64,000 nt of DNA from Rhizobium gallicum bv. gallicum R602sp (GTDB taxonomy: Bacteria > Pseudomonadota > Alphaproteobacteria > Rhizobiales > Rhizobiaceae). Position 1 is the stretch's first letter; each line of letters starts with the position of its first letter. Of this stretch, positions 1 to 64,000 are shown piece by piece. The DNA is taken from the NCBI RefSeq assembly GCF_000816845.1, contig NZ_CP006880.1, forward strand, positions 620,001-684,000. Reading direction: 5' to 3'. A program made the position numbers and the translations under genes. A model generated the notes under the pieces. That model saw nothing but the letters and a program-made list of their open reading frames with translations, was not told where the DNA came from and did not search any database.

Positions 1-1325
1 CCGCAACGGCCCACGGGGATGGCATCTACCTGCTCGACCACGAGCGGATACCTTTGGGCCGGGCCATCCTGTCCCTGGACAGCCGGGCCGGTGCCGTCAT
101 CGATCGGTGGATGGAAAACAATGTCGCCGACCAAGCCATCGAGCTCACGGGTCAGATCCCCCATGTCTCCGCACCATCGACACTGCTTGCCTGGATCCGC
201 GACATGGAACCCGAGCGGTTCAAACGCATTGGTCATTTTCTGAGCTGCAAGGACTGGCTGCGGTTTTGCCTGACAGGCATCGTCGGTACGGATCGCACGG
301 AGGCAAGTACCTCCTTTACCGATGTGAAGACACAGGAATACAGCCAGGAGGCCCTGAGGCTCTTTGGGTTGCAGAAACTTGTCCATGCTCTGCCGCCGGC
401 CGCGCGTTCTGATCAAATCATCGGGCGCGTGACACGTGAGGCGGCGCACCTGACCGGTCTTGCCGAGGGAACGCCGGTCGTGGCCGGGCTGCATGACGTC
501 ACGGCCTCCGCGCTCGGGGCAGGCGGCTATGCCAAGGGCGTCGTCGCCGTCATTGCCGGTACCTATTCGATCAATGAGACGCTATCGTCGGAACCGCGGG
601 TCGACCGGCGTTGGTTCTGCCGCAACGGCATCGCGCCCGGCATCTGGAACAACATGTCGATCTCGCCGGCATCGACCGCGAATTACGACTGGTTTCTCGA
701 CAAGCTATGCGCCGGCGAGCGGACGAAGGGCGAGGTGCAAGGCAGCTCCATTCACGCGTTGCTCGCGCCGGAAATCGATGCGGCTTTCGATCGGCCATCG
801 ACGGCGCTCTTCCATCCCTATCTGTTCGGTTCGCCCTATGGTGCTTCGGCAAGTGCCGGCTTCTTCGGACTTGGCGGCTGGCACGATCGAGGCGACATGC
901 TGCGGGCCGTGCTTGAGGGTATCGCTTTCAATCATCGCATCCATGTCGATGCACTTGGCGACGGCTTTGAATTTGAAGAGGCAAGGCTTGCCGGGGGTGT
1001 CTCGCGCAACCCGCTGGTCGTTCAGATGTTCGCCGACGTGCTCGGCATACCGGTGACCGTGACCGAAACGGATGAGGCCGCCGCCTGGGGTGCTGCTCTT
1101 TGCGCCGGATCGGGCGCCGGCGCTTATGCTAATCCGCAGAGCGATCCGCGCGACATCACCCGCATCGCGAAGACGTGCCAGCCGGATGCGGCACGCAGGG
1201 CGGACTACGACAAACGCTACCGGGTCTTCCGCCAGATCGCCGACGCAATGACGCCTCTTTGGCCGAAAATTGCAGGCCTTGCGCCGGAGCAATCGGTAAC
1301 CGACGAGGCAGAACCCCGGCACTGA
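1..1325 (+). CDS. FGGY-family carbohydrate kinase, 5' end outside window
   Basis: Predicted ATP-dependent kinase of the FGGY family, which phosphorylates a sugar, ketose or polyol in the cytoplasm. The frame is open to the left edge. The first visible residues (AHGDGIYLLD) match the stretch that follows the first beta-sheets in family members, so about 70-80 N-terminal residues lie upstream. The C-terminal ATPase half is intact, with a conserved HPYLFG block, LEGIAFNHR and a glycine-rich LAGGVSRNP motif. It most resembles the EryA/LyxK branch (erythritol or L-xylulose kinases) and has a paralogue at 27498-29027. The GlpD-like gene follows after 28 bases, so the two are probably co-transcribed. 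The substrate is unknown; erythritol, threitol or a ketose are all possible. Confidence 0.9.
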   Translation, partial: ATAHGDGIYLLDHERIPLGRAILSLDSRAGAVIDRWMENNVADQAIELTGQIPHVSAPSTLLAWIRDMEPERFKRIGHFLSCKDWLRFCLTGIVGTDRTEASTSFTDVKTQEYSQEALRLFGLQKLVHALPPAARSDQIIGRVTREAAHLTGLAEGTPVVAGLHDVTASALGAGGYAKGVVAVIAGTYSINETLSSEPRVDRRWFCRNGIAPGIWNNMSISPASTANYDWFLDKLCAGERTKGEVQGSSIHALLAPEIDAAFDRPSTALFHPYLFGSPYGASASAGFFGLGGWHDRGDMLRAVLEGIAFNHRIHVDALGDGFEFEEARLAGGVSRNPLVVQMFADVLGIPVTVTETDEAAAWGAALCAGSGAGAYANPQSDPRDITRIAKTCQPDAARRADYDKRYRVFRQIADAMTPLWPKIAGLAPEQSVTDEAEPRH

Positions 1326-1353
1326 TGTGTGGGTGATTTAGGACGACAAGATC

Positions 1354-3075
1354 ATGACTCCCGACATGCAGCAACGATTCTCTAACCTTGGAGAGGGCGA
1401 CATCGACGTTCTGATCATCGGAGCGGGCATCAATGGTGCCGGACTGTTTCGCGACCTTTCGGTCCAAGGCGTCAATTGCGTGATCGTCGACAAGGCCGAT
1501 TTCGGCTCCGGGACGAGTGCTGCGCCATCGCGTCTTATTCACGGCGGCCTGAAATATCTGGAGACGGGCGAGTTCGGTTTGGTCGCCCAGTCGACGTTGG
1601 AGCGCAATTTGCTGCTGAAGAACGCTCCGCATTACGTCGAGCCATTGCCTACTTTCATACCGGTGTTTTCCTGGACACGGGGTATTTGGGCAGCGCTGCG
1701 CACGCTGCTTGGCTCCAAGACTGCGCCACGCAGCCGGGGGGCCGTTCTCATCAAGATCGGGCTTAGGCTCTACGATTTCTTTGGATCACGCGACCAGGTC
1801 ATGCCGCGCCATCGGTTGATCCTGAAAAAGAAGGCGCGCAAGGAAATGCCGCACCTCACCCCGGCAATCGTTGCCGGCGGAATTTATTACGACGCCAAGA
1901 TCAGCAGGCCTGAGCGGCTCGTCTACGAACTCGTCATGGACGGGCTCGAGGCAAATGCGAAGAGCCTTGCCGCCAATTTCGCGACGCTTGCGGCAGTCTC
2001 CGGCGGGCGGCTGACATTCAGGCAACCGGACGACGACGAATTTGCTGTGTCTCCCAAACTGGTGGTGAACGCCGCCGGTCCCTGGATCGATCACGTCAAT
2101 GGGGCGCTCGGCGCTCCCTCTCGGATGATCGGCGGAACGAAGGGTTCCCACATTCTGCTGGATCACCCTGAGCTTGTTCGCAGCCTGAACGGCCACATGA
2201 TCTATTTCGAGGCCGACGATGGGCGCATCTGCCTCGTCTACAACTATCTCGGGATGGCGCTCATCGGTTCCACTGATATCCCTGCCGACGACCCGGATAA
2301 TGTCCGCTGCGAGGAACCGGAAACCGAGTATTTCCTCGATAGCATCCGCTCGCTGCTACCGACGCTTCGCTTCGATCGTGATCAGATCGTCTACAGTTAT
2401 AGCGGCATCCGTCCGCTGCCGGCCTCCGACGCGACCACCCCGGGGCTGATCAGTCGCGATCATTCCGCACCGGTGAAGGAGCCGGAAGAAGGCAGGCCGT
2501 TTCCGATCATCTCGCTGGTCGGCGGAAAGTGGACTACTTTCCGCGGTTTTGCCGAGGAAGTTGCCGATTCCGTTCTCGCGCGCCTGCAGCATGTTCGCAA
2601 GAAGTCGACCCGCTACCTGCCGATCGGTGGCGGGAAGGCCTTCCCAATGGAAGTGCGGCAACGAAGCGTCTGGATCAAGGAAATTGCGGCGCGGACCGAC
2701 GCGCCGGTCGAGCGCGTGGACGAACTGCTTGGCCGCTACGGAACGACGGCTGCGGCCGTGCTCTCTTTCTCGTCGGCATATTCCGATGACCAGCGGCTGA
2801 CGGGCGCGGGGCACTACAGTTTCAAGGAAGTCGACTGGATTGCTCGAAACGAACTCGTCGTACATCTCTCCGATATAGTCCTTCGGCGCACGACGCTTGC
2901 TATTGAAGGCCGCTTGAAGCTCGAAGGCTTGCGGGAAATCGCCGGTGTCGCCGGGGCTGCGCTCGGCTGGAACGACGAACGCATTGCAGGCGAGATCGAG
3001 GACGTCGTCAACCAGCTTGATAAATTCCATGGCCAGACGCTCGCAAGCAGGGTGCCTGCCTGCCGCCGGGCCTAA
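1354..3075 (+). CDS. GlpD/EryB-like FAD-dependent dehydrogenase
   Basis: A 573-residue FAD flavoprotein of the glycerol-3-phosphate dehydrogenase family, which normally oxidises a polyol phosphate at the membrane and passes electrons to quinone. A dinucleotide-binding glycine motif (IIGAGINGAG) lies near residues 21-30, followed by the family signature SRLIHGGLKYLE. The C-terminal helical domain is present (LRRTTLAIEG). It follows the FGGY kinase directly, the EryA-EryB arrangement used for erythritol, so the substrate may be a tetritol or pentitol phosphate rather than glycerol 3-phosphate. A close paralogue is at 24901-26652. The ATG at 1354 gives a usual-length N terminus ahead of the FAD motif. 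Family assignment is firm; substrate is inferred. Confidence 0.9.
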   Translation: MTPDMQQRFSNLGEGDIDVLIIGAGINGAGLFRDLSVQGVNCVIVDKADFGSGTSAAPSRLIHGGLKYLETGEFGLVAQSTLERNLLLKNAPHYVEPLPTFIPVFSWTRGIWAALRTLLGSKTAPRSRGAVLIKIGLRLYDFFGSRDQVMPRHRLILKKKARKEMPHLTPAIVAGGIYYDAKISRPERLVYELVMDGLEANAKSLAANFATLAAVSGGRLTFRQPDDDEFAVSPKLVVNAAGPWIDHVNGALGAPSRMIGGTKGSHILLDHPELVRSLNGHMIYFEADDGRICLVYNYLGMALIGSTDIPADDPDNVRCEEPETEYFLDSIRSLLPTLRFDRDQIVYSYSGIRPLPASDATTPGLISRDHSAPVKEPEEGRPFPIISLVGGKWTTFRGFAEEVADSVLARLQHVRKKSTRYLPIGGGKAFPMEVRQRSVWIKEIAARTDAPVERVDELLGRYGTTAAAVLSFSSAYSDDQRLTGAGHYSFKEVDWIARNELVVHLSDIVLRRTTLAIEGRLKLEGLREIAGVAGAALGWNDERIAGEIEDVVNQLDKFHGQTLASRVPACRRA

Positions 3076-3111
3076 GCAGGCACAGCGCCCCGCGTCAGCA
3101 TAGGCTGCAGC

Positions 3112-4176
3112 TCAAGAGAAGATCGGATCGAGCGAACCGGATTTGTAGCGCTTGGCCATGTCCGACACAGGCAGCGGCGTAATCCGGCTTGCCATCCCGG
3201 CGGTGCCGAACTGTTCGAAGCGCTCCTTGCAGAGCTTGCTGAGCGCAGCCATCGCCGGCTTAAGATATTTGCGCGGGTCGAATTCGCTCGGATCTTCCTG
3301 CAGCACTCGGCGGATCTGGCCGGTCATCGCCATCCTGCCGTCGGTATCGATGTTCACCTTGCGCACGCCGTTCTTGATGCCGCGCTGGATTTCTTCGACC
3401 GGCACGCCCCATGTCGGCTTCATCTGGCCGCCGTACTTGTTGATGATCTCCTGCAGCTCGATCGGGACTGACGACGAGCCGTGCATGACGAGGTGCGTAT
3501 TCGGCAGTTTCCGGTGGATCTCTTCGATGACGCTCATCGCCAGTACCGATCCATCCGGCTGGCGGGTGAATTTGTAGGCACCATGCGACGTCCCCATGGC
3601 GATCGCCAGCGCATCGACCTTGGTTTCGCGCACGAACTTTACGGCCTCGTCGGGGTTTGTCAGCAGCTGGTCATGCGACAGCTTGCCTTCGGCGCCGTGG
3701 CCGTCCTCGGCCTCGCCCATGCCGGTTTCCAGCGAGCCGAGAACGCCGAGTTCGCCCTCGACCGAGATGCCGCCGAAATGCGCCATGTCCGTCACCATCT
3801 TGGTGACGCTGACATTGTAGGCCCAGTCAGCCGGTGTCTTGGCATCCGCCTCCAGCGAACCGTCCATCATCACCGAAGTGAAGCCCGCTTGGATCGCCGT
3901 CATGCAGCTCGACGGATCGTTGCCGTGGTCGAGATGAACGCAGACTGGAATATGTGGATAGATCTCGACGACGGCATCCATCATGTGCTTCAGCATGATG
4001 TCGTGGGCGTAGGCGCGCGCTCCGCGCGACGCCTGCATGATAACCGGTGCATGAGAGGCGTCCGCGGCCTCCATGATGGCGAGTGCCTGCTCCATGTTGT
4101 TGATATTGAAGGCGGGAACGCCGTAGCCTTCCTCCGCAGCGTGATCGAGCAGCTGCCTCAGCGTGATGCGTGCCAT
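3112..4176 (-). CDS. fba: Class II fructose-bisphosphate aldolase
   Basis: Zinc-dependent aldolase that reversibly cleaves fructose 1,6-bisphosphate (or a related ketose bisphosphate) into two trioses. The 354 residues match the usual length of the alphaproteobacterial FbaA/CbbA type. Visible motifs are AFNINNMEQ near the N terminus, the metal-site HLDHGND, the catalytic GELGVLGS segment, MGTSHGAYK and HGSSS. The frame is open for a further 125 codons upstream, but the ATG at 4176 is chosen because it is preceded by GGGGAAA and begins at the conserved MARITLRQL. It converges on the GlpD-like gene with 36 bases between stops. It may serve the neighbouring sugar module or the Calvin/gluconeogenic pathway; the sequence does not decide. 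Confidence 0.9.
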
Positions 4177-4315
4177 TGAAGATTTCCCCATATCGATGGT
4201 CGAACGGAACGCCGCCATCCTGTCGAAAGTAGAGCCCCGGCGCGCTGGCTGTTCGCGCGCCCATTTGTAAAGGGCAGAATGGCATAGGAGGAGGAATGTA
4301 ACAAGCCGCAATAAC

Positions 4316-4338
4316 AATATCACAAACAGTATGATATT
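4316..4338. promoter_or_regulatory. Candidate operator, inverted repeat between divergent genes
   Basis: Seven-base arms AATATCA and TGATATT are separated by nine bases, in the AT-rich part of the 373-base gap between the aldolase gene (leftward) and the PheC-like gene (rightward). The size and spacing suit a dimeric repressor or activator. No regulator gene adjoins it, so the binding protein is unknown. Apart from this repeat the gap shows no gene; long open frames across it are extensions of the flanking genes. Confidence 0.4.
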
Positions 4339-4549
4339 TGCGGGGAGCCAGCGACGCATGCGCTCCACCGATCGAACGGTGACCAGGAAGGCGGCAAAGC
4401 GGACTTTTCCGCCGCAACATCTCAATGAAACTGCAGCTGTTGGTCCCGCCAGCTCGTGGGGGCAGGGCGTGACAAACTTTGGCTGCGTCAGTAGTCTCGC
4501 GCGACCAGCCGGCGATCCCGCTGCAACAACCGACCTATTGAGAGGAACC

Positions 4550-5326
4550 ATGAAGCGAACCTATTTTGCGGCCACCTTGGTGGTGGCGTGGAGTCTGACA
4601 TCGGCGCTGACCGTCGCGGCGGACGACGCTCTTTCGGAAATCAAGAAGGCTGGCGTGATCAAGATCGGCACGACGGGCGACTACAAGCCCTTCAGCTACA
4701 AAGCTGCTGATGGCACCCTCACGGGTGCCGACATCGCCATGGCCAAGGATCTTGCTGCCGATCTCGGTGTCAAGGCGGACTTCGTTACCACAACCTGGAA
4801 AACAATGCTGGACGATTTCAAGGCCGGCAAGTTCGACATCGCACTCGGCGGCATTACCGTAAACGCAGCCCGTGACGAAGTGGGCGATTTCTCGGTGCCC
4901 AATGTGACCGACGGCAAGCGACCGATTGCGCGCTGCGAGGATAAGGAAAAATATACCACGCTTGATGCAATCGACCGACCCTCCGTGCGGGTAATCGTCA
5001 ATCCGGGCGGGACCAACGACAAGTTCGCCCACGAACATTTCGACGAGGCGTCCATCCAGGTCTTTCCCGACAACAAGACAATTTTTGACCAGATTGCGTC
5101 GGGCAGGGCCGACGTGATGGTCACGGACGGCGTGGAGGTGGACCTGCAGTCCAAGCTGCATGCCAGTGTCCTGTGCCCGGTCGCCGTCAAAGAGCCGTTC
5201 ACGCATTTCCAGAATGCTTATCTGCTGCGCGAAGATCCCGCCTTAAAGGCGGCGGTGGACGCTTTCATGCGCAAGCAACTGGAAAGCGGTGGATGGAAAG
5301 AGAAACTCGACGCGGCAATGCAGTAA
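4550..5326 (+). CDS. Periplasmic cyclohexadienyl-dehydratase-like (PheC) / family 3 solute-binding protein
   Basis: A 258-residue exported protein of the family 3 periplasmic-binding fold. The first 24 residues form a signal peptide ending at AVAA. The mature part has [23 protein letters not shown] and [11 protein letters not shown], the block pattern of PheC, the periplasmic cyclohexadienyl (arogenate/prephenate) dehydratase. PheC evolved from amino-acid binding proteins, so either catalysis or ligand binding is possible. The ATG at 4550 is preceded by GAGAGGAACC and starts the signal peptide; the upstream open frame is not used. Its 3' end converges on the Lrp gene. It is not in the same unit as the ABC transporter to the right, which has its own binding protein. 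Family is firm, function open. Confidence 0.8.
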
Positions 5327-5365
5327 GGAATCTCTGCTGCGTAATAGCGGACGTATTCTCCGCCC

Positions 5366-5851
5366 TCATCTGCTGGGATCGTCGTAAGCACTCAGCGGAA
5401 CCAATAGGCCTAACTTGACGTCCCTCAGCACTACATTCGTGTGCATGCGCCGGATCTGCGGGTTTTCTTTCATGATCAGGGCCGCGATGTCGTCATAATG
5501 CTCGACGTCGCGGGCCGTGATAATGGTAATCAAATCCACCGCTCCGGTAACGTAGTAAACTTGCTGGATGTGATCCTGCTTTTCCGCCCAAAGGCGGAAC
5601 TTCGCTAGCGCATCGTAGTTGTCACGCTCGATCTCCAATCCGGCGATGAACACCATCGGTGTGCCCGTCGCCTTGCGATCGACGACGGCTACTTCTGCCT
5701 TGATGATGCCGTCCTCGCGCAGGCGTTTCAGCCGCCTCTGCACCGCCGAGGTCGAAAGCCCGACCTTTTCGGCGATGGTTTCCGCCGTCAGCTGACAATT
5801 GCGCTGAATGATGTCGAGTATGTCGCGATCAAAGCCATCCAATCTTTCCAT
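5366..5851 (-). CDS. Lrp/AsnC-family transcriptional regulator
   Basis: A 161-residue DNA-binding regulator. The N-terminal winged helix (FDRDILDIIQRN, then VGLSTSAVQRRLKRL) is followed by the RAM/AsnC effector domain with YVTGAVDLITII and the closing NVVLRDVKLG. Lrp-family proteins form octamers that sense amino acids and often control a neighbouring transport or catabolic gene. It is divergent from the amino-acid ABC transporter at 6024-9077, which is its likely target. The ATG at 5851 lies after a very strong GGAGGAGG site; the longer open frame (to 5893) is not needed. Confidence 0.9.
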   Translation of the reverse strand: MERLDGFDRDILDIIQRNCQLTAETIAEKVGLSTSAVQRRLKRLREDGIIKAEVAVVDRKATGTPMVFIAGLEIERDNYDALAKFRLWAEKQDHIQQVYYVTGAVDLITIITARDVEHYDDIAALIMKENPQIRRMHTNVVLRDVKLGLLVPLSAYDDPSR

Positions 5852-6023
5852 GCTGCTCCCTCCTCCTCCTACGGCGAAATCACCCGGCGACACCGGTGTA
5901 CTGTCATATTAAACGCATAAGAAACAGATTTCTGCATAATAAATGCAAAACAATCAGAATTTGCGCGCAAATACCGCAGCTATCCGCGATATTCTCCAAA
6001 CATTATTTGAACCGGTGCCGCGC
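5852..6023. promoter_or_regulatory. Divergent promoter region with Lrp-type inverted repeat
   Basis: This 172-base gap separates the Lrp gene from the ABC transporter. At 5920-5933 an AGAAA-CAGA-TTTCT inverted repeat sits in AT-rich DNA, similar in size to sites bound by Lrp/AsnC proteins. Autoregulation of the regulator and control of the transporter are inferred from the arrangement, not shown. Confidence 0.5.
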
Positions 6024-6806
6024 ATGACAAAACCGTCTATCCAGGCCCTTCGTGTGGATGATCTTCACAAGAGCTATGGCCCACATGAAGTCCTCAAGGG
6101 CATTTCGACAACGGCGCGTAAAGGCGACGTGATTTCGATCATCGGTTCGTCGGGCTCCGGGAAGAGTACATTTCTGCGCTGCATCAATTTGCTGGAGATC
6201 CCCGATCGGGGCCGCATTGTCGTGAACGGCGAGGAAATCGCTTTGAAACGCGCCCGCAGCGGGCAGATGCAGCCGGTGAACTGGCGGCAGATCGAGCGGT
6301 TGCGCACGGGCCTCGGCATGGTTTTCCAGACCTTCAACCTCTGGGCACATCGAACGGTTCTTGAGAACATCATCGAAGCACCAGTCCAGGTCATGGGATA
6401 TGCTCGCCGCGAGGCCATCGAGAAGGCGGACGCTCTCCTCAATAAGGTTGGGCTCTACGAAAAGCGCGACGCATACCCCGCCTTTCTTTCCGGCGGCCAG
6501 CAGCAACGGGCGGCCATTGCCCGGGCGCTTTGTGTCGATCCGGCCGTCATGCTGTTCGACGAGCCGACCTCGGCGCTCGATCCCGAGCTGGTCGGAGAGG
6601 TGCTCAAGGTGATCCGCGAGCTCGCGGAGGAGGGCCGCACAATGCTGATCGTCACCCATGAGATGCGCTTTGCCCGCGACGTCTCAAGCCACGTTCTCTT
6701 CCTGCATCAGGGCCTGATCGAGGAGGAGGGATCGCCTCGGCAGATCTTCGACGCCCCACTCAGTGCCCGTTGCCGAGAATTTACCGGCGTGCTCGCCCAT
6801 CATTGA
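6024..6806 (+). CDS. Polar amino-acid ABC transporter, ATP-binding protein
   Basis: A 260-residue ABC ATPase of the HisP/GlnQ type, which powers uptake of a polar amino acid or related compound. Walker A (GSSGSGKST) is at residues 41-49, a VFQTFNLW Q-loop follows, then the signature LSGGQQQRAAIARAL, Walker B MLFDEPTSALD and the switch histidine in VTHEM. The ATG at 6024 gives the usual HisP length, though its ribosome-binding site is weak; an upstream in-frame start at 5943 would add 27 unusual residues inside the promoter region. It is first in an operon with the binding protein and two permeases. Confidence 0.92.
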   Translation: MTKPSIQALRVDDLHKSYGPHEVLKGISTTARKGDVISIIGSSGSGKSTFLRCINLLEIPDRGRIVVNGEEIALKRARSGQMQPVNWRQIERLRTGLGMVFQTFNLWAHRTVLENIIEAPVQVMGYARREAIEKADALLNKVGLYEKRDAYPAFLSGGQQQRAAIARALCVDPAVMLFDEPTSALDPELVGEVLKVIRELAEEGRTMLIVTHEMRFARDVSSHVLFLHQGLIEEEGSPRQIFDAPLSARCREFTGVLAHH

Positions 6807-6850
6807 TCCGCTGCTTGGTCACAGATACCCCAAACAGGAGAAATCCACGA

Positions 6851-7624
6851 ATGAAACTGCTCCCCCTGCTGCTCGCCGGCGCCACGATTGCCATTTCTGC
6901 CATCACGGCTCAGGCTGAAGTCCGTTTTGGCGTCATGAACGAATCGTATCCTCCCTTTTTCGCCAAGGATGCCTCCGGTGAGTGGCAGGGCTGGGAAATC
7001 GACCTGATGAACGCCGTGTGCGAGCAGATGAAGGAGAAATGCTCAGTTGTCGAGGTCTCCTGGGATGGGCTCATTCCGGCGCTGCAGAGCAAGAAATTCG
7101 ACGTCATCTGGTCGTCGATGTCAAACACTGCAGAGCGATCGAAGGTCATTGACTTCACCGAGAAGTATTACAACACGCCGAGCACTTTGATCGGCCCAAA
7201 AGACCAGAAGCCCGGCGCGACGGCCGATGACGTGAAGGACAAAACTCTCGGCATTCAGGTCTCAACCATCCAATCGGAATACTATAAGAAGTATTTCGCC
7301 GATGTCGCTGACGAGAAGACCTATCAGACCCTGGACGAGGCATTCCAGGATCTTGCCGCCGGCCGCATCGACTATGTGTTCGGGGATTCGCTTGCCCTTG
7401 ATGCATTCCTGAAAAGTGACGCCGGCAAGGATTGCTGCGTCAAGATGGGTGACGTCGCCGACGACGAGGCGATTCTCGGAGCTGGCGTTTCCGGCGGCCT
7501 GCGAAAGGAAGATTCTAAGCTCAAGGCAAAGCTGAATGCTGCGATCGCCGCCGTGCGCGCCAGCGGCAAGTACGGTGAAATCACCAAGAAATATTTCGCC
7601 TTCGACATCTACGGTACGAACTGA
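6851..7624 (+). CDS. Polar amino-acid ABC transporter, periplasmic binding protein
   Basis: A 257-residue family 3 solute-binding protein. Residues 1-23 are a signal peptide cut after AQA. The mature protein shows PFFAKDASGEWQGWEIDLM, the usual ligand-clamp region, and SWDGLIPALQSKKFDVI, both typical of lysine/arginine/ornithine-type binding proteins. It lies 44 bases after the ATPase and follows CAGGAGAAATCC, a good ribosome-binding site. Its ligand cannot be assigned; the homocysteine methyltransferase at the end of the cluster makes S-methylmethionine or another sulphur amino acid worth testing. Confidence 0.88.
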   Translation: MKLLPLLLAGATIAISAITAQAEVRFGVMNESYPPFFAKDASGEWQGWEIDLMNAVCEQMKEKCSVVEVSWDGLIPALQSKKFDVIWSSMSNTAERSKVIDFTEKYYNTPSTLIGPKDQKPGATADDVKDKTLGIQVSTIQSEYYKKYFADVADEKTYQTLDEAFQDLAAGRIDYVFGDSLALDAFLKSDAGKDCCVKMGDVADDEAILGAGVSGGLRKEDSKLKAKLNAAIAAVRASGKYGEITKKYFAFDIYGTN

Positions 7625-7649
7625 CCTCGATCCCGGACCCGGCCGGACG

Positions 7650-8375
7650 ATGGCAACCGAACCACGAGGCATATTAGACCTGCTCTCCCCCTATCCGCCC
7701 GGATGGGGCGGAACCCTACTTGTCGGTGCCGCCTCCACGATCGCCATCTCCGCCGGCGCTTTCCTGATCGGCATTCTGCTCGGGACGGGAGGCGCGCTTG
7801 GCAAGCTTTCCGGCAACAGGCCGCTCGGCTTGCTGCTCAATGTCTATACGACGGCTATCCGTGCCATTCCGGAACTGATTTTGATCGTCGGGCTCTATTA
7901 TGCGGGAATGGACGGCCTCAACCGGCTTTTGGCCGGGCTCAATCTGCCTGCGATCGAAGTGAACGGCTTCGTCGTCGCCGTCGCAGTGCTCGGCTTCGTG
8001 CAGGGTGCCTATATGACGGAAGTGCTGCGCGGCGCGATCCTCGCCATCCCCGTTGGTCAGATCGACGCGGCGAAGGCCTTCGGCATGGGGCCGATGCTGC
8101 GTTTCCGCCGAGTCATCCTGCCGGCATTATTGCCAAACGCCCTTCCGGGCCTTGCCAATCTGTGGATGTCGGTCACCAAGGACAGCGCGCTCGTTGCCGT
8201 CGTCGGCTATCAGGAACTGGCGCTCGCCACTCGCCTGGCTGGCGCGAGCACCAAGCATTATTTCATCTTCTTCCTGGCATCTGCCCTTCTCTATCTCGCT
8301 CTCACGCTCGTTTCCAATATCGCCTTCAACCTGATCGAGCGCCATGTGCGGCGCGGACAGCCGAAGCCTGCCTAA
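7650..8375 (+). CDS. Polar amino-acid ABC transporter, permease (HisQ-like)
   Basis: A 241-residue inner-membrane permease with several hydrophobic segments and the inner-membrane EAA-type loop (LRGAILAIPVGQIDAAKAFG) that contacts the ATPase. The N terminus (MATEPRGILDLL) precedes the first membrane span. The ATG at 7650 is 25 bases past the binding-protein stop; the longer open frame overlaps that gene and is rejected. It pairs with the next permease as a heterodimer, as in HisQM systems. Confidence 0.9.
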   Translation: MATEPRGILDLLSPYPPGWGGTLLVGAASTIAISAGAFLIGILLGTGGALGKLSGNRPLGLLLNVYTTAIRAIPELILIVGLYYAGMDGLNRLLAGLNLPAIEVNGFVVAVAVLGFVQGAYMTEVLRGAILAIPVGQIDAAKAFGMGPMLRFRRVILPALLPNALPGLANLWMSVTKDSALVAVVGYQELALATRLAGASTKHYFIFFLASALLYLALTLVSNIAFNLIERHVRRGQPKPA

Positions 8376-8387
8376 GGAGCACACGGC

Positions 8388-9077
8388 ATGACCTTCTCGT
8401 GGATAGCCTCCTATTGGTCGCTTCTATTGGCGGGCGCCGCGCAGACGGTGCTGCTGCTGGTGATCTCGGTCGTCTTCGGATTCATCCTGGCGATCGGCCT
8501 CGCCTTCGCGCAGGTGAGCGGCGGCCCGGTGACGCAATATCTCGCTCGCGGCTACTGCACCTTCCTGCGCGGCACGCCGCTGCTAATCCAGCTCTGGCTT
8601 TTTTATTACGGCGTCGGTTCGCTGCTGCCAATGATCCCAGGCCTGCGCCAGAGCCTGTTCTGGCCCATCCTGCGTGAGGGCTTCTTCTTCGCAGCCGTGA
8701 GCTTTACGCTAAACTATGCCGCCTACGAGGCGGAAGTGCTGCGCGGCGCGCTGCTCGCAGTGCCCAAGGGCGAGTTGGAAGCGGGCCGAGCCTTCGGCAT
8801 GCGTCCTTTCACCCTGATCCGGCGCATATGGCTGCCCCGGGCCATTCGCATCGCATTGCCGACAATCGGCAGCGAAATCGTCATGCAGCTCAAAGCGACA
8901 CCGCTCGCATTTACCGTCACAGTGATGGATCTATACGCGGTGGCGAGCAAGGTGCGCCAGGACACGCTGCTCGTTTATGAGCCGCTGATCGTCGTTACTG
9001 TCTTCTATCTCATTCTCACGGCAATCATCGCTCGTGCCTTCCGCCTCCTCGAGGCGCAGGTGCCATCGCGACGCTAA
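8388..9077 (+). CDS. Polar amino-acid ABC transporter, permease (HisM-like)
   Basis: A 229-residue permease with multiple membrane spans and the EAA-type cytoplasmic loop LRGALLAVPKGELEAGRAFG. RGTPLLIQLWLFYYG is the conserved segment that follows the first spans in HisM-type subunits. It starts 12 bases after the partner permease, after AAGGAGCAC. Together with the upstream ATPase, binding protein and permease it completes a four-gene importer. Confidence 0.9.
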   Translation: MTFSWIASYWSLLLAGAAQTVLLLVISVVFGFILAIGLAFAQVSGGPVTQYLARGYCTFLRGTPLLIQLWLFYYGVGSLLPMIPGLRQSLFWPILREGFFFAAVSFTLNYAAYEAEVLRGALLAVPKGELEAGRAFGMRPFTLIRRIWLPRAIRIALPTIGSEIVMQLKATPLAFTVTVMDLYAVASKVRQDTLLVYEPLIVVTVFYLILTAIIARAFRLLEAQVPSRR

Positions 9078-9275
9078 CGCCAACGCGGAAATCGATCATG
9101 ATTCCACACCTTTGCGGACTTGTTTCGCCGTGCTGGCAGAAATGAGTGCTGGAAGGTCATCCGCCAGAGACGCTTCCGGTTGTCGATCGGCTCGAAACTG
9201 CGGACGACATCATCGCCAAATGCGGCCAGGCTTTGCGGCCGGCTTTAGATTTAATTCCCCTACGGAGACCTATCC

Positions 9276-10184
9276 ATGAGCAGACTGCGCATTCTCGACG
9301 GCGGCATGAGCCGCGAACTCCTGCGCCTCGGTGCCGAATTGAAGCAGCCGGAATGGTCGGCACTGGCGCTGGTCAATTCGCCAGAAATTGTCCAAAAGGT
9401 CCACGAGGAATTCATCGCCGCCGGCTCGGACGTCGTCACCACCAACAGCTATGCGCTGGTGCCTTTCCACATCGGCGAAGAGCGGTTTCAGAAGGAAGGG
9501 GCGGCGCTAACCGCGCTCTCGGGCCAGTTGGCACGCAAAGCCGCCGATGCCGTCAAGGATCGGAAAGTCCTGGTTGCTGGTTCGCTGCCGCCAATCTTCG
9601 GTTCCTACGAACCTCAGAACTTTGATCCTTTGCGGGTCCAGGACTATCTCAAGGTGCTAGTTGAACAGCTCAGCCCCTTTGTGGACCTGTGGCTCGGGGA
9701 AACCCTCAGCCTGATCGCCGAGGGCGAGGCAGTGCGCACTGCAGTTTCCGCAAACGGGAAGCCATTCTGGATCTCGTTTACGCTGGCCGATGACGAGGTA
9801 CAAGTCAAAGGAGGTGAACCGAAGCTGCGTTCCGGCGAGCGGGTCGACGATGCGGCGAATTGGGCAGCCTCGTCTGGCGCGCAGGCGCTCTTGTTCAACT
9901 GCAGCAAGCCAGAAGTCATGCGGGCGGCGGTTGAAACAGCATCTCGTGCGTTCAAGACTAGAGGCTCCACGGTAGAGATCGGTGTCTATGCCAATGCCTT
10001 CGAAGGGGAGCAAAATGATTCCGGCGCAAATGAAGGCCTCCATACTACCCGCAACGATCTGAACGATGATGGCTATATGCGCTTTGCCTGCTCCTGGGCG
10101 GAGGCCGGTGCAACAATAATCGGCGGTTGTTGCGGCATTGGTGCCGAGCATATCCATCGCCTTAAGCAGACCATGACGGAGTGA
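9276..10184 (+). CDS. Homocysteine S-methyltransferase family protein
   Basis: A 302-residue zinc enzyme of the MmuM/BHMT pfam family, which moves a methyl group from S-methylmethionine, betaine or a similar donor to homocysteine, making methionine. The N terminus ILDGGMSREL is the family start. The three zinc-binding cysteines are visible: Cys209 in LLFNCSKPEV and Cys285-Cys286 in GGCCGIG. It lies 198 bases after the last permease and on the same strand, so it may belong to the same unit; the gap shows no other gene. The pairing suggests that the transporter imports a methyl donor or methionine precursor. That link is inference. Confidence 0.88.
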   Translation: MSRLRILDGGMSRELLRLGAELKQPEWSALALVNSPEIVQKVHEEFIAAGSDVVTTNSYALVPFHIGEERFQKEGAALTALSGQLARKAADAVKDRKVLVAGSLPPIFGSYEPQNFDPLRVQDYLKVLVEQLSPFVDLWLGETLSLIAEGEAVRTAVSANGKPFWISFTLADDEVQVKGGEPKLRSGERVDDAANWAASSGAQALLFNCSKPEVMRAAVETASRAFKTRGSTVEIGVYANAFEGEQNDSGANEGLHTTRNDLNDDGYMRFACSWAEAGATIIGGCCGIGAEHIHRLKQTMTE

Positions 10185-10345
10185 ATCTGTATGAGCGAAT
10201 GCTGCAAAGCCGCGTTTGTGTCGCAGGTTTCTTAAGTTTACAAAGCCGAGGCTGTGATGAGTATACGACCGATCAGGAGGCATATGGCTTGAATCTATGC
10301 GTCGCGTGCTTTTGGGATCGATGTGGACCATGATCGGCTGGAAAA

Positions 10346-11110
10346 CCTTTGTTGGCCCAGCAAACCGGTCGAGATTTCTCTGACGGGCAAACAACGACGC
10401 AAACCGAGGCGAAAGCATCGTCAGTAACGTCCCGGCATGTTCTCTGTTTTCTCGGCAAGGAGCGTGTCCTGACGCCCTTGTCCGGTGCGGCATTGCAGGC
10501 CATTTGCGACTTCGCCACGGGATTCAACGTTGAACGAGGACTATTCTCACGCCGAGCCGGATGATCGTATCGAGCAGTCATTCGCCGTGTGCCGGGATCG
10601 GGTTGAACCTAAAGTGTGAACGCGGCAGACGAGGAAGCCGTCGCCAATCACCAATCCGTGCTCTATGTCCTTGGGCCGAGCATGATCCAGGTGGATGCGG
10701 TGAAGGTTTCGATGGCCGCCCTTCTCCTTGTCGGACGGTTGATCGACGCGGGAGCGGTTGCCGTAAAGGGAGAAAGCGCTGGCGTCGCCCATGGGCTTGG
10801 TCGATGGAGAGAACTGATACGCCAAGGAGCCGAAGCCCTCAAGGCCCGGTGACCTTTTGGCTCAACAGCGCGTCGGACGCCTGGCTTTCGCGAAACGCCC
10901 GCTATCAGCTCAGGGATACCTGGGGAGTGTCGGTTTTCATCTCGTGGGGCTGCCGGAAGTGTATGTGCCGGAATCGTTTGCCACTGAAAGGCAGGCTGTC
11001 GCCACGATGGATGCGGTGACTGACGAGATCGCGAAGCGGGGGCTCGGGCCGACACCGATGATACGCCATGCAACCCTTTCCTCTGATTCAACTTATGACG
11101 TGGGCGAGTT
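10346..11110 (+). pseudogene. Frameshifted hypothetical gene
   Basis: Four successive pieces read as one protein if the frame is changed three times. They are SRHVLCFLGK through NVERG (frame 2, to about 10550), EDYSHAEPDDRIEQSFAVC (frame 3, about 10530-10610), DEEAVANHQSVLYVLGPS through AHGLGRWRELI (frame 2, about 10620-10845), then GSVGFHLVGLPEVYVPE through TDEIAKRGL (frame 3, about 10860-11045). Each piece ends in a stop close to where the next begins. The composition is protein-like in each active piece only. I do not recognise the family with confidence. It has lost function unless recoded; its neighbours offer no clue to its role. Confidence 0.6.
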
Positions 11111-11184
11111 CAGTTCAATCCATATGGAATGTCAGGCTCGCCACGTGAGCTGGGCGGATCCAGGCGAGGGGTCGTCGGTCAAAA

Positions 11185-11215
11185 AAGAAGGCGGTAGGCC
11201 CTCATGTTTGCCCAC
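11185..11215. other. Weak hairpin after the frameshifted gene
   Basis: GGCGGT and ACCGCC arms flank a loop of about 18 bases, just past the decayed gene and after a run of six A. It could be an old terminator. The arms are short and the loop long, so support is poor. Confidence 0.25.
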
Positions 11216-11406
11216 CGCCCTCCGCCTCCGAGCGTCCGCCGCCACGCGCTCAAGAGAGAGGCTGAGTCTATCTCAGCGGGGCCTCGGTTTGTATCGAAGC
11301 CGACAAACAAATGCATAATGTCATCCAACAGTCACATAGCAATTGTGTGTTGTGATTGCCGCCACGCAAATGTCATTGAAGTTGCTGCGCTCGTCGCCGC
11401 CGTTGC

Positions 11407-11437
11407 TGTGGACAAGCTGTGGATAATCGGTGGATAA
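11407..11437 (+). promoter_or_regulatory. Three DnaA-box-like 9-mers at 11-base spacing
   Basis: TGTGGACAA (11407), TGTGGATAA (11418) and GGTGGATAA (11429) lie on the same face of the helix, exactly 11 bases apart. The middle one is the perfect complement of the DnaA box TTATCCACA; the others differ by one base. The surrounding 700 bases (11110-12136) hold no convincing gene. The sites could be a remnant or accessory replication origin, a DnaA-controlled promoter, or chance. No rep gene is nearby. Confidence 0.45.
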
Positions 11438-11556
11438 CGCAATCAATCAGCGCATGATATGGTCCCGAAATCCGATCCCATGTTGCCTATCCGTTCCGAA
11501 TCTCTTCATCTTGTCGGTGCCTGCTGTCGACCTCCGCCGCAAACGTTGTCGACCGC

Positions 11557-11709
11557 ATGCTCCGGGCGCTCCGACAAGAAGTCGTGGAGCGCCCTTTCTC
11601 TTCCGGAAAGATCACTGCAAAGCTGGCGGGCGAGCCAGAACCCGACAGTCGCATTACCTTGTCGCGCAGTCGCTGGATCAAGCAATTGACTACCCCCCTT
11701 GATCTTTAG
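11557..11709 (+). CDS. Possible short hypothetical protein (50 residues)
   Basis: A short frame that starts MLRALRQEVVERPF and ends ITLSRSRWIKQLTTPLDL. It is more protein-like than the other frames at this spot, with charged and hydrophobic residues in helix-like spacing, but no ribosome-binding site stands out and no family is recognised. It may instead be the tail of a decayed gene, as the same frame is open upstream without an ATG of better context. Confidence 0.2.
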   Translation: MLRALRQEVVERPFSSGKITAKLAGEPEPDSRITLSRSRWIKQLTTPLDL

Positions 11710-11713
11710 GCAC

Positions 11714-12136
11714 CACCGGAGGGGTCGTTCTCCGGGCATTACCCTGACTACTAGCGCGGCTTGCGCGGACATTTGCGGATAACCAAAGCATGATAAATCT
11801 GCTACCGTCTTCCTTCGATCCACACGGTGCTTCAACCCCCGGGAGTTTCGGGCAGACAGTCCCGCGCGATCCATCCCCCGAAGGTATCCGAAGCATAGGC
11901 AGGACTTGTCCAGGCCGCCATGTCACAACGCGACATATCATGTCTCCGATCTTCGCAGGAACTTGCCATCGAACGCGGCACCCACTACCCCTTCACCGGG
12001 ACGCAAGGGCAAACTCCGGGATAATGGAAACGACCTGGGCTTAGGGGAGGATGGAACCGAGACATCCCGACGGCGATTGAATGGGCGAAAATCAGAGCCC
12101 GGACTTCAGTGTAATTCAAGATATCAGAGCCAGAAT
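11714..12136. other. Gap upstream of the lactate-dehydrogenase-like gene
   Basis: This 423-base stretch has no supported gene. An open frame continuous with the dehydrogenase runs back to 11906 but its residues are proline- and arginine-rich and unlike any family member, so it is taken as non-coding leader. Confidence 0.5.
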
Positions 12137-13297
12137 ATGAATGTGAAGAACTGCCACAATTTCCATGATTTCCGCCAATTGGCCAAGCGGCGCCTCCCCG
12201 GGCCGATCTTCAATTATATCGACGGTGCGGCTGACGACGAAGTCACCTATCGTCGCAACACGACATCCTTCGGTGACTGCGACCTGGTGCCCAGCGTATT
12301 GCGCGGCGTGAGCGATGTAGACATGTCGGTGACGATCATGGGCCAAAGACTAGCGATGCCAGTCTATTGCTCGCCGACGGCGCTGCAGCGGCTGTTTCAT
12401 CATCAAGGCGAGAGGGCGGTGGCTGCAGCAGCAGCCAAATACGGCACTATGTTCGGGGTGTCGTCACTGGGAACTATCAGTTTAGAAGAAGCACGTCAGA
12501 TCAGCGACGGGCCACAAGTCTATCAGTTCTATTTCCACAAGGACCGTGGCCTGAATCGGGAGATGATGGCACGCTCCAAGCAGGCGGGCGTAAACGTGAT
12601 GATGCTGACGGTCGACAGCATCACCGGCGGCAATCGCGAACGCGACAAGCGCACGGGCTTTTCGATTCCGTTCAAACTGAACCTTGCCGGCCTCACCCAG
12701 TTCGCGGTCAGGCCGGCTTGGGCAATCAACTATCTCATGCATGAACGCTTTCGTCTGCCGCAACTCGACAGCCACGTCGACATGAGCGGCGGCGCCATGT
12801 CGATAAGCCGCTATTTCACCGAAATGCTGGATCCTGCGATGTCATGGGCCGATGTCGCCGAAATGGTGCAGCATTGGGACGGACAGTTCTGCTTGAAAGG
12901 CATCATGTCGGTTCAGGATGCTCAGCGAGCAGCGGAGATAGGATGTACCGGCATCGTGATCTCCAACCATGGCGGCCGCCAGCTGGACGGCTCGCGCAGC
13001 GCATTCGACCAACTCGCCGAAATCGTCGACGCGGTCGGCCACAAGATCGACGTGATGATGGATGGCGGCGTTCAGCGTGGCACCCATGTGCTCAAAGCCT
13101 TGTCATTGGGCGCGAAAGCTGTCGGCCTAGGTCGATACTACCTATTTCCGCTCGCCGCCGCGGGCCAAGCGGGCGTCGAACGCGCGCTGGATTTGATGCG
13201 TAGCGAAATCGCGCGCGATATGACGCTTATGGGATGCACCTCCGTCGATCAGCTCACAAGACAGAACCTGCGCTTCCGTCAAAACGCCCCATATTAA
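12137..13297 (+). CDS. lldD: FMN-dependent alpha-hydroxy-acid dehydrogenase (L-lactate dehydrogenase type)
   Basis: A 386-residue FMN flavoprotein that oxidises L-lactate or another 2-hydroxy acid to the keto acid, probably passing electrons to the respiratory chain. Family motifs are FNYIDGAADDE (N-terminal FMN region), the substrate-loop QFYFHKDRGL, LKGIMSVQDA with the FMN-contacting lysine, and the active-site ISNHGGRQLDGS with its catalytic histidine. MMDGGVQRGTHVLKA and GLGRYYLF complete the barrel. The ATG at 12137 gives the normal length; its ribosome-binding site is weak. It stands alone with no lactate permease or regulator beside it, so the substrate may not be lactate. Confidence 0.85.
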   Translation: MNVKNCHNFHDFRQLAKRRLPGPIFNYIDGAADDEVTYRRNTTSFGDCDLVPSVLRGVSDVDMSVTIMGQRLAMPVYCSPTALQRLFHHQGERAVAAAAAKYGTMFGVSSLGTISLEEARQISDGPQVYQFYFHKDRGLNREMMARSKQAGVNVMMLTVDSITGGNRERDKRTGFSIPFKLNLAGLTQFAVRPAWAINYLMHERFRLPQLDSHVDMSGGAMSISRYFTEMLDPAMSWADVAEMVQHWDGQFCLKGIMSVQDAQRAAEIGCTGIVISNHGGRQLDGSRSAFDQLAEIVDAVGHKIDVMMDGGVQRGTHVLKALSLGAKAVGLGRYYLFPLAAAGQAGVERALDLMRSEIARDMTLMGCTSVDQLTRQNLRFRQNAPY

Positions 13298-14062
13298 ATT
13301 GACCAGCGACCGAGCTCGCTGAAGCTTTGGCGACTTCGCCCGTGCCGCAAACGACCTATCGTGCCTGCGGGTTTGTAGAACCGGCTTCCTGATCGTAAAA
13401 ACCTGCTGCGGGGGCGCGGCGTCGGTTCCATCAAGACGCAAGATCCGAATGGCGCCGGCCGATCTGTCGGTGCCGGACCGCATGCATGGCAGTGGCGAGC
13501 GGAACATCTGCGCTTGTGCAGAGTTAAGACGCGATGAAACATGATGGTGACCATCAGCCGGCGTCCAATCCATATTGACTGGCTTCAAGGGAAGATGCCG
13601 CAGATGGCGGCAAGGCCACCTGTTCGGGAGCTAAACGCTTGCTCCGTCATGCGAGTGTATGGGTTCGACTAATCTTTTGCCGACCCAGCGGACGGACCAG
13701 CTTTTCTCCGCTTTGGCTGCATCGGTTGTCACGTTTCCAATCACCCTACTCGCATGCGTCCTCCTTCTCAGACCGCCGAGGGCTGGCTCGTCTGCTCCCC
13801 GTCTTTTCATAAAGCGGAGGAGAAGTGTCGATGTCGAGCGCCACCGCCGCTCGGCTGAGCTTCGTTCAAAGAAATAGCTACCGGCCGCCTTGGGTTTCGA
13901 AATGCGAGAACTGCCAGCGCTCGCTTTTCCAAGCCTCGCAACCTGCATGCAGCTAGACAGCCATCGATAGTCAATGCCGCTCGGCAGCTTTCTGGGCATG
14001 ATCAAGGCATCAGGCCCTCCAGCGTTGTGGAACAAGTTGCCGGTATCGGCCATTTGTTGTCC
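13298..14062. other. Gene-poor gap
   Basis: This 765-base gap has open frames on both strands, including a long antisense frame through the transpeptidase gene, but none has a ribosome-binding site, a recognisable domain or convincing composition. It may contain decayed coding DNA; nothing specific can be supported. Confidence 0.4.
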
Positions 14063-15061
14063 ATGAAAACAGTCCTGTCGATGTCGCTGCTCGCCGTGGT
14101 CTTCACCGTTGGTGGTGTTGGCGCGCAGGAACTTCGGCGCGAAGCCATCGATTCCGCTTCCATTGCTTCCATCGCTGCAGAAAGGCCGACCAAGGCGCCC
14201 GCCGATCCAGATCCAGCGGTCGTGCGTCTTCAGGTCCTGCTCGACCGCGCGGGCTCGTCTCCAGGTGTGATCGACGGTTTCTACGGCGAGAATGTTCGCA
14301 AAGCCGTGGCAGGATTCGAAACGATGAACAGCCTTGTCGTCGATGGGAAGCCGGATCCGGAGGTGGTCGCCCGCTTGGAAGGCAATGCGCCCATCGTTGA
14401 GAGCTACGTCGTCTCGGCAGAGGATGCCACGGGTCTCGTCGACAGGATCCCTGAAGACTACGACGAGAAGGCGAAGATGCAGAGCCTTGGATATACCAGC
14501 GTTGCCGAGAAGCTTTCCGAGCGGTTCCACATGGACGTCGGCCTTATGCAAGCGCTTAATCCCTTTTCGCGGTTCGCTCCAGGTGACACGGTTTGGGTCG
14601 TGACACCCGGCCCTCCGCAAGAAGGAAAGGTCGAGAGGATCGAGGCCAACAAGCAGACAGGGCAGATCCTGGCCTATGCCGAAAACGGATCGCTGCTTGC
14701 AGTCTATCCTGCGACGATCGGAAGCGAAGACAATCCGGCCCCGTCGGGCAAGCACAAGGTGAAAGGCGTCGCGAGGATGCCAGCGTACAGGTACGACCCA
14801 AGGCTCAACTTCCGGCAGGGGAAGAATAACAAGGTTTTGACGATACCAAAGGGGCCGAACGGTCCGGTCGGCAGCGTCTGGATCGACCTGACCGAGCCGA
14901 CTTACGGAATCCATGGGACGCCTGAACCAAAACTCATCGACAAGGTTGGATCGCACGGTTGCGTGCGCCTGACGAACTGGGACGCCGAAGAGCTGGCCGG
15001 AATGGTCAAGCCAGGAGTCATGGTGGAATTCGTCAATCAAGGTCCGGCCGCTCTTAAGTGA
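14063..15061 (+). CDS. L,D-transpeptidase (YkuD family) with peptidoglycan-binding domain
   Basis: A 332-residue exported enzyme that cross-links or modifies peptidoglycan through a catalytic cysteine. Residues 1-21 form a signal peptide (cut after VGA). A peptidoglycan-binding type 1 domain follows at about 50-105 (LQVLLDRAGSSPGVIDGFYG). The C-terminal YkuD domain carries YGIHGTPEP and SHGCVRLTN, with the nucleophile Cys300. The ATG at 14063 starts the signal peptide; the frame is open 12 codons further upstream. It is a single gene. L,D-transpeptidases are numerous in Rhizobiales because their peptidoglycan is rich in 3-3 links. Confidence 0.92.
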   Translation: MKTVLSMSLLAVVFTVGGVGAQELRREAIDSASIASIAAERPTKAPADPDPAVVRLQVLLDRAGSSPGVIDGFYGENVRKAVAGFETMNSLVVDGKPDPEVVARLEGNAPIVESYVVSAEDATGLVDRIPEDYDEKAKMQSLGYTSVAEKLSERFHMDVGLMQALNPFSRFAPGDTVWVVTPGPPQEGKVERIEANKQTGQILAYAENGSLLAVYPATIGSEDNPAPSGKHKVKGVARMPAYRYDPRLNFRQGKNNKVLTIPKGPNGPVGSVWIDLTEPTYGIHGTPEPKLIDKVGSHGCVRLTNWDAEELAGMVKPGVMVEFVNQGPAALK

Positions 15062-15424
15062 AGCGTATTGGCGGTAATGAGCGCCCCCCGGTCGCGGATT
15101 TTGGCCGCTCTTTCCGCTTTTGACGAGTGCTTGGCTCCCCGCAAGCGATGCCTGCGCGCCGCCTCAGAAGTGCACGGCGTTGTCAGGCGATCGACGCGCA
15201 AGGTATAGGAACTGTGGCGCGCTGCCGTTGGCCGAGTGTCCTGAGGCGATAGCGCACGACGATTGTGGCCGCACTGAGCATGTGCTCCGAATCCAGACAG
15301 CAGGGGCGCCGGTTTACACCGTGTTTACCAACCTAAAGGCGAAAAATAGCCCTATATGATTAATTGACTTCGCCTTCTAGCTGTACGAATTATCCCGCGG
15401 GCTGGAAAACGGAGGGTGTTGCCA
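15062..15424. other. Intergenic gap
   Basis: No gene is supported in this 363-base stretch between the transpeptidase and the peroxidase. The last 100 bases are AT-richer than the surroundings and probably hold the peroxidase promoter, but no clear -35/-10 pair was found. Confidence 0.4.
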
Positions 15425-17206
15425 ATGGCAATCGTTTTTCAATCACACGGGGGTAGCGAGCAAAAGCGCACCGTTTCTATCTCAAGCCTTCGCGCCAGGC
15501 CGCCAGCGACAGGTGACGTCGCAGTCGACGAAGAGGCGGACTTCGGCTATTTCGTACCGCCACTGGATGCGCCCGAGAACTACTTGCCCAACACGGCGGA
15601 GACGGTTGGGGAACTCGATGAACTCGGCGCAATGTTGATCGATGTTGTCGCTACGCCGACGAGTGAAGATCCGACTGAAGATTCCACGCTCCCGCCGGTT
15701 CTCACATATTGGGGCCAATTCCTGGATCACGAGCTGACAGCCCGAACCGATCGCGAAGGGGCGATTTCGAGCATGGTCAACGCACACCCGCCTGTCGCCT
15801 CGTCGACAGTGGAGAGCCAGTTCAGGAACGCTCGCTCGCCCCGCTTCGATCTCGATAGTGTCTACGGCGGATCTGCCGTCGGCGACGGAATAGATGCAGA
15901 CGTTGTCAAAGTGATTTCTGGTCTTCGCCATCCCACGCTGAAAGACAAAATGCGTGTCGGAACAGCGATCGAACCGGGGCCGTTGCCCGACATGCTCGAC
16001 CAACATCGAGACCTGCCTCGGTATGGCCAGGTCCAGTCGTCTGTCCGGGAAGCGGCTTTACGTCTGGCTCAGGCGGCGATGACTCCTGAGGTGTTTCAGA
16101 AATTCTCTGATACGCTGCCCCAGCGCGCAATAATCGGCGATAATCGTAACGACGAAAATCTCGTCGTTGCGCAGTTCCATCTGAGCTTTCTTCGGTTCCA
16201 CAACAAGGCCATCGACTACCTTGCGTCGCACGACACGGGCTGGATCGCCGATTTCAGCTCAGCGCAGGCTCTAACCAGACTCCATTATCAGTGGCTGATC
16301 GTTGATGGATATCTCCAGGGCGTGTGCGACCCGGCTGTGGTAGACCGCATCGTCAACGATCGGGCATCTCATTTCTTCAAGTTCAGAGCCGAATTCGATG
16401 CCCGAAGGCAGAATACCCGACTTGGAAATGCCTTGCCGTTAGAATTCTCCGCGGCGGCTTATCGGTTCGGTCATTCCATGGTCAGAGCCTTTTATGACTA
16501 CAACAAGAACTTTGGGCGGCCGGGCACTGGTTTTCTACCGCGCGCCACCTTGCGGTTACTTTTCGAATTCACCGGCGGCGGCGGCAGGCTGGATGACGAG
16601 AAGAAGCTGCCCAAGAACTGGATAATCGACTGGGCGCGCTTTACAGGGGTCGATCCCCACGACGGGAGCGACGGCGAGCCGGCCCGTCTTGCCAGAAAGA
16701 TCGACACGGAACTCGCTCCGCCATTGCATACGATGTTCAAGGAAGGCGAAGACCAGGACGACCAACAGCTCAAGGCGTTGTTCAAGAACCTGGCAAGGCG
16801 GAACCTTCGTCGAGGCTACAATCTCCGGCTCCCGACGGGCCAGGCACTACACAAGCATCTCAAACAAATCGGCGCAGTGGAGTCCTCGCCGATCCAAGAT
16901 GTCTCAGCCCTGTTTACCACGAAGCCCGATTTGCAGAACTTCCTCGCCAGCACCGCGTCGCGCTTTCACGAACGCACACCGCTCTGGTTCTACATTCTGG
17001 CCGAAGCCGAGGCTGCAGGTGGAAACCGATTGGGCGAAGTTGGGAGCTGTCTCGTAGCCTTGACATTCGTGGGCGTGCTGCTTGCCGATCCCGACTCGGC
17101 CCTTTCGCGCGGGTTCACGCCCGATCAGAGCCCTCTCAAGATGCCGGACAACGCACCGATCGACTCGATCGCCAAGTGGATGCAGTTCGCCGCGGTTATG
17201 CAGTAG
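15425..17206 (+). CDS. Animal-type haem peroxidase family protein
   Basis: A 593-residue protein of the animal haem peroxidase superfamily (peroxidockerin/cyclooxygenase-like bacterial branch). The distal histidine is His102 in WGQFLDHELTA, and the proximal haem ligand is His350 in AYRFGHSMVRAFY. The intervening helices (FHLSFLRFHNKAIDYL) and the C-terminal ADPDSAL segment fit the family. No signal peptide is evident, so it is either cytoplasmic or exported by another route. The ATG at 15425 follows GGAGGG by eight bases. It stands alone. Likely activity is peroxide- or halide-linked oxidation, but the natural substrate is unknown. Confidence 0.88.
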   Translation: MAIVFQSHGGSEQKRTVSISSLRARPPATGDVAVDEEADFGYFVPPLDAPENYLPNTAETVGELDELGAMLIDVVATPTSEDPTEDSTLPPVLTYWGQFLDHELTARTDREGAISSMVNAHPPVASSTVESQFRNARSPRFDLDSVYGGSAVGDGIDADVVKVISGLRHPTLKDKMRVGTAIEPGPLPDMLDQHRDLPRYGQVQSSVREAALRLAQAAMTPEVFQKFSDTLPQRAIIGDNRNDENLVVAQFHLSFLRFHNKAIDYLASHDTGWIADFSSAQALTRLHYQWLIVDGYLQGVCDPAVVDRIVNDRASHFFKFRAEFDARRQNTRLGNALPLEFSAAAYRFGHSMVRAFYDYNKNFGRPGTGFLPRATLRLLFEFTGGGGRLDDEKKLPKNWIIDWARFTGVDPHDGSDGEPARLARKIDTELAPPLHTMFKEGEDQDDQQLKALFKNLARRNLRRGYNLRLPTGQALHKHLKQIGAVESSPIQDVSALFTTKPDLQNFLASTASRFHERTPLWFYILAEAEAAGGNRLGEVGSCLVALTFVGVLLADPDSALSRGFTPDQSPLKMPDNAPIDSIAKWMQFAAVMQ

Positions 17207-17221
17207 GGCTCTTGAGACTGC

Positions 17222-17246
17222 TGCCTCGCCGCGTCGCGGCGAGGCA
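17222..17246 (+). terminator. Strong hairpin after the haem peroxidase gene
   Basis: An 11-base perfect stem (TGCCTCGCCGC with GCGGCGAGGCA) and a three-base loop start 16 bases past the stop. It lacks a T-run, so it may act as an RNA 3' stabiliser rather than an intrinsic terminator. The rest of the gap to 17519 shows no gene. Confidence 0.6.
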
Positions 17247-17519
17247 AAGAGAGATACCTGCTGCTTTGGGAAATCACTGGACACGAGCCCAAAGCTGCCG
17301 CCGGTAGTGGCCGGCACGACCGTTTGACAAATCAGGATCGACACCGTCTAACCGGCGTTCTGACGGCGTCGTCTCCGCTGGTGTCGCTGATCCTGGGATC
17401 GGGATTGTGCCGGATGGACTGAAGGATGCCGAACCGGTCCTTCGAGCTGAAGACGGTTCAGGAGGATCGGTTCTAAGGATCGGATCGGTGTTGCCCGGAA
17501 CAAACGAGTACGACCGGTG

Positions 17520-17615
17520 TCACGAACCCATGCCGCCGCCGAGCGTGTTACCGCAGGCGCAGAGTGAAAGCAGGATGCTGCAGCCGACCGCAATTGTTGT
17601 CACGGTCTTCCTCAT
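17520..17615 (-). CDS. Very small lipoprotein (31 residues)
   Basis: A tiny frame starts MRKTVTTIAVGCSILLSL and ends CACGNTLGGGMGS. It has a hydrophobic leader, a lipobox-like LSLCAC, and a glycine-rich tail, the layout of entericidin-type lipoproteins. GGAAAC precedes the ATG at 17615. It lies 22 bases after the DUF2934 gene on the same strand, so it is the last gene of that small operon. It is shorter than most entericidins and could have lost its C terminus. Confidence 0.5.
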   Translation of the reverse strand: MRKTVTTIAVGCSILLSLCACGNTLGGGMGS

Positions 17616-17637
17616 CTTCTGTTTCCTTTTGCCATGA

Positions 17638-17964
17638 TCAGGGTTGCTCACGGGTGCCGGGCGCGGCCTCGCGCTGATCGGCATCTTCAAGGTCGGTCGC
17701 AATCAGGAACGCGTCGGTATGCTCGCGTGCGGCTTCTCTCAGGGCGTCCAAGCTTGGAAGGTCGTCGCCTTCGATTTCACCGGCTTCCCGTTCGATCTCC
17801 CCCTTCGCCTGGATCCAGTGATCTTCCTGACGCCCTTCAGGTCGTCCTTCTCGCTCCCAAATGGCATGAGCTCGTCTCCGCACTTCGTCTTCGTGGATGG
17901 GGCCATGCCGTCTTCCATATTCATCAACGCTCTGGGATCGAGCGCCATTTTGCTCTCCTGCCAT
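17638..17964 (-). CDS. DUF2934 protein
   Basis: A 108-residue charged, probably cytoplasmic protein. The DUF2934 core is visible at about residues 20-55 (EDEVRRRAHAIWEREGRPEG, then HWIQAKGEIE). Its C-terminal segment (LPSLDALREAAREHTDAFL) is repeated in the protein at 57775-58065. The ATG at 17964 follows GGAGGTAATGAC. It starts four bases after the preceding gene, so the two are co-transcribed. DUF2934 proteins have no known biochemical role; many are stress-induced in rhizobia, which fits the promoter at 18236-18261. Confidence 0.85.
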   Translation of the reverse strand: MAGEQNGARSQSVDEYGRRHGPIHEDEVRRRAHAIWEREGRPEGRQEDHWIQAKGEIEREAGEIEGDDLPSLDALREAAREHTDAFLIATDLEDADQREAAPGTREQP

Positions 17965-17968
17965 GTCA

Positions 17969-18211
17969 TTACCTCCAATACCGATTTCTGGTGGAGACGG
18001 ACGACCTCCCCAGCAGGTAGCCAATGCCGAAGGCTGCCGCGCCAATACCGAGGATGAGTGAGCTTGCGGCCTGCGGGTGGTCTGTGACGCCGACTGCGAC
18101 AGCGTTAGCCTCCCGCTTGATTGCGGAGGCCGTGTCAGATGCGACTTTCCGGATGCCCTCAGGTTTTTCAACTGGCGATCCGGTGAAGCCGGCTTCGAGT
18201 TCATTTGCCAT
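17969..18211 (-). CDS. Small membrane protein, stress operon
   Basis: An 80-residue protein with a polar N-terminal half (EAGFTGSPVEKPEGIRKVAS) and one hydrophobic glycine-rich span near the C terminus (LILGIGAAAFGIGYLLGR). This resembles the small DUF883/CsbD-neighbour membrane proteins of alphaproteobacteria, but the family is not certain. GAAAGGAAAAC precedes the ATG at 18211. It is the first gene of a three-gene minus-strand operon. Confidence 0.7.
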   Translation of the reverse strand: MANELEAGFTGSPVEKPEGIRKVASDTASAIKREANAVAVGVTDHPQAASSLILGIGAAAFGIGYLLGRSSVSTRNRYWR

Positions 18212-18235
18212 TGAGTTTTCCTTTCGTAAAAGGAG

Positions 18236-18261
18236 AACTGGCGGGGAGGGGTGTCGGTTCC
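18236..18261 (-). promoter_or_regulatory. EcfG/RpoE2-type general-stress promoter
   Basis: On the minus strand GGAAC (18261-18257) is followed after 18 bases by GTT (18238-18236), close to the alphaproteobacterial EcfG consensus GGAAC-N16-17-NGTT. It ends 24 bases before the start of the small membrane protein gene, giving a short leader. The stretch between the elements is C-rich and resembles that of the promoter at 58090-58114. Confidence 0.65.
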
Positions 18262-18557
18262 TCAGGATTTTACCGGCCGATGCGGATAGGTGGTCCGGAG
18301 TTCCGGATCGCGTCCAATGGGGCGCATTTGCAGGCCGCGGCTTTAAGATCGCGGATAGATGCCATTCAGGCGTCTCTGAAAGAGCGGGCCAATGGCAATC
18401 GTCGCAAGAACTCCGGGCCATATGCGGCAGACGCATAGCTGCGGTGACGGATTGTTGCTGTTTTAAAACGATTGAAACACCTATATCCCAATCATCGAAA
18501 CGACGCCGGGGCCAAGCACGGTTGCTGACGTCACAGCCCTCGGGAAAGGGGATTATC

Positions 18558-18704
18558 ATGAACGTGGCACGCTCTTTCAACAACTGGCGCAAGTTCCGCC
18601 AGACCGTTTCCGAACTTGGCCGGATGTCCAGCCGTGAATTGCAGGATCTCGGCATCGACCGCGCCGATATCCGTAGCATCGCCCGGGCATCGATCGCTCG
18701 CTGA
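18558..18704 (+). CDS. DUF1127 small protein
   Basis: A 48-residue basic protein with the DUF1127 (YjiS-like) core WRKFRQTVSELGRMSSRELQ followed by DLGIDRADI. Such proteins are short, positively charged and abundant in Rhizobiaceae; some bind RNA and affect phosphate and carbon metabolism. The ATG at 18558 follows GGGAAAGGGG. A terminator lies 32 bases past the stop, so it is a single-gene unit. Confidence 0.88.
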   Translation: MNVARSFNNWRKFRQTVSELGRMSSRELQDLGIDRADIRSIARASIAR

Positions 18705-18735
18705 CAGCGCTGCTCCAAGCTCGCCGACACTGCCG

Positions 18736-18758
18736 ACGCCCGCTCATGCGGGCGTTTT
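18736..18758 (+). terminator. Terminator after the DUF1127 gene
   Basis: An eight-base stem (ACGCCCGC / GCGGGCGT) with loop TCAT is followed at once by TTTT, the pattern of an intrinsic terminator for the plus strand. Confidence 0.8.
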
Positions 18759-18920
18759 CGCGTCAATTTTTCATGTTTCCGTATTCTCTAGAGCTTTTGC
18801 CGTCGCGAGCCTGGCGGCTTCGTGTTTCTTGCATAGCTGCAGTGCAACATTAAGCCTGTCAACCGCCGAGCGATGGCATATGATCTCTCTCTCCGAAGCA
18901 ATTGCATGTCCTCCCGCAGA

Positions 18921-19046
18921 GCTTCGTGGTTCAGGCGGCCCCCTCCTCCTTCCAAGGGACGTCTATAGGAACGGCGGCACTCCTCCCAGTCGCTGTTCGC
19001 TTTTTTTGAGAAAGCCTGCCGCACCTCCTCCCGCGGCAGGCTTTTT
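18921..19046 (+). ncRNA. Alpha-r14 (NfeR1-like) trans-acting small RNA
   Basis: This gene-free stretch repeats a C-rich anti-Shine-Dalgarno word: CCCTCCTCC (near 18941), ACTCCTCCCA (18979-18988) and ACCTCCTCCC (19023-19032). Two of these sit in hairpin loops: arms AACGGCG (18970-18976) and CGCTGTT (18991-18997) enclose the middle copy, and arms AAAGCCTGCCGC and GCGGCAGGCTTT (19011-19044) enclose the last, followed by a T-run. That is the structure of the alpha-r14 family, best known from NfeR1 of Sinorhizobium meliloti, which pairs with ribosome-binding sites of ABC-transporter and other mRNAs. Start is estimated from the roughly 123-base family length; a further CCTCCC at 18909 may be upstream of it. 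It lies next to a sugar ABC operon. Confidence 0.78.
19011..19046 (+). terminator. Rho-independent terminator of the small RNA
   Basis: A perfect 12-base stem with a ten-base CCTCCTCCC-containing loop, followed by T residues. It ends the alpha-r14-like RNA. Confidence 0.85.
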
Positions 19047-19092
19047 CGTCTCTGGGCGCTGCTTGAGCATCACGTAGCGATGATAGTGCATG

Positions 19093-19120
19093 TGAATTAT
19101 AATTCATGAGATGAATTATA
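19093..19120. promoter_or_regulatory. Palindromic operator, probable SorC-regulator site
   Basis: A perfect 14-base palindrome TGAATTATAATTCA at 19093-19106 is followed by a third half-site TGAATTATA at 19112-19120, abutting the -35 box. The spacing suits a repressor that reaches the promoter. The operon encodes a SorC-family regulator (22892-23899), the most likely binder. Confidence 0.65.
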
Positions 19121-19148
19121 TTGACAGGTGCGGCGCATTGCGTATAGC
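19121..19148 (+). promoter_or_regulatory. Sigma-70 promoter of the sugar/polyol operon
   Basis: A consensus TTGACA at 19121-19126 and TATAGC at 19143-19148 are separated by 16 bases. Transcription would start near 19155, leaving a leader of about 100 bases. Confidence 0.65.
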
Positions 19149-19154
19149 TACCCC

Positions 19155-19228
19155 TACCGGACTTCGAGGAGGAAATCCGGTCATCACTGCGATCACCGGC
19201 GCCGGTCTGGCGCCCTTCGGGCTTTTTT
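19155..19228 (+). promoter_or_regulatory. Structured leader with attenuator-like hairpin
   Basis: The leader holds an ACCGGA/TCCGGT stem (19156-19161 with 19176-19181), a 12-base palindrome ACCGGCGCCGGT (19195-19206) that can compete for the same arm, and GCCC-TTC-GGGC followed by six T (19212-19228), an intrinsic terminator shape. It sits 30 bases before the first start codon. Alternative pairing of the first arms could decide whether the terminator forms. No riboswitch class is recognised. Confidence 0.5.
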
Positions 19229-19257
19229 GGGAGGGGCTATGGCCCCGAGGAGGACAC

Positions 19258-20286
19258 TTGCGCACTTTTTTCAGCACGACCGCGATGGCGGTCCTTGCGT
19301 CGACGCTCTTTGCCGGTTCCACGGCTGCCGAAACGGAGAACCCGTTCCGCTGCAAGCCGGGCGAAAAATACGTCATGAACGTCATGGTGTCGGGCGTGGA
19401 ATACTGGTTCCCTGTCTATGAAATGTTCAAGCAGGCCGGCCAGCAGCTCGGCTGTGAGACGGAATATACCGGCACGCCGGAATATGACGTCAACAAGCAG
19501 ATCGCCACATTCGACCAGGCGTTGGCACAGAACCCGGCCGGCATTCTCGTTCATCCGATGAATTCCGATCCCTTCATTGAGCCAATCAACCGCGCGGTCG
19601 ACCGAGGTACGGCGGTCGTCACGTTTGCGGCCGACTCGCCGCTTTCCAAGCGCGTCTCCTTCATCACCTCGGACAACACCCGCGAGGGCACCTATGCCGC
19701 CGACGCGATCGCCGAGAAGATGGGCGGCAAGGGTGAATATGCGGTTCTCGAAAATCCGGGCCAGGACAACCACGACAAGCGCATCGCCGCCTTCATAGCC
19801 CGTATGGAAGAGAAGTGGCCGGACATGAAGCTCGTCGGCCGCGCTGCTTCCAACCAGGACCCGACCAAGGCTTATCAGGGGCTTTCGAGCCTTATCCAGG
19901 CCAATCCGAATCTCGGCGCGGTCTTCATGCCCGAAGCCAACTCGGCGATCGGCGCCGCACAGGCAAACAAGGAAAGCGGGGGCAAGGTCCTCGTCATGTG
20001 CGCAGATGTCAACGCCAACATCCTCGATATGATCAAGGCCGGTGAAGTCTTCGGCTCGATCAATCCGAACCAGGGCATGCAGGGCTATATGGGCTTCATG
20101 CTGCTGTGGTTCGCAGAGCATCCGGAACTGATCGACCCGATGAACGACGCCAAGCGCTCCGGATTCAACCCAATGAGCATCCCGGTCGTCGATAACGGCC
20201 TGTCGATTGTGACGGCGAAAAACGCCGACGATTTCTACTGGGACAAGTACCTGAAGCGTCGCGGCACGAAGGGTATCGAGGAATGA
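19258..20286 (+). CDS. Sugar/polyol ABC transporter, periplasmic binding protein
   Basis: A 342-residue ribose-type (Peripl_BP_4) binding protein. The start is taken as TTG at 19258, seven bases after GGAGGA, since it begins directly at the signal peptide (TFFSTTAMAVLASTLFAGS, cut after TAA); a frame open further upstream crosses the promoter and leader. Mature motifs include NPAGILVHPMNSDP, FITSDNTREGTYAA and VFMPEANSAIGAA. It captures the substrate of the importer encoded next. The two cysteines at the N terminus of the mature protein and later (CKPG, GCET) may form a disulphide. The ligand is not known but should be the substrate of the downstream enzymes. Confidence 0.9.
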   Translation: MRTFFSTTAMAVLASTLFAGSTAAETENPFRCKPGEKYVMNVMVSGVEYWFPVYEMFKQAGQQLGCETEYTGTPEYDVNKQIATFDQALAQNPAGILVHPMNSDPFIEPINRAVDRGTAVVTFAADSPLSKRVSFITSDNTREGTYAADAIAEKMGGKGEYAVLENPGQDNHDKRIAAFIARMEEKWPDMKLVGRAASNQDPTKAYQGLSSLIQANPNLGAVFMPEANSAIGAAQANKESGGKVLVMCADVNANILDMIKAGEVFGSINPNQGMQGYMGFMLLWFAEHPELIDPMNDAKRSGFNPMSIPVVDNGLSIVTAKNADDFYWDKYLKRRGTKGIEE

Positions 20287-20298
20287 GCTTCTGAAAAT

Positions 20299-20330
20299 CG
20301 ACCATCCGCACCCTTCAGTGCGGATGGTCG
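20299..20330 (+). other. Intercistronic hairpin
   Basis: A perfect 12-base stem (CGACCATCCGCA / TGCGGATGGTCG) with an eight-base loop lies 12 bases past the binding-protein stop. Hairpins here often slow mRNA decay and keep binding-protein levels above those of the ATPase and permease. There is no T-run. Confidence 0.7.
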
Positions 20331-20351
20331 TGATGGCGAGGGAGGAAGACG

Positions 20352-21878
<1,527 letters not shown>

Positions 21879-21900
21879 GGACAAAGTGGGAGAAACGGGA

Positions 21901-22890
21901 ATGGCAATCGACACCTTGGCGACAGGCGCGCCGAAGACAGCGTCCTTCAAACGCATTGGCACAATGCGCGAGGCGGGGCTGATCGCGATCATCCTCGCGC
22001 TGTGCGTGATCATGAGCGTTGCCTCGCCGCACTTCCTGACGCTTGGCAATTTCCGCGCCATGCTGATGAGCTTTTCCGTTGAAGGCATCGTCGTCGTGGG
22101 CATGACGATCCTGCTCATCGTCGGCGGCATCGACCTCGCGGTGGGCTCCGTGGTCTGCTTCGCGATGGTGCTCTCGGGCTCGCTCTTCCTCGCCGGGCTC
22201 GACCCGTGGACGGCCTCGCTCATCGGCATCCTCGCGAGCAGCACGATCGGTGGAATAATGGGCTTCTTTGTGACGGTCGTGGGTCTCAACCACTTCATCA
22301 CCTCGCTTGCGGCAATGGTGATCGTGCGAGGCCTTTGCCTCATCATCACAAAGGGCACGCCGCTCTCGCTCTTCACGCTGCCGGCGGGCTTCAAGGCGGT
22401 GGGGCAAGGCACGCTTTACGGCGTACCCTATGTCATCTTGATCTTCGTCGCCGTCGTCATCCTGTTCGATTTCCTGCTGCGCCGAGCCACCGCCTTCCGC
22501 AAAGTCTTCTATACGGGCAGCAACGAGAAGGCCGCGCTCTATTCCGGCATCAAGACCAATCAGGTGAAATTCTGGGTGACCGTGCTATGCTCGACGCTCG
22601 CCGGTGTCGCAGGGGTTATCTACATGTCCCGCTTCGGCGCAGCGACCCCCACCTTCGGCGTTGGCATGGAACTCAATATCATCGCTGCGGCGGTGATCGG
22701 CGGCGCCTCGCTCAACGGCGGCTCCGGCACGATACTCGGCGCCATCCTCGGCATCGCGCTTCTATCTGTCGTCACGAGCTCTCTGATCCTGCTCGATGTT
22801 TCAGTCTATTGGCAGGACATGATCAAGGGGTGCATTCTGCTCGCTGCCGTTTCCATCGACCATTTCCTGCACAAGCAGAAAGCCGCCTGA
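21901..22890 (+). CDS. Sugar/polyol ABC transporter, permease
   Basis: A 329-residue BPD_transp_2 permease (RbsC type), with eight or more hydrophobic spans and the conserved VGGIDLAVGSV near the third span and ALYSGIKTNQVKFWVTVL in the second half. It probably forms a homodimer. The start at 21901 follows GGGAGAAACGGGA; an alternative ATG at 21868 would overlap the ATPase gene by 11 bases. Confidence 0.92.
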   Translation: MAIDTLATGAPKTASFKRIGTMREAGLIAIILALCVIMSVASPHFLTLGNFRAMLMSFSVEGIVVVGMTILLIVGGIDLAVGSVVCFAMVLSGSLFLAGLDPWTASLIGILASSTIGGIMGFFVTVVGLNHFITSLAAMVIVRGLCLIITKGTPLSLFTLPAGFKAVGQGTLYGVPYVILIFVAVVILFDFLLRRATAFRKVFYTGSNEKAALYSGIKTNQVKFWVTVLCSTLAGVAGVIYMSRFGAATPTFGVGMELNIIAAAVIGGASLNGGSGTILGAILGIALLSVVTSSLILLDVSVYWQDMIKGCILLAAVSIDHFLHKQKAA

Positions 22891-22891
22891 C

Positions 22892-23899
22892 ATGCCAATT
22901 GCAAAATTGAAACCCAAGACGACAGTACCGCGCGAGGAGATTGTCATCGCCCGCCAGATGCACCAGGCGCTCGTCCTTCACTTTATGGAAGGCCTGACGC
23001 AGGCACAGATCGCCGGCCGGCTCGGCATCTCGCAAGCCACCGTCAACCGCCTCATCAAACGCGGCCGTCAGCTCGGCCTCGTCGAGATCAAGATCAAGTC
23101 CCCGGTCGAGCCGCTGGTCGACATGGAGGAGCGGCTTCTGGCACTCGGCGGCATCAGCCGCGCGATCGTGGTCCCGACCGTCTCCGACAATCCGCAGACC
23201 GCGCTCCAGGCAGTCGGGGAGGCGGCCGCTCGCCTCCTGATGGAGGAGCTCGACGACGGCGACACAATCTGCATCACTGGCGGCAAAGGGGTGAGCGCCG
23301 TCGTCGCCGGTATGCAGCCACCGCGCCGTTTTGATGTCGAGGTCATTCCGGCAACGGGCTGCGTCCAGGGCAAGCACTATACCGACGTCAACCACGTTTC
23401 GACCCTGATGGCCGACCGGCTCGGGGGGCGGTCCTACCAGATCCACGCGCCCCTCTTCGCCGACGATGCCGAGCAGCGGGCGATGCTGATCAACATGCGC
23501 TCTGTCGCCGACGTCTTCAAACGGGCGCGCGAGGCAAAGGTGGCGGTGGTCGGCATCGGCTCGATCCTAACGGACGACTCCAGCTATTACGACCTGCATC
23601 CCTCCTCGAGTACTGATCGGGTGGCGATCGAGCGCTCGGGCGCAAGTTGCGAATTGCTTGCCCACCTGCTCGATGACCAGGGCCGGGTCTGCGACTACAG
23701 CCTCAATCGTTCCCTGGTGTCGCTTACCCTGGCGGAATTCGCCTCGATCCCGATGAAGATCGGCGTCGCCAGCGGCCCGAACAAGGCGGGCCCGATCCTC
23801 AGCGTCCTGCGCGGCAACCATCTCGACACGCTTGTCACCGACGAGGCGACCGGGGCACGCATTCTTGAAATTGCATCCAAGGAAGGGGTTTCGGCATGA
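22892..23899 (+). CDS. SorC-family transcriptional regulator
   Basis: A 335-residue regulator with an N-terminal helix-turn-helix (QAQIAGRLGISQATVNRLIK, about residues 38-57) and a C-terminal sugar-binding domain of the SorC/DeoR-effector type (MRSVADVFKRA, VVGIGSILTDDSSYYD, GVASGPNKA). Family members bind a phosphorylated sugar. It begins one base after the permease stop, so it is in the operon, and probably regulates it through the palindrome at 19093-19106. EryD of erythritol operons is in the same family, which agrees with the EryA/EryB-like enzymes downstream. Confidence 0.9.
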   Translation: MPIAKLKPKTTVPREEIVIARQMHQALVLHFMEGLTQAQIAGRLGISQATVNRLIKRGRQLGLVEIKIKSPVEPLVDMEERLLALGGISRAIVVPTVSDNPQTALQAVGEAAARLLMEELDDGDTICITGGKGVSAVVAGMQPPRRFDVEVIPATGCVQGKHYTDVNHVSTLMADRLGGRSYQIHAPLFADDAEQRAMLINMRSVADVFKRAREAKVAVVGIGSILTDDSSYYDLHPSSSTDRVAIERSGASCELLAHLLDDQGRVCDYSLNRSLVSLTLAEFASIPMKIGVASGPNKAGPILSVLRGNHLDTLVTDEATGARILEIASKEGVSA

Positions 23900-24891
23900 G
23901 CGGCGAACAACTGATCCGCGAGATCGGGCGCTCCGGCGTCAAGGCGTCGGCCGTCGGGCTCGGCACCTGGGCGATCGGCGGTTGGATGTGGGGGGGAACC
24001 GACGAGGCGCAGTCCATCGCCGCCATTCAGGCCTCGCTGGAGGCCGGCGTAACCCTGATCGATACAGCGCCCGCCTACGGGCTCGGCCGCTCGGAGGAAA
24101 TCGTCGGCAAGGCGCTTGCCGGCCGGCGTGATAAGGCCGTGATCGCCACGAAATGTGGCCTCGTCTGGCACACGCAGAAGGGCAATCACTTCTTCGACCA
24201 GGACGGCAGGCCGGTTCACCGCTATCTCGGCGGGGACTCGATCGTCCATGAAGTGGAGGATAGCCTGCGCCGGCTCGGCACGGACTATATCGACCTCTAC
24301 ATCACCCATTGGCAGGACGTGACGACGCCGGTCGAGGAGACCGTCGCGGCGCTTCAGGAACTGCAGCGGGCCGGCAAGATCCGCGCCATCGGTGCCAGTA
24401 ATGTCAAACGGTCCGTGCTTGAGCAGTACATAGCCACTGGCTCGCTTGACGCGATCCAGGAGCGGTACAGCATGATCGATCGAGAGATCGAGGCGGACCT
24501 TTTGCCGCTCAGCGTTGCAAACGGCGTATCGACGCTCAGCTATTCCTCGTTGGCGCTCGGGCTGCTTTCGGGCAGCATCGGGCCGAACCGGATCTTCTCC
24601 GGCGATGATCAGCGCAAGGACAATGCGCGCTTTTCCGTCGCCAACCGGCAGAAGGCCCGCGATTTCTCCGACGCGATCCGGCCCGTCGCGGAGCGTCACG
24701 ATGCGAGCATCGCCCAGACGGTGATCGCCTGGACACTGGCGCAGCCTGGTGTGACCTTTGCCCTTTGCGGCGCGCGCAATCCGGCACAGGCACTCGACAA
24801 TGCCCGGGCCGGCACGCTTCGGCTGTCTCCGGAAGATCACGCGGCCATCGACGCCGCCCTATCGGAAAAGCTGGCCAACATCGACGGATAA
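23896..24891 (+). CDS. Aldo/keto reductase
   Basis: A 331-residue NAD(P)H-dependent reductase/dehydrogenase that interconverts an aldehyde or ketone and an alcohol. The catalytic tetrad is visible as DTAPAYGLGRSE (Asp, Tyr), ATKCGL (Lys) and YITHWQD (His). IGASNVKRSVLEQY and ALCGARNPAQ form the cofactor site. Its ATG overlaps the regulator stop (ATGA), indicating translational coupling. It probably oxidises or reduces the imported polyol or sugar. Confidence 0.9.
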   Translation: MSGEQLIREIGRSGVKASAVGLGTWAIGGWMWGGTDEAQSIAAIQASLEAGVTLIDTAPAYGLGRSEEIVGKALAGRRDKAVIATKCGLVWHTQKGNHFFDQDGRPVHRYLGGDSIVHEVEDSLRRLGTDYIDLYITHWQDVTTPVEETVAALQELQRAGKIRAIGASNVKRSVLEQYIATGSLDAIQERYSMIDREIEADLLPLSVANGVSTLSYSSLALGLLSGSIGPNRIFSGDDQRKDNARFSVANRQKARDFSDAIRPVAERHDASIAQTVIAWTLAQPGVTFALCGARNPAQALDNARAGTLRLSPEDHAAIDAALSEKLANIDG

Positions 24892-24900
24892 CGGATTGTC

Positions 24901-26652
24901 ATGATGAACCGCGAACAGACATTGGACGGGCTTCGCCGAAGCCCGAAGGTCGACGTGTGCGTCCTTGGCGGCGGCATCAACGGTCTCAGCGTGTTCCGCG
25001 AGCTGGCGCTGCAGGGCGTCAACGTGCTCATCGTGGAAAAGGGCGACTATTGCTCCGGGGCCAGCGCTGGGCTCTCGCGCATGGTGCATGGCGGTCTGCG
25101 CTACCTGGAAAACGGCGAGTTCAACCTCGTGCAGGAATCGCTTGTCGAGCGCGACCGGTTGCTGCGCAATGCCCCTCACTATGTCGCCCCGCTGCCGACC
25201 ATGGTGCCGATCTTCGATATCTTTTCCGGGCTGGCAAACGGCATCGTGCGTTTTCTTGGGCTCACCCGTCGGCCGAGCCGCCGCGGCACCGTCGCCATCA
25301 AGGCTGGACTGAGCATCTACGACTTCCTGACGCGCAAGCGCGCCCTGATGCCGCGCCATCAGTTCCGTGGTCGCAAAAGCACGCTTTCGAAATGGCCGGG
25401 GCTCAATCCGGCGATCCGCAACTCCGCCACCTATTATGATGCCTGGGTCAGTCACCCGGAGCGCATCGGCATTGAGCTCCTGCGTGATGGGCTCTCGGCC
25501 GGCCCGAGCGCTGGGGCCCTGAACTATGCGACGATCGAGCATGCGCCGGCTGGGGAATTTCGGCTGCACGACGGCATTTCGGGCGAAACCTTGGCAATCA
25601 AGCCGTCACTGGTCGTCAACGCGACCGGCGGCTGGATTGACATCGCCAATGGCGCGCTCTTTCCTGAGGCAGCTCGTCCCGCGCCGCTGATCGGCGGCAC
25701 GAAGGGCTCGCACCTCATCATCGACCATGCGGGGCTTCGCGACATGCTCGATGGTCACATGATCTATTACGAGAACGAGGACGGGCGCATCTGCATCCTC
25801 TTTCCTTATCTCGGCAAGGTGCTTGTCGGCTCGACGGATATCCGCGTGGACGACCCCGCAACGGTGCGCTGCGAGGCCGACGAGCGGGACTATATCCTGC
25901 AATCGCTCGCCTTCGTATTGCCCGGTGTCCGCATCCGCCCGGAAGAGATCGTCTTCCAGTTCGCAGGCGTGCGCCCGCTGCCGGCAAGCAATGACAGCTT
26001 CACCGGCCGCATCCCCCGTGACCATTATTGCACCGTTCTCGAAGGCCGCGACGGTGGTCCACCAGTGCTCTGCATGATCGGCGGCAAGTGGACGACCTTT
26101 CGTTCCTTCGGCGAACTCGCCGCCGATATGGCGTTGGAACGGCTTGACCGGAGCCGCCGCCTCGACACGGCGGACCGCACTTTCGGCGGCGGACGGGCAT
26201 TTCCGATAGACCGTAGCGGCTGGATTCGGGACTTGTCGGAATCGACAGGCCTTTCCCTCGATCGCGCCGCAACGCTGTTCGAGCGCTATGGCACGGATGC
26301 CAAGGCCGTTGCCCGCTTCGCCGCCGCGGGGCCGGACAACCTCTTGCCTCATGCCGGCTACAGCGCCCGGGAGCTCCTGCATCTCATCCGTACGGAGGCG
26401 GTCGAGCATCTGGACGATCTGCTCCTCCGGCGCACGACACTTGCCATCACCGGCGAGCTTTCCCTCGACATGGCCGAGATCGCGCTCGACCTCCTCGCCG
26501 ACGACAAAGGCTGGCCAGTGCAGCGCAAGGACGAAGAGCGCACCCGTTTTCTCACCCTCATGCGCGAGCGCCACGGCGTCGCGGAGGCAACCCTTTCCGC
26601 AAGGAACAAACAAAGGAGTGAACCATGCGAGACAACCGCAAGATCCGGATGA
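24901..26652 (+). CDS. GlpD/EryB-like FAD-dependent dehydrogenase, second copy
   Basis: A 583-residue paralogue of the protein at 1354-3075. The FAD motif is CVLGGGINGLSVFREL; the family segment is LSRMVHGGLRYLENGEF. HMIYYENEDGRICILFPYLG matches the first copy almost position for position (HMIYFEADDGRICLVYNYLG). The C-terminal helical domain is present. It probably oxidises a polyol phosphate or sugar phosphate made by the kinase at 27498-29027. Two ATG codons (24901, 24904) are possible starts. It overlaps the next gene by 28 bases. Confidence 0.9.
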   Translation: MMNREQTLDGLRRSPKVDVCVLGGGINGLSVFRELALQGVNVLIVEKGDYCSGASAGLSRMVHGGLRYLENGEFNLVQESLVERDRLLRNAPHYVAPLPTMVPIFDIFSGLANGIVRFLGLTRRPSRRGTVAIKAGLSIYDFLTRKRALMPRHQFRGRKSTLSKWPGLNPAIRNSATYYDAWVSHPERIGIELLRDGLSAGPSAGALNYATIEHAPAGEFRLHDGISGETLAIKPSLVVNATGGWIDIANGALFPEAARPAPLIGGTKGSHLIIDHAGLRDMLDGHMIYYENEDGRICILFPYLGKVLVGSTDIRVDDPATVRCEADERDYILQSLAFVLPGVRIRPEEIVFQFAGVRPLPASNDSFTGRIPRDHYCTVLEGRDGGPPVLCMIGGKWTTFRSFGELAADMALERLDRSRRLDTADRTFGGGRAFPIDRSGWIRDLSESTGLSLDRAATLFERYGTDAKAVARFAAAGPDNLLPHAGYSARELLHLIRTEAVEHLDDLLLRRTTLAITGELSLDMAEIALDLLADDKGWPVQRKDEERTRFLTLMRERHGVAEATLSARNKQRSEPCETTARSG

Positions 26653-27467
26653 ATCGGCTGTTCGGCAACGGCCGTTGCCTGGACGTGGCGATCGATCACG
26701 GCGTATGCAACGAACCGTCCTTCCTCGATGGACTGGAGAACATGCCGGCCATCGTGAAGGCGCTCGTCGATGCGAAGCCGGATGCGATCCAGATGAACTA
26801 CGGCCAAGCCGACCTGCTGCAGGATATATCCGGCAAGGAGAAGCCGGCGCTCGTCATGCGCATCGACATGGGCAACCCCTATAACCGGATCCGCCATCGC
26901 GACATGTGGGCGGTGTTGCAGAACGAGGCGGAGCCGCTGATCGGCGCGTTGCAGATGGATGCCGCCTGCGTAGTAGTCAACCTCTTCATGCTGCCGGACG
27001 AGCCGGATCTCTTCCGCCAGTGCGTGCAGAACATTTCTCGCGTACGGGCAGACTGCGAAAAGTACGGCGTGCCGCTGATGATCGAGCCGCTCGTCATGCA
27101 GCCAGTCACCGAACGCGGCGGCTACATGGTCGATGGCGATGCCGACAAGATCGTCACGCTGACGCGGCTTGCCCGCGAGATGGGCGCGGACATAGTCAAG
27201 GCGGATCCGACGGCGAATGCGGAAGACTTTCACCGCGTGGTCGAGGCTGCGCGCTGCCCGGTTCTGGTGCGCGGCGGCGGCAAGGAAGACCTGCGCGCTG
27301 TGTTCGCCAAGTCCGCGGCCTTGATGCGGCAAGGCGCGGTGGGCATGGTCTATGGGCGCAACATCTACCAACATGCCAATCCGAGCGCCGTCGTGCGCGG
27401 GCTCATGGCGATCGTGCACGACGATGCGAGCAGCGAGGACGCCTTCGCGCTCTATCAGCAGGGATGA
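26625..27467 (+). CDS. DeoC/LacD-family class I aldolase
   Basis: A 280-residue TIM-barrel aldolase of the DeoC/FbaB/LacD superfamily, expected to cleave a ketose phosphate by a Schiff base. The N-terminal AIDHGVCNEPSFLDG is the family start of the DhnA/LsrF branch. A lysine suitable for the Schiff base is Lys192 in GADIVKADPT, and the phosphate site appears as VRGGGKEDLR plus VGMVYGRNIYQH. The ATG at 26625 follows AAAGGAGTG and lies inside the end of the dehydrogenase gene. It would supply the carbon-carbon cleavage step of the pathway; its products are inferred to be triose phosphate or a short aldehyde. Confidence 0.85.
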   Translation: MRDNRKIRMNRLFGNGRCLDVAIDHGVCNEPSFLDGLENMPAIVKALVDAKPDAIQMNYGQADLLQDISGKEKPALVMRIDMGNPYNRIRHRDMWAVLQNEAEPLIGALQMDAACVVVNLFMLPDEPDLFRQCVQNISRVRADCEKYGVPLMIEPLVMQPVTERGGYMVDGDADKIVTLTRLAREMGADIVKADPTANAEDFHRVVEAARCPVLVRGGGKEDLRAVFAKSAALMRQGAVGMVYGRNIYQHANPSAVVRGLMAIVHDDASSEDAFALYQQG

Positions 27468-27497
27468 AGGCCTAACCGAACCTGGGAGGGGTTGCGA

Positions 27498-29027
27498 ATG
27501 GGAGACTATCTTTTAGGGATCGACGCCGGCAACACCGTCATCAAGGCGGTGATCTTCGATCGGACGGGCCAGGAACTGGCGCATGCGGGGGAGGAGGGCC
27601 ACAGCCGCATGCCATACCCCGGCCATGTCGAGCGCGATCTCGGCGAACTCTGGGCCCATGCCAAGCGTGTCATCCGCACCTGTGTGGACAAGGCGGGTAT
27701 CGTGGCGGCCGATATTGCGGCAATCGGCTGTGCTGGCCATGGCAACGGGCTTTATGCGCTCGACCGGAACGGCGAACCGCTCCTCGCCATCCAGTCGCTC
27801 GACACGCGGGCGATAGGTCTCGTCGAAGAATGGGCGGCGGAAGGCGTGGGCGACCGGACCTATCCGATCGGCCGCCAGCGCCCCTGGCCCTCGCAGACGC
27901 CAACGCTTCTTGCCTGGCTGAAGCGGCACAGGCCCGAGCTCTTCGAGCGCATCGGCACGGTGTTCTTCTCCAAGGATTTCGTCGTCAACCGTCTGACCGG
28001 CCGTCGCGTCAGCGAGGTCTCCGACATGTCAGGTGCCGGCCTGCTCGATCTCGCCGCCCGCCGGTACGACCGGACGCTGATGGCTGCCTATGGGCTGGCC
28101 GACTGCATGGACCTGCTGCCGCCGCTCATCGAAAGCGCCGACATCGCTGGCACCGTGACTGGAGAGGTCGCAGCGCAAACCGGCCTTGCAGCCGGCACGC
28201 CTGTCATCGGCGGATTGTTCGACGTCGTCGCCTCAGCACTCGGCTCGGGCGTCTCGCGCACCGGCAGCGCCTCGATCATCGCAGGCACGTGGAGCATCAA
28301 CCAGGTGATCATCGATCGCCCCGCCCTCGACGGGCCGGTCTTCATGTCCGCGACCTTCGACCGCAGCCGTTACATGGCGATGGAAAACAGCGCGACCTCG
28401 GCCGCCAATCTCGAATGGCTGGTACGGGAGTTCTTCGAGGGAGAACATCAGGAGAGCGTATCGCCCTTCGACGCCTGCTGCGCTTTAGCGGCTGCGATCG
28501 AACCGGCGTCCGACGATCCACTCTACCACCCCTACCTCTACGGCGCCCAGCAGGACGGCCATGCGCGGGCGGGCTTTTATGGGGTTGCGGGCTGGCATGG
28601 CAAGGGGCACCTGGTTCGCGCGCTTCTGGAAGGCGTCACCTTCGGGCATCGCCAGCACATCGAGACGATCCGCAAGGCGGGCGCCATCTTCGACGAGGCC
28701 GTGCTGTCGGGCGGCGGATCGCGCAGCCGCCTCTGGCCGCAGATATTCGCCGACGTGCTGGGTATGCCCGTTTCCGTCGCTGTCTCGCGGGAAACGGGCG
28801 CATTGGGCGCGGCGATTGCGGCGGGAACGGGCGTCGGCCTCTTTGCAGATTTCACGGAAGGGGCGAATGCCATGGTGCGGGTCGAACGGCACTACAAGCC
28901 GAACGATGCGCTGACGGCGCACTACAACAGGCGCTATGCGCTGTACAAGGATATTGCCGAAGCGATGACCCCCCTCTGGCGGCGGCTTTCGGCAACCAAG
29001 GACCAGGTGGCGGGAGCTGCGGCATGA
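27498..29027 (+). CDS. FGGY-family carbohydrate kinase, second copy
   Basis: A 509-residue sugar/polyol kinase. The N-terminal phosphate-binding DYLLGIDAGNTVIKAVIF, then GCAGHGNGLYALD and SLDTRAIGLVEEW, are FGGY hallmarks. The C-terminal half carries HPYLYGAQ, ARAGFYGVAGWHGKGH, LLEGVTFGHR and LSGGGSRS. It is paralogous to the truncated kinase at the left edge and belongs to the EryA/LyxK branch. The ATG at 27498 follows GGGAGGGG; a TTG two codons earlier is possible. It lies 30 bases after the aldolase and overlaps the next gene by four bases. Confidence 0.92.
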   Translation: MGDYLLGIDAGNTVIKAVIFDRTGQELAHAGEEGHSRMPYPGHVERDLGELWAHAKRVIRTCVDKAGIVAADIAAIGCAGHGNGLYALDRNGEPLLAIQSLDTRAIGLVEEWAAEGVGDRTYPIGRQRPWPSQTPTLLAWLKRHRPELFERIGTVFFSKDFVVNRLTGRRVSEVSDMSGAGLLDLAARRYDRTLMAAYGLADCMDLLPPLIESADIAGTVTGEVAAQTGLAAGTPVIGGLFDVVASALGSGVSRTGSASIIAGTWSINQVIIDRPALDGPVFMSATFDRSRYMAMENSATSAANLEWLVREFFEGEHQESVSPFDACCALAAAIEPASDDPLYHPYLYGAQQDGHARAGFYGVAGWHGKGHLVRALLEGVTFGHRQHIETIRKAGAIFDEAVLSGGGSRSRLWPQIFADVLGMPVSVAVSRETGALGAAIAAGTGVGLFADFTEGANAMVRVERHYKPNDALTAHYNRRYALYKDIAEAMTPLWRRLSATKDQVAGAAA

Positions 29028-30649
29028 ACATGCATGGCACTGAAATGCCGGTGGACGAAGGCATCTACGATTTCATCGTCGTGGGTGCCGGCTCGGCCGG
29101 ATGCGTCCTGGCAAACCGTCTGTCGGCCGATCCGAAGAACCGGGTCCTGCTGCTCGAAGCCGGCGGCTCGGATCGCTACCATTGGGTCCATGTGCCAATT
29201 GGCTATCTCTATTGCATGGGCAACCCGCGCACCGACTGGATGATGAAGACGGCCGCGGAAGCCGGCCTCAACGGCCGCGCGCTGAACTATCCGCGCGGCA
29301 AGCTGCTTGGGGGCTGCTCGTCGATCAACGGCATGATCTATATGCGCGGCCAAGCCGCCGACTACAACGACTGGCGGCAGGCCGGCAATGTGGGCTGGGG
29401 CTGGGACGACGTACTGCCGTACTTCTTGAAGTCAGAAGATAACTATCGTGGCAAGTCCGCCACGCACGGCGCCGGCGGCGAATGGCGCGTCGAACGCCAG
29501 CGCCTCTCCTGGCCGATCCTCGACGCCTTTCGCGACGCGGCGGAAGAGCTCGGCATTCCGAAGACCGGCGACTTCAACGACGGTGACAACGAGGGTTCGG
29601 GTTATTTCGAGGTCAACCAGCGCGGCGGCGTGCGCTGGAACACAACAAAAGCGTTCCTGCGGCCGGCGATGAAACGCACGAATCTGCGCCTGCTCACAGG
29701 TGCCGAAACTGAACGACTTGAATTCAACGGAAAGACGGTCACCGGCGTGCGCTTCCAGCATCGCGGCCGCCTCTGCGTCGCTCGCGCATCCCGAGAAGTC
29801 GTGCTATCGGCTGGAGCGATCAACTCACCGAAGATCCTGGAGCTGTCGGGCGTAGGCCGGCCGGAGGTGCTCTCCGCCAACGGAATTCCCATCCACCACG
29901 ACCTTCCGGGTGTCGGAGAGAACCTTCAGGACCACCTTCAGATCCGCACGATCTTCAAGATAGAAGGCGCGCGCACACTGAACCAACTCTATCACAGTCT
30001 CTTCAGCCGCGCCGGCATGGGTTTGCAATATGCCATCAGCCGGTCCGGCCCGCTCTCCATGGCGCCGAGCCAGCTCGGTATCTTTGCCAAGAGTGATCCG
30101 GCCGTCGCGACGGCCAATCTCGAGTACCATGTCCAACCGCTCAGCACCGATCGGCTTGGCGAACCGCTCCATCGCTATCCGGCTGTAACGGTGTCCGTCT
30201 GCAATCTCCGGCCCGAAAGCCGCGGCACGGTGCATGTGACGACGCCCGACGCGGCGCACCCGCCAGAAATCCGCCCGAATTACCTCTCCACCGGCGGCGA
30301 CCGGATTCTGGCGGCACAGTCCATCCGCCACGCTCGCAGCCTTATGAAAACGAAGGTGCTGGCGCGCTTCCGGCCGCAGGAAGTCCTTCCCGGTCGGGAG
30401 TACGACAGCGACGAGGAACTGATCCGCAGGGCGGGCGACATCGCGACGACCATTTTTCACCCAGTCGGCACGTGCAAGATGGGAAATGACACCTTGGCGG
30501 TGGTGGATCCGACGCTGAACGTGCACGGGATCGATAGATTGCGTATCGTCGACGCCTCTATCATGCCGAAGATTGTCTCCGGCAACACGAACTCGCCGGT
30601 GATTATGATCGCCGAGAAGGCTTCGGAAATCATTCTGAAGCAGTTGTGA
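29024..30649 (+). CDS. GMC-family FAD oxidoreductase (choline-dehydrogenase-like)
   Basis: A 541-residue FAD enzyme that oxidises an alcohol or polyol. The FAD motif VVGAGSAG is at residues 19-26, followed by PRGKLLGGCSSINGMIYMRG (first GMC signature), AGAINSPKILELSGVG (second signature) and the catalytic HPVGTCKMG histidine near the C terminus. Its ATGA start overlaps the kinase stop; a much longer open frame running back through the kinase gene is only a shadow. It probably performs the first oxidation of the imported polyol. It is the last gene of the operon. Confidence 0.92.
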   Translation: MNMHGTEMPVDEGIYDFIVVGAGSAGCVLANRLSADPKNRVLLLEAGGSDRYHWVHVPIGYLYCMGNPRTDWMMKTAAEAGLNGRALNYPRGKLLGGCSSINGMIYMRGQAADYNDWRQAGNVGWGWDDVLPYFLKSEDNYRGKSATHGAGGEWRVERQRLSWPILDAFRDAAEELGIPKTGDFNDGDNEGSGYFEVNQRGGVRWNTTKAFLRPAMKRTNLRLLTGAETERLEFNGKTVTGVRFQHRGRLCVARASREVVLSAGAINSPKILELSGVGRPEVLSANGIPIHHDLPGVGENLQDHLQIRTIFKIEGARTLNQLYHSLFSRAGMGLQYAISRSGPLSMAPSQLGIFAKSDPAVATANLEYHVQPLSTDRLGEPLHRYPAVTVSVCNLRPESRGTVHVTTPDAAHPPEIRPNYLSTGGDRILAAQSIRHARSLMKTKVLARFRPQEVLPGREYDSDEELIRRAGDIATTIFHPVGTCKMGNDTLAVVDPTLNVHGIDRLRIVDASIMPKIVSGNTNSPVIMIAEKASEIILKQL

Positions 30650-30733
30650 CAATAAAATGTGCTTAAGGCCGGCGCTGAAGTTCACGTTCAATCGCAGTGA
30701 GCGAGGCTCCAGTTTCGATCCTTTTATGTTGGA

Positions 30734-32122
30734 GTGGACGGCCCCTGAACGGCATCGAAATGTGCCAGAATGAGCTGTTAAGATCTCAATCGAAGGGGCC
30801 GCCCATGGACAAGATTATTCGTATTGGCATGGATACGTCAAAACATGTTTTTCAGTTGCATGGCGTGAATGCTGGAGAGAAGCCGGTCTTGCGTGAGAAA
30901 ATGCGACGCAAGGAGATGATCGACTTCTTCACGACCTGCCCGCCAACTTTGGTCGCGATCGAGGCCTGTGGTGGTTCGCATCATTGGGCACGGCTGCTCG
31001 CCTCATTCGGGCATGAGGTAAAAATGATCGCACCACAACTTGCCAAGCCCTACGTCAAACGGAACAAGAACGACGCAGCTGACGCCGAAGGGCTCTGCGA
31101 GGCAATGAGCCGCCCAACGATGCGGTTTGTTCCGGTGAAGACAGCTGATGAACAAGCGGCACTCATGCTGATCAGCGTCCGTACCCGCCTCATCGCCAAC
31201 CGCACCCAACTCGCCAACGCAATCCGGGGCTACGCCAATGAGTTTGGTGTCTCCGCAGCCAAGGGGCTGGCACATATCCCTATGCTGCTTGAAAGGATAC
31301 AGGCCGACGCGACTGTGCCAGAGCTCGCACAGGAATTGTTCATGAGCCAGGCCGAGGAATACGCTCAACTGGAAAAGAAGATTGCGGATGTGGAGGCCAA
31401 GGTAAAGGCATGGCAGCGTAACGACGAACGCAGCAGACGTCTCAACACCATTCCCGGCATTGGCCCAATCGGTTCGGCTCTTTTGATCATGAAGACACCC
31501 GCTCCGGAGCTGTTCCAGTCTGGCCGCCAGTTCGCAGCCTGGATAGGGTTGACGCCAGAAGATCACTCGACCGGCGGCAAGCTGCGGCTCGGTGGTATCA
31601 CCCGAGCCGGCGATGAAGCTCTGCGGGCCGTCTTGGTGGCAGGAGCAACCGCTGTCATTCATCACGCGCGGCGATCTGGTAAGGCTTCTCAATGGTTGGC
31701 GGAACTGCTCAGACGTAAGCCGCCTAAACTGGCAGCTGTCGCACTTGCCAACAAGATGGCGCGCATAGCCTGGAAACTCATGATCTCTGGGCAAACATAC
31801 AGCGCACAATCAGGAGCAGCTTTGACGGGATGCGCCACATGAAGATTGGCGAGCAAGAACCCTGGATATCCTGATCTTCACCACGTGTTGGTGATACAAC
31901 AACTTGCAGGATAATAGCAGATGGTGTGATCGATCGATCCGGGACACAGGATACTCCGGAAATCCCTTTGGCTCCTCAAGGCCGCCTTGATGTTTGGGAC
32001 CTGTGTTGCGGAAACCATCTTGGCCAGCGTTCATGTGCGGACGCAACAACAGGCCGGACATATGGACGCAAGCGATCTGGTCAAATTATCTCGAAATATC
32101 TTGCGAGTCGGGGGCCGTCCAC
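30734..32122 (+). mobile_element. IS110-family insertion sequence (IS1111-like)
   Basis: The span is bounded by a 12-base inverted repeat: GTGGACGGCCCC at 30734-30745 and GGGGCCGTCCAC at 32111-32122. Internal (subterminal) repeats of this kind are typical of the IS1111 group. The true ends probably lie a few bases outside. About 270 bases of non-coding DNA follow the transposase. It inserted just past the GMC oxidoreductase gene. The 32123-32635 stretch to its right shows no supported gene. Confidence 0.8.
30805..31842 (+). CDS. IS110-family transposase (DEDD type)
   Basis: A 345-residue transposase. The N-terminal DEDD domain has IGMDTSKHVFQLHGVN (Asp9), VAIEACGGSHHWA and KNDAADAEGLCEA. The C-terminal transposase_20 domain shows TIPGIGPIGSALL and AAWIGLTPEDHSTGGK. 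The ATG at 30805 is followed by the family start MDKIIRIGMD; the open frame upstream is not needed. It looks intact. Confidence 0.93.
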   Translation: MDKIIRIGMDTSKHVFQLHGVNAGEKPVLREKMRRKEMIDFFTTCPPTLVAIEACGGSHHWARLLASFGHEVKMIAPQLAKPYVKRNKNDAADAEGLCEAMSRPTMRFVPVKTADEQAALMLISVRTRLIANRTQLANAIRGYANEFGVSAAKGLAHIPMLLERIQADATVPELAQELFMSQAEEYAQLEKKIADVEAKVKAWQRNDERSRRLNTIPGIGPIGSALLIMKTPAPELFQSGRQFAAWIGLTPEDHSTGGKLRLGGITRAGDEALRAVLVAGATAVIHHARRSGKASQWLAELLRRKPPKLAAVALANKMARIAWKLMISGQTYSAQSGAALTGCAT

Positions 32123-32635
32123 ATAAGGGGTTTGTATTGGTCGTTTGGGCCGAGTATAAAGCTTTTTCTGCGGCACCGACGCTCACCAACGCTTTGGTCG
32201 TCAGACAGCCAAGCGCTTCTTCCTCGGAGCGTGGCTGCCGTTGAAACCGCTTCTCCAATCCCGTGCGGGATTGAGCCTCCATTCAACCATCTAGGTCCGC
32301 AGCTGTGCAACGCCTTGTAATGCAGACGGTCACCTCTTATCTTTTGGCAATCACCCACATAATCCCATACCGCGCGGCTTGCGTTCTGATGACGTCGACA
32401 ATCCGCGTGTCAAAGGGTAGCCGACGTGTGGCCCCCTGTGCTGCTAAGGTACTCGATTGAACAAGACAAGCATTGCTGCCGCGCCTGCGGCCATGAAGGT
32501 GCGAGCGCGGTGAGGTCGTCGCTCGGCCGGACAACAACTGGAAGCCGCCCCCCTGCCTTCTCACGCGCAGGGAACTGGAGGCGATCATTGCCAAGCATCG
32601 GCTGAACATAAACCACAATGATAAGGAACAAGCAG

Positions 32636-32830
32636 ATGCAGGTCATCGTCATAGACAGCGATCTCGAACAGGCCATCCGCGCGGTGAAAAAGAAGATCCA
32701 GTTCCTCGAGATGAAGCCCCTGGGAGCGTCGGGTTCATGAAGGAGCCCTGTCGATTACCTGATGGCAAAAGGTAGTCCGCAAGAAGATGCTGCGCGAGGG
32801 CCTCCTGCCTATCGCCATGCGACAAGCGTC
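32636..32830 (+). pseudogene. rpsU: Decayed ribosomal protein S21 gene
   Basis: The frame from ATG 32636 reads MQVIVIDSDLEQAIRAVKKK and then QFLEMKPLGASGS before a stop at 32740. The first half matches the start of bacterial S21 (MQVLVRDNNVDQALRALKKK in rhizobia). About 60 bases later another frame gives RKKMLREGLLPIA, the usual S21 tail. The middle is therefore frameshifted or deleted. S21 is a small-subunit protein involved in translation initiation. This must be a second, dead copy, or a short N-terminal remnant that may still be made (AAGGAACAAGCAG precedes the ATG). Confidence 0.7.
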
Positions 32831-32889
32831 TGCCCGTATGATCCCGCCGGCACACTGAGCCGGCAGCCGAAACCTTGAAAGGTCGAACA

Positions 32890-33084
32890 ATGGAAGAATT
32901 GCACAGCATAACAATCTCGCATGAGCGGCTCGATGATTGCCGTGATGTCGTCGAGCCTGATCTGAAGGATCTTATCCGCACTACGATCGCTTCTGGCTTC
33001 TCGGCCGAGGAAGTTCTTATTGCGATCAGCGAACTGGTGGCAGAAGATTTCGCCGCAGTCGTCAAAACGCCGAGTGTCCACTGA
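32890..33084 (+). CDS. Small hypothetical protein (64 residues)
   Basis: A 64-residue acidic protein of predicted helical character (MEELHSITISHERLDDCR, ending LVAEDFAAVVKTPSVH). Repeated leucine/isoleucine spacing in LIRTTIASGFSAEEVLIAI suggests a helix-turn-helix or amphipathic bundle. No family is recognised. AAAGG lies ten bases before the ATG. The next gene starts 21 bases later, so they may be co-transcribed. Confidence 0.55.
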   Translation: MEELHSITISHERLDDCRDVVEPDLKDLIRTTIASGFSAEEVLIAISELVAEDFAAVVKTPSVH

Positions 33085-33105
33085 CACGCCGGCGAGGAAC
33101 TGACC

Positions 33106-33681
33106 ATGAGAATTTCGCCGCAAGGAGACTTGTTTGCTGAAGCGGAGACGCGATTGCCCGAGGGATTGCGCTATCAACCCGCCGTCGTTCCCGAGGCGGT
33201 CCAGTCGGATCTGCTTCGAGAGATAAGACAATTGCCGCTGAAACCGTTCGACTTTCATGGCTTTGAAGGCAAACGAAAGGTCATCTCCTACGGCTGGAAG
33301 TATGACTTCGACAGGGAGCGGGTGAGGCGCATTGACGACGTCCCGCCGTTCCTTTTGCCCGTGCGCACCCTTGCGGCAGATTTCGCCGGTGTTGAACCCG
33401 ATGGATTGCAACAGGCGCTGATCACCGAATATGCGCCGGGCGCGCCGATCGGCTGGCATAAGGACAAAAAAGTGTTCGGCAGGGTCATCGGTGTTTCATT
33501 GCTATCGCCATGTACTTTCAGGTTGAGGCGTCGCGCCGGCCCGAACTGGGAGCGTGTCTCGGTGATTGCCGAGCCGGGCTCCGTTTACCTGCTCTCGGGT
33601 CCCGCCCGAAGCGAATGGGAGCACTCCATCCCGCCCGTCGAGCAGCTTCGCTATTCCATTACCTTCCGCGAGATCGGCTGA
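33106..33681 (+). CDS. AlkB-like 2-oxoglutarate/Fe(II) dioxygenase
   Basis: A 191-residue dioxygenase of the AlkB superfamily, which oxidatively demethylates nucleic acids. The iron ligands are visible as HxD in IGWHKDKKVFG and a later His in WEHSIPPVEQLRYSITFR, where the two arginines bind 2-oxoglutarate. Residues CTFRLRRRAG and SVYLLSGPARSEW complete the core barrel. It is smaller than Escherichia coli AlkB (about 216). Placement next to a DNA repair island supports a role in alkylation-damage repair, though RNA or protein substrates cannot be excluded. Confidence 0.85.
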   Translation: MRISPQGDLFAEAETRLPEGLRYQPAVVPEAVQSDLLREIRQLPLKPFDFHGFEGKRKVISYGWKYDFDRERVRRIDDVPPFLLPVRTLAADFAGVEPDGLQQALITEYAPGAPIGWHKDKKVFGRVIGVSLLSPCTFRLRRRAGPNWERVSVIAEPGSVYLLSGPARSEWEHSIPPVEQLRYSITFREIG

Positions 33682-33805
33682 CGGAACCGTGCAGGTTGCC
33701 TGAACGACGGCGCGATGATCTGGTTGGCCTTACGGTCTTGAACAGTCGGAGACAACTCCCAATATCAGTTCGTCAGGATCATTGGTGGCATGAAAGGAGG
33801 AAGAG

Positions 33806-34117
33806 ATGCCGCTCAACGATGTTCCATGGACCCGGCCGGTGAGGATTCGGCTGCAATGCGGTTTGGAGCGGACCTTCACAGGCGCTTACGACGCGTTGGA
33901 TTTTCTCGAAAACGAATGGCCACTGCGCCACGGAGAGCGCCATGAACGCGCGCTGAAGACGTGCCGGGGTGCCCTCAACGGAACCATTCCCGCTGTGATC
34001 GCGCGCGAGGCATTCCTGGCGGCTTGTCTCGAAGCCGGCATGCCTGCCGTCATGGTCCCGTGGAAGAGAAGGCCGGCCATCCACCCGGCCCGGCCAGTAC
34101 GGGCAGCCATTGTCTAG
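33806..34117 (+). CDS. DUF982 protein
   Basis: A 103-residue protein with the DUF982 pattern: PWTRPVRIRL at the start, TGAYDALDFLENEWPLRHGE in the middle and LAACLEAGM near the end. DUF982 proteins occur in many copies in Rhizobiaceae, often on plasmids, with no known role. AAAGGAGGAAGAG precedes the ATG at 33806. A strong hairpin follows the stop. Confidence 0.85.
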   Translation: MPLNDVPWTRPVRIRLQCGLERTFTGAYDALDFLENEWPLRHGERHERALKTCRGALNGTIPAVIAREAFLAACLEAGMPAVMVPWKRRPAIHPARPVRAAIV

Positions 34118-34129
34118 GGCGTCAGCGAC

Positions 34130-34155
34130 GGCCTCGTCTCCGAAGAGACGAGGCC
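34130..34155 (+). terminator. Hairpin after the DUF982 gene
   Basis: A perfect 11-base stem (GGCCTCGTCTC / GAGACGAGGCC) with loop CGAA. The T-run is missing, so termination may be incomplete. It separates the DUF982 gene from ligD. Confidence 0.6.
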
Positions 34156-34260
34156 TGGTACAAGCTTCCTGTTTTGCGATGATCGGCTGGAGGAACGCCA
34201 CCATGGAACTTCCAGCTGCCAACCAGCATTTCGCTGTCGGAGCTGTTTTCGGGAACAACC

Positions 34261-36903
34261 ATGGCCAGTGATAAACTATCGACCTATCGATCGAAGCGCG
34301 ATTTTCAAAGGACGGCTGAGCCCAGCGGTGAAGGGCGCATTGCGCGCAGCAATCGCCCTCGTTTCGTCATCCAGAAACACGACGCGACCCGCCTTCACTA
34401 TGATCTGAGGCTCGAGTTCGATGGGGTCTTCAAGTCCTGGGCCGTCACGAAAGGCCCGTCTCTCGACCCGCACGACAAGCGATTGGCGGTCGAGGTGGAG
34501 GACCACCCACTAGATTATGGCGATTTCGAAGGGACTATCCCGAAAGGCCAGTATGGCGGCGGTACTGTGATGCTATGGGACCGTGGCTATTGGAAGCCGG
34601 AAGGAAAGAAGAGCCCGAAGCAAGCTCTGGAAAAGGGCGACTTCAAATTCACCCTTGAAGGCAAACGCCTGCATGGCGGCTTCGTGCTGGTGCGCATGGG
34701 CAACGATCGCGAACGTGGTAAGCGAACCAACTGGCTGCTGATCAAGCACCATGACGCCTTCTCGGTCGAGGAGAATGGCGCGGCGATCCTGGAGGAGAAT
34801 GACACATCAGTCGCCTCCGGCCGAACAATGGAGATGATCGCCGCTGGCAAAGGGCGCAAGCCCAAACCATTCATCGTCGCGGGAGGCGACGTTCAGGCTG
34901 ATGCGGTCTGGGACAGCCATCAAGGGCTGGCCGCTGACGAGCGAAAATCGGATGTGCGAGCCGGCAAGGCGTCGGTTTCGCCTGTCGACCTGCCTGATTT
35001 CGTCGCGCCACAGCTCTGTCAGACCCTGAAGCGCCCTCCCGTGGGCAAGGGCTGGATCCACGAGATCAAGTTCGACGGTTACCGGATCCAGATGCGCGTG
35101 CTGGACGGTGAGGCGACACTGAAGACCCGAAAGGGCCTCGACTGGACAGCCAAATATCGCGAAATAGGCGAGGCGGCATCTGCACTGCCCGATTCAATTA
35201 TCGATGGTGAGATCTGCGCCCTCGACGAGAATGGTGCGCCCGATTTCGCGGCTCTGCAGGCGGCGCTTTCGGAAGGCAAAGCCGGGGATCTCGTCTACTT
35301 CGCATTCGATCTTCTCTACGACGGTGGTGAGGATTTGCGATCTCTGTCAGTTGCGGATCGGAAGGCGCGGTTGCAGAGCCTGCTGGCGGAGGCAGGCGAC
35401 AATCCCCGCATCCGGTTTGTCGAGCATTTCGAGACTGACGGCGACGCGGTCCTCAGATCTGCCTGCAAGCTGTCGCTGGAAGGCATCATCTCAAAACAGG
35501 TGGACGCGCCGTACCAATCCGGCCGAACAGAGACCTGGGCCAAATCCAAATGTCGCGCCGGCCACGAGGTCGTGCTCGGCGCTTATGCCAAGACGAATGG
35601 CAAGTTCAGATCCTTGTTGGTCGGCGTCTACCACGGCGACCACTTCGTCTATGTCGGCCGCGTCGGTACGGGATATGGCGCGAAGAAAGTGGAAACGCTG
35701 CTTCCGAAGTTGAAGGCGCTCGAGACGACGAATTCGCCCTTTACTGGCATCGGCGCGCCGAAGAAGGGGGCGGAAGTGACTTGGCTGAAGCCCGAACTCG
35801 TGGCGGAAATCGAATTCGCAGGCTGGACCGCCGACGGCCTTATCCGCCAGGCTGCTTTTAAGGGACTGCGCGATGACAAGCCGGCCAAGGAAGTCGTGGC
35901 CGAACGGCCGGCGAATCCTTCTAAAACCGACCTGCCGGGGCCGGCGCTGGTAGCCACGGCGGCCAGGTCGACGCGACGGAAGGGTGTTAAGGCGGACGTG
36001 ATGGGCGTGCTGATCTCCAACCCGGACAAGCCGCTGTGGCCGGATGCCAATGACAAGGGATCCGTCACCAAGGAAGAGTTGGCCCGCTATTACGAAGCCG
36101 TCGGCTCCTGGATGATCGAGCACATCAAAGGGCGGCCCTGCTCCATTATCCGCGCCCCCGACGGGATCGGTGGCGAGCAGTTTTTCCAGCGACATGCCAT
36201 GCCTGGCACCTCGAGGCTTCTCGAACTGGTCAAGGTCTTCGGTGACAAGAAGCCATATCTGCAGATCGACCGGATCGAGGGTTTGGCTGCCGTCGCTCAG
36301 ATCGGCGCTGTCGAACTGCATCCTTGGAATTGCGAGCCGCAGCAGCCAGAAGTGCCAGGGAGGCTCGTCTTTGACCTCGATCCTGGTCCGGACGTGCCCT
36401 TTTCCACCGTCGTTTCGGCGGCCCGCGATATGCGTGACAGGCTTGAGGAACTCGGCTTGATCAGTTTCTGCAAGACAACTGGCGGCAAGGGCCTTCATGT
36501 GGTTACCCCGCTTGCCATCAATAAACGCAAGCCGCTCTCCTGGTCTCAGGCGAAAGCGTTTGCGCATGCCGTCTGCCAGCAAATGGCGCGCGACAATCCC
36601 GAGCTCTATCTGATCAAGATGACCAAGAGCTTGAGGAACGGTCGGATATTCCTCGACTATCTGCGCAATGACCGCATGGCGACGGCGGTTGCACCATTGT
36701 CACCACGGGCCCGGTCCGGCGCCACCGTCTCGATGCCGCTGACATGGACGCAGGTCAAATCCGACCTCGATCCGAAGCGATTCACGGTCAGAACTGTGCC
36801 GGCTCTGCTCGCAAAGACATCGGCTTGGCAGGGCTATTGTGATGCCCAGCGGCCGCTGGAGCAGGCGATTAAGCGTTTGGGCAAGACAACAGCCGCCGCA
36901 TGA
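34261..36903 (+). CDS. ligD: ATP-dependent DNA ligase D (phosphoesterase-ligase-polymerase)
   Basis: An 880-residue multifunctional enzyme of bacterial non-homologous end joining. The N-terminal 3'-phosphoesterase domain (about residues 30-180) shows [17 protein letters not shown] and [11 protein letters not shown]. The ligase domain (about 245-545) has the nucleotidyl lysine Lys270 in EIKFDGYRI. The polymerase/primase domain (about 580-870) starts at ISNPDKPLW and has the metal-binding [10 protein letters not shown] near residue 705. It processes, fills and seals ends held by Ku. It is on the opposite strand to the ku and second ligase genes and converges on them. The order phosphoesterase-ligase-polymerase is the rhizobial/Pseudomonas type. 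Confidence 0.95.
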
Positions 36904-37156
36904 GCGGCATCTGCAATAGCCCTGCTGCCGATCGTATTGCCTTCATGGTCATGGCCTGAGTTGCCGTACCGATGATTTCATGCTGGTATGCCGTACATGC
37001 CAATATCCGCTTGAGAAGTGGCTTCACCTCATCACTGACGTGCCGAAGCCGCTCCTCCAGGGAAGCAATCGCCGCCTGTATCATCTCGACGCCTTTCGCG
37101 TGAACAGGTTCCGCGAAGCGCTGATCGGTGGCGCCGACTGTGTGATCTATTCCCAT
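36869..37156 (-). CDS. Small hypothetical protein coupled to the second ligase gene
   Basis: A 95-residue protein of unknown family ([14 protein letters not shown], then [19 protein letters not shown]). It is predicted mostly helical, with charged helices and a basic C terminus (MPLMRRLL). Its ATG shares the A of the ligase stop (TGATG), so translation is likely coupled. A TTG two codons upstream is the alternative. Its end overlaps the ligD 3' end by 35 bases in antisense. The coupling is the main support that it is real and repair-linked. Confidence 0.5.
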
Positions 37157-38202
37157 CAACAATCCGTCACATCGAAGACGGCCGCGTTGTCCTGGACCTC
37201 CCGAAGCCCCTTATAGGAAGCGTGGCGTAGATTGCGGTCATGCGTCCAGCCGCGAAATTCGATCTCGACGATCAGTGTCGGCTGCGCGAAGACGAAGCGC
37301 TTGCCCTTAAGCGGAACCACCGGGGTGTTCGTTCTCAGATGATCGAGCGTCTTTTTCAAATACTCGGCATCGCTCCTGGTGAAGCCGGTGCCGACCGACC
37401 CGACATAAACCCAGTCGAAGCCCTTCTTGCCGGCCAGTAGCAGACTGCCGATGCCGCCGCGCGCTGACGCCGATTGTTCGTAGCCGATGACGATGAAGCT
37501 TTCACTCTGCACGCACTTGATCTTCAGCCAGTCGCCAGTCCGACCGCTGCGGTAAGGTTGATCCCGATGCTTGGCTATGATCCCTTCCAGGCCGACCTGG
37601 TATGCGTGCTCAAGGAGATCTTCGGCTGGCAGTTCTATCGCTTCGGAAAGGCGGATCGTCCCATTGCCGCCTTCTGGTATCAGATCTTCAAGAAGGCGCC
37701 GGCGCACGGCAAGCTCGGCGCGAGTGAGATCGTGTCCGTCGAGATAGAGAAGGTCGAAGGCGTAGAGGATGGCCTCGCTCGAGATCCGTTTGCCGCCCCG
37801 ACCTCCGAGCGAACGCTGCAAGGCGCTAAAGTCCGACCGGCCCTGTTCGTCGAGAACAACGGCCTCGCCGTCGAGAATGGCGGTCGTCCCGAGGTCTCTT
37901 GCCGCCGCGGCGATCGAAGGAAAGCGGTGGGTCCAGTCATGGCCGCCGCGCGTAATGATGCTCACACCCTTTGGTTCGATATGGATCGCGAGCCGGTAAC
38001 CGTCCCATTTCACCTCGTAAAGCCAATCCGGTCCCAGCGGAACCACGCTCTTCAGCAGGGCGAGGCAGGGTTCGACGCGCTGCGGCATCGGATCGAAAGG
38101 CAGGTTCGGCTGGTCAGGATCGCGCTTTCGGATCGGACGCGACTGGAGTGCAGAATGAGACACGTCGAGCAATGGCAAAGAGGGTCGGCGCGGGCGCGTC
38201 AT
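37156..38202 (-). CDS. LigD-type ATP-dependent DNA ligase, single domain
   Basis: A 348-residue ligase with only the adenylation and OB-fold domains. The nucleotidyl lysine is Lys65 in YEVKWDGYRL, followed by DGEAVVLDEQGRSDF, VGLEGIIAKHRDQPYRSGR and WLKIKC. It lacks the phosphoesterase and polymerase domains of the neighbouring LigD. The ATG at 38202 follows GGAGAGG and lies four bases past the Ku gene stop, so it is co-transcribed with the two ku genes. It could be a backup or specialised end-joining ligase. Confidence 0.92.
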   Translation of the reverse strand: MTRPRRPSLPLLDVSHSALQSRPIRKRDPDQPNLPFDPMPQRVEPCLALLKSVVPLGPDWLYEVKWDGYRLAIHIEPKGVSIITRGGHDWTHRFPSIAAAARDLGTTAILDGEAVVLDEQGRSDFSALQRSLGGRGGKRISSEAILYAFDLLYLDGHDLTRAELAVRRRLLEDLIPEGGNGTIRLSEAIELPAEDLLEHAYQVGLEGIIAKHRDQPYRSGRTGDWLKIKCVQSESFIVIGYEQSASARGGIGSLLLAGKKGFDWVYVGSVGTGFTRSDAEYLKKTLDHLRTNTPVVPLKGKRFVFAQPTLIVEIEFRGWTHDRNLRHASYKGLREVQDNAAVFDVTDC

Positions 38203-38206
38203 GAGG

Positions 38207-39025
38207 CTACTGCCTCTCCGAGCGGTTTTCAGCTTCGACCGATTTGCGCAGCGCATCCATGATGTTGATGACGTTGGTTGGCGCCGGCTCTTCCTTGTCC
38301 TTGCCTTTCGACTTTGCCCTGGCGGGCTTCTTCATCAGCTTCTTCTTCGCCTCGATGATGTCGAGGAGCTTATCCTGGACAGGGTCGGAGGCCATCTTCG
38401 GGTTCCAGTGTTGTGTCTGCTTTTTGATGAGTTGCTGGACCAGGGGCATCAACTCATTGTCGGTCATCTCGTCATCGATCTTCTCGAAGTAGGTCTCTGC
38501 GTCGCGGACCTCATCGCCGTAACGCAGCGTCCAGAGCACGATGCCCTTACCGCGCGGCTCAAGCATGACGGCCCGTTCCCGACGCGAGATGACAAGTCTG
38601 GAAATACCGACCATATTCTCGGCCGCCATGGCGTCGCGAATGACCGAGAAGGCTTCCTGGCCGACAGGATCGTCCGGCGACAGGTAGTAAGGCGTGTCGA
38701 GCCAGATCCATCCAACGCTATCGCGCGGCGCGAACACCTCGATGTCTATGGTTTTGGTGCTTTCGAGTGCAACATTTTCGAGCTCCTCGTCTTCGAGAAT
38801 GACATAGTCGTTCTCGCCTTTTTGGTAACCTTTGACTTCGTCTTCGTCCTTCACCTCCTTGCCGGTGACGGAATCGACATAGTGGCTCACGACGCGATGC
38901 TGGGTTTGCCGGTTCAGAGTGTGGAAGCGCACCTTTTCGTTTTCCGACGTGGCCGGCGTCATTTGTACCGGGCAGGTAACCAGCGAAAGCTTCAGATAGC
39001 CTTTCCAGTAAGGGCGGAGAGCCAT
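38207..39025 (-). CDS. ku: Ku protein, second copy of the pair
   Basis: A 272-residue bacterial Ku, which forms a ring on broken DNA ends and recruits LigD. MALRPYWKGYLKLSLVTCPV is the conserved Ku N terminus; VKGYQKGENDYVILEDEEL and PYYLSPDD follow. The C-terminal tail is lysine-rich (KKKLMKKPARAKSKGKDK), as in Ku proteins that bind DNA and ligase through it. It lies 14 bases after the first ku gene. Rhizobia often carry paired ku genes that may work as heterodimers. Confidence 0.95.
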   Translation of the reverse strand: MALRPYWKGYLKLSLVTCPVQMTPATSENEKVRFHTLNRQTQHRVVSHYVDSVTGKEVKDEDEVKGYQKGENDYVILEDEELENVALESTKTIDIEVFAPRDSVGWIWLDTPYYLSPDDPVGQEAFSVIRDAMAAENMVGISRLVISRRERAVMLEPRGKGIVLWTLRYGDEVRDAETYFEKIDDEMTDNELMPLVQQLIKKQTQHWNPKMASDPVQDKLLDIIEAKKKLMKKPARAKSKGKDKEEPAPTNVINIMDALRKSVEAENRSERQ

Positions 39026-39039
39026 GGTGTCCTCTTCGA

Positions 39040-39939
39040 TCAGCCAGCACGACGCTGGTGGGCGCCACCAGTGCTGCGGGCCGCGGATGCGGCGGCCCGA
39101 TTGGCTTTTTGCCGGCCTTTGCCGGCGTTGGCGTTGGCCGCGGTGCGTTTGCCCTTGGCAGGCGTGGACATTCCGGCACTTTCACGCAGGGCCTGTAGAA
39201 GATCGCTCGGTTTGGATGCTGGGGGTGCCTTCTTCTTCGGCAGCGCGCGGCCTTCCATCTTTGCTTTCACGAGCTCGGCCACCGCCTCTTCGTAGCGGTC
39301 GTCGAACTGTTTCGGGTCGAACTCACCCTTCTTGGTGTTGATGATGTGCTTTGCCAGCTCCAGCATCTCGCCTTCAATCTTCAGGTCCGGCATCTCCTCG
39401 AACGCCTTCTGCGATGAACGCACCTCGTAGTCGTAGTTCAACGTCGATCCAATCAGGCCCTTGCCGTGCGGTCGGATAAGTACGGTGCGCAGGCGCCGGA
39501 ACAGGACCGTGCGAGCGACTGCGGCGACCTTGGCTTGTTTCATGCCGTCACGCAGGAGCTTGTACGCATCGCTGCCCATCTTGTCGGGCGCAAGATAATA
39601 CGGTTTGTCGAAATAGACGTCGTCGACCTCGTCGCAAGGAATGAATGCCTCGACCTTCAGTGTCTTGTCGCTATTTGGAATCGCCGCTGCGACTTCTTCC
39701 GGTTCGAGGACAACATAGCGCCCGTCCTCTATCTCGAAGCCCTTCACCTGTGCCTCGCGCTCCACCGTATCGCCGGTTTCGCTATCGACGAATTCGCGGC
39801 GGACGCGATTGCCGGTCTTGCGATTCAAGGTATTGAAGGCTATCCGCTCGGATGACGAGGCGGCCGTGTAAAGCGCGACCGGAAACGCAACTTCGCCGAA
39901 CTTGATGTAGCCCTTCCAATTCGCTCGCGGTGTAACCAT
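39040..39939 (-). CDS. ku: Ku protein, first copy of the pair
   Basis: A 299-residue Ku homologue. It begins MVTPRANWKGYIKFGEVAF and has VKGFEIEDGRYVVLEPEE and DKPYYLAPDK. The C-terminal tail is long, basic and alanine-rich (KGKRTAANANAGKGRQK). It is the first gene of the minus-strand end-joining operon and has an EcfG-type promoter 35-59 bases upstream, so this DNA repair system is probably part of the general stress response. Confidence 0.95.
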   Translation of the reverse strand: MVTPRANWKGYIKFGEVAFPVALYTAASSSERIAFNTLNRKTGNRVRREFVDSETGDTVEREAQVKGFEIEDGRYVVLEPEEVAAAIPNSDKTLKVEAFIPCDEVDDVYFDKPYYLAPDKMGSDAYKLLRDGMKQAKVAAVARTVLFRRLRTVLIRPHGKGLIGSTLNYDYEVRSSQKAFEEMPDLKIEGEMLELAKHIINTKKGEFDPKQFDDRYEEAVAELVKAKMEGRALPKKKAPPASKPSDLLQALRESAGMSTPAKGKRTAANANAGKGRQKANRAAASAARSTGGAHQRRAG

Positions 39940-39973
39940 TTACGCGGACTCCTGACTCCAACCATCGCGAATC

Positions 39974-39998
39974 AACCGGTTCACTGATCGATTGTTCC
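39974..39998 (-). promoter_or_regulatory. EcfG/RpoE2-type promoter of the ku operon
   Basis: On the minus strand GGAAC (39998-39994) is followed after 17 bases by GTT (39976-39974). This matches the alphaproteobacterial general-stress sigma consensus. In Sinorhizobium meliloti, stress-sigma control of a ku pair has been described, which supports the call. Confidence 0.7.
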
Positions 39999-40600
39999 GA
40001 CTCGAAACGAATCTAATTTCAATGACTTAGTCTTGGCTCGGCGCTCGTTTTCCGCGTCATCATCATGCCCTTGATTCGATGCATCTTTTCGCCCCCGGCG
40101 TGCGTTCTTAGTTGGTCGCAACTGACGCATGGATGACATGACCAAGCCTGAACGGATCGATAAGGCAGCGACCAACGCTATGTCCGCCGCAATGAAAAGG
40201 GACAGTTCAAGGAGAGCGACGACCTCGGCGGCTCTCTTTCTGCTGATCGCCGCCTAACGGCAAAAACCAAAACAAGGGCCTGGTGAGGGCGACCGGAGGG
40301 ATTACGAAGGTCAAGCACTGACCAGGTTTCGCCCTTGAACTGGCATCAACGGCGGGTAAGAGCTTTAAGCGTCTGCACGGCGAAACGGAGGATGTCATTG
40401 AAGTGCCTCGATCAGTTCCCCGATCGTCCGGATTGGTCGCTTCAATGCGGCCACTTGCATTGTGACTTGTCTCCAGCCTTGAGATGAAAATTATGCGCGA
40501 AGGTGCCCCTGAAAAATTCGCCAGCGGTCAAGGCAAGAGTGGCGATTCGTGTTATAGGGCTGAATCGGTGAGATGATGCAAAGCATTGGGAGGACTTGGA
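39999..40600. other. Gap with one possible tiny gene
   Basis: No clear gene lies in this 600-base stretch. The best candidate is 40129-40257 on the plus strand, 42 residues (MDDMTKPERIDKAATNAM through AALFLLIAA), which has a polar start and a hydrophobic tail but no ribosome-binding site. It is not listed separately. Confidence 0.3.
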
Positions 40601-41017
40601 ATGGTTGAAGCCGGCTCCAATAGCCGACTAACTGGCGGTTGCCGTTGCGGCGCCGTTCGATATGAGTCGGATCGGCCTGTTCACGCCGCGATCTGCCACT
40701 GCGAGGACTGTCGTCGTTCGTCCGGTGCGCCGATGGTCGGTTGGATGGGGGTAGAGACCGGCAGCTTCCGATTTACCAAAGGCGAACCTCGTATCTGGTC
40801 ATCCAACGGCCAAGCGCACCGCCATTTCTGCGCGACATGCGGAACAGGCCTTATCTATCTGAACGAAGCCCTCATTCCCGGGATCGTTGACGTGCAAATT
40901 GCCACCCTTGACGACCCAACGATGGTTTCCCCTGACATTCAGGTTCAGGTTGCCGAGCGCTTGCCTTGGTCCGCGCACATCCATGCGCTTCCAATATACG
41001 ATCGGTATCCAGATTGA
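40601..41017 (+). CDS. GFA/CENP-V family zinc protein
   Basis: A 138-residue protein of the GFA (glutathione-dependent formaldehyde-activating-like) family. The zinc-binding cysteines are in GGCRCGAVRY, CHCEDCRRSSG and FCATCGTGL. The ATG at 40601 follows GGGAGGA by six bases. Family members are mostly of unknown function; a few act on glutathione adducts. It shares its family with the minus-strand gene at 41248-41664. Confidence 0.88.
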   Translation: MVEAGSNSRLTGGCRCGAVRYESDRPVHAAICHCEDCRRSSGAPMVGWMGVETGSFRFTKGEPRIWSSNGQAHRHFCATCGTGLIYLNEALIPGIVDVQIATLDDPTMVSPDIQVQVAERLPWSAHIHALPIYDRYPD

Positions 41018-41247
41018 GGCGGGTGCGAGCGGAAACCGCGGAAGAGTGCTGAAGCCTAGCCGCGACAGGCGGGCAATTTAGTCTTCCCAGCTCGGTCCAA
41101 CGACGCGTGGGGGAGGCCATCGGCAAAACGGAGACATCACCCCCTTGACCCATTTTGCCGCTAAGGGATCGCTGAATGGTCGCACCGCGGATGATTTCGG
41201 GCCGGTAAAAGCTTGCAATATTTGGCCGCGGTCGCAGTGGATTGAGG

Positions 41248-41664
41248 CTACTCGACACGTTGGATTTCCGGTATCGGCTCGTACCAGCCATGGCGGCGCC
41301 GTGACCAGAAGATCGCAGCTGGTGGCGCGAAATCTGGCTCGGCGAAACAGCCAATCGAGACGACGATCTGCTCGTCCAGCACCTCCGCTTCCATATAGAT
41401 CAACGTGCCGCAATTCGGGCAAAAGATCTGATCCATCCAGCGGCCCTTGTCAGTGAAGCGCCGGAAGCGCCGTCGCTCGCCGTCGTCGGCGATGATGGCC
41501 TGTTTGCGATAACGCGCCCGGTAGGAAAATGCCGAGCCAGTCGCTTTCTGGCAGTCCAGACAAGCGCAGGCATAGACCCGTTCCGGCGCGCCGCGGAGGG
41601 CCAGCTTCAGGCTGCCGCAGGAGCAGCGTGCCGTACGGACGACGGGCTTTTCTACATCGGTCAT
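41248..41664 (-). CDS. GFA/CENP-V family zinc protein, second
   Basis: A 138-residue GFA-family protein, with cysteines in RCSCGSLKLAL, CACLDCQKATGSA and FCPNCGTLIYM. It overlaps the start of nothing but is overlapped by the end of the dehydrogenase gene by four bases (stop of that gene lies at 41661), so the two are co-transcribed. Function is not established; partnership with an NAD(P)-dependent dehydrogenase is consistent with a role in imine or aldehyde chemistry. Confidence 0.88.
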   Translation of the reverse strand: MTDVEKPVVRTARCSCGSLKLALRGAPERVYACACLDCQKATGSAFSYRARYRKQAIIADDGERRRFRRFTDKGRWMDQIFCPNCGTLIYMEAEVLDEQIVVSIGCFAEPDFAPPAAIFWSRRRHGWYEPIPEIQRVE

Positions 41665-42539
41665 GGCGCCCTCATGAAACGGGCCAGTATCGCGAAATCG
41701 TCGCCGACGTGACCATTTTGGATGGCGGTTGTGAAGAGGCTGTCGAAGGCATCGGCAAGGACCGGATTCAGGCCACGCTCGGCGTTGATATGCCGCAGAT
41801 GCTGGAGAGCGACATTGTGAGCAGCGATTGTTGCAAAGGTTTCATCGTCACCGCGGTCGCGGCCGTCGTGGACCCGTTGCATGAGGTCCCGCTCGGCCCC
41901 GTCGATGACCGGCTGGACGAGCTTGAGGTACGTCGAGTAGGCGTCGGCATCGATGTTTTCTGCCCGGTTGATGGCGAGCGCTTGAAGCGTGCCGAACAAT
42001 GTGCCCCACATCTGCCCAAGAAGGGCGCTGTCGAGGGCCGATGCAGCCCCGAAATCCTCGCTGAGGAAGGCGGATTTCCCCCCGAGCGCCACAAATACCC
42101 TTTCGTGCTTTTGGTAAAGCGACTTCGATCCGGCGAAGAGGATCAGTGTGTCGGGTTCTCCGATGACATTTGGTGTCGCCATAATGGCTCCGTCGAGATA
42201 GGCGATCCCATGGCCGGTCGCCCAGGCGCCGGTGTCGCGCGCCGCTTTTGGGGAGCCCGAGGTGAGCTGCACCAGGAGCTTTCCCTTCAGCGCCTGTGTG
42301 ACCTCCGGCTTTCTCAGCTGTGCGTCGGAGGCAGCATAGTCGAGCAGGTTGACGAAGACGATCTCGGCCTCAGCCGCCGCCGCTTCCGGCGTTGGTCTCG
42401 GCTGCACACCGAACGGCGCCAGCGCTTCCGCCTTCGCCGCCGTTCTGTTCCAGACATGTACCTCATGCCCGCTTTTTGCGAGCGTCCGAACAAGTGAAGC
42501 TCCCATTCGGCCCGCGCCGAAGAACCCTATTGTCGTCAT
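41661..42539 (-). CDS. NAD(P)-dependent dehydrogenase, 3-hydroxyisobutyrate/imine-reductase type
   Basis: A 292-residue enzyme of the beta-hydroxyacid dehydrogenase superfamily. The Rossmann motif GFFGAGRMGASLVR lies at residues 5-18, followed by VHVWNRTAAKAEAL. The C-terminal helical domain (ALLGQMWGTLFGTLQALAIN) suits imine reductases, which lack the usual catalytic lysine; the exact motif should be aligned. GGAGTTCAATTCG precedes the ATG at 42539. It is divergent from the HxlR gene, the likely regulator. Confidence 0.85.
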   Translation of the reverse strand: MTTIGFFGAGRMGASLVRTLAKSGHEVHVWNRTAAKAEALAPFGVQPRPTPEAAAAEAEIVFVNLLDYAASDAQLRKPEVTQALKGKLLVQLTSGSPKAARDTGAWATGHGIAYLDGAIMATPNVIGEPDTLILFAGSKSLYQKHERVFVALGGKSAFLSEDFGAASALDSALLGQMWGTLFGTLQALAINRAENIDADAYSTYLKLVQPVIDGAERDLMQRVHDGRDRGDDETFATIAAHNVALQHLRHINAERGLNPVLADAFDSLFTTAIQNGHVGDDFAILARFMRAP

Positions 42540-42603
42540 CGAATTGAACTCCAATATTTGAGACGTCATTTGATACGGCTGCAAGTCGGAGAGGTAAATT
42601 GCG

Positions 42604-42615
42604 TACCTTCAGGTA
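42604..42615. promoter_or_regulatory. Candidate HxlR operator
   Basis: TACCT-TC-AGGTA is a short inverted repeat in the 108-base gap between the divergent dehydrogenase and HxlR genes, and the half-site AGGTAA also occurs 20 bases upstream. HxlR proteins bind such repeats next to their own promoters. Confidence 0.45.
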
Positions 42616-42647
42616 AGTGGTTACTCTGCAGTATGGGGAGATCGGAA

Positions 42648-43016
42648 ATGAAACGCCTGCCGGACGACGATTGCGGCTTTGCGAGTGCGCTCAACGTGAT
42701 CGGTGGAAAGTGGAAGACTGACATCCTCTGGGAGATCAATCTCTCGCCCCGCCGCTTCGGCGAGTTGAGGCGCATCCTGTCAGGGATCAGCGAGAAAGTC
42801 CTCGCCCAGCAGCTCCGCGAGATGGAGGCGGACGATCTCATCAGCCGCGCGGTATTTCCGGGGAAGGTGCAGCGGGTGGAATATTCCGCGACCGAGTTCG
42901 GCCGCAGCCTCAACCATGCCGTGACCGTGATGGCAAACTGGGGTAAGGCATACGAAATCCGCATGGCGGAGAAGGCAGAGCAGGAGCGTCGGCCCCTCTT
43001 GGCGATAGGGGCCTGA
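42648..43016 (+). CDS. HxlR-family transcriptional regulator
   Basis: A 122-residue winged-helix regulator. DCGFASALNVIGGKWKTDIL is the family N terminus with the conserved cysteine that often senses electrophiles or oxidants; RRFGELRRILSGISEKVLAQ is the recognition helix region. The ATG at 42648 follows ATCGGAA; the frame open further upstream crosses the operator. It probably controls the divergent dehydrogenase and GFA genes. The 43017-43495 gap that follows shows no supported gene. Confidence 0.9.
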   Translation: MKRLPDDDCGFASALNVIGGKWKTDILWEINLSPRRFGELRRILSGISEKVLAQQLREMEADDLISRAVFPGKVQRVEYSATEFGRSLNHAVTVMANWGKAYEIRMAEKAEQERRPLLAIGA

Positions 43017-43495
43017 GGCAGAATCCTGCCGAAATTCATCGCCGTTTCGCGCTACGGCTTCACCATATTTGTTGAGCAGCCGATGAGGCTTGCCTTTGGC
43101 GCTCAAGCGGGACAGCACCACCCCTGCGGCTAAGGATTCGGTTCTATGGGAGCCGCCAGTCCAGTCCGTGGGACCTTCTTTCAAGCATCGTGCTGGATCA
43201 TGTTGCCGTTGTGTCGGTCGGAATAAGGGCATCATCGAATCACCGGCGAATTCGGCGGCGGTGCCCCGCGCGAAGACGTGGATCGCAACGGTTCGATCCT
43301 GGAATTCGTGACGTGAGCGGCAATGAGCCAGATCACGTCTTGTTCAAAAAATGTTGCGACGCAATATGCTGCGCGACTCTTTTTTTGCGCTCGTTCTGCC
43401 CTTTATTGTGCAACTGCGAACAGATCGCTTCTGCAACCCGCCGGATGAGAGACATCCTCCCAGTCCGACGTCCGGCCAGAAAGAGGATCCGATAT

Positions 43496-44200
43496 ATGGG
43501 TGACTTCCTGAAAGGTATCTCCAGTTTTCGTGGCGCCGTGTTTCCGAATCATTCGGCCCATTACCGCAAGCTGGCGCGCGAAGGCCAGCAGCCACATGCC
43601 CTGATGATATCTTGTGCCGACAGCCGAGTGATGCCGGAAACGATAACGCAGTCCGGTCCCGGCGATCTTTTCGTCTGCCGCAATGCCGGCAATATCGTTC
43701 CCCCCTTCTCGACCCTCAATGGTGGGGTCTCTTCCGCAATCGAATATGCCATCCTGGCGCTCGGCGTCAGCGACATTGTCGTTTGCGGTCACTCCGATTG
43801 CGGGGCGATGAAAGGGCTGTGCCACCCGGAAATGCTGGCGCCAATGCCGAATGTCGCAGCCTGGCTGCGGCACAGCCACGCCGCCTATTCGATTGTTTGC
43901 CAAGCCTATCCCGACGACCTTTCCGAAACTGACCGCGTGCGTGCGGTAGCAATGGAAAACGTCGTCGTGCAGCTCGACCATTTAAAGACCCATCCGTCGG
44001 TGGCTGCGAAGCTTGCGACAAACGAGATCACGCTGCACGGCTGGTTCTTCGACATCGGGACGGGTGAGGTTCAAGTCTATGACGGGGCTTTGGCGACGTT
44101 TACCGAGGTGCAGGAGGGCGAGCCGCTGCCGGTCGCCATCACAGGACGAGACCACCCGCATGTCATGCCGCGGGTTGCCGCAACGCTTGGCGGGGAGTAG
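43496..44200 (+). CDS. Beta-carbonic anhydrase
   Basis: A 234-residue zinc enzyme that interconverts carbon dioxide and bicarbonate. The ligands are Cys40 and Asp42 in ISCADSRV, and His99 and Cys102 in CGHSDCGAMKG. The start ATG at 43496 follows AAAGAGGATC. A SulP transporter gene begins four bases after its stop, the arrangement of bicarbonate-uptake operons. Confidence 0.92.
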   Translation: MGDFLKGISSFRGAVFPNHSAHYRKLAREGQQPHALMISCADSRVMPETITQSGPGDLFVCRNAGNIVPPFSTLNGGVSSAIEYAILALGVSDIVVCGHSDCGAMKGLCHPEMLAPMPNVAAWLRHSHAAYSIVCQAYPDDLSETDRVRAVAMENVVVQLDHLKTHPSVAAKLATNEITLHGWFFDIGTGEVQVYDGALATFTEVQEGEPLPVAITGRDHPHVMPRVAATLGGE

Positions 44201-44204
44201 TGCC

Positions 44205-45734
44205 ATGATAAACAACGGCTCTGCACTCTCGCGCGACCTCGCTTCGTCTCTGGTGGTTTTCCTTGTCGCCATTCCTCTCTGCCTGGGAATTGCGATCGCC
44301 TCCGGGGTACCAGCGGCCATGGGGCTTATCTCCGGTATCATAGGAGGCCTCGTTGTCGGCCTGCTGGCGGGCTCGCCTCTTCAGGTCTCCGGGCCTGCCG
44401 CCGGTCTTGCCGTCATCGTCTTCGGCTTCGTCGAACAGTACGGCGTTGCCATGCTCGGTCCCGTGCTGCTCATCGTAGGCCTCCTGCAGATCTTGGCGGG
44501 TTTCCTCAGGATCGGCTCCTGGTTCAGAGCAATTTCGCCGGCCGTCGTTCATGGCATGCTGGCCGGCATCGGCATTTTGATCATCCTCGGACAGGTCCAC
44601 GTGCTCATGGATGCCAAACCCTCCGCCGGCGGCATTGAGAATGTCACCGCGATAAACGAGAGTGTCGGTAGATTGTGGGGCGCCAGCGTGACCAACGAGG
44701 CCGTCGCGCTACTGGTCGGTCTTCTCGCCCTCCTCGCGATGGTCTGCTGGGAACAATTCCGGCCCAAATGGCTGGCGCTGGTTCCGGGGGCGCTTGTCGG
44801 CGTTGCTGCCGCGACGGTCCTGACGACCGCTCTTGAACTCCCTATTGCCCGTGTGGAAGTGCCTGCCTCACTGGCACAGAGCATATCGATACCGACGGCC
44901 GAGAGTTTTGGCCAGCTAGTGCAACCCGGCATTATTTTGACGATCCTGATGATTGCCGTCATTGCGAGCGCCGAAACGCTTCTTTCGGCGGCCGCTGTCG
45001 ACCGCATGCATGACGGGGGACGCACGCGTTTCAACAAGGAGCTTTTCGCCCAAGGCGTCGGTAACGGGCTTTGCGGATTGCTCGGGGCATTGCCTATCAC
45101 CGGTGTTATCGTCCGTTCATCGGCCAACATCCAGGCCGGGGCTCGCACGCGCACCTCGGCAGTATTGCATGGCGTATGGATCCTAGGCCTTGTTGCGCTT
45201 TTGCCGGGATTGCTGGAAATGGTACCCTTGACGGCGCTCGCCGCCGTGCTGCTCGTCACCGGCTGGCGGCTGATTAGCCTTCACCATGTGCGCCACCTGT
45301 TCGAACACCATGGTCTCATGCCGGTTGGAATCTGGGCCGTCACGGTGGCCATGGTCGTCCTGCAGGACCTGCTGGTCGGGGTGGCGCTCGGCCTTGCGCT
45401 GTCGATCCTCGAGATCCTTCCTTATCTGCGCCGAAAGCTCGCAATCAGGCATTCCGAGGTTGACGACGAAATTCATGTCCGGCTAAGGGGAGCGGTGACC
45501 TGCAAGGACGTGCCGGTGCTGCTTAGCACGCTCGAAGGACTGCCCGAAGGCCGTAAAGTCAGTATTATCGGCAAACACCTGCTTTACATGGATCACACCA
45601 GTGCAGAGACCATCAGCGAATGGCTCAGGCGCGAGACGAAATCCGGCCGAAGCGTAGAGATTCATCCGCCCCAGGCGGCGCGTCATCCCCGCCTTAAGCC
45701 GCTATTTGCGCGTTTCTCTGCAGAAGTCGCCTGA
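44205..45734 (+). CDS. SulP-family anion transporter, probably bicarbonate
   Basis: A 509-residue inner-membrane protein with 10 or more spans (SSLVVFLVAIPLCLGIAIAS at the start) and the SulP signatures GLISGIIGGLVVGLLAGSP and GALPITGVIVRSSANIQAGA. The C-terminal cytoplasmic part is a short STAS-like domain (VSIIGKHLLYMDHTSAETI). Translation is probably coupled to the carbonic anhydrase (GGGGAG and ATG four bases after its stop). This pair resembles BicA-type or DabA-independent bicarbonate uptake systems that feed carboxylases; sulphate remains a possible substrate. Confidence 0.88.
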   Translation: MINNGSALSRDLASSLVVFLVAIPLCLGIAIASGVPAAMGLISGIIGGLVVGLLAGSPLQVSGPAAGLAVIVFGFVEQYGVAMLGPVLLIVGLLQILAGFLRIGSWFRAISPAVVHGMLAGIGILIILGQVHVLMDAKPSAGGIENVTAINESVGRLWGASVTNEAVALLVGLLALLAMVCWEQFRPKWLALVPGALVGVAAATVLTTALELPIARVEVPASLAQSISIPTAESFGQLVQPGIILTILMIAVIASAETLLSAAAVDRMHDGGRTRFNKELFAQGVGNGLCGLLGALPITGVIVRSSANIQAGARTRTSAVLHGVWILGLVALLPGLLEMVPLTALAAVLLVTGWRLISLHHVRHLFEHHGLMPVGIWAVTVAMVVLQDLLVGVALGLALSILEILPYLRRKLAIRHSEVDDEIHVRLRGAVTCKDVPVLLSTLEGLPEGRKVSIIGKHLLYMDHTSAETISEWLRRETKSGRSVEIHPPQAARHPRLKPLFARFSAEVA

Positions 45735-45741
45735 TCGTTTG

Positions 45742-45773
45742 CGGGAGGGCAATTTTTCGTTGCCCTCCCGTTT
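45742..45773 (+). terminator. Terminator of the carbonic anhydrase-SulP operon
   Basis: An 11-base perfect stem (CGGGAGGGCAA / TTGCCCTCCCG) with loop TTTTTCG is followed by TTT, seven bases past the SulP stop. The 45774-46051 gap beyond it has no supported gene. Confidence 0.85.
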
Positions 45774-47097
45774 AAAGCCTTGCCTCCCTAAACCGCCAGC
45801 CTGTAACGAACCCGCAATCATAGCGGGAGCTAGAAGCACGCTCCAGCCAAGTGCGATAACGTTGAATTTATGGATCTTGCTTCCGCAATTGCGAGGATGA
45901 TTTGCCGCAGAAATGCCACGCAGCTCGTGGAGCTCTTTTGATTGCGCGGTGCCCATGCCGCACCTTGCGGCTGCTCAGAGACAGCCCTTTGGAAGAGTTC
46001 GCCTTAAGATCCTGTTCCGCGTCGGTTCCTCCGTCAGGCTCCGCCGGCCAGTCAATCGAGTTCGCGACCCTTGCCGTAGTCTTCGTCGGAAACCTTCTCC
46101 ATCCAAGTGACCGAACTACCGTTTAAGGCTTCGGCCACGGCAAAATGCGTCATCGGCTCGCCTGCCGAGGCGCCGTGCCAGTGCTTGACCAGCGGCGGTA
46201 TCCAGACCACGTCGCCCGGTCCCACTTGCTCGATAGGCTTTCCTTCTGTCTGAATCCAGCCGCGGCCGGAGATGATGAAGAGCGTTTGATCAAGCGGGTG
46301 GGTATGCCATGCCGTGCGGGCTCCAGCCGGGAAAGATACGGTCGCCCCGCCTATACGGGCGGGCGCATCGCCCGATAGAAGCCAGAGGTCTCAACCTCGC
46401 CCGTGAAATATTGTTCGGGAGCCCTGGCCCGGCCCTGATTCACGCGGGTTATCTTAAGATCGGCCGAGGCGGCAGATGCTTTAGAGACGGCCTCCCGACT
46501 GTCGAACACCCGCTGGAGTATCTGCACTGCGGACATGGCTCGTGGCCAGCCCGCGTAGAAGGCAATCTGGGTTACAACCTCGGATGCTTCAGCGCGGGTC
46601 AAGCCGTTGTCCATCGCCCGGTTAGCATGGAAAGGAAGCTGCTCCGGTTGTCCAATGGCAATCAGCGCCGACATGGTTACCAGGCTGCGGTCGCGGGCCG
46701 AAAAGTCTGGCCGCTGCCAGAGGTCTCCGAAAAGCACGCGGTTTGTCAGATCGGCAAGCCCCGCGGAGTTCGGCGCGACGGAAGTATTGATCGTTGCTGC
46801 CCGTGCCGCCTCGGCGGCAGCCTCGAGCTCGATCCGGGCCGCCACACTGCTCTTGACCGGAGCGATGTTACGCTCGTCAAATACCGTTTTAGTCTCTGCC
46901 GCGGCGGAGATGGCGTTCGGCCAACCGGAATAAAAGGCGAGCTGGGTGATCAGTTCGCCAATCTCTCCGGCTTTGACGCCGTTGTCGAGGGCATGCCGGA
47001 CATGACCGCCGATCTGCCAGTTTTGCCGGTCGAGATGATCGCCGAGACCGGTGACGAGGCTCCGATCGCGAGGTGCAAGTTCTGCTCGTTCCCAAAC

Positions 47098-48598
47098 ATG
47101 GGGTAATCGCGGCGCGATCGCCCCAGGCCATTTTTATAAGATGATGGCTGGCGGGGGTGGTTGCCCCCGATAAGATGGTAAAACGGGCTCACGATTGGAA
47201 CCGGGCCCAAACATCGAACGGAGAGCAACCGTGGACCAATATATAGGCCTGGACGTTTCATTGAAAGATACTGCGATCTCGATACGACAGGACGGTAAGC
47301 GGATCTGGCGGGGAAAGTGCCCGTCGGATCCAAAGCTTCTGGCGCAGATGATCCGCAAGCATGCGCCGCACGCCAGGCGCGTTGTGTTCGAGACGGGGCC
47401 GTTGTCGACATGGTTCTATCACGCGCTGACGGCCGAGGGGGTTCCGGCGATCTGCATTGAAGCGCGGCACGCGCAAAAGGTATTGGACGAGACGCTCAAC
47501 AAGACAGATGCCAATGATGCGGATGGCTTGGCGCAACTGGCCGAAGCCGGCTTCTACAAGGCCGTCCGGGTAAAGGCGTTCGACAGCATGCTGACGCGCA
47601 CGCTTGTGGCGGCTCGCAATCAGCTCCTGAGAATCTCAACCCAGCTTAGCAACCAGATCCGCGGCCTGATGAAGACGTTCGGTCTCATCGTCCCCAAAGG
47701 GACAGGTCGGGTATTTGATGGCAATGTGAGGGAACTCCTAGATGGGAATGACGGCCTGGCAAGGATCATATTGCCTCTACTTGAGGCCTGGCGCGACATA
47801 CGCAAGCGCGGAGCCGATCTTGATCACCAGTTGCTCGCAGCGGCGCGGCAAAGCCAAGAGACGAAGCTTTTGATGACAATCCCGGGGATTGGTGCCGTCA
47901 CGGCCGTCTCGTATATCGCGGCCATTGAAGATCCAGAAAACTTCAAAACGTCGCGCTCGGTTGGCGCCTGGCTCGGGTTGACAACGCGGCGCTACCAGTC
48001 AGGCGAGGTGGATTATGACGGCCACATCTCGCGAAGAGGCGACAACCATTTGCGGGGACTGCTTTATGAAGCGGCGACCGTGATCCTCACGAGAACCGGT
48101 GCCAGGAACGAGAGCACTCTCAAAAACTGGGGGCTCAAGCTGCGTCAGCGGTTGGGCTTCAAGCGCGCAGCAGTGGCGGTCGCGCGAAAGCTCGCGGTCA
48201 TCATGCACAGCATGCTCAAAACAGGAGAAGTCTTCAACGGATTGGCTGGCGCAACAGCATAAGCGAGGTGCCAGCCTTCTCACCTCAGCGCGTCAAACCC
48301 GATTTGAAGCACTGAGTGTCCCTGCTGCGGACGTGGGTTGGATCATTCCGTTAGCGCGGCTGCAGCTCACTGAGACTGCGTCCCAAACATAGGAAGATCT
48401 TACCTGCGAAGACCCATCGTGCGGCGACCCTATATCGACCGCGGAGACAACCCTGCTCCCAGCACCGGACAGCTCTGAAGGAAACATGGCCGCTGAGGCC
48501 TGACCCAAACCACTCAACTCCCGCCGCGTGGCCTGTCTCGCAACACGGCGCAGATGCCGAATGCCCAGACCACCTTGACGAACGGAACGCGATTAGAC
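47098..48598 (+). mobile_element. IS110-family element, 1501 bases, inserted in the cupin gene
   Basis: Boundaries were set by rejoining the interrupted gene. Both edges are flanked by AAC (47095-47097 and 48599-48601), either a three-base target repeat or part of the junction. TAATCGCG near the left edge (47104-47111) and CGCGATTA near the right edge (48588-48595) form a short subterminal inverted repeat. The non-coding part after the transposase (about 330 bases) belongs to the element. It differs from the element at 30.7 kb, having a different transposase and repeats. Confidence 0.8.
47231..48262 (+). CDS. IS110-family transposase (IS116/IS110/IS902 type)
   Basis: A 343-residue transposase starting at GTG 47231 (after GGAGAGCAACC). 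The DEDD domain shows YIGLDVSLKDTAISI, VVFETGPLSTWFYHAL and KTDANDADGLAQLAEAGFY. The C-terminal domain has TIPGIGAVTAVSYIAAIEDP and GAWLGLTTRRYQSGEVD. It appears intact. Confidence 0.93.
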   Translation: MDQYIGLDVSLKDTAISIRQDGKRIWRGKCPSDPKLLAQMIRKHAPHARRVVFETGPLSTWFYHALTAEGVPAICIEARHAQKVLDETLNKTDANDADGLAQLAEAGFYKAVRVKAFDSMLTRTLVAARNQLLRISTQLSNQIRGLMKTFGLIVPKGTGRVFDGNVRELLDGNDGLARIILPLLEAWRDIRKRGADLDHQLLAAARQSQETKLLMTIPGIGAVTAVSYIAAIEDPENFKTSRSVGAWLGLTTRRYQSGEVDYDGHISRRGDNHLRGLLYEAATVILTRTGARNESTLKNWGLKLRQRLGFKRAAVAVARKLAVIMHSMLKTGEVFNGLAGATA

Positions 48599-48869
48599 AA
48601 CCTCGCCGAAGAGAACATCGTCTGTGAAGTGGGCAAGGCCGGGGGCGATGTCGTAGACGGCGGCTGGAGCGACCCGGCGACGTTCCTGAGCCTCGACGCC
48701 TGCCGCGGCGAGAGCGGAAATGCCGATGCCTGCGGCAATCTTCTTCATCTGGCTTTCCTCTTCCATGGTCTGCTCCCGTGAACGCTAGCTCGCCAGTAGC
48801 GCGCCGCGTCTCGTGCGTGAGGCGGGGTGACAAATACGATTCGATGACCGGACTGCGTAGTCGACGTCC

Positions 48870-49112
48870 AGTTTGACCCCTGAGCAGCGTCTTGATTGCG
48901 GCGCTCGTGCATGGCGCGATAGCCTTCGACGACATCGGCAAGCGGTAGTTCGAGGTCGAAAACCTGTCGGCAGGAAGCGGCGGACTGGGCCGGAGCGCCG
49001 AGCAGCTTTGCGCGAAAAACAGCCCTGTCCGTCGAGCTGCACACCGTGCAGGGCACCGACGAAGCCGACTTTTCCACCCGCGCGGGCATAGCTCCGCGTC
49101 AACCGGTCCAAG
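48870..49112 (-). pseudogene. Fragment of a zinc-type alcohol dehydrogenase
   Basis: Read on the minus strand, frames give YARAGGKVGFVGALHGVQLD, then AVFRAKLLGAPAQSAASC with FDLELPLADVVEGYRAMHERR, then AIKTLLRGQ, the tail order of medium-chain zinc dehydrogenases. At least two frameshifts separate them, and the zinc and NAD(P) domains are missing. It follows the aldo/keto-reductase fragment and precedes the CMD-cupin gene, so these three were probably one operon. Confidence 0.6.
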
Positions 49113-49114
49113 CG

Positions 49115-49260
49115 TCAGCGCCCAGTAGCGGCCATCAACTGTTCCGGATAGCGTTCCCCCTCGATTTCGATCGTCGCGGCGGCATCCTCGATCTCGGCAA
49201 GGTCCGCGGCCGTCAGAGTATTTCGCCACCTCTCGGGCCAGTGCTCCTTCGGCAGCGCTA
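49115..49260 (-). pseudogene. C-terminal fragment of an aldo/keto reductase
   Basis: The minus strand encodes LPKEHWPERWRNTLTAADLA and EIEDAAATIEIEGERYPEQL, then MAATGR and a stop. This is the typical C-terminal end of plant-type aldo/keto reductases. Nothing upstream resembles the barrel, so only about 45 residues remain. Confidence 0.6.
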
Positions 49261-49322
49261 TTTGGTATCGAAGCCCGGTCGATCTCGGATGTGACGGAGC
49301 TGACTGAGATGGAGGAATGTCA

Positions 49323-49748
49323 ATGAAACCACGTATTTCTGTCTTGACGCTGGGTGTTGCCCACCTTGAGCGCTCGCTTGCCTTTTATCGTGACGGCCTG
49401 AAACTACCCACTCAAGGGATCGTCGGCCGTGAGTTCGCGCATGGCGCCGTCGCGTTCTTTGACCTTTCCAGCGGGGTTAAACTTGCGATTTGGGCTCAGG
49501 ATGATCTGGCCCACGACAGCGGTCTGACGAAAGCGCCCGCGCGCAGCGCCTCATTCTCGATCGGCCACAACGTCTCACATCGACGTGAGGTTGACGAGGT
49601 CATGGAACAAGCCCGGCTTGCGGGAGCAGATATTGTAAAGCCCGCTGAGGAGACTTTTTACGGTGGATACGCTGGATACTTTACTGATCCTGACGGCCAC
49701 CTTTGGGAAGTGGTGTGGAATCCGGCCAATCTGCCACCGCAGGATTGA
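49323..49748 (+). CDS. VOC-family (glyoxalase/dioxygenase-like) protein
   Basis: A 141-residue vicinal-oxygen-chelate protein, with RISVLTLGVAHLERSLAFYR at the start and YAGYFTDPDGHLWEVVWNP at the end. The metal-site residues His and Glu are in the expected places, though the substrate cannot be told. The ATG at 49323 follows GGAGGA by six bases; an ATG at 49317 overlaps that site. It may detoxify a reactive carbonyl or bind an antibiotic. Confidence 0.85.
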   Translation: MKPRISVLTLGVAHLERSLAFYRDGLKLPTQGIVGREFAHGAVAFFDLSSGVKLAIWAQDDLAHDSGLTKAPARSASFSIGHNVSHRREVDEVMEQARLAGADIVKPAEETFYGGYAGYFTDPDGHLWEVVWNPANLPPQD

Positions 49749-49916
49749 ATTGACTTGATTCCGCTACAACGAACGGAACGGATGCCCGCATCCTGGCCAA
49801 GTGGATGCATCTGCTCCTCACTCTTGCAAATTAGTGCGGCCGGAGGCTTGGAGCCCTTCGGTCCCATAATGTTTCGTCGGTTTAGACGACTCGCAGTGCC
49901 CCGGTGCCTGTTCGAA

Positions 49917-49940
49917 AAGCCCCGCCGAAAGCGGGGCTTC
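49917..49940 (-). terminator. Terminator after the HU gene
   Basis: On the minus strand AAGCCCCGC / GCGGGGCTT arms enclose a five-base loop and are followed by TTTT. It lies about 15 bases after the HU stop. Confidence 0.8.
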
Positions 49941-49954
49941 CATGATCCGAACGA

Positions 49955-50233
49955 TCACTTGTTAAGAGCATCCTTCACTGCCTTGGCCGGCGTGAAGGCG
50001 AGCTTCTTTGCGGCAGCGATCTTGACGGTGGCTCCGGTTGAGGGATTGCGGCCTTCGCGCTCCGGCGTCTCCTTTATCTTGAACTTGCCGAAGCCCGGGA
50101 TCGAGGTCTCGGCGCCAGATGTGGCGGCCGACGTAATCGAGGCGAAGACCGCCTCTACAACGGCCTTGCTCTGGGCTTTGGTAAGGCCATGTTCACCGGC
50201 GATCTTGTCTGCGATTTCGTTTGTCGTCGTCAT
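49955..50233 (-). CDS. HU-family DNA-binding protein
   Basis: A 92-residue histone-like protein that bends and compacts DNA. EIADKIAGEHGLTKAQSKAV and IPGFGKFKIKETPEREGRNP contain the helices and the minor-groove arm with its conserved GRNP(S)TG turn. The ATG at 50233 follows AAAAAGGAACC; a longer frame to 50269 is not needed. It is an accessory copy, most likely one of several in the genome. Confidence 0.93.
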   Translation of the reverse strand: MTTTNEIADKIAGEHGLTKAQSKAVVEAVFASITSAATSGAETSIPGFGKFKIKETPEREGRNPSTGATVKIAAAKKLAFTPAKAVKDALNK

Positions 50234-50269
50234 GTAAGTTGGTTCCTTTTTGAATGTTTCCCTATGCAT

Positions 50270-51008
50270 CTTGACATATTAATTTCGCCAAAGGGTAGAG
50301 AGTGAACGAGTTCAACGGCGTCAATCCACTGATTTGATGCATACTTCCGTTCGACGGTCATGATACAAGAGGCTGAATTGCAAGATCCTGCTTGTCGAGC
50401 TCTGGAAGCCGTTGAAGCTTACGGGACCGGAAACGAGACGGTGCGTGCACGAGCTGTTCTCGGATCCAGACGAAGAGTATCGTTCGCTATCCGGATCTCT
50501 TGACCGATGGCGAAAGCACGAAGTGTGACCGTCGCCTCTGGTGTCCGCGCGGCCCGACCTGAGGACCGCAAAACATTAAAAAGATTTGGCTCAGACGTTT
50601 TCTTGCCCTCATTTCGACGGTCGTTCGCCTGCTCTTCGAGGCCGGTCGGTGGTGCGTATGGCTGGATAGTGGGTTCGCCGCGTCGCGTTAACGGCCCTGG
50701 ATCAATCCTCAAAATCTGTACGAAATGGGGCTCTAAGGAGGAACTTAAGGATATCGGCTATCGGCATAGGTTCGATAATGTGCCAAACGGATACTTCACG
50801 ATGGCGCGCCAAACGCTGTGTGACAAAGGATGCATGGCCGGCATAATCTTCAACTCGTATGTCGGAATGCCATTCATGAATCAGATCGATAAGTGTATGC
50901 AGCAGGGAGGCCTAATCATCGATCGTTTCTGCTCTATCTAGCCTGCTGGCGCCTTTGCCGGATCGGCTGGACGCGCCCCCATGCAATCAGCGTGAAGTGG
51001 AGCTGCAC
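50270..51008. other. Gap between HU and the Pao operon
   Basis: No gene is supported in this 740-base stretch. A plus-strand frame of 144 residues (50507-50941) has an odd composition and no ribosome-binding site. AT-rich DNA at 50275-50300 probably carries the HU promoter. Confidence 0.4.
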
Positions 51009-51647
51009 ATGCATAACCCCATTCAACTCGAAATCTCTCGTCGGGATTTGCTTATCTCGTCTGCCGCGACTGTCGCGGCCACCGGCGTCGCAGCCGGGGG
51101 AGCGGCGGCACAATCTGCGGGAAACACGATGAACTACACGACGAAGATGTCCTTCACCGTCAACGGCGAGAGGCGTAATCTCGACGTCGACAATAGGACA
51201 ACGCTGCTCGACGCGCTGCGCGAACACCTCCATCTTACGGGCACGAAGAAGGGATGTGACCACGGCCAGTGCGGCGCGTGCACCGTCATGGTCGATGGCC
51301 GTCGCGTCATCTCGTGTTTGACGCTTGCCGTCATGCACGAAGGCGACCAGATTACGACGATCGAAGGTCTCGGAAAGCCAGGCGATCTCCACCCGATGCA
51401 GGCGGCCTTCGTCAAGCACGACGGATTTCAGTGCGGCTACTGCACGCCTGGGCAGATCTGTTCCTCCGTGGCGGTGCTGGAGGAGATCAAGGCAAACGTC
51501 CCAAGCCACGTCACTGGCGACCTAACCGCTAAGGTGGCTGTCACCCCGGCCGAAATCCGCGAGCGCATGAGCGGTAACATCTGTCGTTGCGGCGCCTATT
51601 CCAACATTGTCGACGCCATCGTCGAAGTCGCGGGGACAAAAGCATGA
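51009..51647 (+). CDS. paoA: Aldehyde oxidoreductase, 2Fe-2S subunit
   Basis: The 212-residue iron-sulphur subunit of a periplasmic PaoABC-type molybdoenzyme that oxidises aldehydes to acids. A twin-arginine signal ([17 protein letters not shown]) fills residues 9-25. The plant-type cluster is in [11 protein letters not shown] and the second in QCGYCTPGQ with [10 protein letters not shown]. The ATG at 51009 follows GTGGAGCTGCAC; upstream residues are not protein-like. The next gene overlaps its stop by four bases. Confidence 0.93.
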
Positions 51648-52594
51648 GAGCCTTCATCTACCAACGGGCCTTGTCCGTCGAGGCCGCGGCCCAGGCGGCC
51701 GCCTCCAATCCGGAAGCGAAATTCATCGCCGGGGGCACCAACCTTCTCGACCTCATGAAGCTGGAGATTGAGACGCCGACGCATCTGATCGACGTGAACG
51801 GCCTCGGATTGGACAAGATCGAACCCACTTCGGAGGGCGGACTGCGTATTGGAGCCCTGGTTCGCAATACGGACCTCGCGGCACATGAAACCGTTCGTCG
51901 AGATTACGCGCTGCTCTCCCGAGCGCTCGTCGCGGGCGCTTCCGGTCAACTCCGCAACAAGGCGACGACGGCGGGGAACCTCTTGCAGCGCACGCGCTGT
52001 CCGTACTTCTACGACCCGAACCAGCCGTGCAACAAGCGCCAGCCAGGCAGCGGCTGTTCGGCCATCGGCGGCTTCACCCGCCAGCACGCCGTCGTCGGCA
52101 CGAGCGACGCCTGCATCGCCACGCATCCGAGCGACATGGCGATCGCCATGCGAGCGCTGGATGCTGTGGTCGAAACGGTAAAGGCCGACGGCAGCCAGCG
52201 TTCCATCCCCATCGCCGACTTGCACCGCCTGCCGGGCAACACCCCGCATATCGAGACGGTTCTCGAACGCGGCGAGTTCATCACAGGGGTCATTCTCCCA
52301 CCGCCGATCGGGGGGCGTCACATCTACAGGAAGGTCCGCGATCGCGCCTCCTACGCCTTCGCACTCGTTTCCGTGGGCGCGGTTATTCAATCCGATGGGA
52401 CCGGTCGCGTCGCCGTCGGTGGCGTTGCCCACAAACCTTGGCGGGTCGAGGCGGCCGAAACCGAGCTGCCGAAAGGGGCCCGCGCCGCCGCTGGTGTCCT
52501 TCTCGCGGACGCCCGTCCTACCGAACAGAACCGTTTCAAAGTCAACCTGGTCGAGCGCACGCTCGCAGCGGTGATCTCGGAAGCTAGGGGATAG
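51644..52594 (+). CDS. paoB: Aldehyde oxidoreductase, FAD subunit
   Basis: The 316-residue flavin subunit, which accepts electrons from the molybdenum subunit through the 2Fe-2S centres. [19 protein letters not shown] is the FAD-binding motif of this family. Cysteines in [16 protein letters not shown] and GSGCSAIGG match the extra 4Fe-4S cluster loop found in PaoB (YagS) and not in xanthine dehydrogenases. It overlaps paoA by ATGA. Confidence 0.93.
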
Positions 52595-52596
52595 CC

Positions 52597-54795
52597 ATGC
52601 AGTTCGATACGCCAGCAACTACGAACCCGATCGATCAGCTCAAGGTCGTCGGCCAGCCGATCCACCGCATTGACGGCCAGCTCAAGACGACGGGCTTGGC
52701 GATGTACGCCTACGAATGGCACGATGCTAAGGTGCCGTACGCCTACGGCTACCCCGTGGGCGCGGCTATCGCCAAGGGTCGCATCAAATCCATGGACGTC
52801 TCTGCCGCGAAGAAGGCGCCAGGCGTCATCGCGGTTGTGACCGCCCCTGAGGTCGGCGAACGGAAGAAGGGCAAGTTTAACACCGCCAAGCTCTTCGGCG
52901 GTGATGAAATCCAGCATTACCACCAGGCGATCGCCGTCGTCGTGGCCGAAACCTTCGAACAAGCCCGCGCAGCCGCAGCACTGGTAAAGGTCGACTATGC
53001 CGAAGAGAAGGGCGCCTTCGACCTCAAAGAGGCGATGGCTTCGGCGGTGAAGCCGGACGAGTCCCAGCAGCCGGATTCAGCCGCCGGCGACTTCGATGCG
53101 GCTTTCAGGACGGCTCCGATCACTTTCGACGAAACCTACACGACGCCGGACCAGTCCCACGCGATGATGGAGCCGCATGCCTCGATTGCGGCCTGGGATG
53201 GTGACGAGCTAACGGTCTGGACGTCGAGCCAGATGATAGACTGGTGGCGGTCAGACCTGGCGACCACCCTCGACGTGGAAAAGGATAAAATTCATCTGAT
53301 GTCGCCATTCATCGGCGGCGGGTTTGGAGGCAAGTTGTTTCTTCGTGCCGATGCCGTCCTTGCCGCCTTTGGAGCAAAGGCTGCGAAGCGACCTGTCAAA
53401 GTGGCGCTGCCGCGTCCATTCATGATGAACAACACGACCCACCGTCCGGCGACCATCCAACGCATACGCATCGGAGCCGAACGCGACGGCAAGATCACCG
53501 CGATCGCCCATGAAAGCTGGTCGGGCGATCTAAAAGGCGGACAGCTCGAGACGGCCGTCAATCAGACCAGGTTGCTCTACGCGGGCGCGAACCGCATGAC
53601 GGCGATGCGGCTGGCGACGCTCGACCTTCCCGAGGGCAACGCGATGCGTGCTCCGGGCGAAGCCCCTGGCTTGATGGCGCTGGAGATCGCCATCGACGAG
53701 ATGGCCGAGAAGCTCGGTCTCGATCCCGTGCAATTTAGGATTATCAATGACACCCAGGTCGATCCCGAGCAGCCCGAGCGGCCATTCTCGCACCGTGATC
53801 TGGTCGGATGTCTGAAGCTCGGCTCCGAGCGCTTCGGATGGAGCGCGCGGGCAAGACCGGGGTCGAAGCGTGAGGGCGACTGGCTGATCGGCCTTGGCGT
53901 CGCAGCCGCCTTCCGCAACAACCTGCTGCTTCCTTCTGGAGCACGCGTCCGCCTCGCCCGGGAAGGGGTCGTTACCGTCGAAACCGACATGACCGATATC
54001 GGAACGGGCAGTTACACCATCATCGCGCAGACTGCGGCCGAGATGATGGGCGTCACCGTCGACAGGGTCGCGGTCCGGCTTGGCGACTCCCGCTTTCCGG
54101 TTTCCGCCGGTTCCGGCGGGCAGTTCGGCGGCAACTGTTCGACGGCGGGTGTCTACGCAGCCTGCGTGAAGCTGAGGGAAGCCATAGCGCAGAAACTTGG
54201 TTTCAATTCCGACGATGTCGTCTTCGAAAACGGCGAGGTCCGCTCCGGCAACCGGTCGGTGTCACTCGCAGAGGCAGCGGGCGCCGAGGGACTGGTTGGT
54301 GAAGATACGATCCAATGGGGTAAGCTTTCCGAAACGCACCAACAATCGACCTTCGGCGCTCACTTCGTCGAGGTCGGCGTGGACGTCGCCACGGGGGAAA
54401 CGCGCATCAGACGGATGCTGGCAGTGTGCGCGGCGGGACGCATTCTCAATCCGATTACCGCACGCAGCCAAGTGATCGGCGCGATGACCATGGGGGCGGG
54501 TGGTGCTCTTTCGGAGGAGCTCGCAGTGGACGCACGCCGCGGCTTCTTCGTCAATCACGACCTTGCCGGCTATGAGGTACCAGTGCATGCCGACATCCCT
54601 CATCAGGACGTGATTTTCATGGACGAGACGGATCCGATGTCGTCACCGATGAAGGCTAAGGGGGTCGGCGAGCTCGGCCTGTGCGGTGTCTCCGCCGCGA
54701 TCGCCAACGCCATCTATAACGCGACCGGTGTCAGGGTCCGGCACTATCCGATCACGATTGACAAACTGATCGGCGGCCTTCCAGACATCGCTTAG
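52597..54795 (+). CDS. paoC: Aldehyde oxidoreductase, molybdenum-cofactor subunit
   Basis: The 732-residue catalytic subunit that holds the molybdenum cofactor. IDGQLKTTGLAMYAYEW begins the family domain; PFIGGGFGGKLFLRAD and MRAPGEAPGLMALEIAIDEM contact the cofactor; the catalytic glutamate lies in KGVGELGLCG, about residue 692, the position of the active-site Glu in E. coli PaoC. It starts two bases after paoB. The complex probably detoxifies aromatic or aliphatic aldehydes in the periplasm. Confidence 0.93.
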   Translation: MQFDTPATTNPIDQLKVVGQPIHRIDGQLKTTGLAMYAYEWHDAKVPYAYGYPVGAAIAKGRIKSMDVSAAKKAPGVIAVVTAPEVGERKKGKFNTAKLFGGDEIQHYHQAIAVVVAETFEQARAAAALVKVDYAEEKGAFDLKEAMASAVKPDESQQPDSAAGDFDAAFRTAPITFDETYTTPDQSHAMMEPHASIAAWDGDELTVWTSSQMIDWWRSDLATTLDVEKDKIHLMSPFIGGGFGGKLFLRADAVLAAFGAKAAKRPVKVALPRPFMMNNTTHRPATIQRIRIGAERDGKITAIAHESWSGDLKGGQLETAVNQTRLLYAGANRMTAMRLATLDLPEGNAMRAPGEAPGLMALEIAIDEMAEKLGLDPVQFRIINDTQVDPEQPERPFSHRDLVGCLKLGSERFGWSARARPGSKREGDWLIGLGVAAAFRNNLLLPSGARVRLAREGVVTVETDMTDIGTGSYTIIAQTAAEMMGVTVDRVAVRLGDSRFPVSAGSGGQFGGNCSTAGVYAACVKLREAIAQKLGFNSDDVVFENGEVRSGNRSVSLAEAAGAEGLVGEDTIQWGKLSETHQQSTFGAHFVEVGVDVATGETRIRRMLAVCAAGRILNPITARSQVIGAMTMGAGGALSEELAVDARRGFFVNHDLAGYEVPVHADIPHQDVIFMDETDPMSSPMKAKGVGELGLCGVSAAIANAIYNATGVRVRHYPITIDKLIGGLPDIA

Positions 54796-54802
54796 CGCTT
54801 CG

Positions 54803-54830
54803 GGCGGTGGTTGCGATCGCAACCGCCGCC
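54803..54830 (+). terminator. Strong hairpin after paoC
   Basis: A 12-base stem with one G-U pair (GGCGGTGGTTGC / GCAACCGCCGCC) and loop GATC begins eight bases past the paoC stop. There is no T-run. The rest of the gap to 55025 shows no gene. Confidence 0.6.
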
Positions 54831-55025
54831 AGGCAGCACGGAACCGCGTTGCACGAGGTCTTGAGCCCCGTATCCCAACCGACGCTCACCAGGGCACTCT
54901 TCACAGACGACCTTGCCGAGATCCTCGGCATCGCCGCGGTTACGGGAGCCTTTGGCGCGACCCGAATTCAGCCGCTGCCTAGAGGCTCTTTGAGTCAGAG
55001 GAGTGACCATCGGTTGAACATGAGC

Positions 55026-56099
55026 TCACCGGCTTGCGGTGTTGTCGGATTCCGAGAGCAATCTCACCACTTCTGTGATGAGTTGCAAACGGCCACGCTC
55101 GGAACGATCGAGGTGGACATAATGCGTGGCGCCCCGAATCGTTACGCTACGGACACGGGCAGCATTGACGAGGTGACCTTCAAGCGTCGTTACGTCATCA
55201 GGACGGCTCCAGAAATCGTTCTCAGAACGGATGACCAGCACGCGTGCGGTAATTGATGCAGCGTCCCAAAGCTGCCTGCCGGAAGCAAGATAGAAGCTGT
55301 CTTCCATTGCCCCGGAAGGGGAGCGGAATGCAGCTGGCTTCCGATCGCCAGATGTCGAATCGGACGCCAGCGCCTCCTTTTGGTAGGCTTCGACCACTGC
55401 CGGATCACGCCAGCTTTCCTTGGCGTCGACAGGAATGGATTTGTCCCAGGAGGGCATGAGGGAAGCAGCCGTGTTCAACCGATAGGCCCCGAACTTCGCT
55501 ATGTTGAAGCGGCGGCGATCATTCGGGTCGGCGGTCTCGCTGTCCGATCCAAGTGTCGGATGTCCAGAGGTTGCGCCGTAAAGTGAGTTATAGACGACCA
55601 GGTGGCTGACCTTTTCCGGGAAAAGCGATGCGTACATGCCTGCCCAATGCCCGCCGGTGGCCCAGCCGAGCAACCCGACTTGCCGGCTGTCAGTCCTATC
55701 CCGGATCGCCTCGACCGCAGCATCGATGTCGCGTGCGACTTCGTTGGAATGGGTCAGCGGCCGGCCTTCCGGTGGACCATCCTGTCCGGGACGGTCCGAT
55801 CTGCCGTAACCACGGGCGTCCACGATGAACACCCGGTATCCTCTCGTTGCCAAGTCCGCAGCCAGTGATCCTCCTTCGACCGGCAAATCGAAGGAGGCGA
55901 TACCCGGCACCCGTGCTCCATGGACAAGGATGATGGGAGGCCCTTTGCGTTCTGGCCCTGTCTTCCGGACCTCCCGGATAGCCAGTTCGATATCAGGCGC
56001 AGCATTTACCCGGAAATCCTTGCGTTCGACTTCCGCGAATGTAGGCGCAGCACCGAAGGTCGTCGCGATGGCAGCACAATAGATAGCAAGTTTTTGCAT
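55026..56099 (-). CDS. Exported alpha/beta hydrolase-fold protein
   Basis: A 357-residue protein with a signal peptide (residues 1-22, cut after TFA) and an alpha/beta-hydrolase fold. ILVHGARVPG is the oxyanion region; the nucleophile elbow reads GLLGWATGGHW, where the expected serine is an alanine (residue 147). A candidate acid is in the ENDFW segment and a histidine in GATHYVHLDR. It may thus be non-hydrolytic or use another residue. The ATG at 56099 follows AAGGAGTGACC. It is divergent from the LysR gene, the probable regulator. Confidence 0.85.
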   Translation of the reverse strand: MQKLAIYCAAIATTFGAAPTFAEVERKDFRVNAAPDIELAIREVRKTGPERKGPPIILVHGARVPGIASFDLPVEGGSLAADLATRGYRVFIVDARGYGRSDRPGQDGPPEGRPLTHSNEVARDIDAAVEAIRDRTDSRQVGLLGWATGGHWAGMYASLFPEKVSHLVVYNSLYGATSGHPTLGSDSETADPNDRRRFNIAKFGAYRLNTAASLMPSWDKSIPVDAKESWRDPAVVEAYQKEALASDSTSGDRKPAAFRSPSGAMEDSFYLASGRQLWDAASITARVLVIRSENDFWSRPDDVTTLEGHLVNAARVRSVTIRGATHYVHLDRSERGRLQLITEVVRLLSESDNTASR

Positions 56100-56218
56100 G
56101 GTCACTCCTTCGAAAGGGTTGCTCGCTCACAGGATGGGCTCGACTGGATAGATCGTAGATCGTTGTTGCCGGCGAATTTTTCCAATATCAAAACAGTGTT
56201 TATTGAGATGCTTCTGAT

Positions 56219-57133
56219 ATGATGATGAGCTTGCTCCATATGCGGCATTTCATTGCCGTTGCCGAAGAATTGCATTTCGGACGCGCCGCTGCCCGGCTCG
56301 GCATGGCGCAACCGCCGCTTAGCCAATCGATCAAGAGGCTCGAGGAGCGTTTGGGATTTCCGCTATTCGAGCGGACGCAACGCATGGTCCGCCTCACTGC
56401 AGCGGGTCGCGTGTTTCTTCAGGAGGCTCGTCGAACAATTGCGCAATCGGAAGACGCGGTTCGCTTGGCCCGCCGCGCGGCTTCAGACGACCTTGCCCAG
56501 ATTTCCATCGCCTTTGTCTCTGCAGCTCTCTATCGGCTGCTTCCTCGGGCCATTCGCGCCTTCCACGAGGTTTGGCCCGAAACGACAATTCGCCTCGATG
56601 AGCGTTCCACGGAGGCGCAACTGGCCGATCTTGCCGGCGGTGATATCGACCTTGGCTTCTTCCATCCGCCGATCAAGACTGTCGATGGCCTGGCCGTGGA
56701 ACTGATACACCGGGACAAGCTGGTTGTCGCAGCGCCATCACATCACCCGCTCGCTCTTTCGAACCGTTGCCGGCTTGCTGATCTGGCTGGACACGATTTC
56801 ATTATGTTTCCTCACCCACAAGGCCCGACCCTACATGTGAAGATTACAAATGCCTGCAGGACGGCGGGTTTCGTACCGAATGTCGTCCAGGAAGCAAGAC
56901 AGATGCATACGATTTTGAGCTTGGTCGCCGCGGGGCTCGGCGTATCGTTGGTGCCCCTGGGCGCGACGACGATGAAGATCGCTGGTGTAGCATTCATCCC
57001 ACTGATTGACGCACCTGCAGACCTTGCCTGGGAACTGGCCATGGGATGGCAGCCACGAGGTGCGCGAAAAGCACTGCGAAGCTTCCTGGAAACGGTACGA
57101 TCAACAAGTCACGAGCTGAAGTTCGAACCGTAG
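56219..57133 (+). CDS. LysR-family transcriptional regulator
   Basis: A 304-residue regulator. The helix-turn-helix is in LHMRHFIAVAEELHFGRAAA with LGMAQPPLSQSIKRLEERLG; the C-terminal effector-binding domain includes GDIDLGFFHPPIKTVDGLAV and AAGLGVSLVPLG. Three ATG codons (56219, 56222, 56225) could start it. It probably controls the divergent hydrolase gene across a 119-base gap. The 57134-57774 stretch after it has no supported gene. Confidence 0.92.
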   Translation: MMMSLLHMRHFIAVAEELHFGRAAARLGMAQPPLSQSIKRLEERLGFPLFERTQRMVRLTAAGRVFLQEARRTIAQSEDAVRLARRAASDDLAQISIAFVSAALYRLLPRAIRAFHEVWPETTIRLDERSTEAQLADLAGGDIDLGFFHPPIKTVDGLAVELIHRDKLVVAAPSHHPLALSNRCRLADLAGHDFIMFPHPQGPTLHVKITNACRTAGFVPNVVQEARQMHTILSLVAAGLGVSLVPLGATTMKIAGVAFIPLIDAPADLAWELAMGWQPRGARKALRSFLETVRSTSHELKFEP

Positions 57134-57774
57134 CCTGCCTCCCTAACCAACGCGAAAGCCTATAACGTCTCGAGGAATAGCTGCCGTCCCGCTTCACACG
57201 GGTCGGAAGAGGAGGCGCTCTGGTGTGAGCAAGTACGGAAGGCTACCCCTTCGGAGGAGCACATCAACCCTTGGCCAAGGCAGGATATCTCATGCGTTCG
57301 ACTGCAGGCGTTAGTGCCGCCGGCGTCAATGTTTAATGCGCGCGGTGGGATCAACTGCTATGTCGAAACACAATTTTGAAAAACGAGGGGAGCTCGGCTT
57401 TCGACGAACTGCACCGGCAACTTGTCGGCGCTCACGGTTCGAGTGAGCTCCGATGCGTTTCGTCAGCGTCTCGCTTCGGCTTTTTGGGCCTTGCGCGCTT
57501 CCGATCCCTAGAGATGCAAGCGTTGACCGCCCGGCGGAAGATCCGCTCGGGATTTGACCCAGGGGTGGCCGATAACGGGGCGCTTATTATGCTTTCCCGT
57601 TCAATTCGCCGCTGCTCTGCCTACCCGATTCCCGGCATTTTGGGTGGCGTCCACGGTATTGGCAGCATCACGCCCGACGCCGCGGATAGTGTTCCCGCAG
57701 GAGGAAAGGGCGAGAAGAACGCAGCAGGCGGCGGCAACTTTTGTCGTCAGTGACATTGCATAGATCCTTGGAGA

Positions 57775-58065
57775 TTAGGGCCGTTTGCGAATTCGCGACG
57801 CCTTCTGTTGCTCGACATCCTTGGTACTCTCGGAGAGAAACTTGTCGGCGTGCTTGCGCGCAGCTTCGCGAAGCGCGTCAATCCTCGCAAGGTCGTCTGC
57901 CTTGAGACCGGCTGCGCCTTGACCGATTTTCGGTAAAGCCCGGCCCCAGTGCTCGACGCTTTTGCCCTCCTGACGGCGTTCCTTATGCCCGGCGCGCAGG
58001 CATAAAGGCCGTCCTCCGTTTTCATTCACACCCTCCCATCGGGCACCTTTTGTTTCGCTGATCAT
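57775..58065 (-). CDS. Small charged protein related to the DUF2934 gene's tail
   Basis: A 96-residue hydrophilic protein. Its C-terminal ARIDALREAARKHADKFL matches SLDALREAAREHTDAFL of the protein at 17638-17964, while its first half differs. GGAAGGAGATCACC precedes the ATG at 58065. It has an EcfG-type promoter (58090-58114) like the 18-kb operon. Function is unknown; a role in the general stress response is inferred from the promoter. Confidence 0.75.
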   Translation of the reverse strand: MISETKGARWEGVNENGGRPLCLRAGHKERRQEGKSVEHWGRALPKIGQGAAGLKADDLARIDALREAARKHADKFLSESTKDVEQQKASRIRKRP

Positions 58066-58089
58066 GGTGATCTCCTTCCATGAGAGGAG

Positions 58090-58114
58090 AACTGCGGGGG
58101 AGGGCGTGTGTTCC
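58090..58114 (-). promoter_or_regulatory. EcfG/RpoE2-type promoter
   Basis: On the minus strand GGAAC (58114-58110) and GTT (58092-58090) are 17 bases apart, ending 25 bases before the start codon. The sequence between them, rich in C, resembles that of the promoter at 18236-18261. Confidence 0.7.
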
Positions 58115-58428
58115 GTCGCGGCGAGAATAAGCGCGGCGCGCCTAGAGATAGTTCCTCGACGCAGGTCATAGTAATCCCTCCTCTTCGGCGAGGCCTGCCA
58201 AAAGGAGAGGGATCGCGTCTTCAGACCCAGCTGCTTGGCCCAGGCGATCCGCGTGCCGTAGCGGACGATTTTCGGAATGTTTGACGGCCTGGGATCATTC
58301 CTGCGTCGAGTGCGGCAAAGCCTTTGAACTCTTCGATGATCTCTTCGCTTTCGCCGATGATGCCATTCTGCTCTCGCGGGATGCTCCGATTGGATTCCGG
58401 CCGGCAACCAGCTCATACCTGGGCGGCT

Positions 58429-58453
58429 GGAACTTAAAGGGCAGCATGGTGTT
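58429..58453 (+). promoter_or_regulatory. EcfG/RpoE2-type promoter
   Basis: GGAAC (58429-58433) and GTT (58451-58453) are 17 bases apart, 47 bases before the start codon of the next gene. It is the fourth such site in the window and drives the plus-strand stress genes. Confidence 0.7.
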
Positions 58454-58499
58454 TCTCCGATCACGGATCCGACATGAGTCCGCAAAAAAGGAAACACCG

Positions 58500-58814
58500 A
58501 TGAAAAACTTCATTCTCGTGGTGGCCCTCGGGGCATCCGCGCTCTCGGCATTTGCCCAGACAACCCCCGCTCCCTCGTCAAACGGAAACACGCCTGCGGT
58601 AGCGACCCCGGGCACGAATAACCCGGCGGCGCCTGTCGAAGGGGCCAACAGCTTTACCGAAGCCCAGGCCAAGGAGCGCATCGAAAACGCAGGTTACACC
58701 GATGTCAAAGACCTGAAGCTCGATGACAAGGGGATCTGGATGGCGTCCGCTACCAAAGACGGCAAATCGTTATCGGTCGCACTCGACTACCAAGGAAACG
58801 TAGTCGCCAAGTAA
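58500..58814 (+). CDS. Exported PepSY-like protein
   Basis: A 104-residue protein with a signal peptide (MKNFILVVALGASALSAFA), a proline/asparagine-rich linker (TPAVATPGTNNPAAPVEG) and a C-terminal domain (EAQAKERIENAGYTDVKDLK, then VALDYQGNVVAK) that resembles PepSY-type domains. The ATG at 58500 follows AAAGGAAACACC. A frame continuing upstream is not used. It probably works in the periplasm under stress. The next gene begins 25 bases later. Confidence 0.75.
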   Translation: MKNFILVVALGASALSAFAQTTPAPSSNGNTPAVATPGTNNPAAPVEGANSFTEAQAKERIENAGYTDVKDLKLDDKGIWMASATKDGKSLSVALDYQGNVVAK

Positions 58815-58839
58815 CCAGCACCAATCAAGGAGAAGAACA

Positions 58840-59439
58840 ATGAGAACCGTAACTGGACTATTCGACGACTATTCCGACGCGCGCTCGGCCGTGAATGAAT
58901 TAGAGTCGGCCGGAATTCCCTCGGATGATATCAGCATCGTCTCGAACAATGGGCGCGATCAGGATAACGCCTCTGGCGCAGCAGAAGGTGCGGGAACCGG
59001 CGCCGGTATCGGCGCGGCGGTGGGTGGCGCCGGCGGACTACTTGCCGGGCTGGGCCTTTTGGCCATTCCAGGGGTCGGGCCTGTCGTCGCAGCCGGCTGG
59101 TTGGTCGCGACCGCGGCTGGCGCCGCTGCTGGCGCAGTTGCTGGCGGAGTTACAGGCGGCCTGATTGGAGCGCTCACCAGTTCGGGCGTATCCGAAGAGG
59201 ATGCTCACCTCTATGCAGAGGGCGTGCGTCGGGGCGGGACGCTCGTGAGCGCAAGGGTGGACGAGGGTCGGGTCGCTGAAGCCGAAGCCATCCTTCGGCG
59301 CTCCAACTGGGTGGATCCGACCGAACGCCGCCGCGCCTATATGGAAGAGGGCTGGACACGGTTCGACGACAGTCTCGATCCCTACAGCCCCGAGCAGATC
59401 GAACAGGAGCGGAACCGCTACCGCCGTACCGCACTCTAA
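58840..59439 (+). CDS. General-stress-protein 17M-like glycine-zipper protein
   Basis: A 199-residue protein. The N terminus (TVTGLFDDYSDARSAVNELE) is the YflT/GSP17M-like domain. The middle (about residues 50-110) is a long glycine/alanine-rich hydrophobic stretch (GAGIGAAVGGAGGLLAGLGL) that could insert in a membrane as a glycine zipper. The C-terminal GVRRGGTLVSARVDEGRVAE repeats a ferredoxin-like half. It starts after AAGGAGAAG and is probably co-transcribed with the PepSY-like gene from the stress promoter. Confidence 0.8.
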   Translation: MRTVTGLFDDYSDARSAVNELESAGIPSDDISIVSNNGRDQDNASGAAEGAGTGAGIGAAVGGAGGLLAGLGLLAIPGVGPVVAAGWLVATAAGAAAGAVAGGVTGGLIGALTSSGVSEEDAHLYAEGVRRGGTLVSARVDEGRVAEAEAILRRSNWVDPTERRRAYMEEGWTRFDDSLDPYSPEQIEQERNRYRRTAL

Positions 59440-59487
59440 GGAACGCGAGGGATTAAGAGCATCAATGACTTGGTGGCCGCTCTGCTC

Positions 59488-59516
59488 AAGGCGTCCCGCG
59501 AAGCGGGACGCCTTTT
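59488..59516 (+). terminator. Terminator of the stress operon
   Basis: A perfect 12-base stem (AAGGCGTCCCGC / GCGGGACGCCTT) with loop GAA, followed by TT, 48 bases after the stop. Confidence 0.8.
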
Positions 59517-59733
59517 CGAGGGTCTCGGCTAAGACGACTGGCGATCGCGCCTTGGCCCCACATCGAGCCTTCATTTACCGTCCGGTCGTTGTCGCCGAGC
59601 CCTGGGGTCGTGGTTCGATTGCACCCGGTCAAAAGCGGACTTCTGCAACCTAGGGGCGGGCAGCCTGGAGGTAGCAACTTGAGTCAGCACGCGATTGAGC
59701 GAGACGAGATTTTGGCTGAGGGACGGAGTTGCA

Positions 59734-59940
59734 ATGCCTTCGCATTTGATCCGCGACACCAATTATGATGCGGCGACCCGCACACTCTCGGTCTGGCTGG
59801 TCACCAGCGAGAACCGCTACGACTACGAGGATGTTCCTCCCGAGACATATGCGGCATTTCGGCGTGCCTTCTCGAAGGGACGGTTCTTCAACGCCCATAT
59901 CAGGAATCGTTTCACATATCGAATTTCCAAGGAGGAGTGA
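59734..59940 (+). CDS. KTSC-domain protein
   Basis: A 68-residue protein that is a single KTSC domain: SHLIRDTNYDAATRTLSVWL, then YDYEDVPPETYAAF and FFNAHIRNRFTYRI. The domain is often found fused or adjacent to tRNA-synthetase-like proteins and its role is unknown. The ATG at 59734 follows GGACGGAG. Confidence 0.85.
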   Translation: MPSHLIRDTNYDAATRTLSVWLVTSENRYDYEDVPPETYAAFRRAFSKGRFFNAHIRNRFTYRISKEE

Positions 59941-60114
59941 CGTGTTGGCCCTGGTGGGTGGGGATGCTTGGTGTGGCGAGAAGGGTCCGAGGCACTGGGG
60001 ACGTACGCCATATATGGCAGACGGTTGTTCTGAACCACTGCCGAGCGAGTCTCTTGTCCTGTCTGGAACTTCGAAAAACCTAGCGCCGGATACGGACTGG
60101 CGGTGGACATACCC

Positions 60115-60600
60115 TCATCGGTACATGGCGCATAGGAGTGAGAGCTGCGACTGGGCCCAATCGCGGGCGATCTGTTGGATTTCCGTCAGTCCGGACAAGA
60201 GTGCGCCAATTTCGCCGCTGATTTCAAGGTTCGTATCTCTTATCCGGCATTGAACAGTATCAAGCGTTATCGTGGCCACAACCTCACTGTCGAGTGGCGG
60301 CGTCTGAAAAAGCGTCTCTGCATCCGCCTCGCACGTCAGCAATGCCCTTGCTGTGACTGAGGAGACACTGCTCGAAACGGAGCAGAAATCGACCGACTCC
60401 ACTTGAAACCGGGCGGTTTGATTTGGACCGACGGGAATCTGTTCGCACAGCTGCAAAGCGGCAATTGACCTGGCGATCCTTGGCCACTCTGGGGTGTCGA
60501 GGGCTGATCGGCAGTCTGCTGAAACTGGAGCATAAGACCAAAACGAGATTGCTGCCGCAATGCAGCAAGCTTTGGATTCTCTGGGAAATCGTCCCCTCAT
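60115..60600 (-). CDS. Secreted cysteine-containing hypothetical protein
   Basis: A 161-residue protein with a signal peptide (SKACCIAAAISFWSYAPVSA) and several cysteines (SADCRSALD, LQLCEQIP, LLTCEAD, TVQCRIRD, LLCAMYR) spaced as in disulphide-stabilised periplasmic proteins. No family is recognised. AGAGG precedes the ATG at 60600 by eight bases. The frames at 60601-61025 are contradictory on both strands and no gene is called there. Confidence 0.55.
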   Translation of the reverse strand: MRGRFPRESKACCIAAAISFWSYAPVSADCRSALDTPEWPRIARSIAALQLCEQIPVGPNQTARFQVESVDFCSVSSSVSSVTARALLTCEADAETLFQTPPLDSEVVATITLDTVQCRIRDTNLEISGEIGALLSGLTEIQQIARDWAQSQLSLLCAMYR

Positions 60601-61025
60601 TGACCATCCTCTTTTGGCCGAGATGTCGATTTTACGCTACTTGGGGACCGTCAACAAAGGGTTCCATCCGATGACCGGACAACAAAAATTGAGACGAGCT
60701 GTCGAGCGAGGATTGGGCAGACATCTGGATCAGGTTCTGTGGTCAACATCGTGCACGACGTGGTTCCCTTTGCCCTGCCGCCAAAGGCTGCCGATAGCCA
60801 TGAACGGTGCGCCGACCAAGGTGCACCGATGCTTGGCACTGGGATATTTCGTGCCGTAACCCGAAGAATGCCGAGGCAGGACGAGGCACCTCTTGCTGTC
60901 ACCGAAGTAGCGGCCTCCGAACCGGAAATTGAAGGCTGGTCCGCCTCTCTCGCCTGCCGGCGGCCGGAAGCTGTCCTTCATAATTGGGTCATTTTGCAGT
61001 GGCGCTATCGAGTGCGGCAAGCCGC

Positions 61026-61259
61026 TCAGGTCTTGTCTCTTATTACCGTCCGCAATGTCTCGTTGATGCGATCCTGCCAGCCGGGGCCGTCTTCCTGGAA
61101 ATAGGCGAGCACATCGCTGTCAATCTTGAGCGAGACAAGCTCTTTCGTTTTTGGGGCCGCTGGCCGGTCGACCGCAGGCGCTGCAGCCTTTTTCGCTGGT
61201 TTGAACAGCGCTTCGGCCGCGTCCATCGGATTGAGAGGTCTGCGAGGCGGGTTTGCCAT
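61026..61259 (-). CDS. BrnA-like antitoxin, no toxin partner seen
   Basis: A 77-residue protein. The C-terminal VSLKIDSDVLAYFQEDGPGW followed by QDRINETLRTVI matches the ribbon-helix-helix core of BrnA (DUF4415) antitoxins, which bind DNA and neutralise BrnT. The N-terminal half is basic and alanine-rich. No BrnT gene lies upstream on the same strand, where it would be expected. The 61260-61752 stretch beyond shows no supported gene. Confidence 0.65.
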   Translation of the reverse strand: MANPPRRPLNPMDAAEALFKPAKKAAAPAVDRPAAPKTKELVSLKIDSDVLAYFQEDGPGWQDRINETLRTVIRDKT

Positions 61260-61752
61260 GAGCGAATCTTCCTATTCTGACAGCAGCCGTTACCGTCAGA
61301 TCTGTTAAAGGCATATCACCTTTTCGCCGGTTATGTGAACCGCTCCCACCCACCGAAGATGTGTGCAAACGATGTCTCGTTACTTGCAATGCCCGTGTCG
61401 CCATCACACCTATCACTCACTACCCGTTTTCGATAACTTCCTGCAGCGGCAATTGCCGCTGCGTTCGAAGTCGTCCGGTCGGAGAAGGCGCTCCCCGAAA
61501 GGATCGAGCGCCTTTCCGTTTTCAGACGGGTGATTGACTGCCTGAGTGATTGATTTCTGTTCATGCCGGAAGTCGAAACGAATTTGATGCGTGCAGATGC
61601 AGACGCATCCCTTGAAATTGGCAAGCACGGGCCGTCGTCGCGCCGAAACGGCATTCTGACACCATTCGCCGCCACTCCGCGTGGGCTTCGAGGCGATGAC
61701 TGGCGGACGAAGGACGAGGCAACCTGAAAATATTTTTCCAGATCAGTGTCTC

Positions 61753-63621
61753 TTAGTCGAGGAGTTCAAGCACCTTCAGGAAGTGCGGATGACAACGGAT
61801 CGGGTCGAGATCCGAGTCGTATTTCACCCACCTTTTTGTTTCGTGGGTGGCGCGGGGGAGAAGTTCCACTAGTAGGCCGATCGCTCGTTCATGTTCACCC
61901 TCGAGCGAGTAAAAGCAAGCCATGTTGTATTTCGCCAGGCGGTCGTCGGGATCGATGGTCAAAGCGCGCCCTGCCCATTCCTTAGCGCGATCGAGCTCAC
62001 CAAGGGCCGCGAGACCCAAAGCCCCCAGGTAGGCGGCTCTCGCGTTTTCCGGACGCAGAACGAGCTCGCGCTCGGCGCGTGCAACACCTTCACGCGCCGC
62101 AATCTTCATTTCCTGCTCGCGCCCGAGCGATCGGAGAACGTTAATGAGCACAAGCAAGGCCTGGTAATCGTCAGGCTTGATCTCTGCGGCGCGCTGGAAA
62201 AGCCTGGCCGCTTCGTCCAGTTTGCCCTGGGTGAAGCAGGCGCGGGCATAGAAGTAATAGGCTTCAAACAGATTGGGATCGAGGGCAATTGCCTGATCGA
62301 ACTCTGCCATCGCTTCCGGATGTCGCTCGCGAAGCGAAAGAGCGAGGCCGAGTGAAGCATGCGCTTCTGCAAGACCGCTCTCAAGATCCAGCGCCTTGGC
62401 GCTGGCCGCCAGAATGCCGTCGATTGAGACATCAGCGTTATAGTGAAGGAAGAGGAAGGAATCGCAGTCCGCAATTCCGGCGTAGGCCCGGGCATAGAGT
62501 GGGTCGAGTTCGACGGCCATGGCGAACATGCGCTTGGCCAGGACGTAATGAGACTTGGAGTGCCAGTGCAGGAAATGCCGTCCTCTAAGGTAATGCGAAT
62601 AAGCCTCGAAGCTCCCGGTCGGGGCCTGACCGATGACTTTCTTCTCCTCGGGCAACAGCTTGACCTTCAAGTGGTCCACGATGGTACGGGTGATCTCGTC
62701 TTGAAGGGCGAAGATGTCGGTGAGATCACGGTCGTAGCGATCGGCCCAGAGATGACCTCCGCCCTTGCCCTCGACGAGCTGCGCGGTGACGCGCACACGC
62801 GAGCCGGCCTTGCGGACACTTCCTTCCAGAATAAAGTTTACCCTGAGATCCTGGCTCACCTGCTGTACCTTCGCCGGCTTGCCCTTGTAGGTATACACCG
62901 TATTGCGCGCGACGACGAACAGACCGGAGATTTTCGACAGGTCGGTAATTATGTCCTCGGTGATCCCATCACTAAAATATTCTTGCTCGGAGTCGCCGCT
63001 GATGTTGTTGAATGGCAGGACCGCGATGGACGGTTTTTCAATCTCCCAAGGCTCTCCTTGGCTTGCATCCGAGCCCCTCGGAGCCGGTGGGAAGTCCAGG
63101 GAGATGCCATAAGCGCGCACTGGCCTGTCAATGTTCTTAAGCGTCTGCTCGCCCATGTCCTCGAACCGAAGATCGAGCCGGTTGCCGACATTATCTCGGA
63201 CGGCTGCAGAGACCGCGATTCCGCCTGGCGTCGCTATGCTTTCAAGCCTCACCGCCACGTTGACACCGTCCCCGAAGATGTCGTCGCCCTCAACGATCAC
63301 GTCCCCAAGGTTGATGCCCATGCGGAGCTCTATTCGGCTGCGCTGCGGCACACCCGCATTGCGCTCTAGCATGCCCCGCTGGACTGTGGCCGCGCAGGTG
63401 ACCGCATTCACGACGCTCGGAAATTCCGCCAGAAATCCGTCGCCGGTGAGCTTCACGATGCGACCCTCACATTCGGCGATCTTGGCGTCGATCAGCTCCT
63501 TGCGATGCGATTTCCATGCCGCGTGAGTGCCTTCCTCGTCCCGGCCCATGAGTCGGCTATAAGTTACAACGTCTGCGGCGAGGATTGCCGTCAAACGTCT
63601 GTGCACCGTCGGATCGTCCAT
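61753..63621 (-). CDS. Class III adenylate/guanylate cyclase with TPR repeats
   Basis: A 622-residue soluble cyclase. The N-terminal catalytic domain (about residues 8-180) has AILAADVVTYSRLM and VKLTGDGFLAEF, holding two metal-binding aspartates. A TolB-like central region (AVLPFNNISGDSEQEYFSDG) follows, and the C-terminal half is tetratricopeptide-like (SLGLALSLRERHPEAMAEFD, YFYARACFTQGKLDEAARLF). This layout is very common in Rhizobiaceae. The start at 63621 suits the family N terminus; the frame is open upstream. The last 379 bases of the window show no other gene. Confidence 0.9.
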   Translation of the reverse strand: MDDPTVHRRLTAILAADVVTYSRLMGRDEEGTHAAWKSHRKELIDAKIAECEGRIVKLTGDGFLAEFPSVVNAVTCAATVQRGMLERNAGVPQRSRIELRMGINLGDVIVEGDDIFGDGVNVAVRLESIATPGGIAVSAAVRDNVGNRLDLRFEDMGEQTLKNIDRPVRAYGISLDFPPAPRGSDASQGEPWEIEKPSIAVLPFNNISGDSEQEYFSDGITEDIITDLSKISGLFVVARNTVYTYKGKPAKVQQVSQDLRVNFILEGSVRKAGSRVRVTAQLVEGKGGGHLWADRYDRDLTDIFALQDEITRTIVDHLKVKLLPEEKKVIGQAPTGSFEAYSHYLRGRHFLHWHSKSHYVLAKRMFAMAVELDPLYARAYAGIADCDSFLFLHYNADVSIDGILAASAKALDLESGLAEAHASLGLALSLRERHPEAMAEFDQAIALDPNLFEAYYFYARACFTQGKLDEAARLFQRAAEIKPDDYQALLVLINVLRSLGREQEMKIAAREGVARAERELVLRPENARAAYLGALGLAALGELDRAKEWAGRALTIDPDDRLAKYNMACFYSLEGEHERAIGLLVELLPRATHETKRWVKYDSDLDPIRCHPHFLKVLELLD

Positions 63622-64000
63622 GTGACCATCTCGTCTCCGTGTATTGCCACGCTCGGGGTGCCATAATTCCAGGCCGATCCGATCATACTCCAGCGGTCGA
63701 TGAATGTCTCTTTTTGCTGCCGCCAAGAGCGCGGACTTGCGCTTTCGGGTCGTCCCCGGCCTCTGATATTCAGAGGGTGTGGATCAAGTTCCATAATTTT
63801 TACGCCGTCTTACGAGATAGCCTTGCTCTTCCAAAGAGTTGAAACCGTAGCGCGTCGAGATCTGGCGCACGTGCTGAGGAAAAAGACGGCAATCGAGATC
63901 ACTGCGCCGGTTTTCGGGTGCCGCGTGAGCTAATCCAGTCTGTTGAGGCCTAACCGGATGTCCTTTACCTGATCTGGACGGTGGTTTTAGGGTTTCCCTC
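63622..64000. other. Right edge of the window
   Basis: Nothing is supported in these 379 bases beyond the likely promoter of the cyclase gene. Short frames on both strands lack ribosome-binding sites. Confidence 0.4.

Follow-up and report, generated by a model that had tools for sequence, protein, structure and literature searches.

Conserved hairpin element in the leader of a rhizobial sugar ABC operon, a probable receiver for ar14-type and other anti-Shine-Dalgarno small RNAs

There is good support, from covariation and from conservation beyond neutral expectation, for a conserved RNA element in the leader of a sugar ABC operon of Rhizobium gallicum, and this leader is probably a multi-site receiver for small RNAs (sRNAs) that carry anti-Shine-Dalgarno (anti-SD) words and act in trans. 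Upstream of it, at 18890-19046 of the window (the whole 64,000-nt stretch analysed here, to which all coordinates refer), lies what is, judged by its sequence, a further copy of the known ar14 family, which adds little alone; the leader is the more important of the two. Our main reading, to which we give a probability of about 0.6, is that a four-hairpin ar14 sRNA would act in trans and that the neighbouring operon is a plausible target by way of the conserved receiver in its leader. The operon is plausible in this role because three parts of such a receiver stand at the start of its mRNA, namely a GAGGAG loop on a 5' hairpin, the box GGGAGG and the SD sequence GAGGAGGA.

The first leader hairpin, H1 (19156-19181, on the + strand like all elements of the leader), carries the loop CGAGGAGG at 19165-19172. 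This loop is found in 80 of 81 sequences (the window and 80 loci); in the one exception, L058, the loop is UGAGGAGA and a U-A pair takes the place of C-G at its base, and GAGGAG is present in the H1 loop of all 81. H1 is followed by a variable hairpin H2 (19198-19214), a G-rich box at 19228-19236 (GGGAGG; GGGAGGGG, TGGGAGGGG or UGGGAGGGG), a third hairpin H3 (19233-19246) and the SD box (19247-19254), which reads GAGGAGGA in 66 of the 81 sequences. Structure statistics were calculated from 72 distinct rows after nine duplicates had been dropped; among these the SD is GAGGAGGA in 58 and AAGGAGGA in 11. The H1-H2-H3 structure is paired in 89.5% of cells. Seven of the nine pairs of H1 covary; one of the nine, formed by columns 8 and 21, is open in 33 of the 72 rows. 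H2 is paired in 81.4% of cells with double changes at four of its six pairs, and H3 in 100% of cells with a double change at none of its five. Both sides have changed in 59 cells of the leader; shuffles gave 13.2, none of 500 reaching 59, and partners slid by 1-3 gave 14-23. RNAalifold recovered most of H1 and H3 and missed H2.

Mean pairwise identity is 0.993 in the H1 loop, 0.944 in H3 with its 5' flank and 0.949 in the SD box; it is 0.565-0.597 in the linkers and H2, and 0.624 at the fourfold degenerate sites of the gene, as computed from the 67 of 72 coding sequences that were usable. Only three of 958 eight-base windows of the coding sequence reach 98% identity. The window leader as a whole folds no better than shuffles (z = 0.43; 128 of 200 were as good), and H1 is present in its minimum free energy (MFE) and centroid structures alike. 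The H1 stem of S. meliloti 1021 contains mismatches. At the gathering score no Rfam family matched the leader at 19156-19260, and when 18780-19320 was searched at E values up to 5 no match overlapped it. Word searches of the open-access full-text literature, a range outside which most subscription journals lie, returned no recognisable description of the leader.

Other explanations of the leader were tried and rejected. Against a transcription attenuator, the terminator-like hairpin at 19204-19223 of the window leader is not retained, and in many relatives no T-run follows H2. A leader peptide behind the H1 loop would require a start codon, and none is consistently placed in the relatives. A DNA operator behind the H1 repeat is unlikely, since the loop is fixed while the stem covaries.

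Transcription of the operon probably begins at a promoter TTGACA-16-TATAGC (19121-19148, + strand), which was recognised by eye and is absent from the list of the promoter scan; its TTGACA recurs in relatives. The palindrome TGAATTATAATTCA at 19093-19106 is probably an operator for the SorC-type regulator of the operon, as its sequence and similar palindromes in relatives suggest. AT-rich palindromes, either TGAATTATAATTCA or TGAAATATATTTCA, precede the probable promoter in many relatives, and similar words also stand before more distant homologues. The genes, all on the + strand, encode a substrate-binding protein with a TTG start (19258-20286; Pfam Peripla_BP_4), a sugar ABC ATPase (20352-21878; ABC_tran), an ABC permease whose true start is perhaps further in (21868-22890; BPD_transp_2), a SorC/DeoR-type sugar regulator (22892-23899; Sugar-bind) and an aldo-keto reductase (23896-24891; Aldo_ket_red). 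Between the genes for the substrate-binding protein and the ATPase, at 20300-20329, is a GC-rich hairpin (GACCATCCGCAC/GTGCGGATGGTC) that is probably mRNA-stabilising and intercistronic; it recurs with altered sequence in the same gap of many relatives, and L015, L018, L028 and L035 are among the loci with other sequence next in that gap. Past the aldo-keto reductase, 24955-27467 encodes a FAD-dependent glycerophosphate-oxidase-like protein and a DeoC/LacD-type aldolase, hinting that the same cluster may serve sugar or polyol breakdown. A protein with an animal-haem-peroxidase domain (PF03098) is encoded upstream of the locus, at 15416-17206. The S. meliloti orthologue lies on pSymB at 525804-526829; it may be SMb20442 or belong to SupABCD (SMb20484-20487).

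An earlier note on this DNA had described an ar14-type sRNA with anti-SD words repeated in its hairpin loops, and both observations hold. The Rfam ar14 model (RF02344) covers 18927-19048 on the + strand with 88.1 bits (cmscan, E = 1.4e-14), far above its cut-off of 58.8 bits, and in the predicted fold of 18890-19046 each of the four CUCC-type words falls within a hairpin loop, that of the terminator in the case of the last. The words, which are of the CCUCCUCCC type and unpaired, are TCCTCCC at 18909, CCCCCTCCTCCTTCC at 18939, CTCCTCCC at 18980 and CCTCCTCCC at 19024; the exact nonamer CCTCCTCCC occurs only once on the + strand of the window, in the terminator loop. Four separated TCCTCC clusters within 160 nt are the maximum for both strands of the 64 kb, and the next independent groups on either strand have two each. 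The fold has an MFE of -59.9 kcal/mol (z = -2.97), equalled in stability by one of 200 dinucleotide shuffles. The Rfam match, the fold and the word scan agree on three hairpins of the + strand: 18933-18964 (loop CTCCTCC, 18943-18949), 18969-18998 (loop CTCCTCCC, 18980-18987) and the terminator hairpin 19008-19045 (loop CCTCCTCCC, 19024-19032). At laxer limits CcsR1 (RF02791) scores 28.8 and 17 bits in the same place, which is below its cut-off of 65.3 and does not make the RNA a member, and ar7 scores 21.4 bits against a cut-off of 60.

The fold adds a further 5' hairpin beyond the ar14 model (18894-18926, + strand), with TCCTCCC at 18909-18915 in its loop. A transcript of about 125 nt had been expected; instead a promoter-like site, CTGTCA-17-TATGAT (18856-18884, + strand; nine of 12 matches in a consensus scan), which starts 71 nt upstream of the model start, suggests a 5' end near 18890 and hence a transcript of about 157 nt, probably with four hairpins. 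Forms with two, three or four such hairpins have been published (PMC3927594). An inverted repeat TTGCA-N9-TGCAA at 18829-18847 (+ strand), possibly a regulator site, is identical in the three sequences of the clade that were compared (the window and two R. mongolense records), and the promoter-like site, the hairpins (the additional one included) and the terminator are likewise retained in all three. In the window copy one loop has CTCCTCCTTCC where its two closest relatives have CTCCTCCTCCC, and a second loop is shorter by three bases; by this comparison the copy is somewhat eroded, with two loop words affected. The genome contains five ar14 copies above the cut-off, of which the window copy has the lowest score, and two further weak ones. 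The nfeR1 promoter is reported to contain an LsrB-type TGCA-N6-GCAT box (PMC10746234). The window copy has no such box in the 130 nt that precede its match to the ar14 model. Among the five copies above the cut-off it was found only at C1:464029, so the window copy is an ar14 paralogue rather than nfeR1 itself.

On the same strand, 223 nt upstream of the sRNA, lies a small gene for a DUF1127 protein (18558-18704; PF06568, 53.9 bits, cut-off 23.3). A DUF1127 gene beside a 'cuckoo' RNA, one with anti-SD loops like ar14, has been called a 'CIN1 locus' (PMC10253847), and the arrangement seen here is of that type. A DUF1127 match lies within 1 kb of two of the five ar14 copies above the cut-off, once in the opposite order. 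The DUF1127 gene is followed by a terminator-like hairpin (18736-18759, + strand), read from the sequence as an 8-bp inverted repeat and TTTT, for which the scan gave overlapping variants. This hairpin and the promoter-like site stand between the DUF1127 gene and ar14, which would speak against co-transcription and processing from one precursor.

The earlier note named the adjacent operon, whose AGGAGGA site could pair with the loops, as a candidate target. Of the 389 confirmed loci that encode a close relative of the substrate-binding protein, 80 were compared. Only two of these 80 have CCTCCTCC in the 1.5 kb upstream of the operon (L008 and L009, both R. mongolense), and three more (L023, L052 and L086) have a lone CTCCTCC; for four loci (L039, L064, L068 and L077) less than 1.5 kb of upstream sequence was available. 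The whole stretch of DUF1127 gene, ar14 and leader is present in at least four plasmid records (two of R. gallicum, R. sp. CC1099 and R. sp. 007), and most other rows among the 40 of 640 records listed cover about 67% of the stretch, at its DUF1127-ar14 end. It seems from these comparisons that the sRNA and the operon were brought together within one small clade, and their adjacency looks incidental. Targeting by adjacency is unsupported, given that two of 80 operon relatives and at least four plasmid records share the arrangement. Nor would adjacency be the reason for targeting, because the leader with its complementary boxes is kept in relatives that have no neighbouring ar14.

The operon is nevertheless a tenable candidate on other grounds. 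The AGGAGGA reported before the TTG start at 19258 is indeed there, and in duplex predictions the start region of the substrate-binding protein gene ranks third among 46 window ORFs (-11.3), with the ATPase start of the same operon second (-12.0); first place goes to a minus-strand ORF at 5851, and four of the 46 reach -9.8. The comparison set consisted of greedy ORFs of at least 150 amino acids, some of which are surely not genes. Since strong SDs pair with any anti-SD word, pairing energies alone single out no target, and the predicted rank is a sign of candidacy, not of action. With accessibility included, the strongest predicted ar14 site in the leader is the G-rich box at 19228-19236 (-11.4 kcal/mol), followed by the SD region, where the extra 5' hairpin scores -9.5 and the others -8.1, and by the H1 hexaloop (-8.0, of which the cost of opening is 0.2). 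The SD, which had been put forward as the pairing site, is complementary as claimed; it is not the sole site, as the H1 loop at 19165-19172 and the box at 19228-19236 are equally prominent.

In S. meliloti, NfeR1 is reported to silence SMc03121, SMb20442 and ntrB by pairing at the translation start, its targets being ABC transporter mRNAs and ntrB, and its anti-SD motifs are described as redundant in action (PMC10746234, PMC8844928). By analogy, an ar14 loop would pair with the G-rich ribosome-binding region of the mRNA and block translation. First contact might be made loop to loop at the exposed H1 hairpin, with occupation of the SD as the final step. Each ar14 copy in the genome could serve as the partner, and so could AbcR.

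A covariance model of the leader, R1, was built for genome searches. It found one leader in its own genome, 13 strong and two weak matches (21-24 bits) in 61 relatives, matches in 54 of 394 genomes and 16 of 109 genera of a family sample, one per genome, and in eight of 397 genomes of an order sample. Seven of these eight belong to its own family, and the eighth match (G866, 30 bits) is not at the locus of that genome's related gene. R1 undercounts, having missed three genomes of another family (f16; L222-L224) with the leader loop CGGGAGG. Three diverged genera of its own family (g75, g97 and g128) have CGGGAGG or CGGAGG as the loop and AAGGGAGGA as the SD; in a fourth, g108, represented by one genome, the loop is CGGGAGG and the SD still GAGGAGGA. 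Among 11 low-scoring loci (L161-L163, L165-L172) a pattern search revealed the leader in eight, and L167, L169 and L171 gave no match or an unrelated one.

All 18 leader-bearing genomes tested contain ar14 above the cut-off. This co-occurrence says little, because an ar14 match is present in all 148 genomes of the genus examined, whether or not they have the leader. A related substrate-binding protein (E up to 1e-100) is encoded in 26 of 397 genomes of the order, 19 of them outside the leader's own family, and 18 of these 19 upstream regions were examined for hairpins whose loop contains GGAGG or GAGGAG (L240, which begins inside the gene, was omitted, and L234 seems to have been given a wrong start). 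Such a hairpin was present in five of five where ar14 is above the cut-off (f16 and f44), in two of three of f41 (ar14 E of 3e-10 to 9e-10), in one of four with weak ar14 (E of 1e-5 to 3e-4; L237, equalled by 5 of 100 shuffles) and in one of six with no ar14 match (L232, which 4 of 100 shuffles equalled and a separate scan missed). The association is a hint only, being post hoc and small and counting close relatives repeatedly. In L233 (G762, f41), where the protein is 54% identical, a hairpin CGGCA-TTCGGAGGAAAT-TGCCG precedes the gene by about 100 nt, and on this sequence the element may be older or may have arisen again. We also compared leader loops with ar14 words between genera in 40 fetched regions, which are part of each genome's matches. 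Genera with a CGGGAGG loop tend towards the shorter ar14 word ACCUCCUCCC, which does not discriminate, as each of the two loop words has a six- or seven-base match to each of the two sRNA words. In G472 the leader loop CGGGAGGAAG (L165) and the ar14 word CTTCCTCCCG (L179) are perfectly complementary over ten bases, a match noted by eye and without a control.

A rather unlikely alternative is that the partner of the leader is the AbcR1/2 pair, or some other anti-SD sRNA, and that the adjoining ar14 gene has no special role. AbcR1/2 are reported to carry the anti-SD words aSD1 (CUCCUCCC) and aSD2 (UUCCCCUC), to silence many transporter mRNAs, of which SMc03121 is shared with NfeR1, and to target two sites in the prbA leader (PMC8844928). 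The restriction of the ar14-operon adjacency to one clade also fits this alternative. All three G-rich words of the leader (H1 loop, GGGAGG box and SD) are as complementary to CUCCUCCC as to the ar14 loops, so that AbcR and ar14 are equally compatible with them and nothing tells the two apart. The match between three or four ar14 loops and three G-rich leader boxes would fit many-site contact, which speaks for ar14 and is only suggestive.

In another reading, improbable in our view, the ar14 paralogue of the window is decaying and almost silent within its DUF1127 (CIN1) locus, the operon being served by other copies or by none. Its score and eroded loop words would fit, as would the presence of the nfeR1-type box in only one of five copies, that at C1:464029, and the many plasmid records with the DUF1127-ar14 order and no ABC operon; in S. 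meliloti, moreover, a Northern blot reportedly detected one of six copies (PMC7143759). Against decay stands the retention in all three clade sequences of the promoter-like site, the upstream inverted repeat, the hairpins and the terminator.

We likewise doubt that ribosomes use the H1 loop as a further, SD-like contact, whether standby site or decoy, with no sRNA to receive: the loop is close to the probable 5' end, and GAGGAGG, GGGAGG and GGAGG would pair with the 16S tail with at most one wobble, but it is more conserved than the real SD and fixed in a covarying stem, it is followed by no consistently placed start codon, and in the small post hoc sample the hairpin tracks the presence of ar14.

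Returning to the leader as a receiver, we tentatively put forward, as a proposal that we would not back at even odds, that it is an undescribed once-per-genome element of the Rhizobiaceae and their neighbours: a 5' kissing-loop receptor whose GAGGAG/GGGAGG loop, GGGAGG box and SD would form a three-site docking platform for ar14 or AbcR. The mRNA would then be a privileged target or, under sugar induction, a sponge that draws sRNAs away from other transporter mRNAs. PMC12559287 discusses sponge RNAs, among them some that originate from transporter mRNAs. Were the leader such a receptor, it would be a natural target with a pairing site in a hairpin of its own, apart from the SD, and pairing could therefore be altered without destroying translation. 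For several AbcR targets, changes in the target site are noted to harm the SD as well (PMC8844928); this usual obstacle in work on anti-SD sRNAs would be removed, and the selection of one mRNA among many with good SDs would become testable.

Of the known systems, the CcsR/CIN1 locus of Rhodobacter (the DUF1127 gene ccaF1 and the CcsR RNAs) resembles the locus described here in the DUF1127 gene beside an RNA with anti-SD loops. In Rhodobacter ccaF1 and CcsR are reported to be co-transcribed (PMC10253847), whereas here a terminator-like hairpin separates the gene from the sRNA, and the window RNA stays below the CcsR1 cut-off. AbcR1/2 are similar in having CUCCUCCC in a loop, transporter mRNAs as targets and two sites in the prbA leader (PMC8844928); they differ from ar14 in family and structure. 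The closest likeness is to ar14/NfeR1 itself (RF02344; SmelC397 and models of the SmelA075/SmelA099 type), with which the window copy shares a score above the cut-off, anti-SD words in every loop, a word in the terminator loop and several copies per genome, and from which it is set apart by the predicted extra 5' hairpin, two eroded loops and the lack of a TGCA-N6-GCAT box. For the proposed contact between an sRNA loop and the H1 loop there is a resemblance, and only a resemblance, to the OxyS-fhlA kissing complex, in which loop-loop contacts are reportedly made both at the SD and away from it, by another sRNA, in another host and with other sequences.
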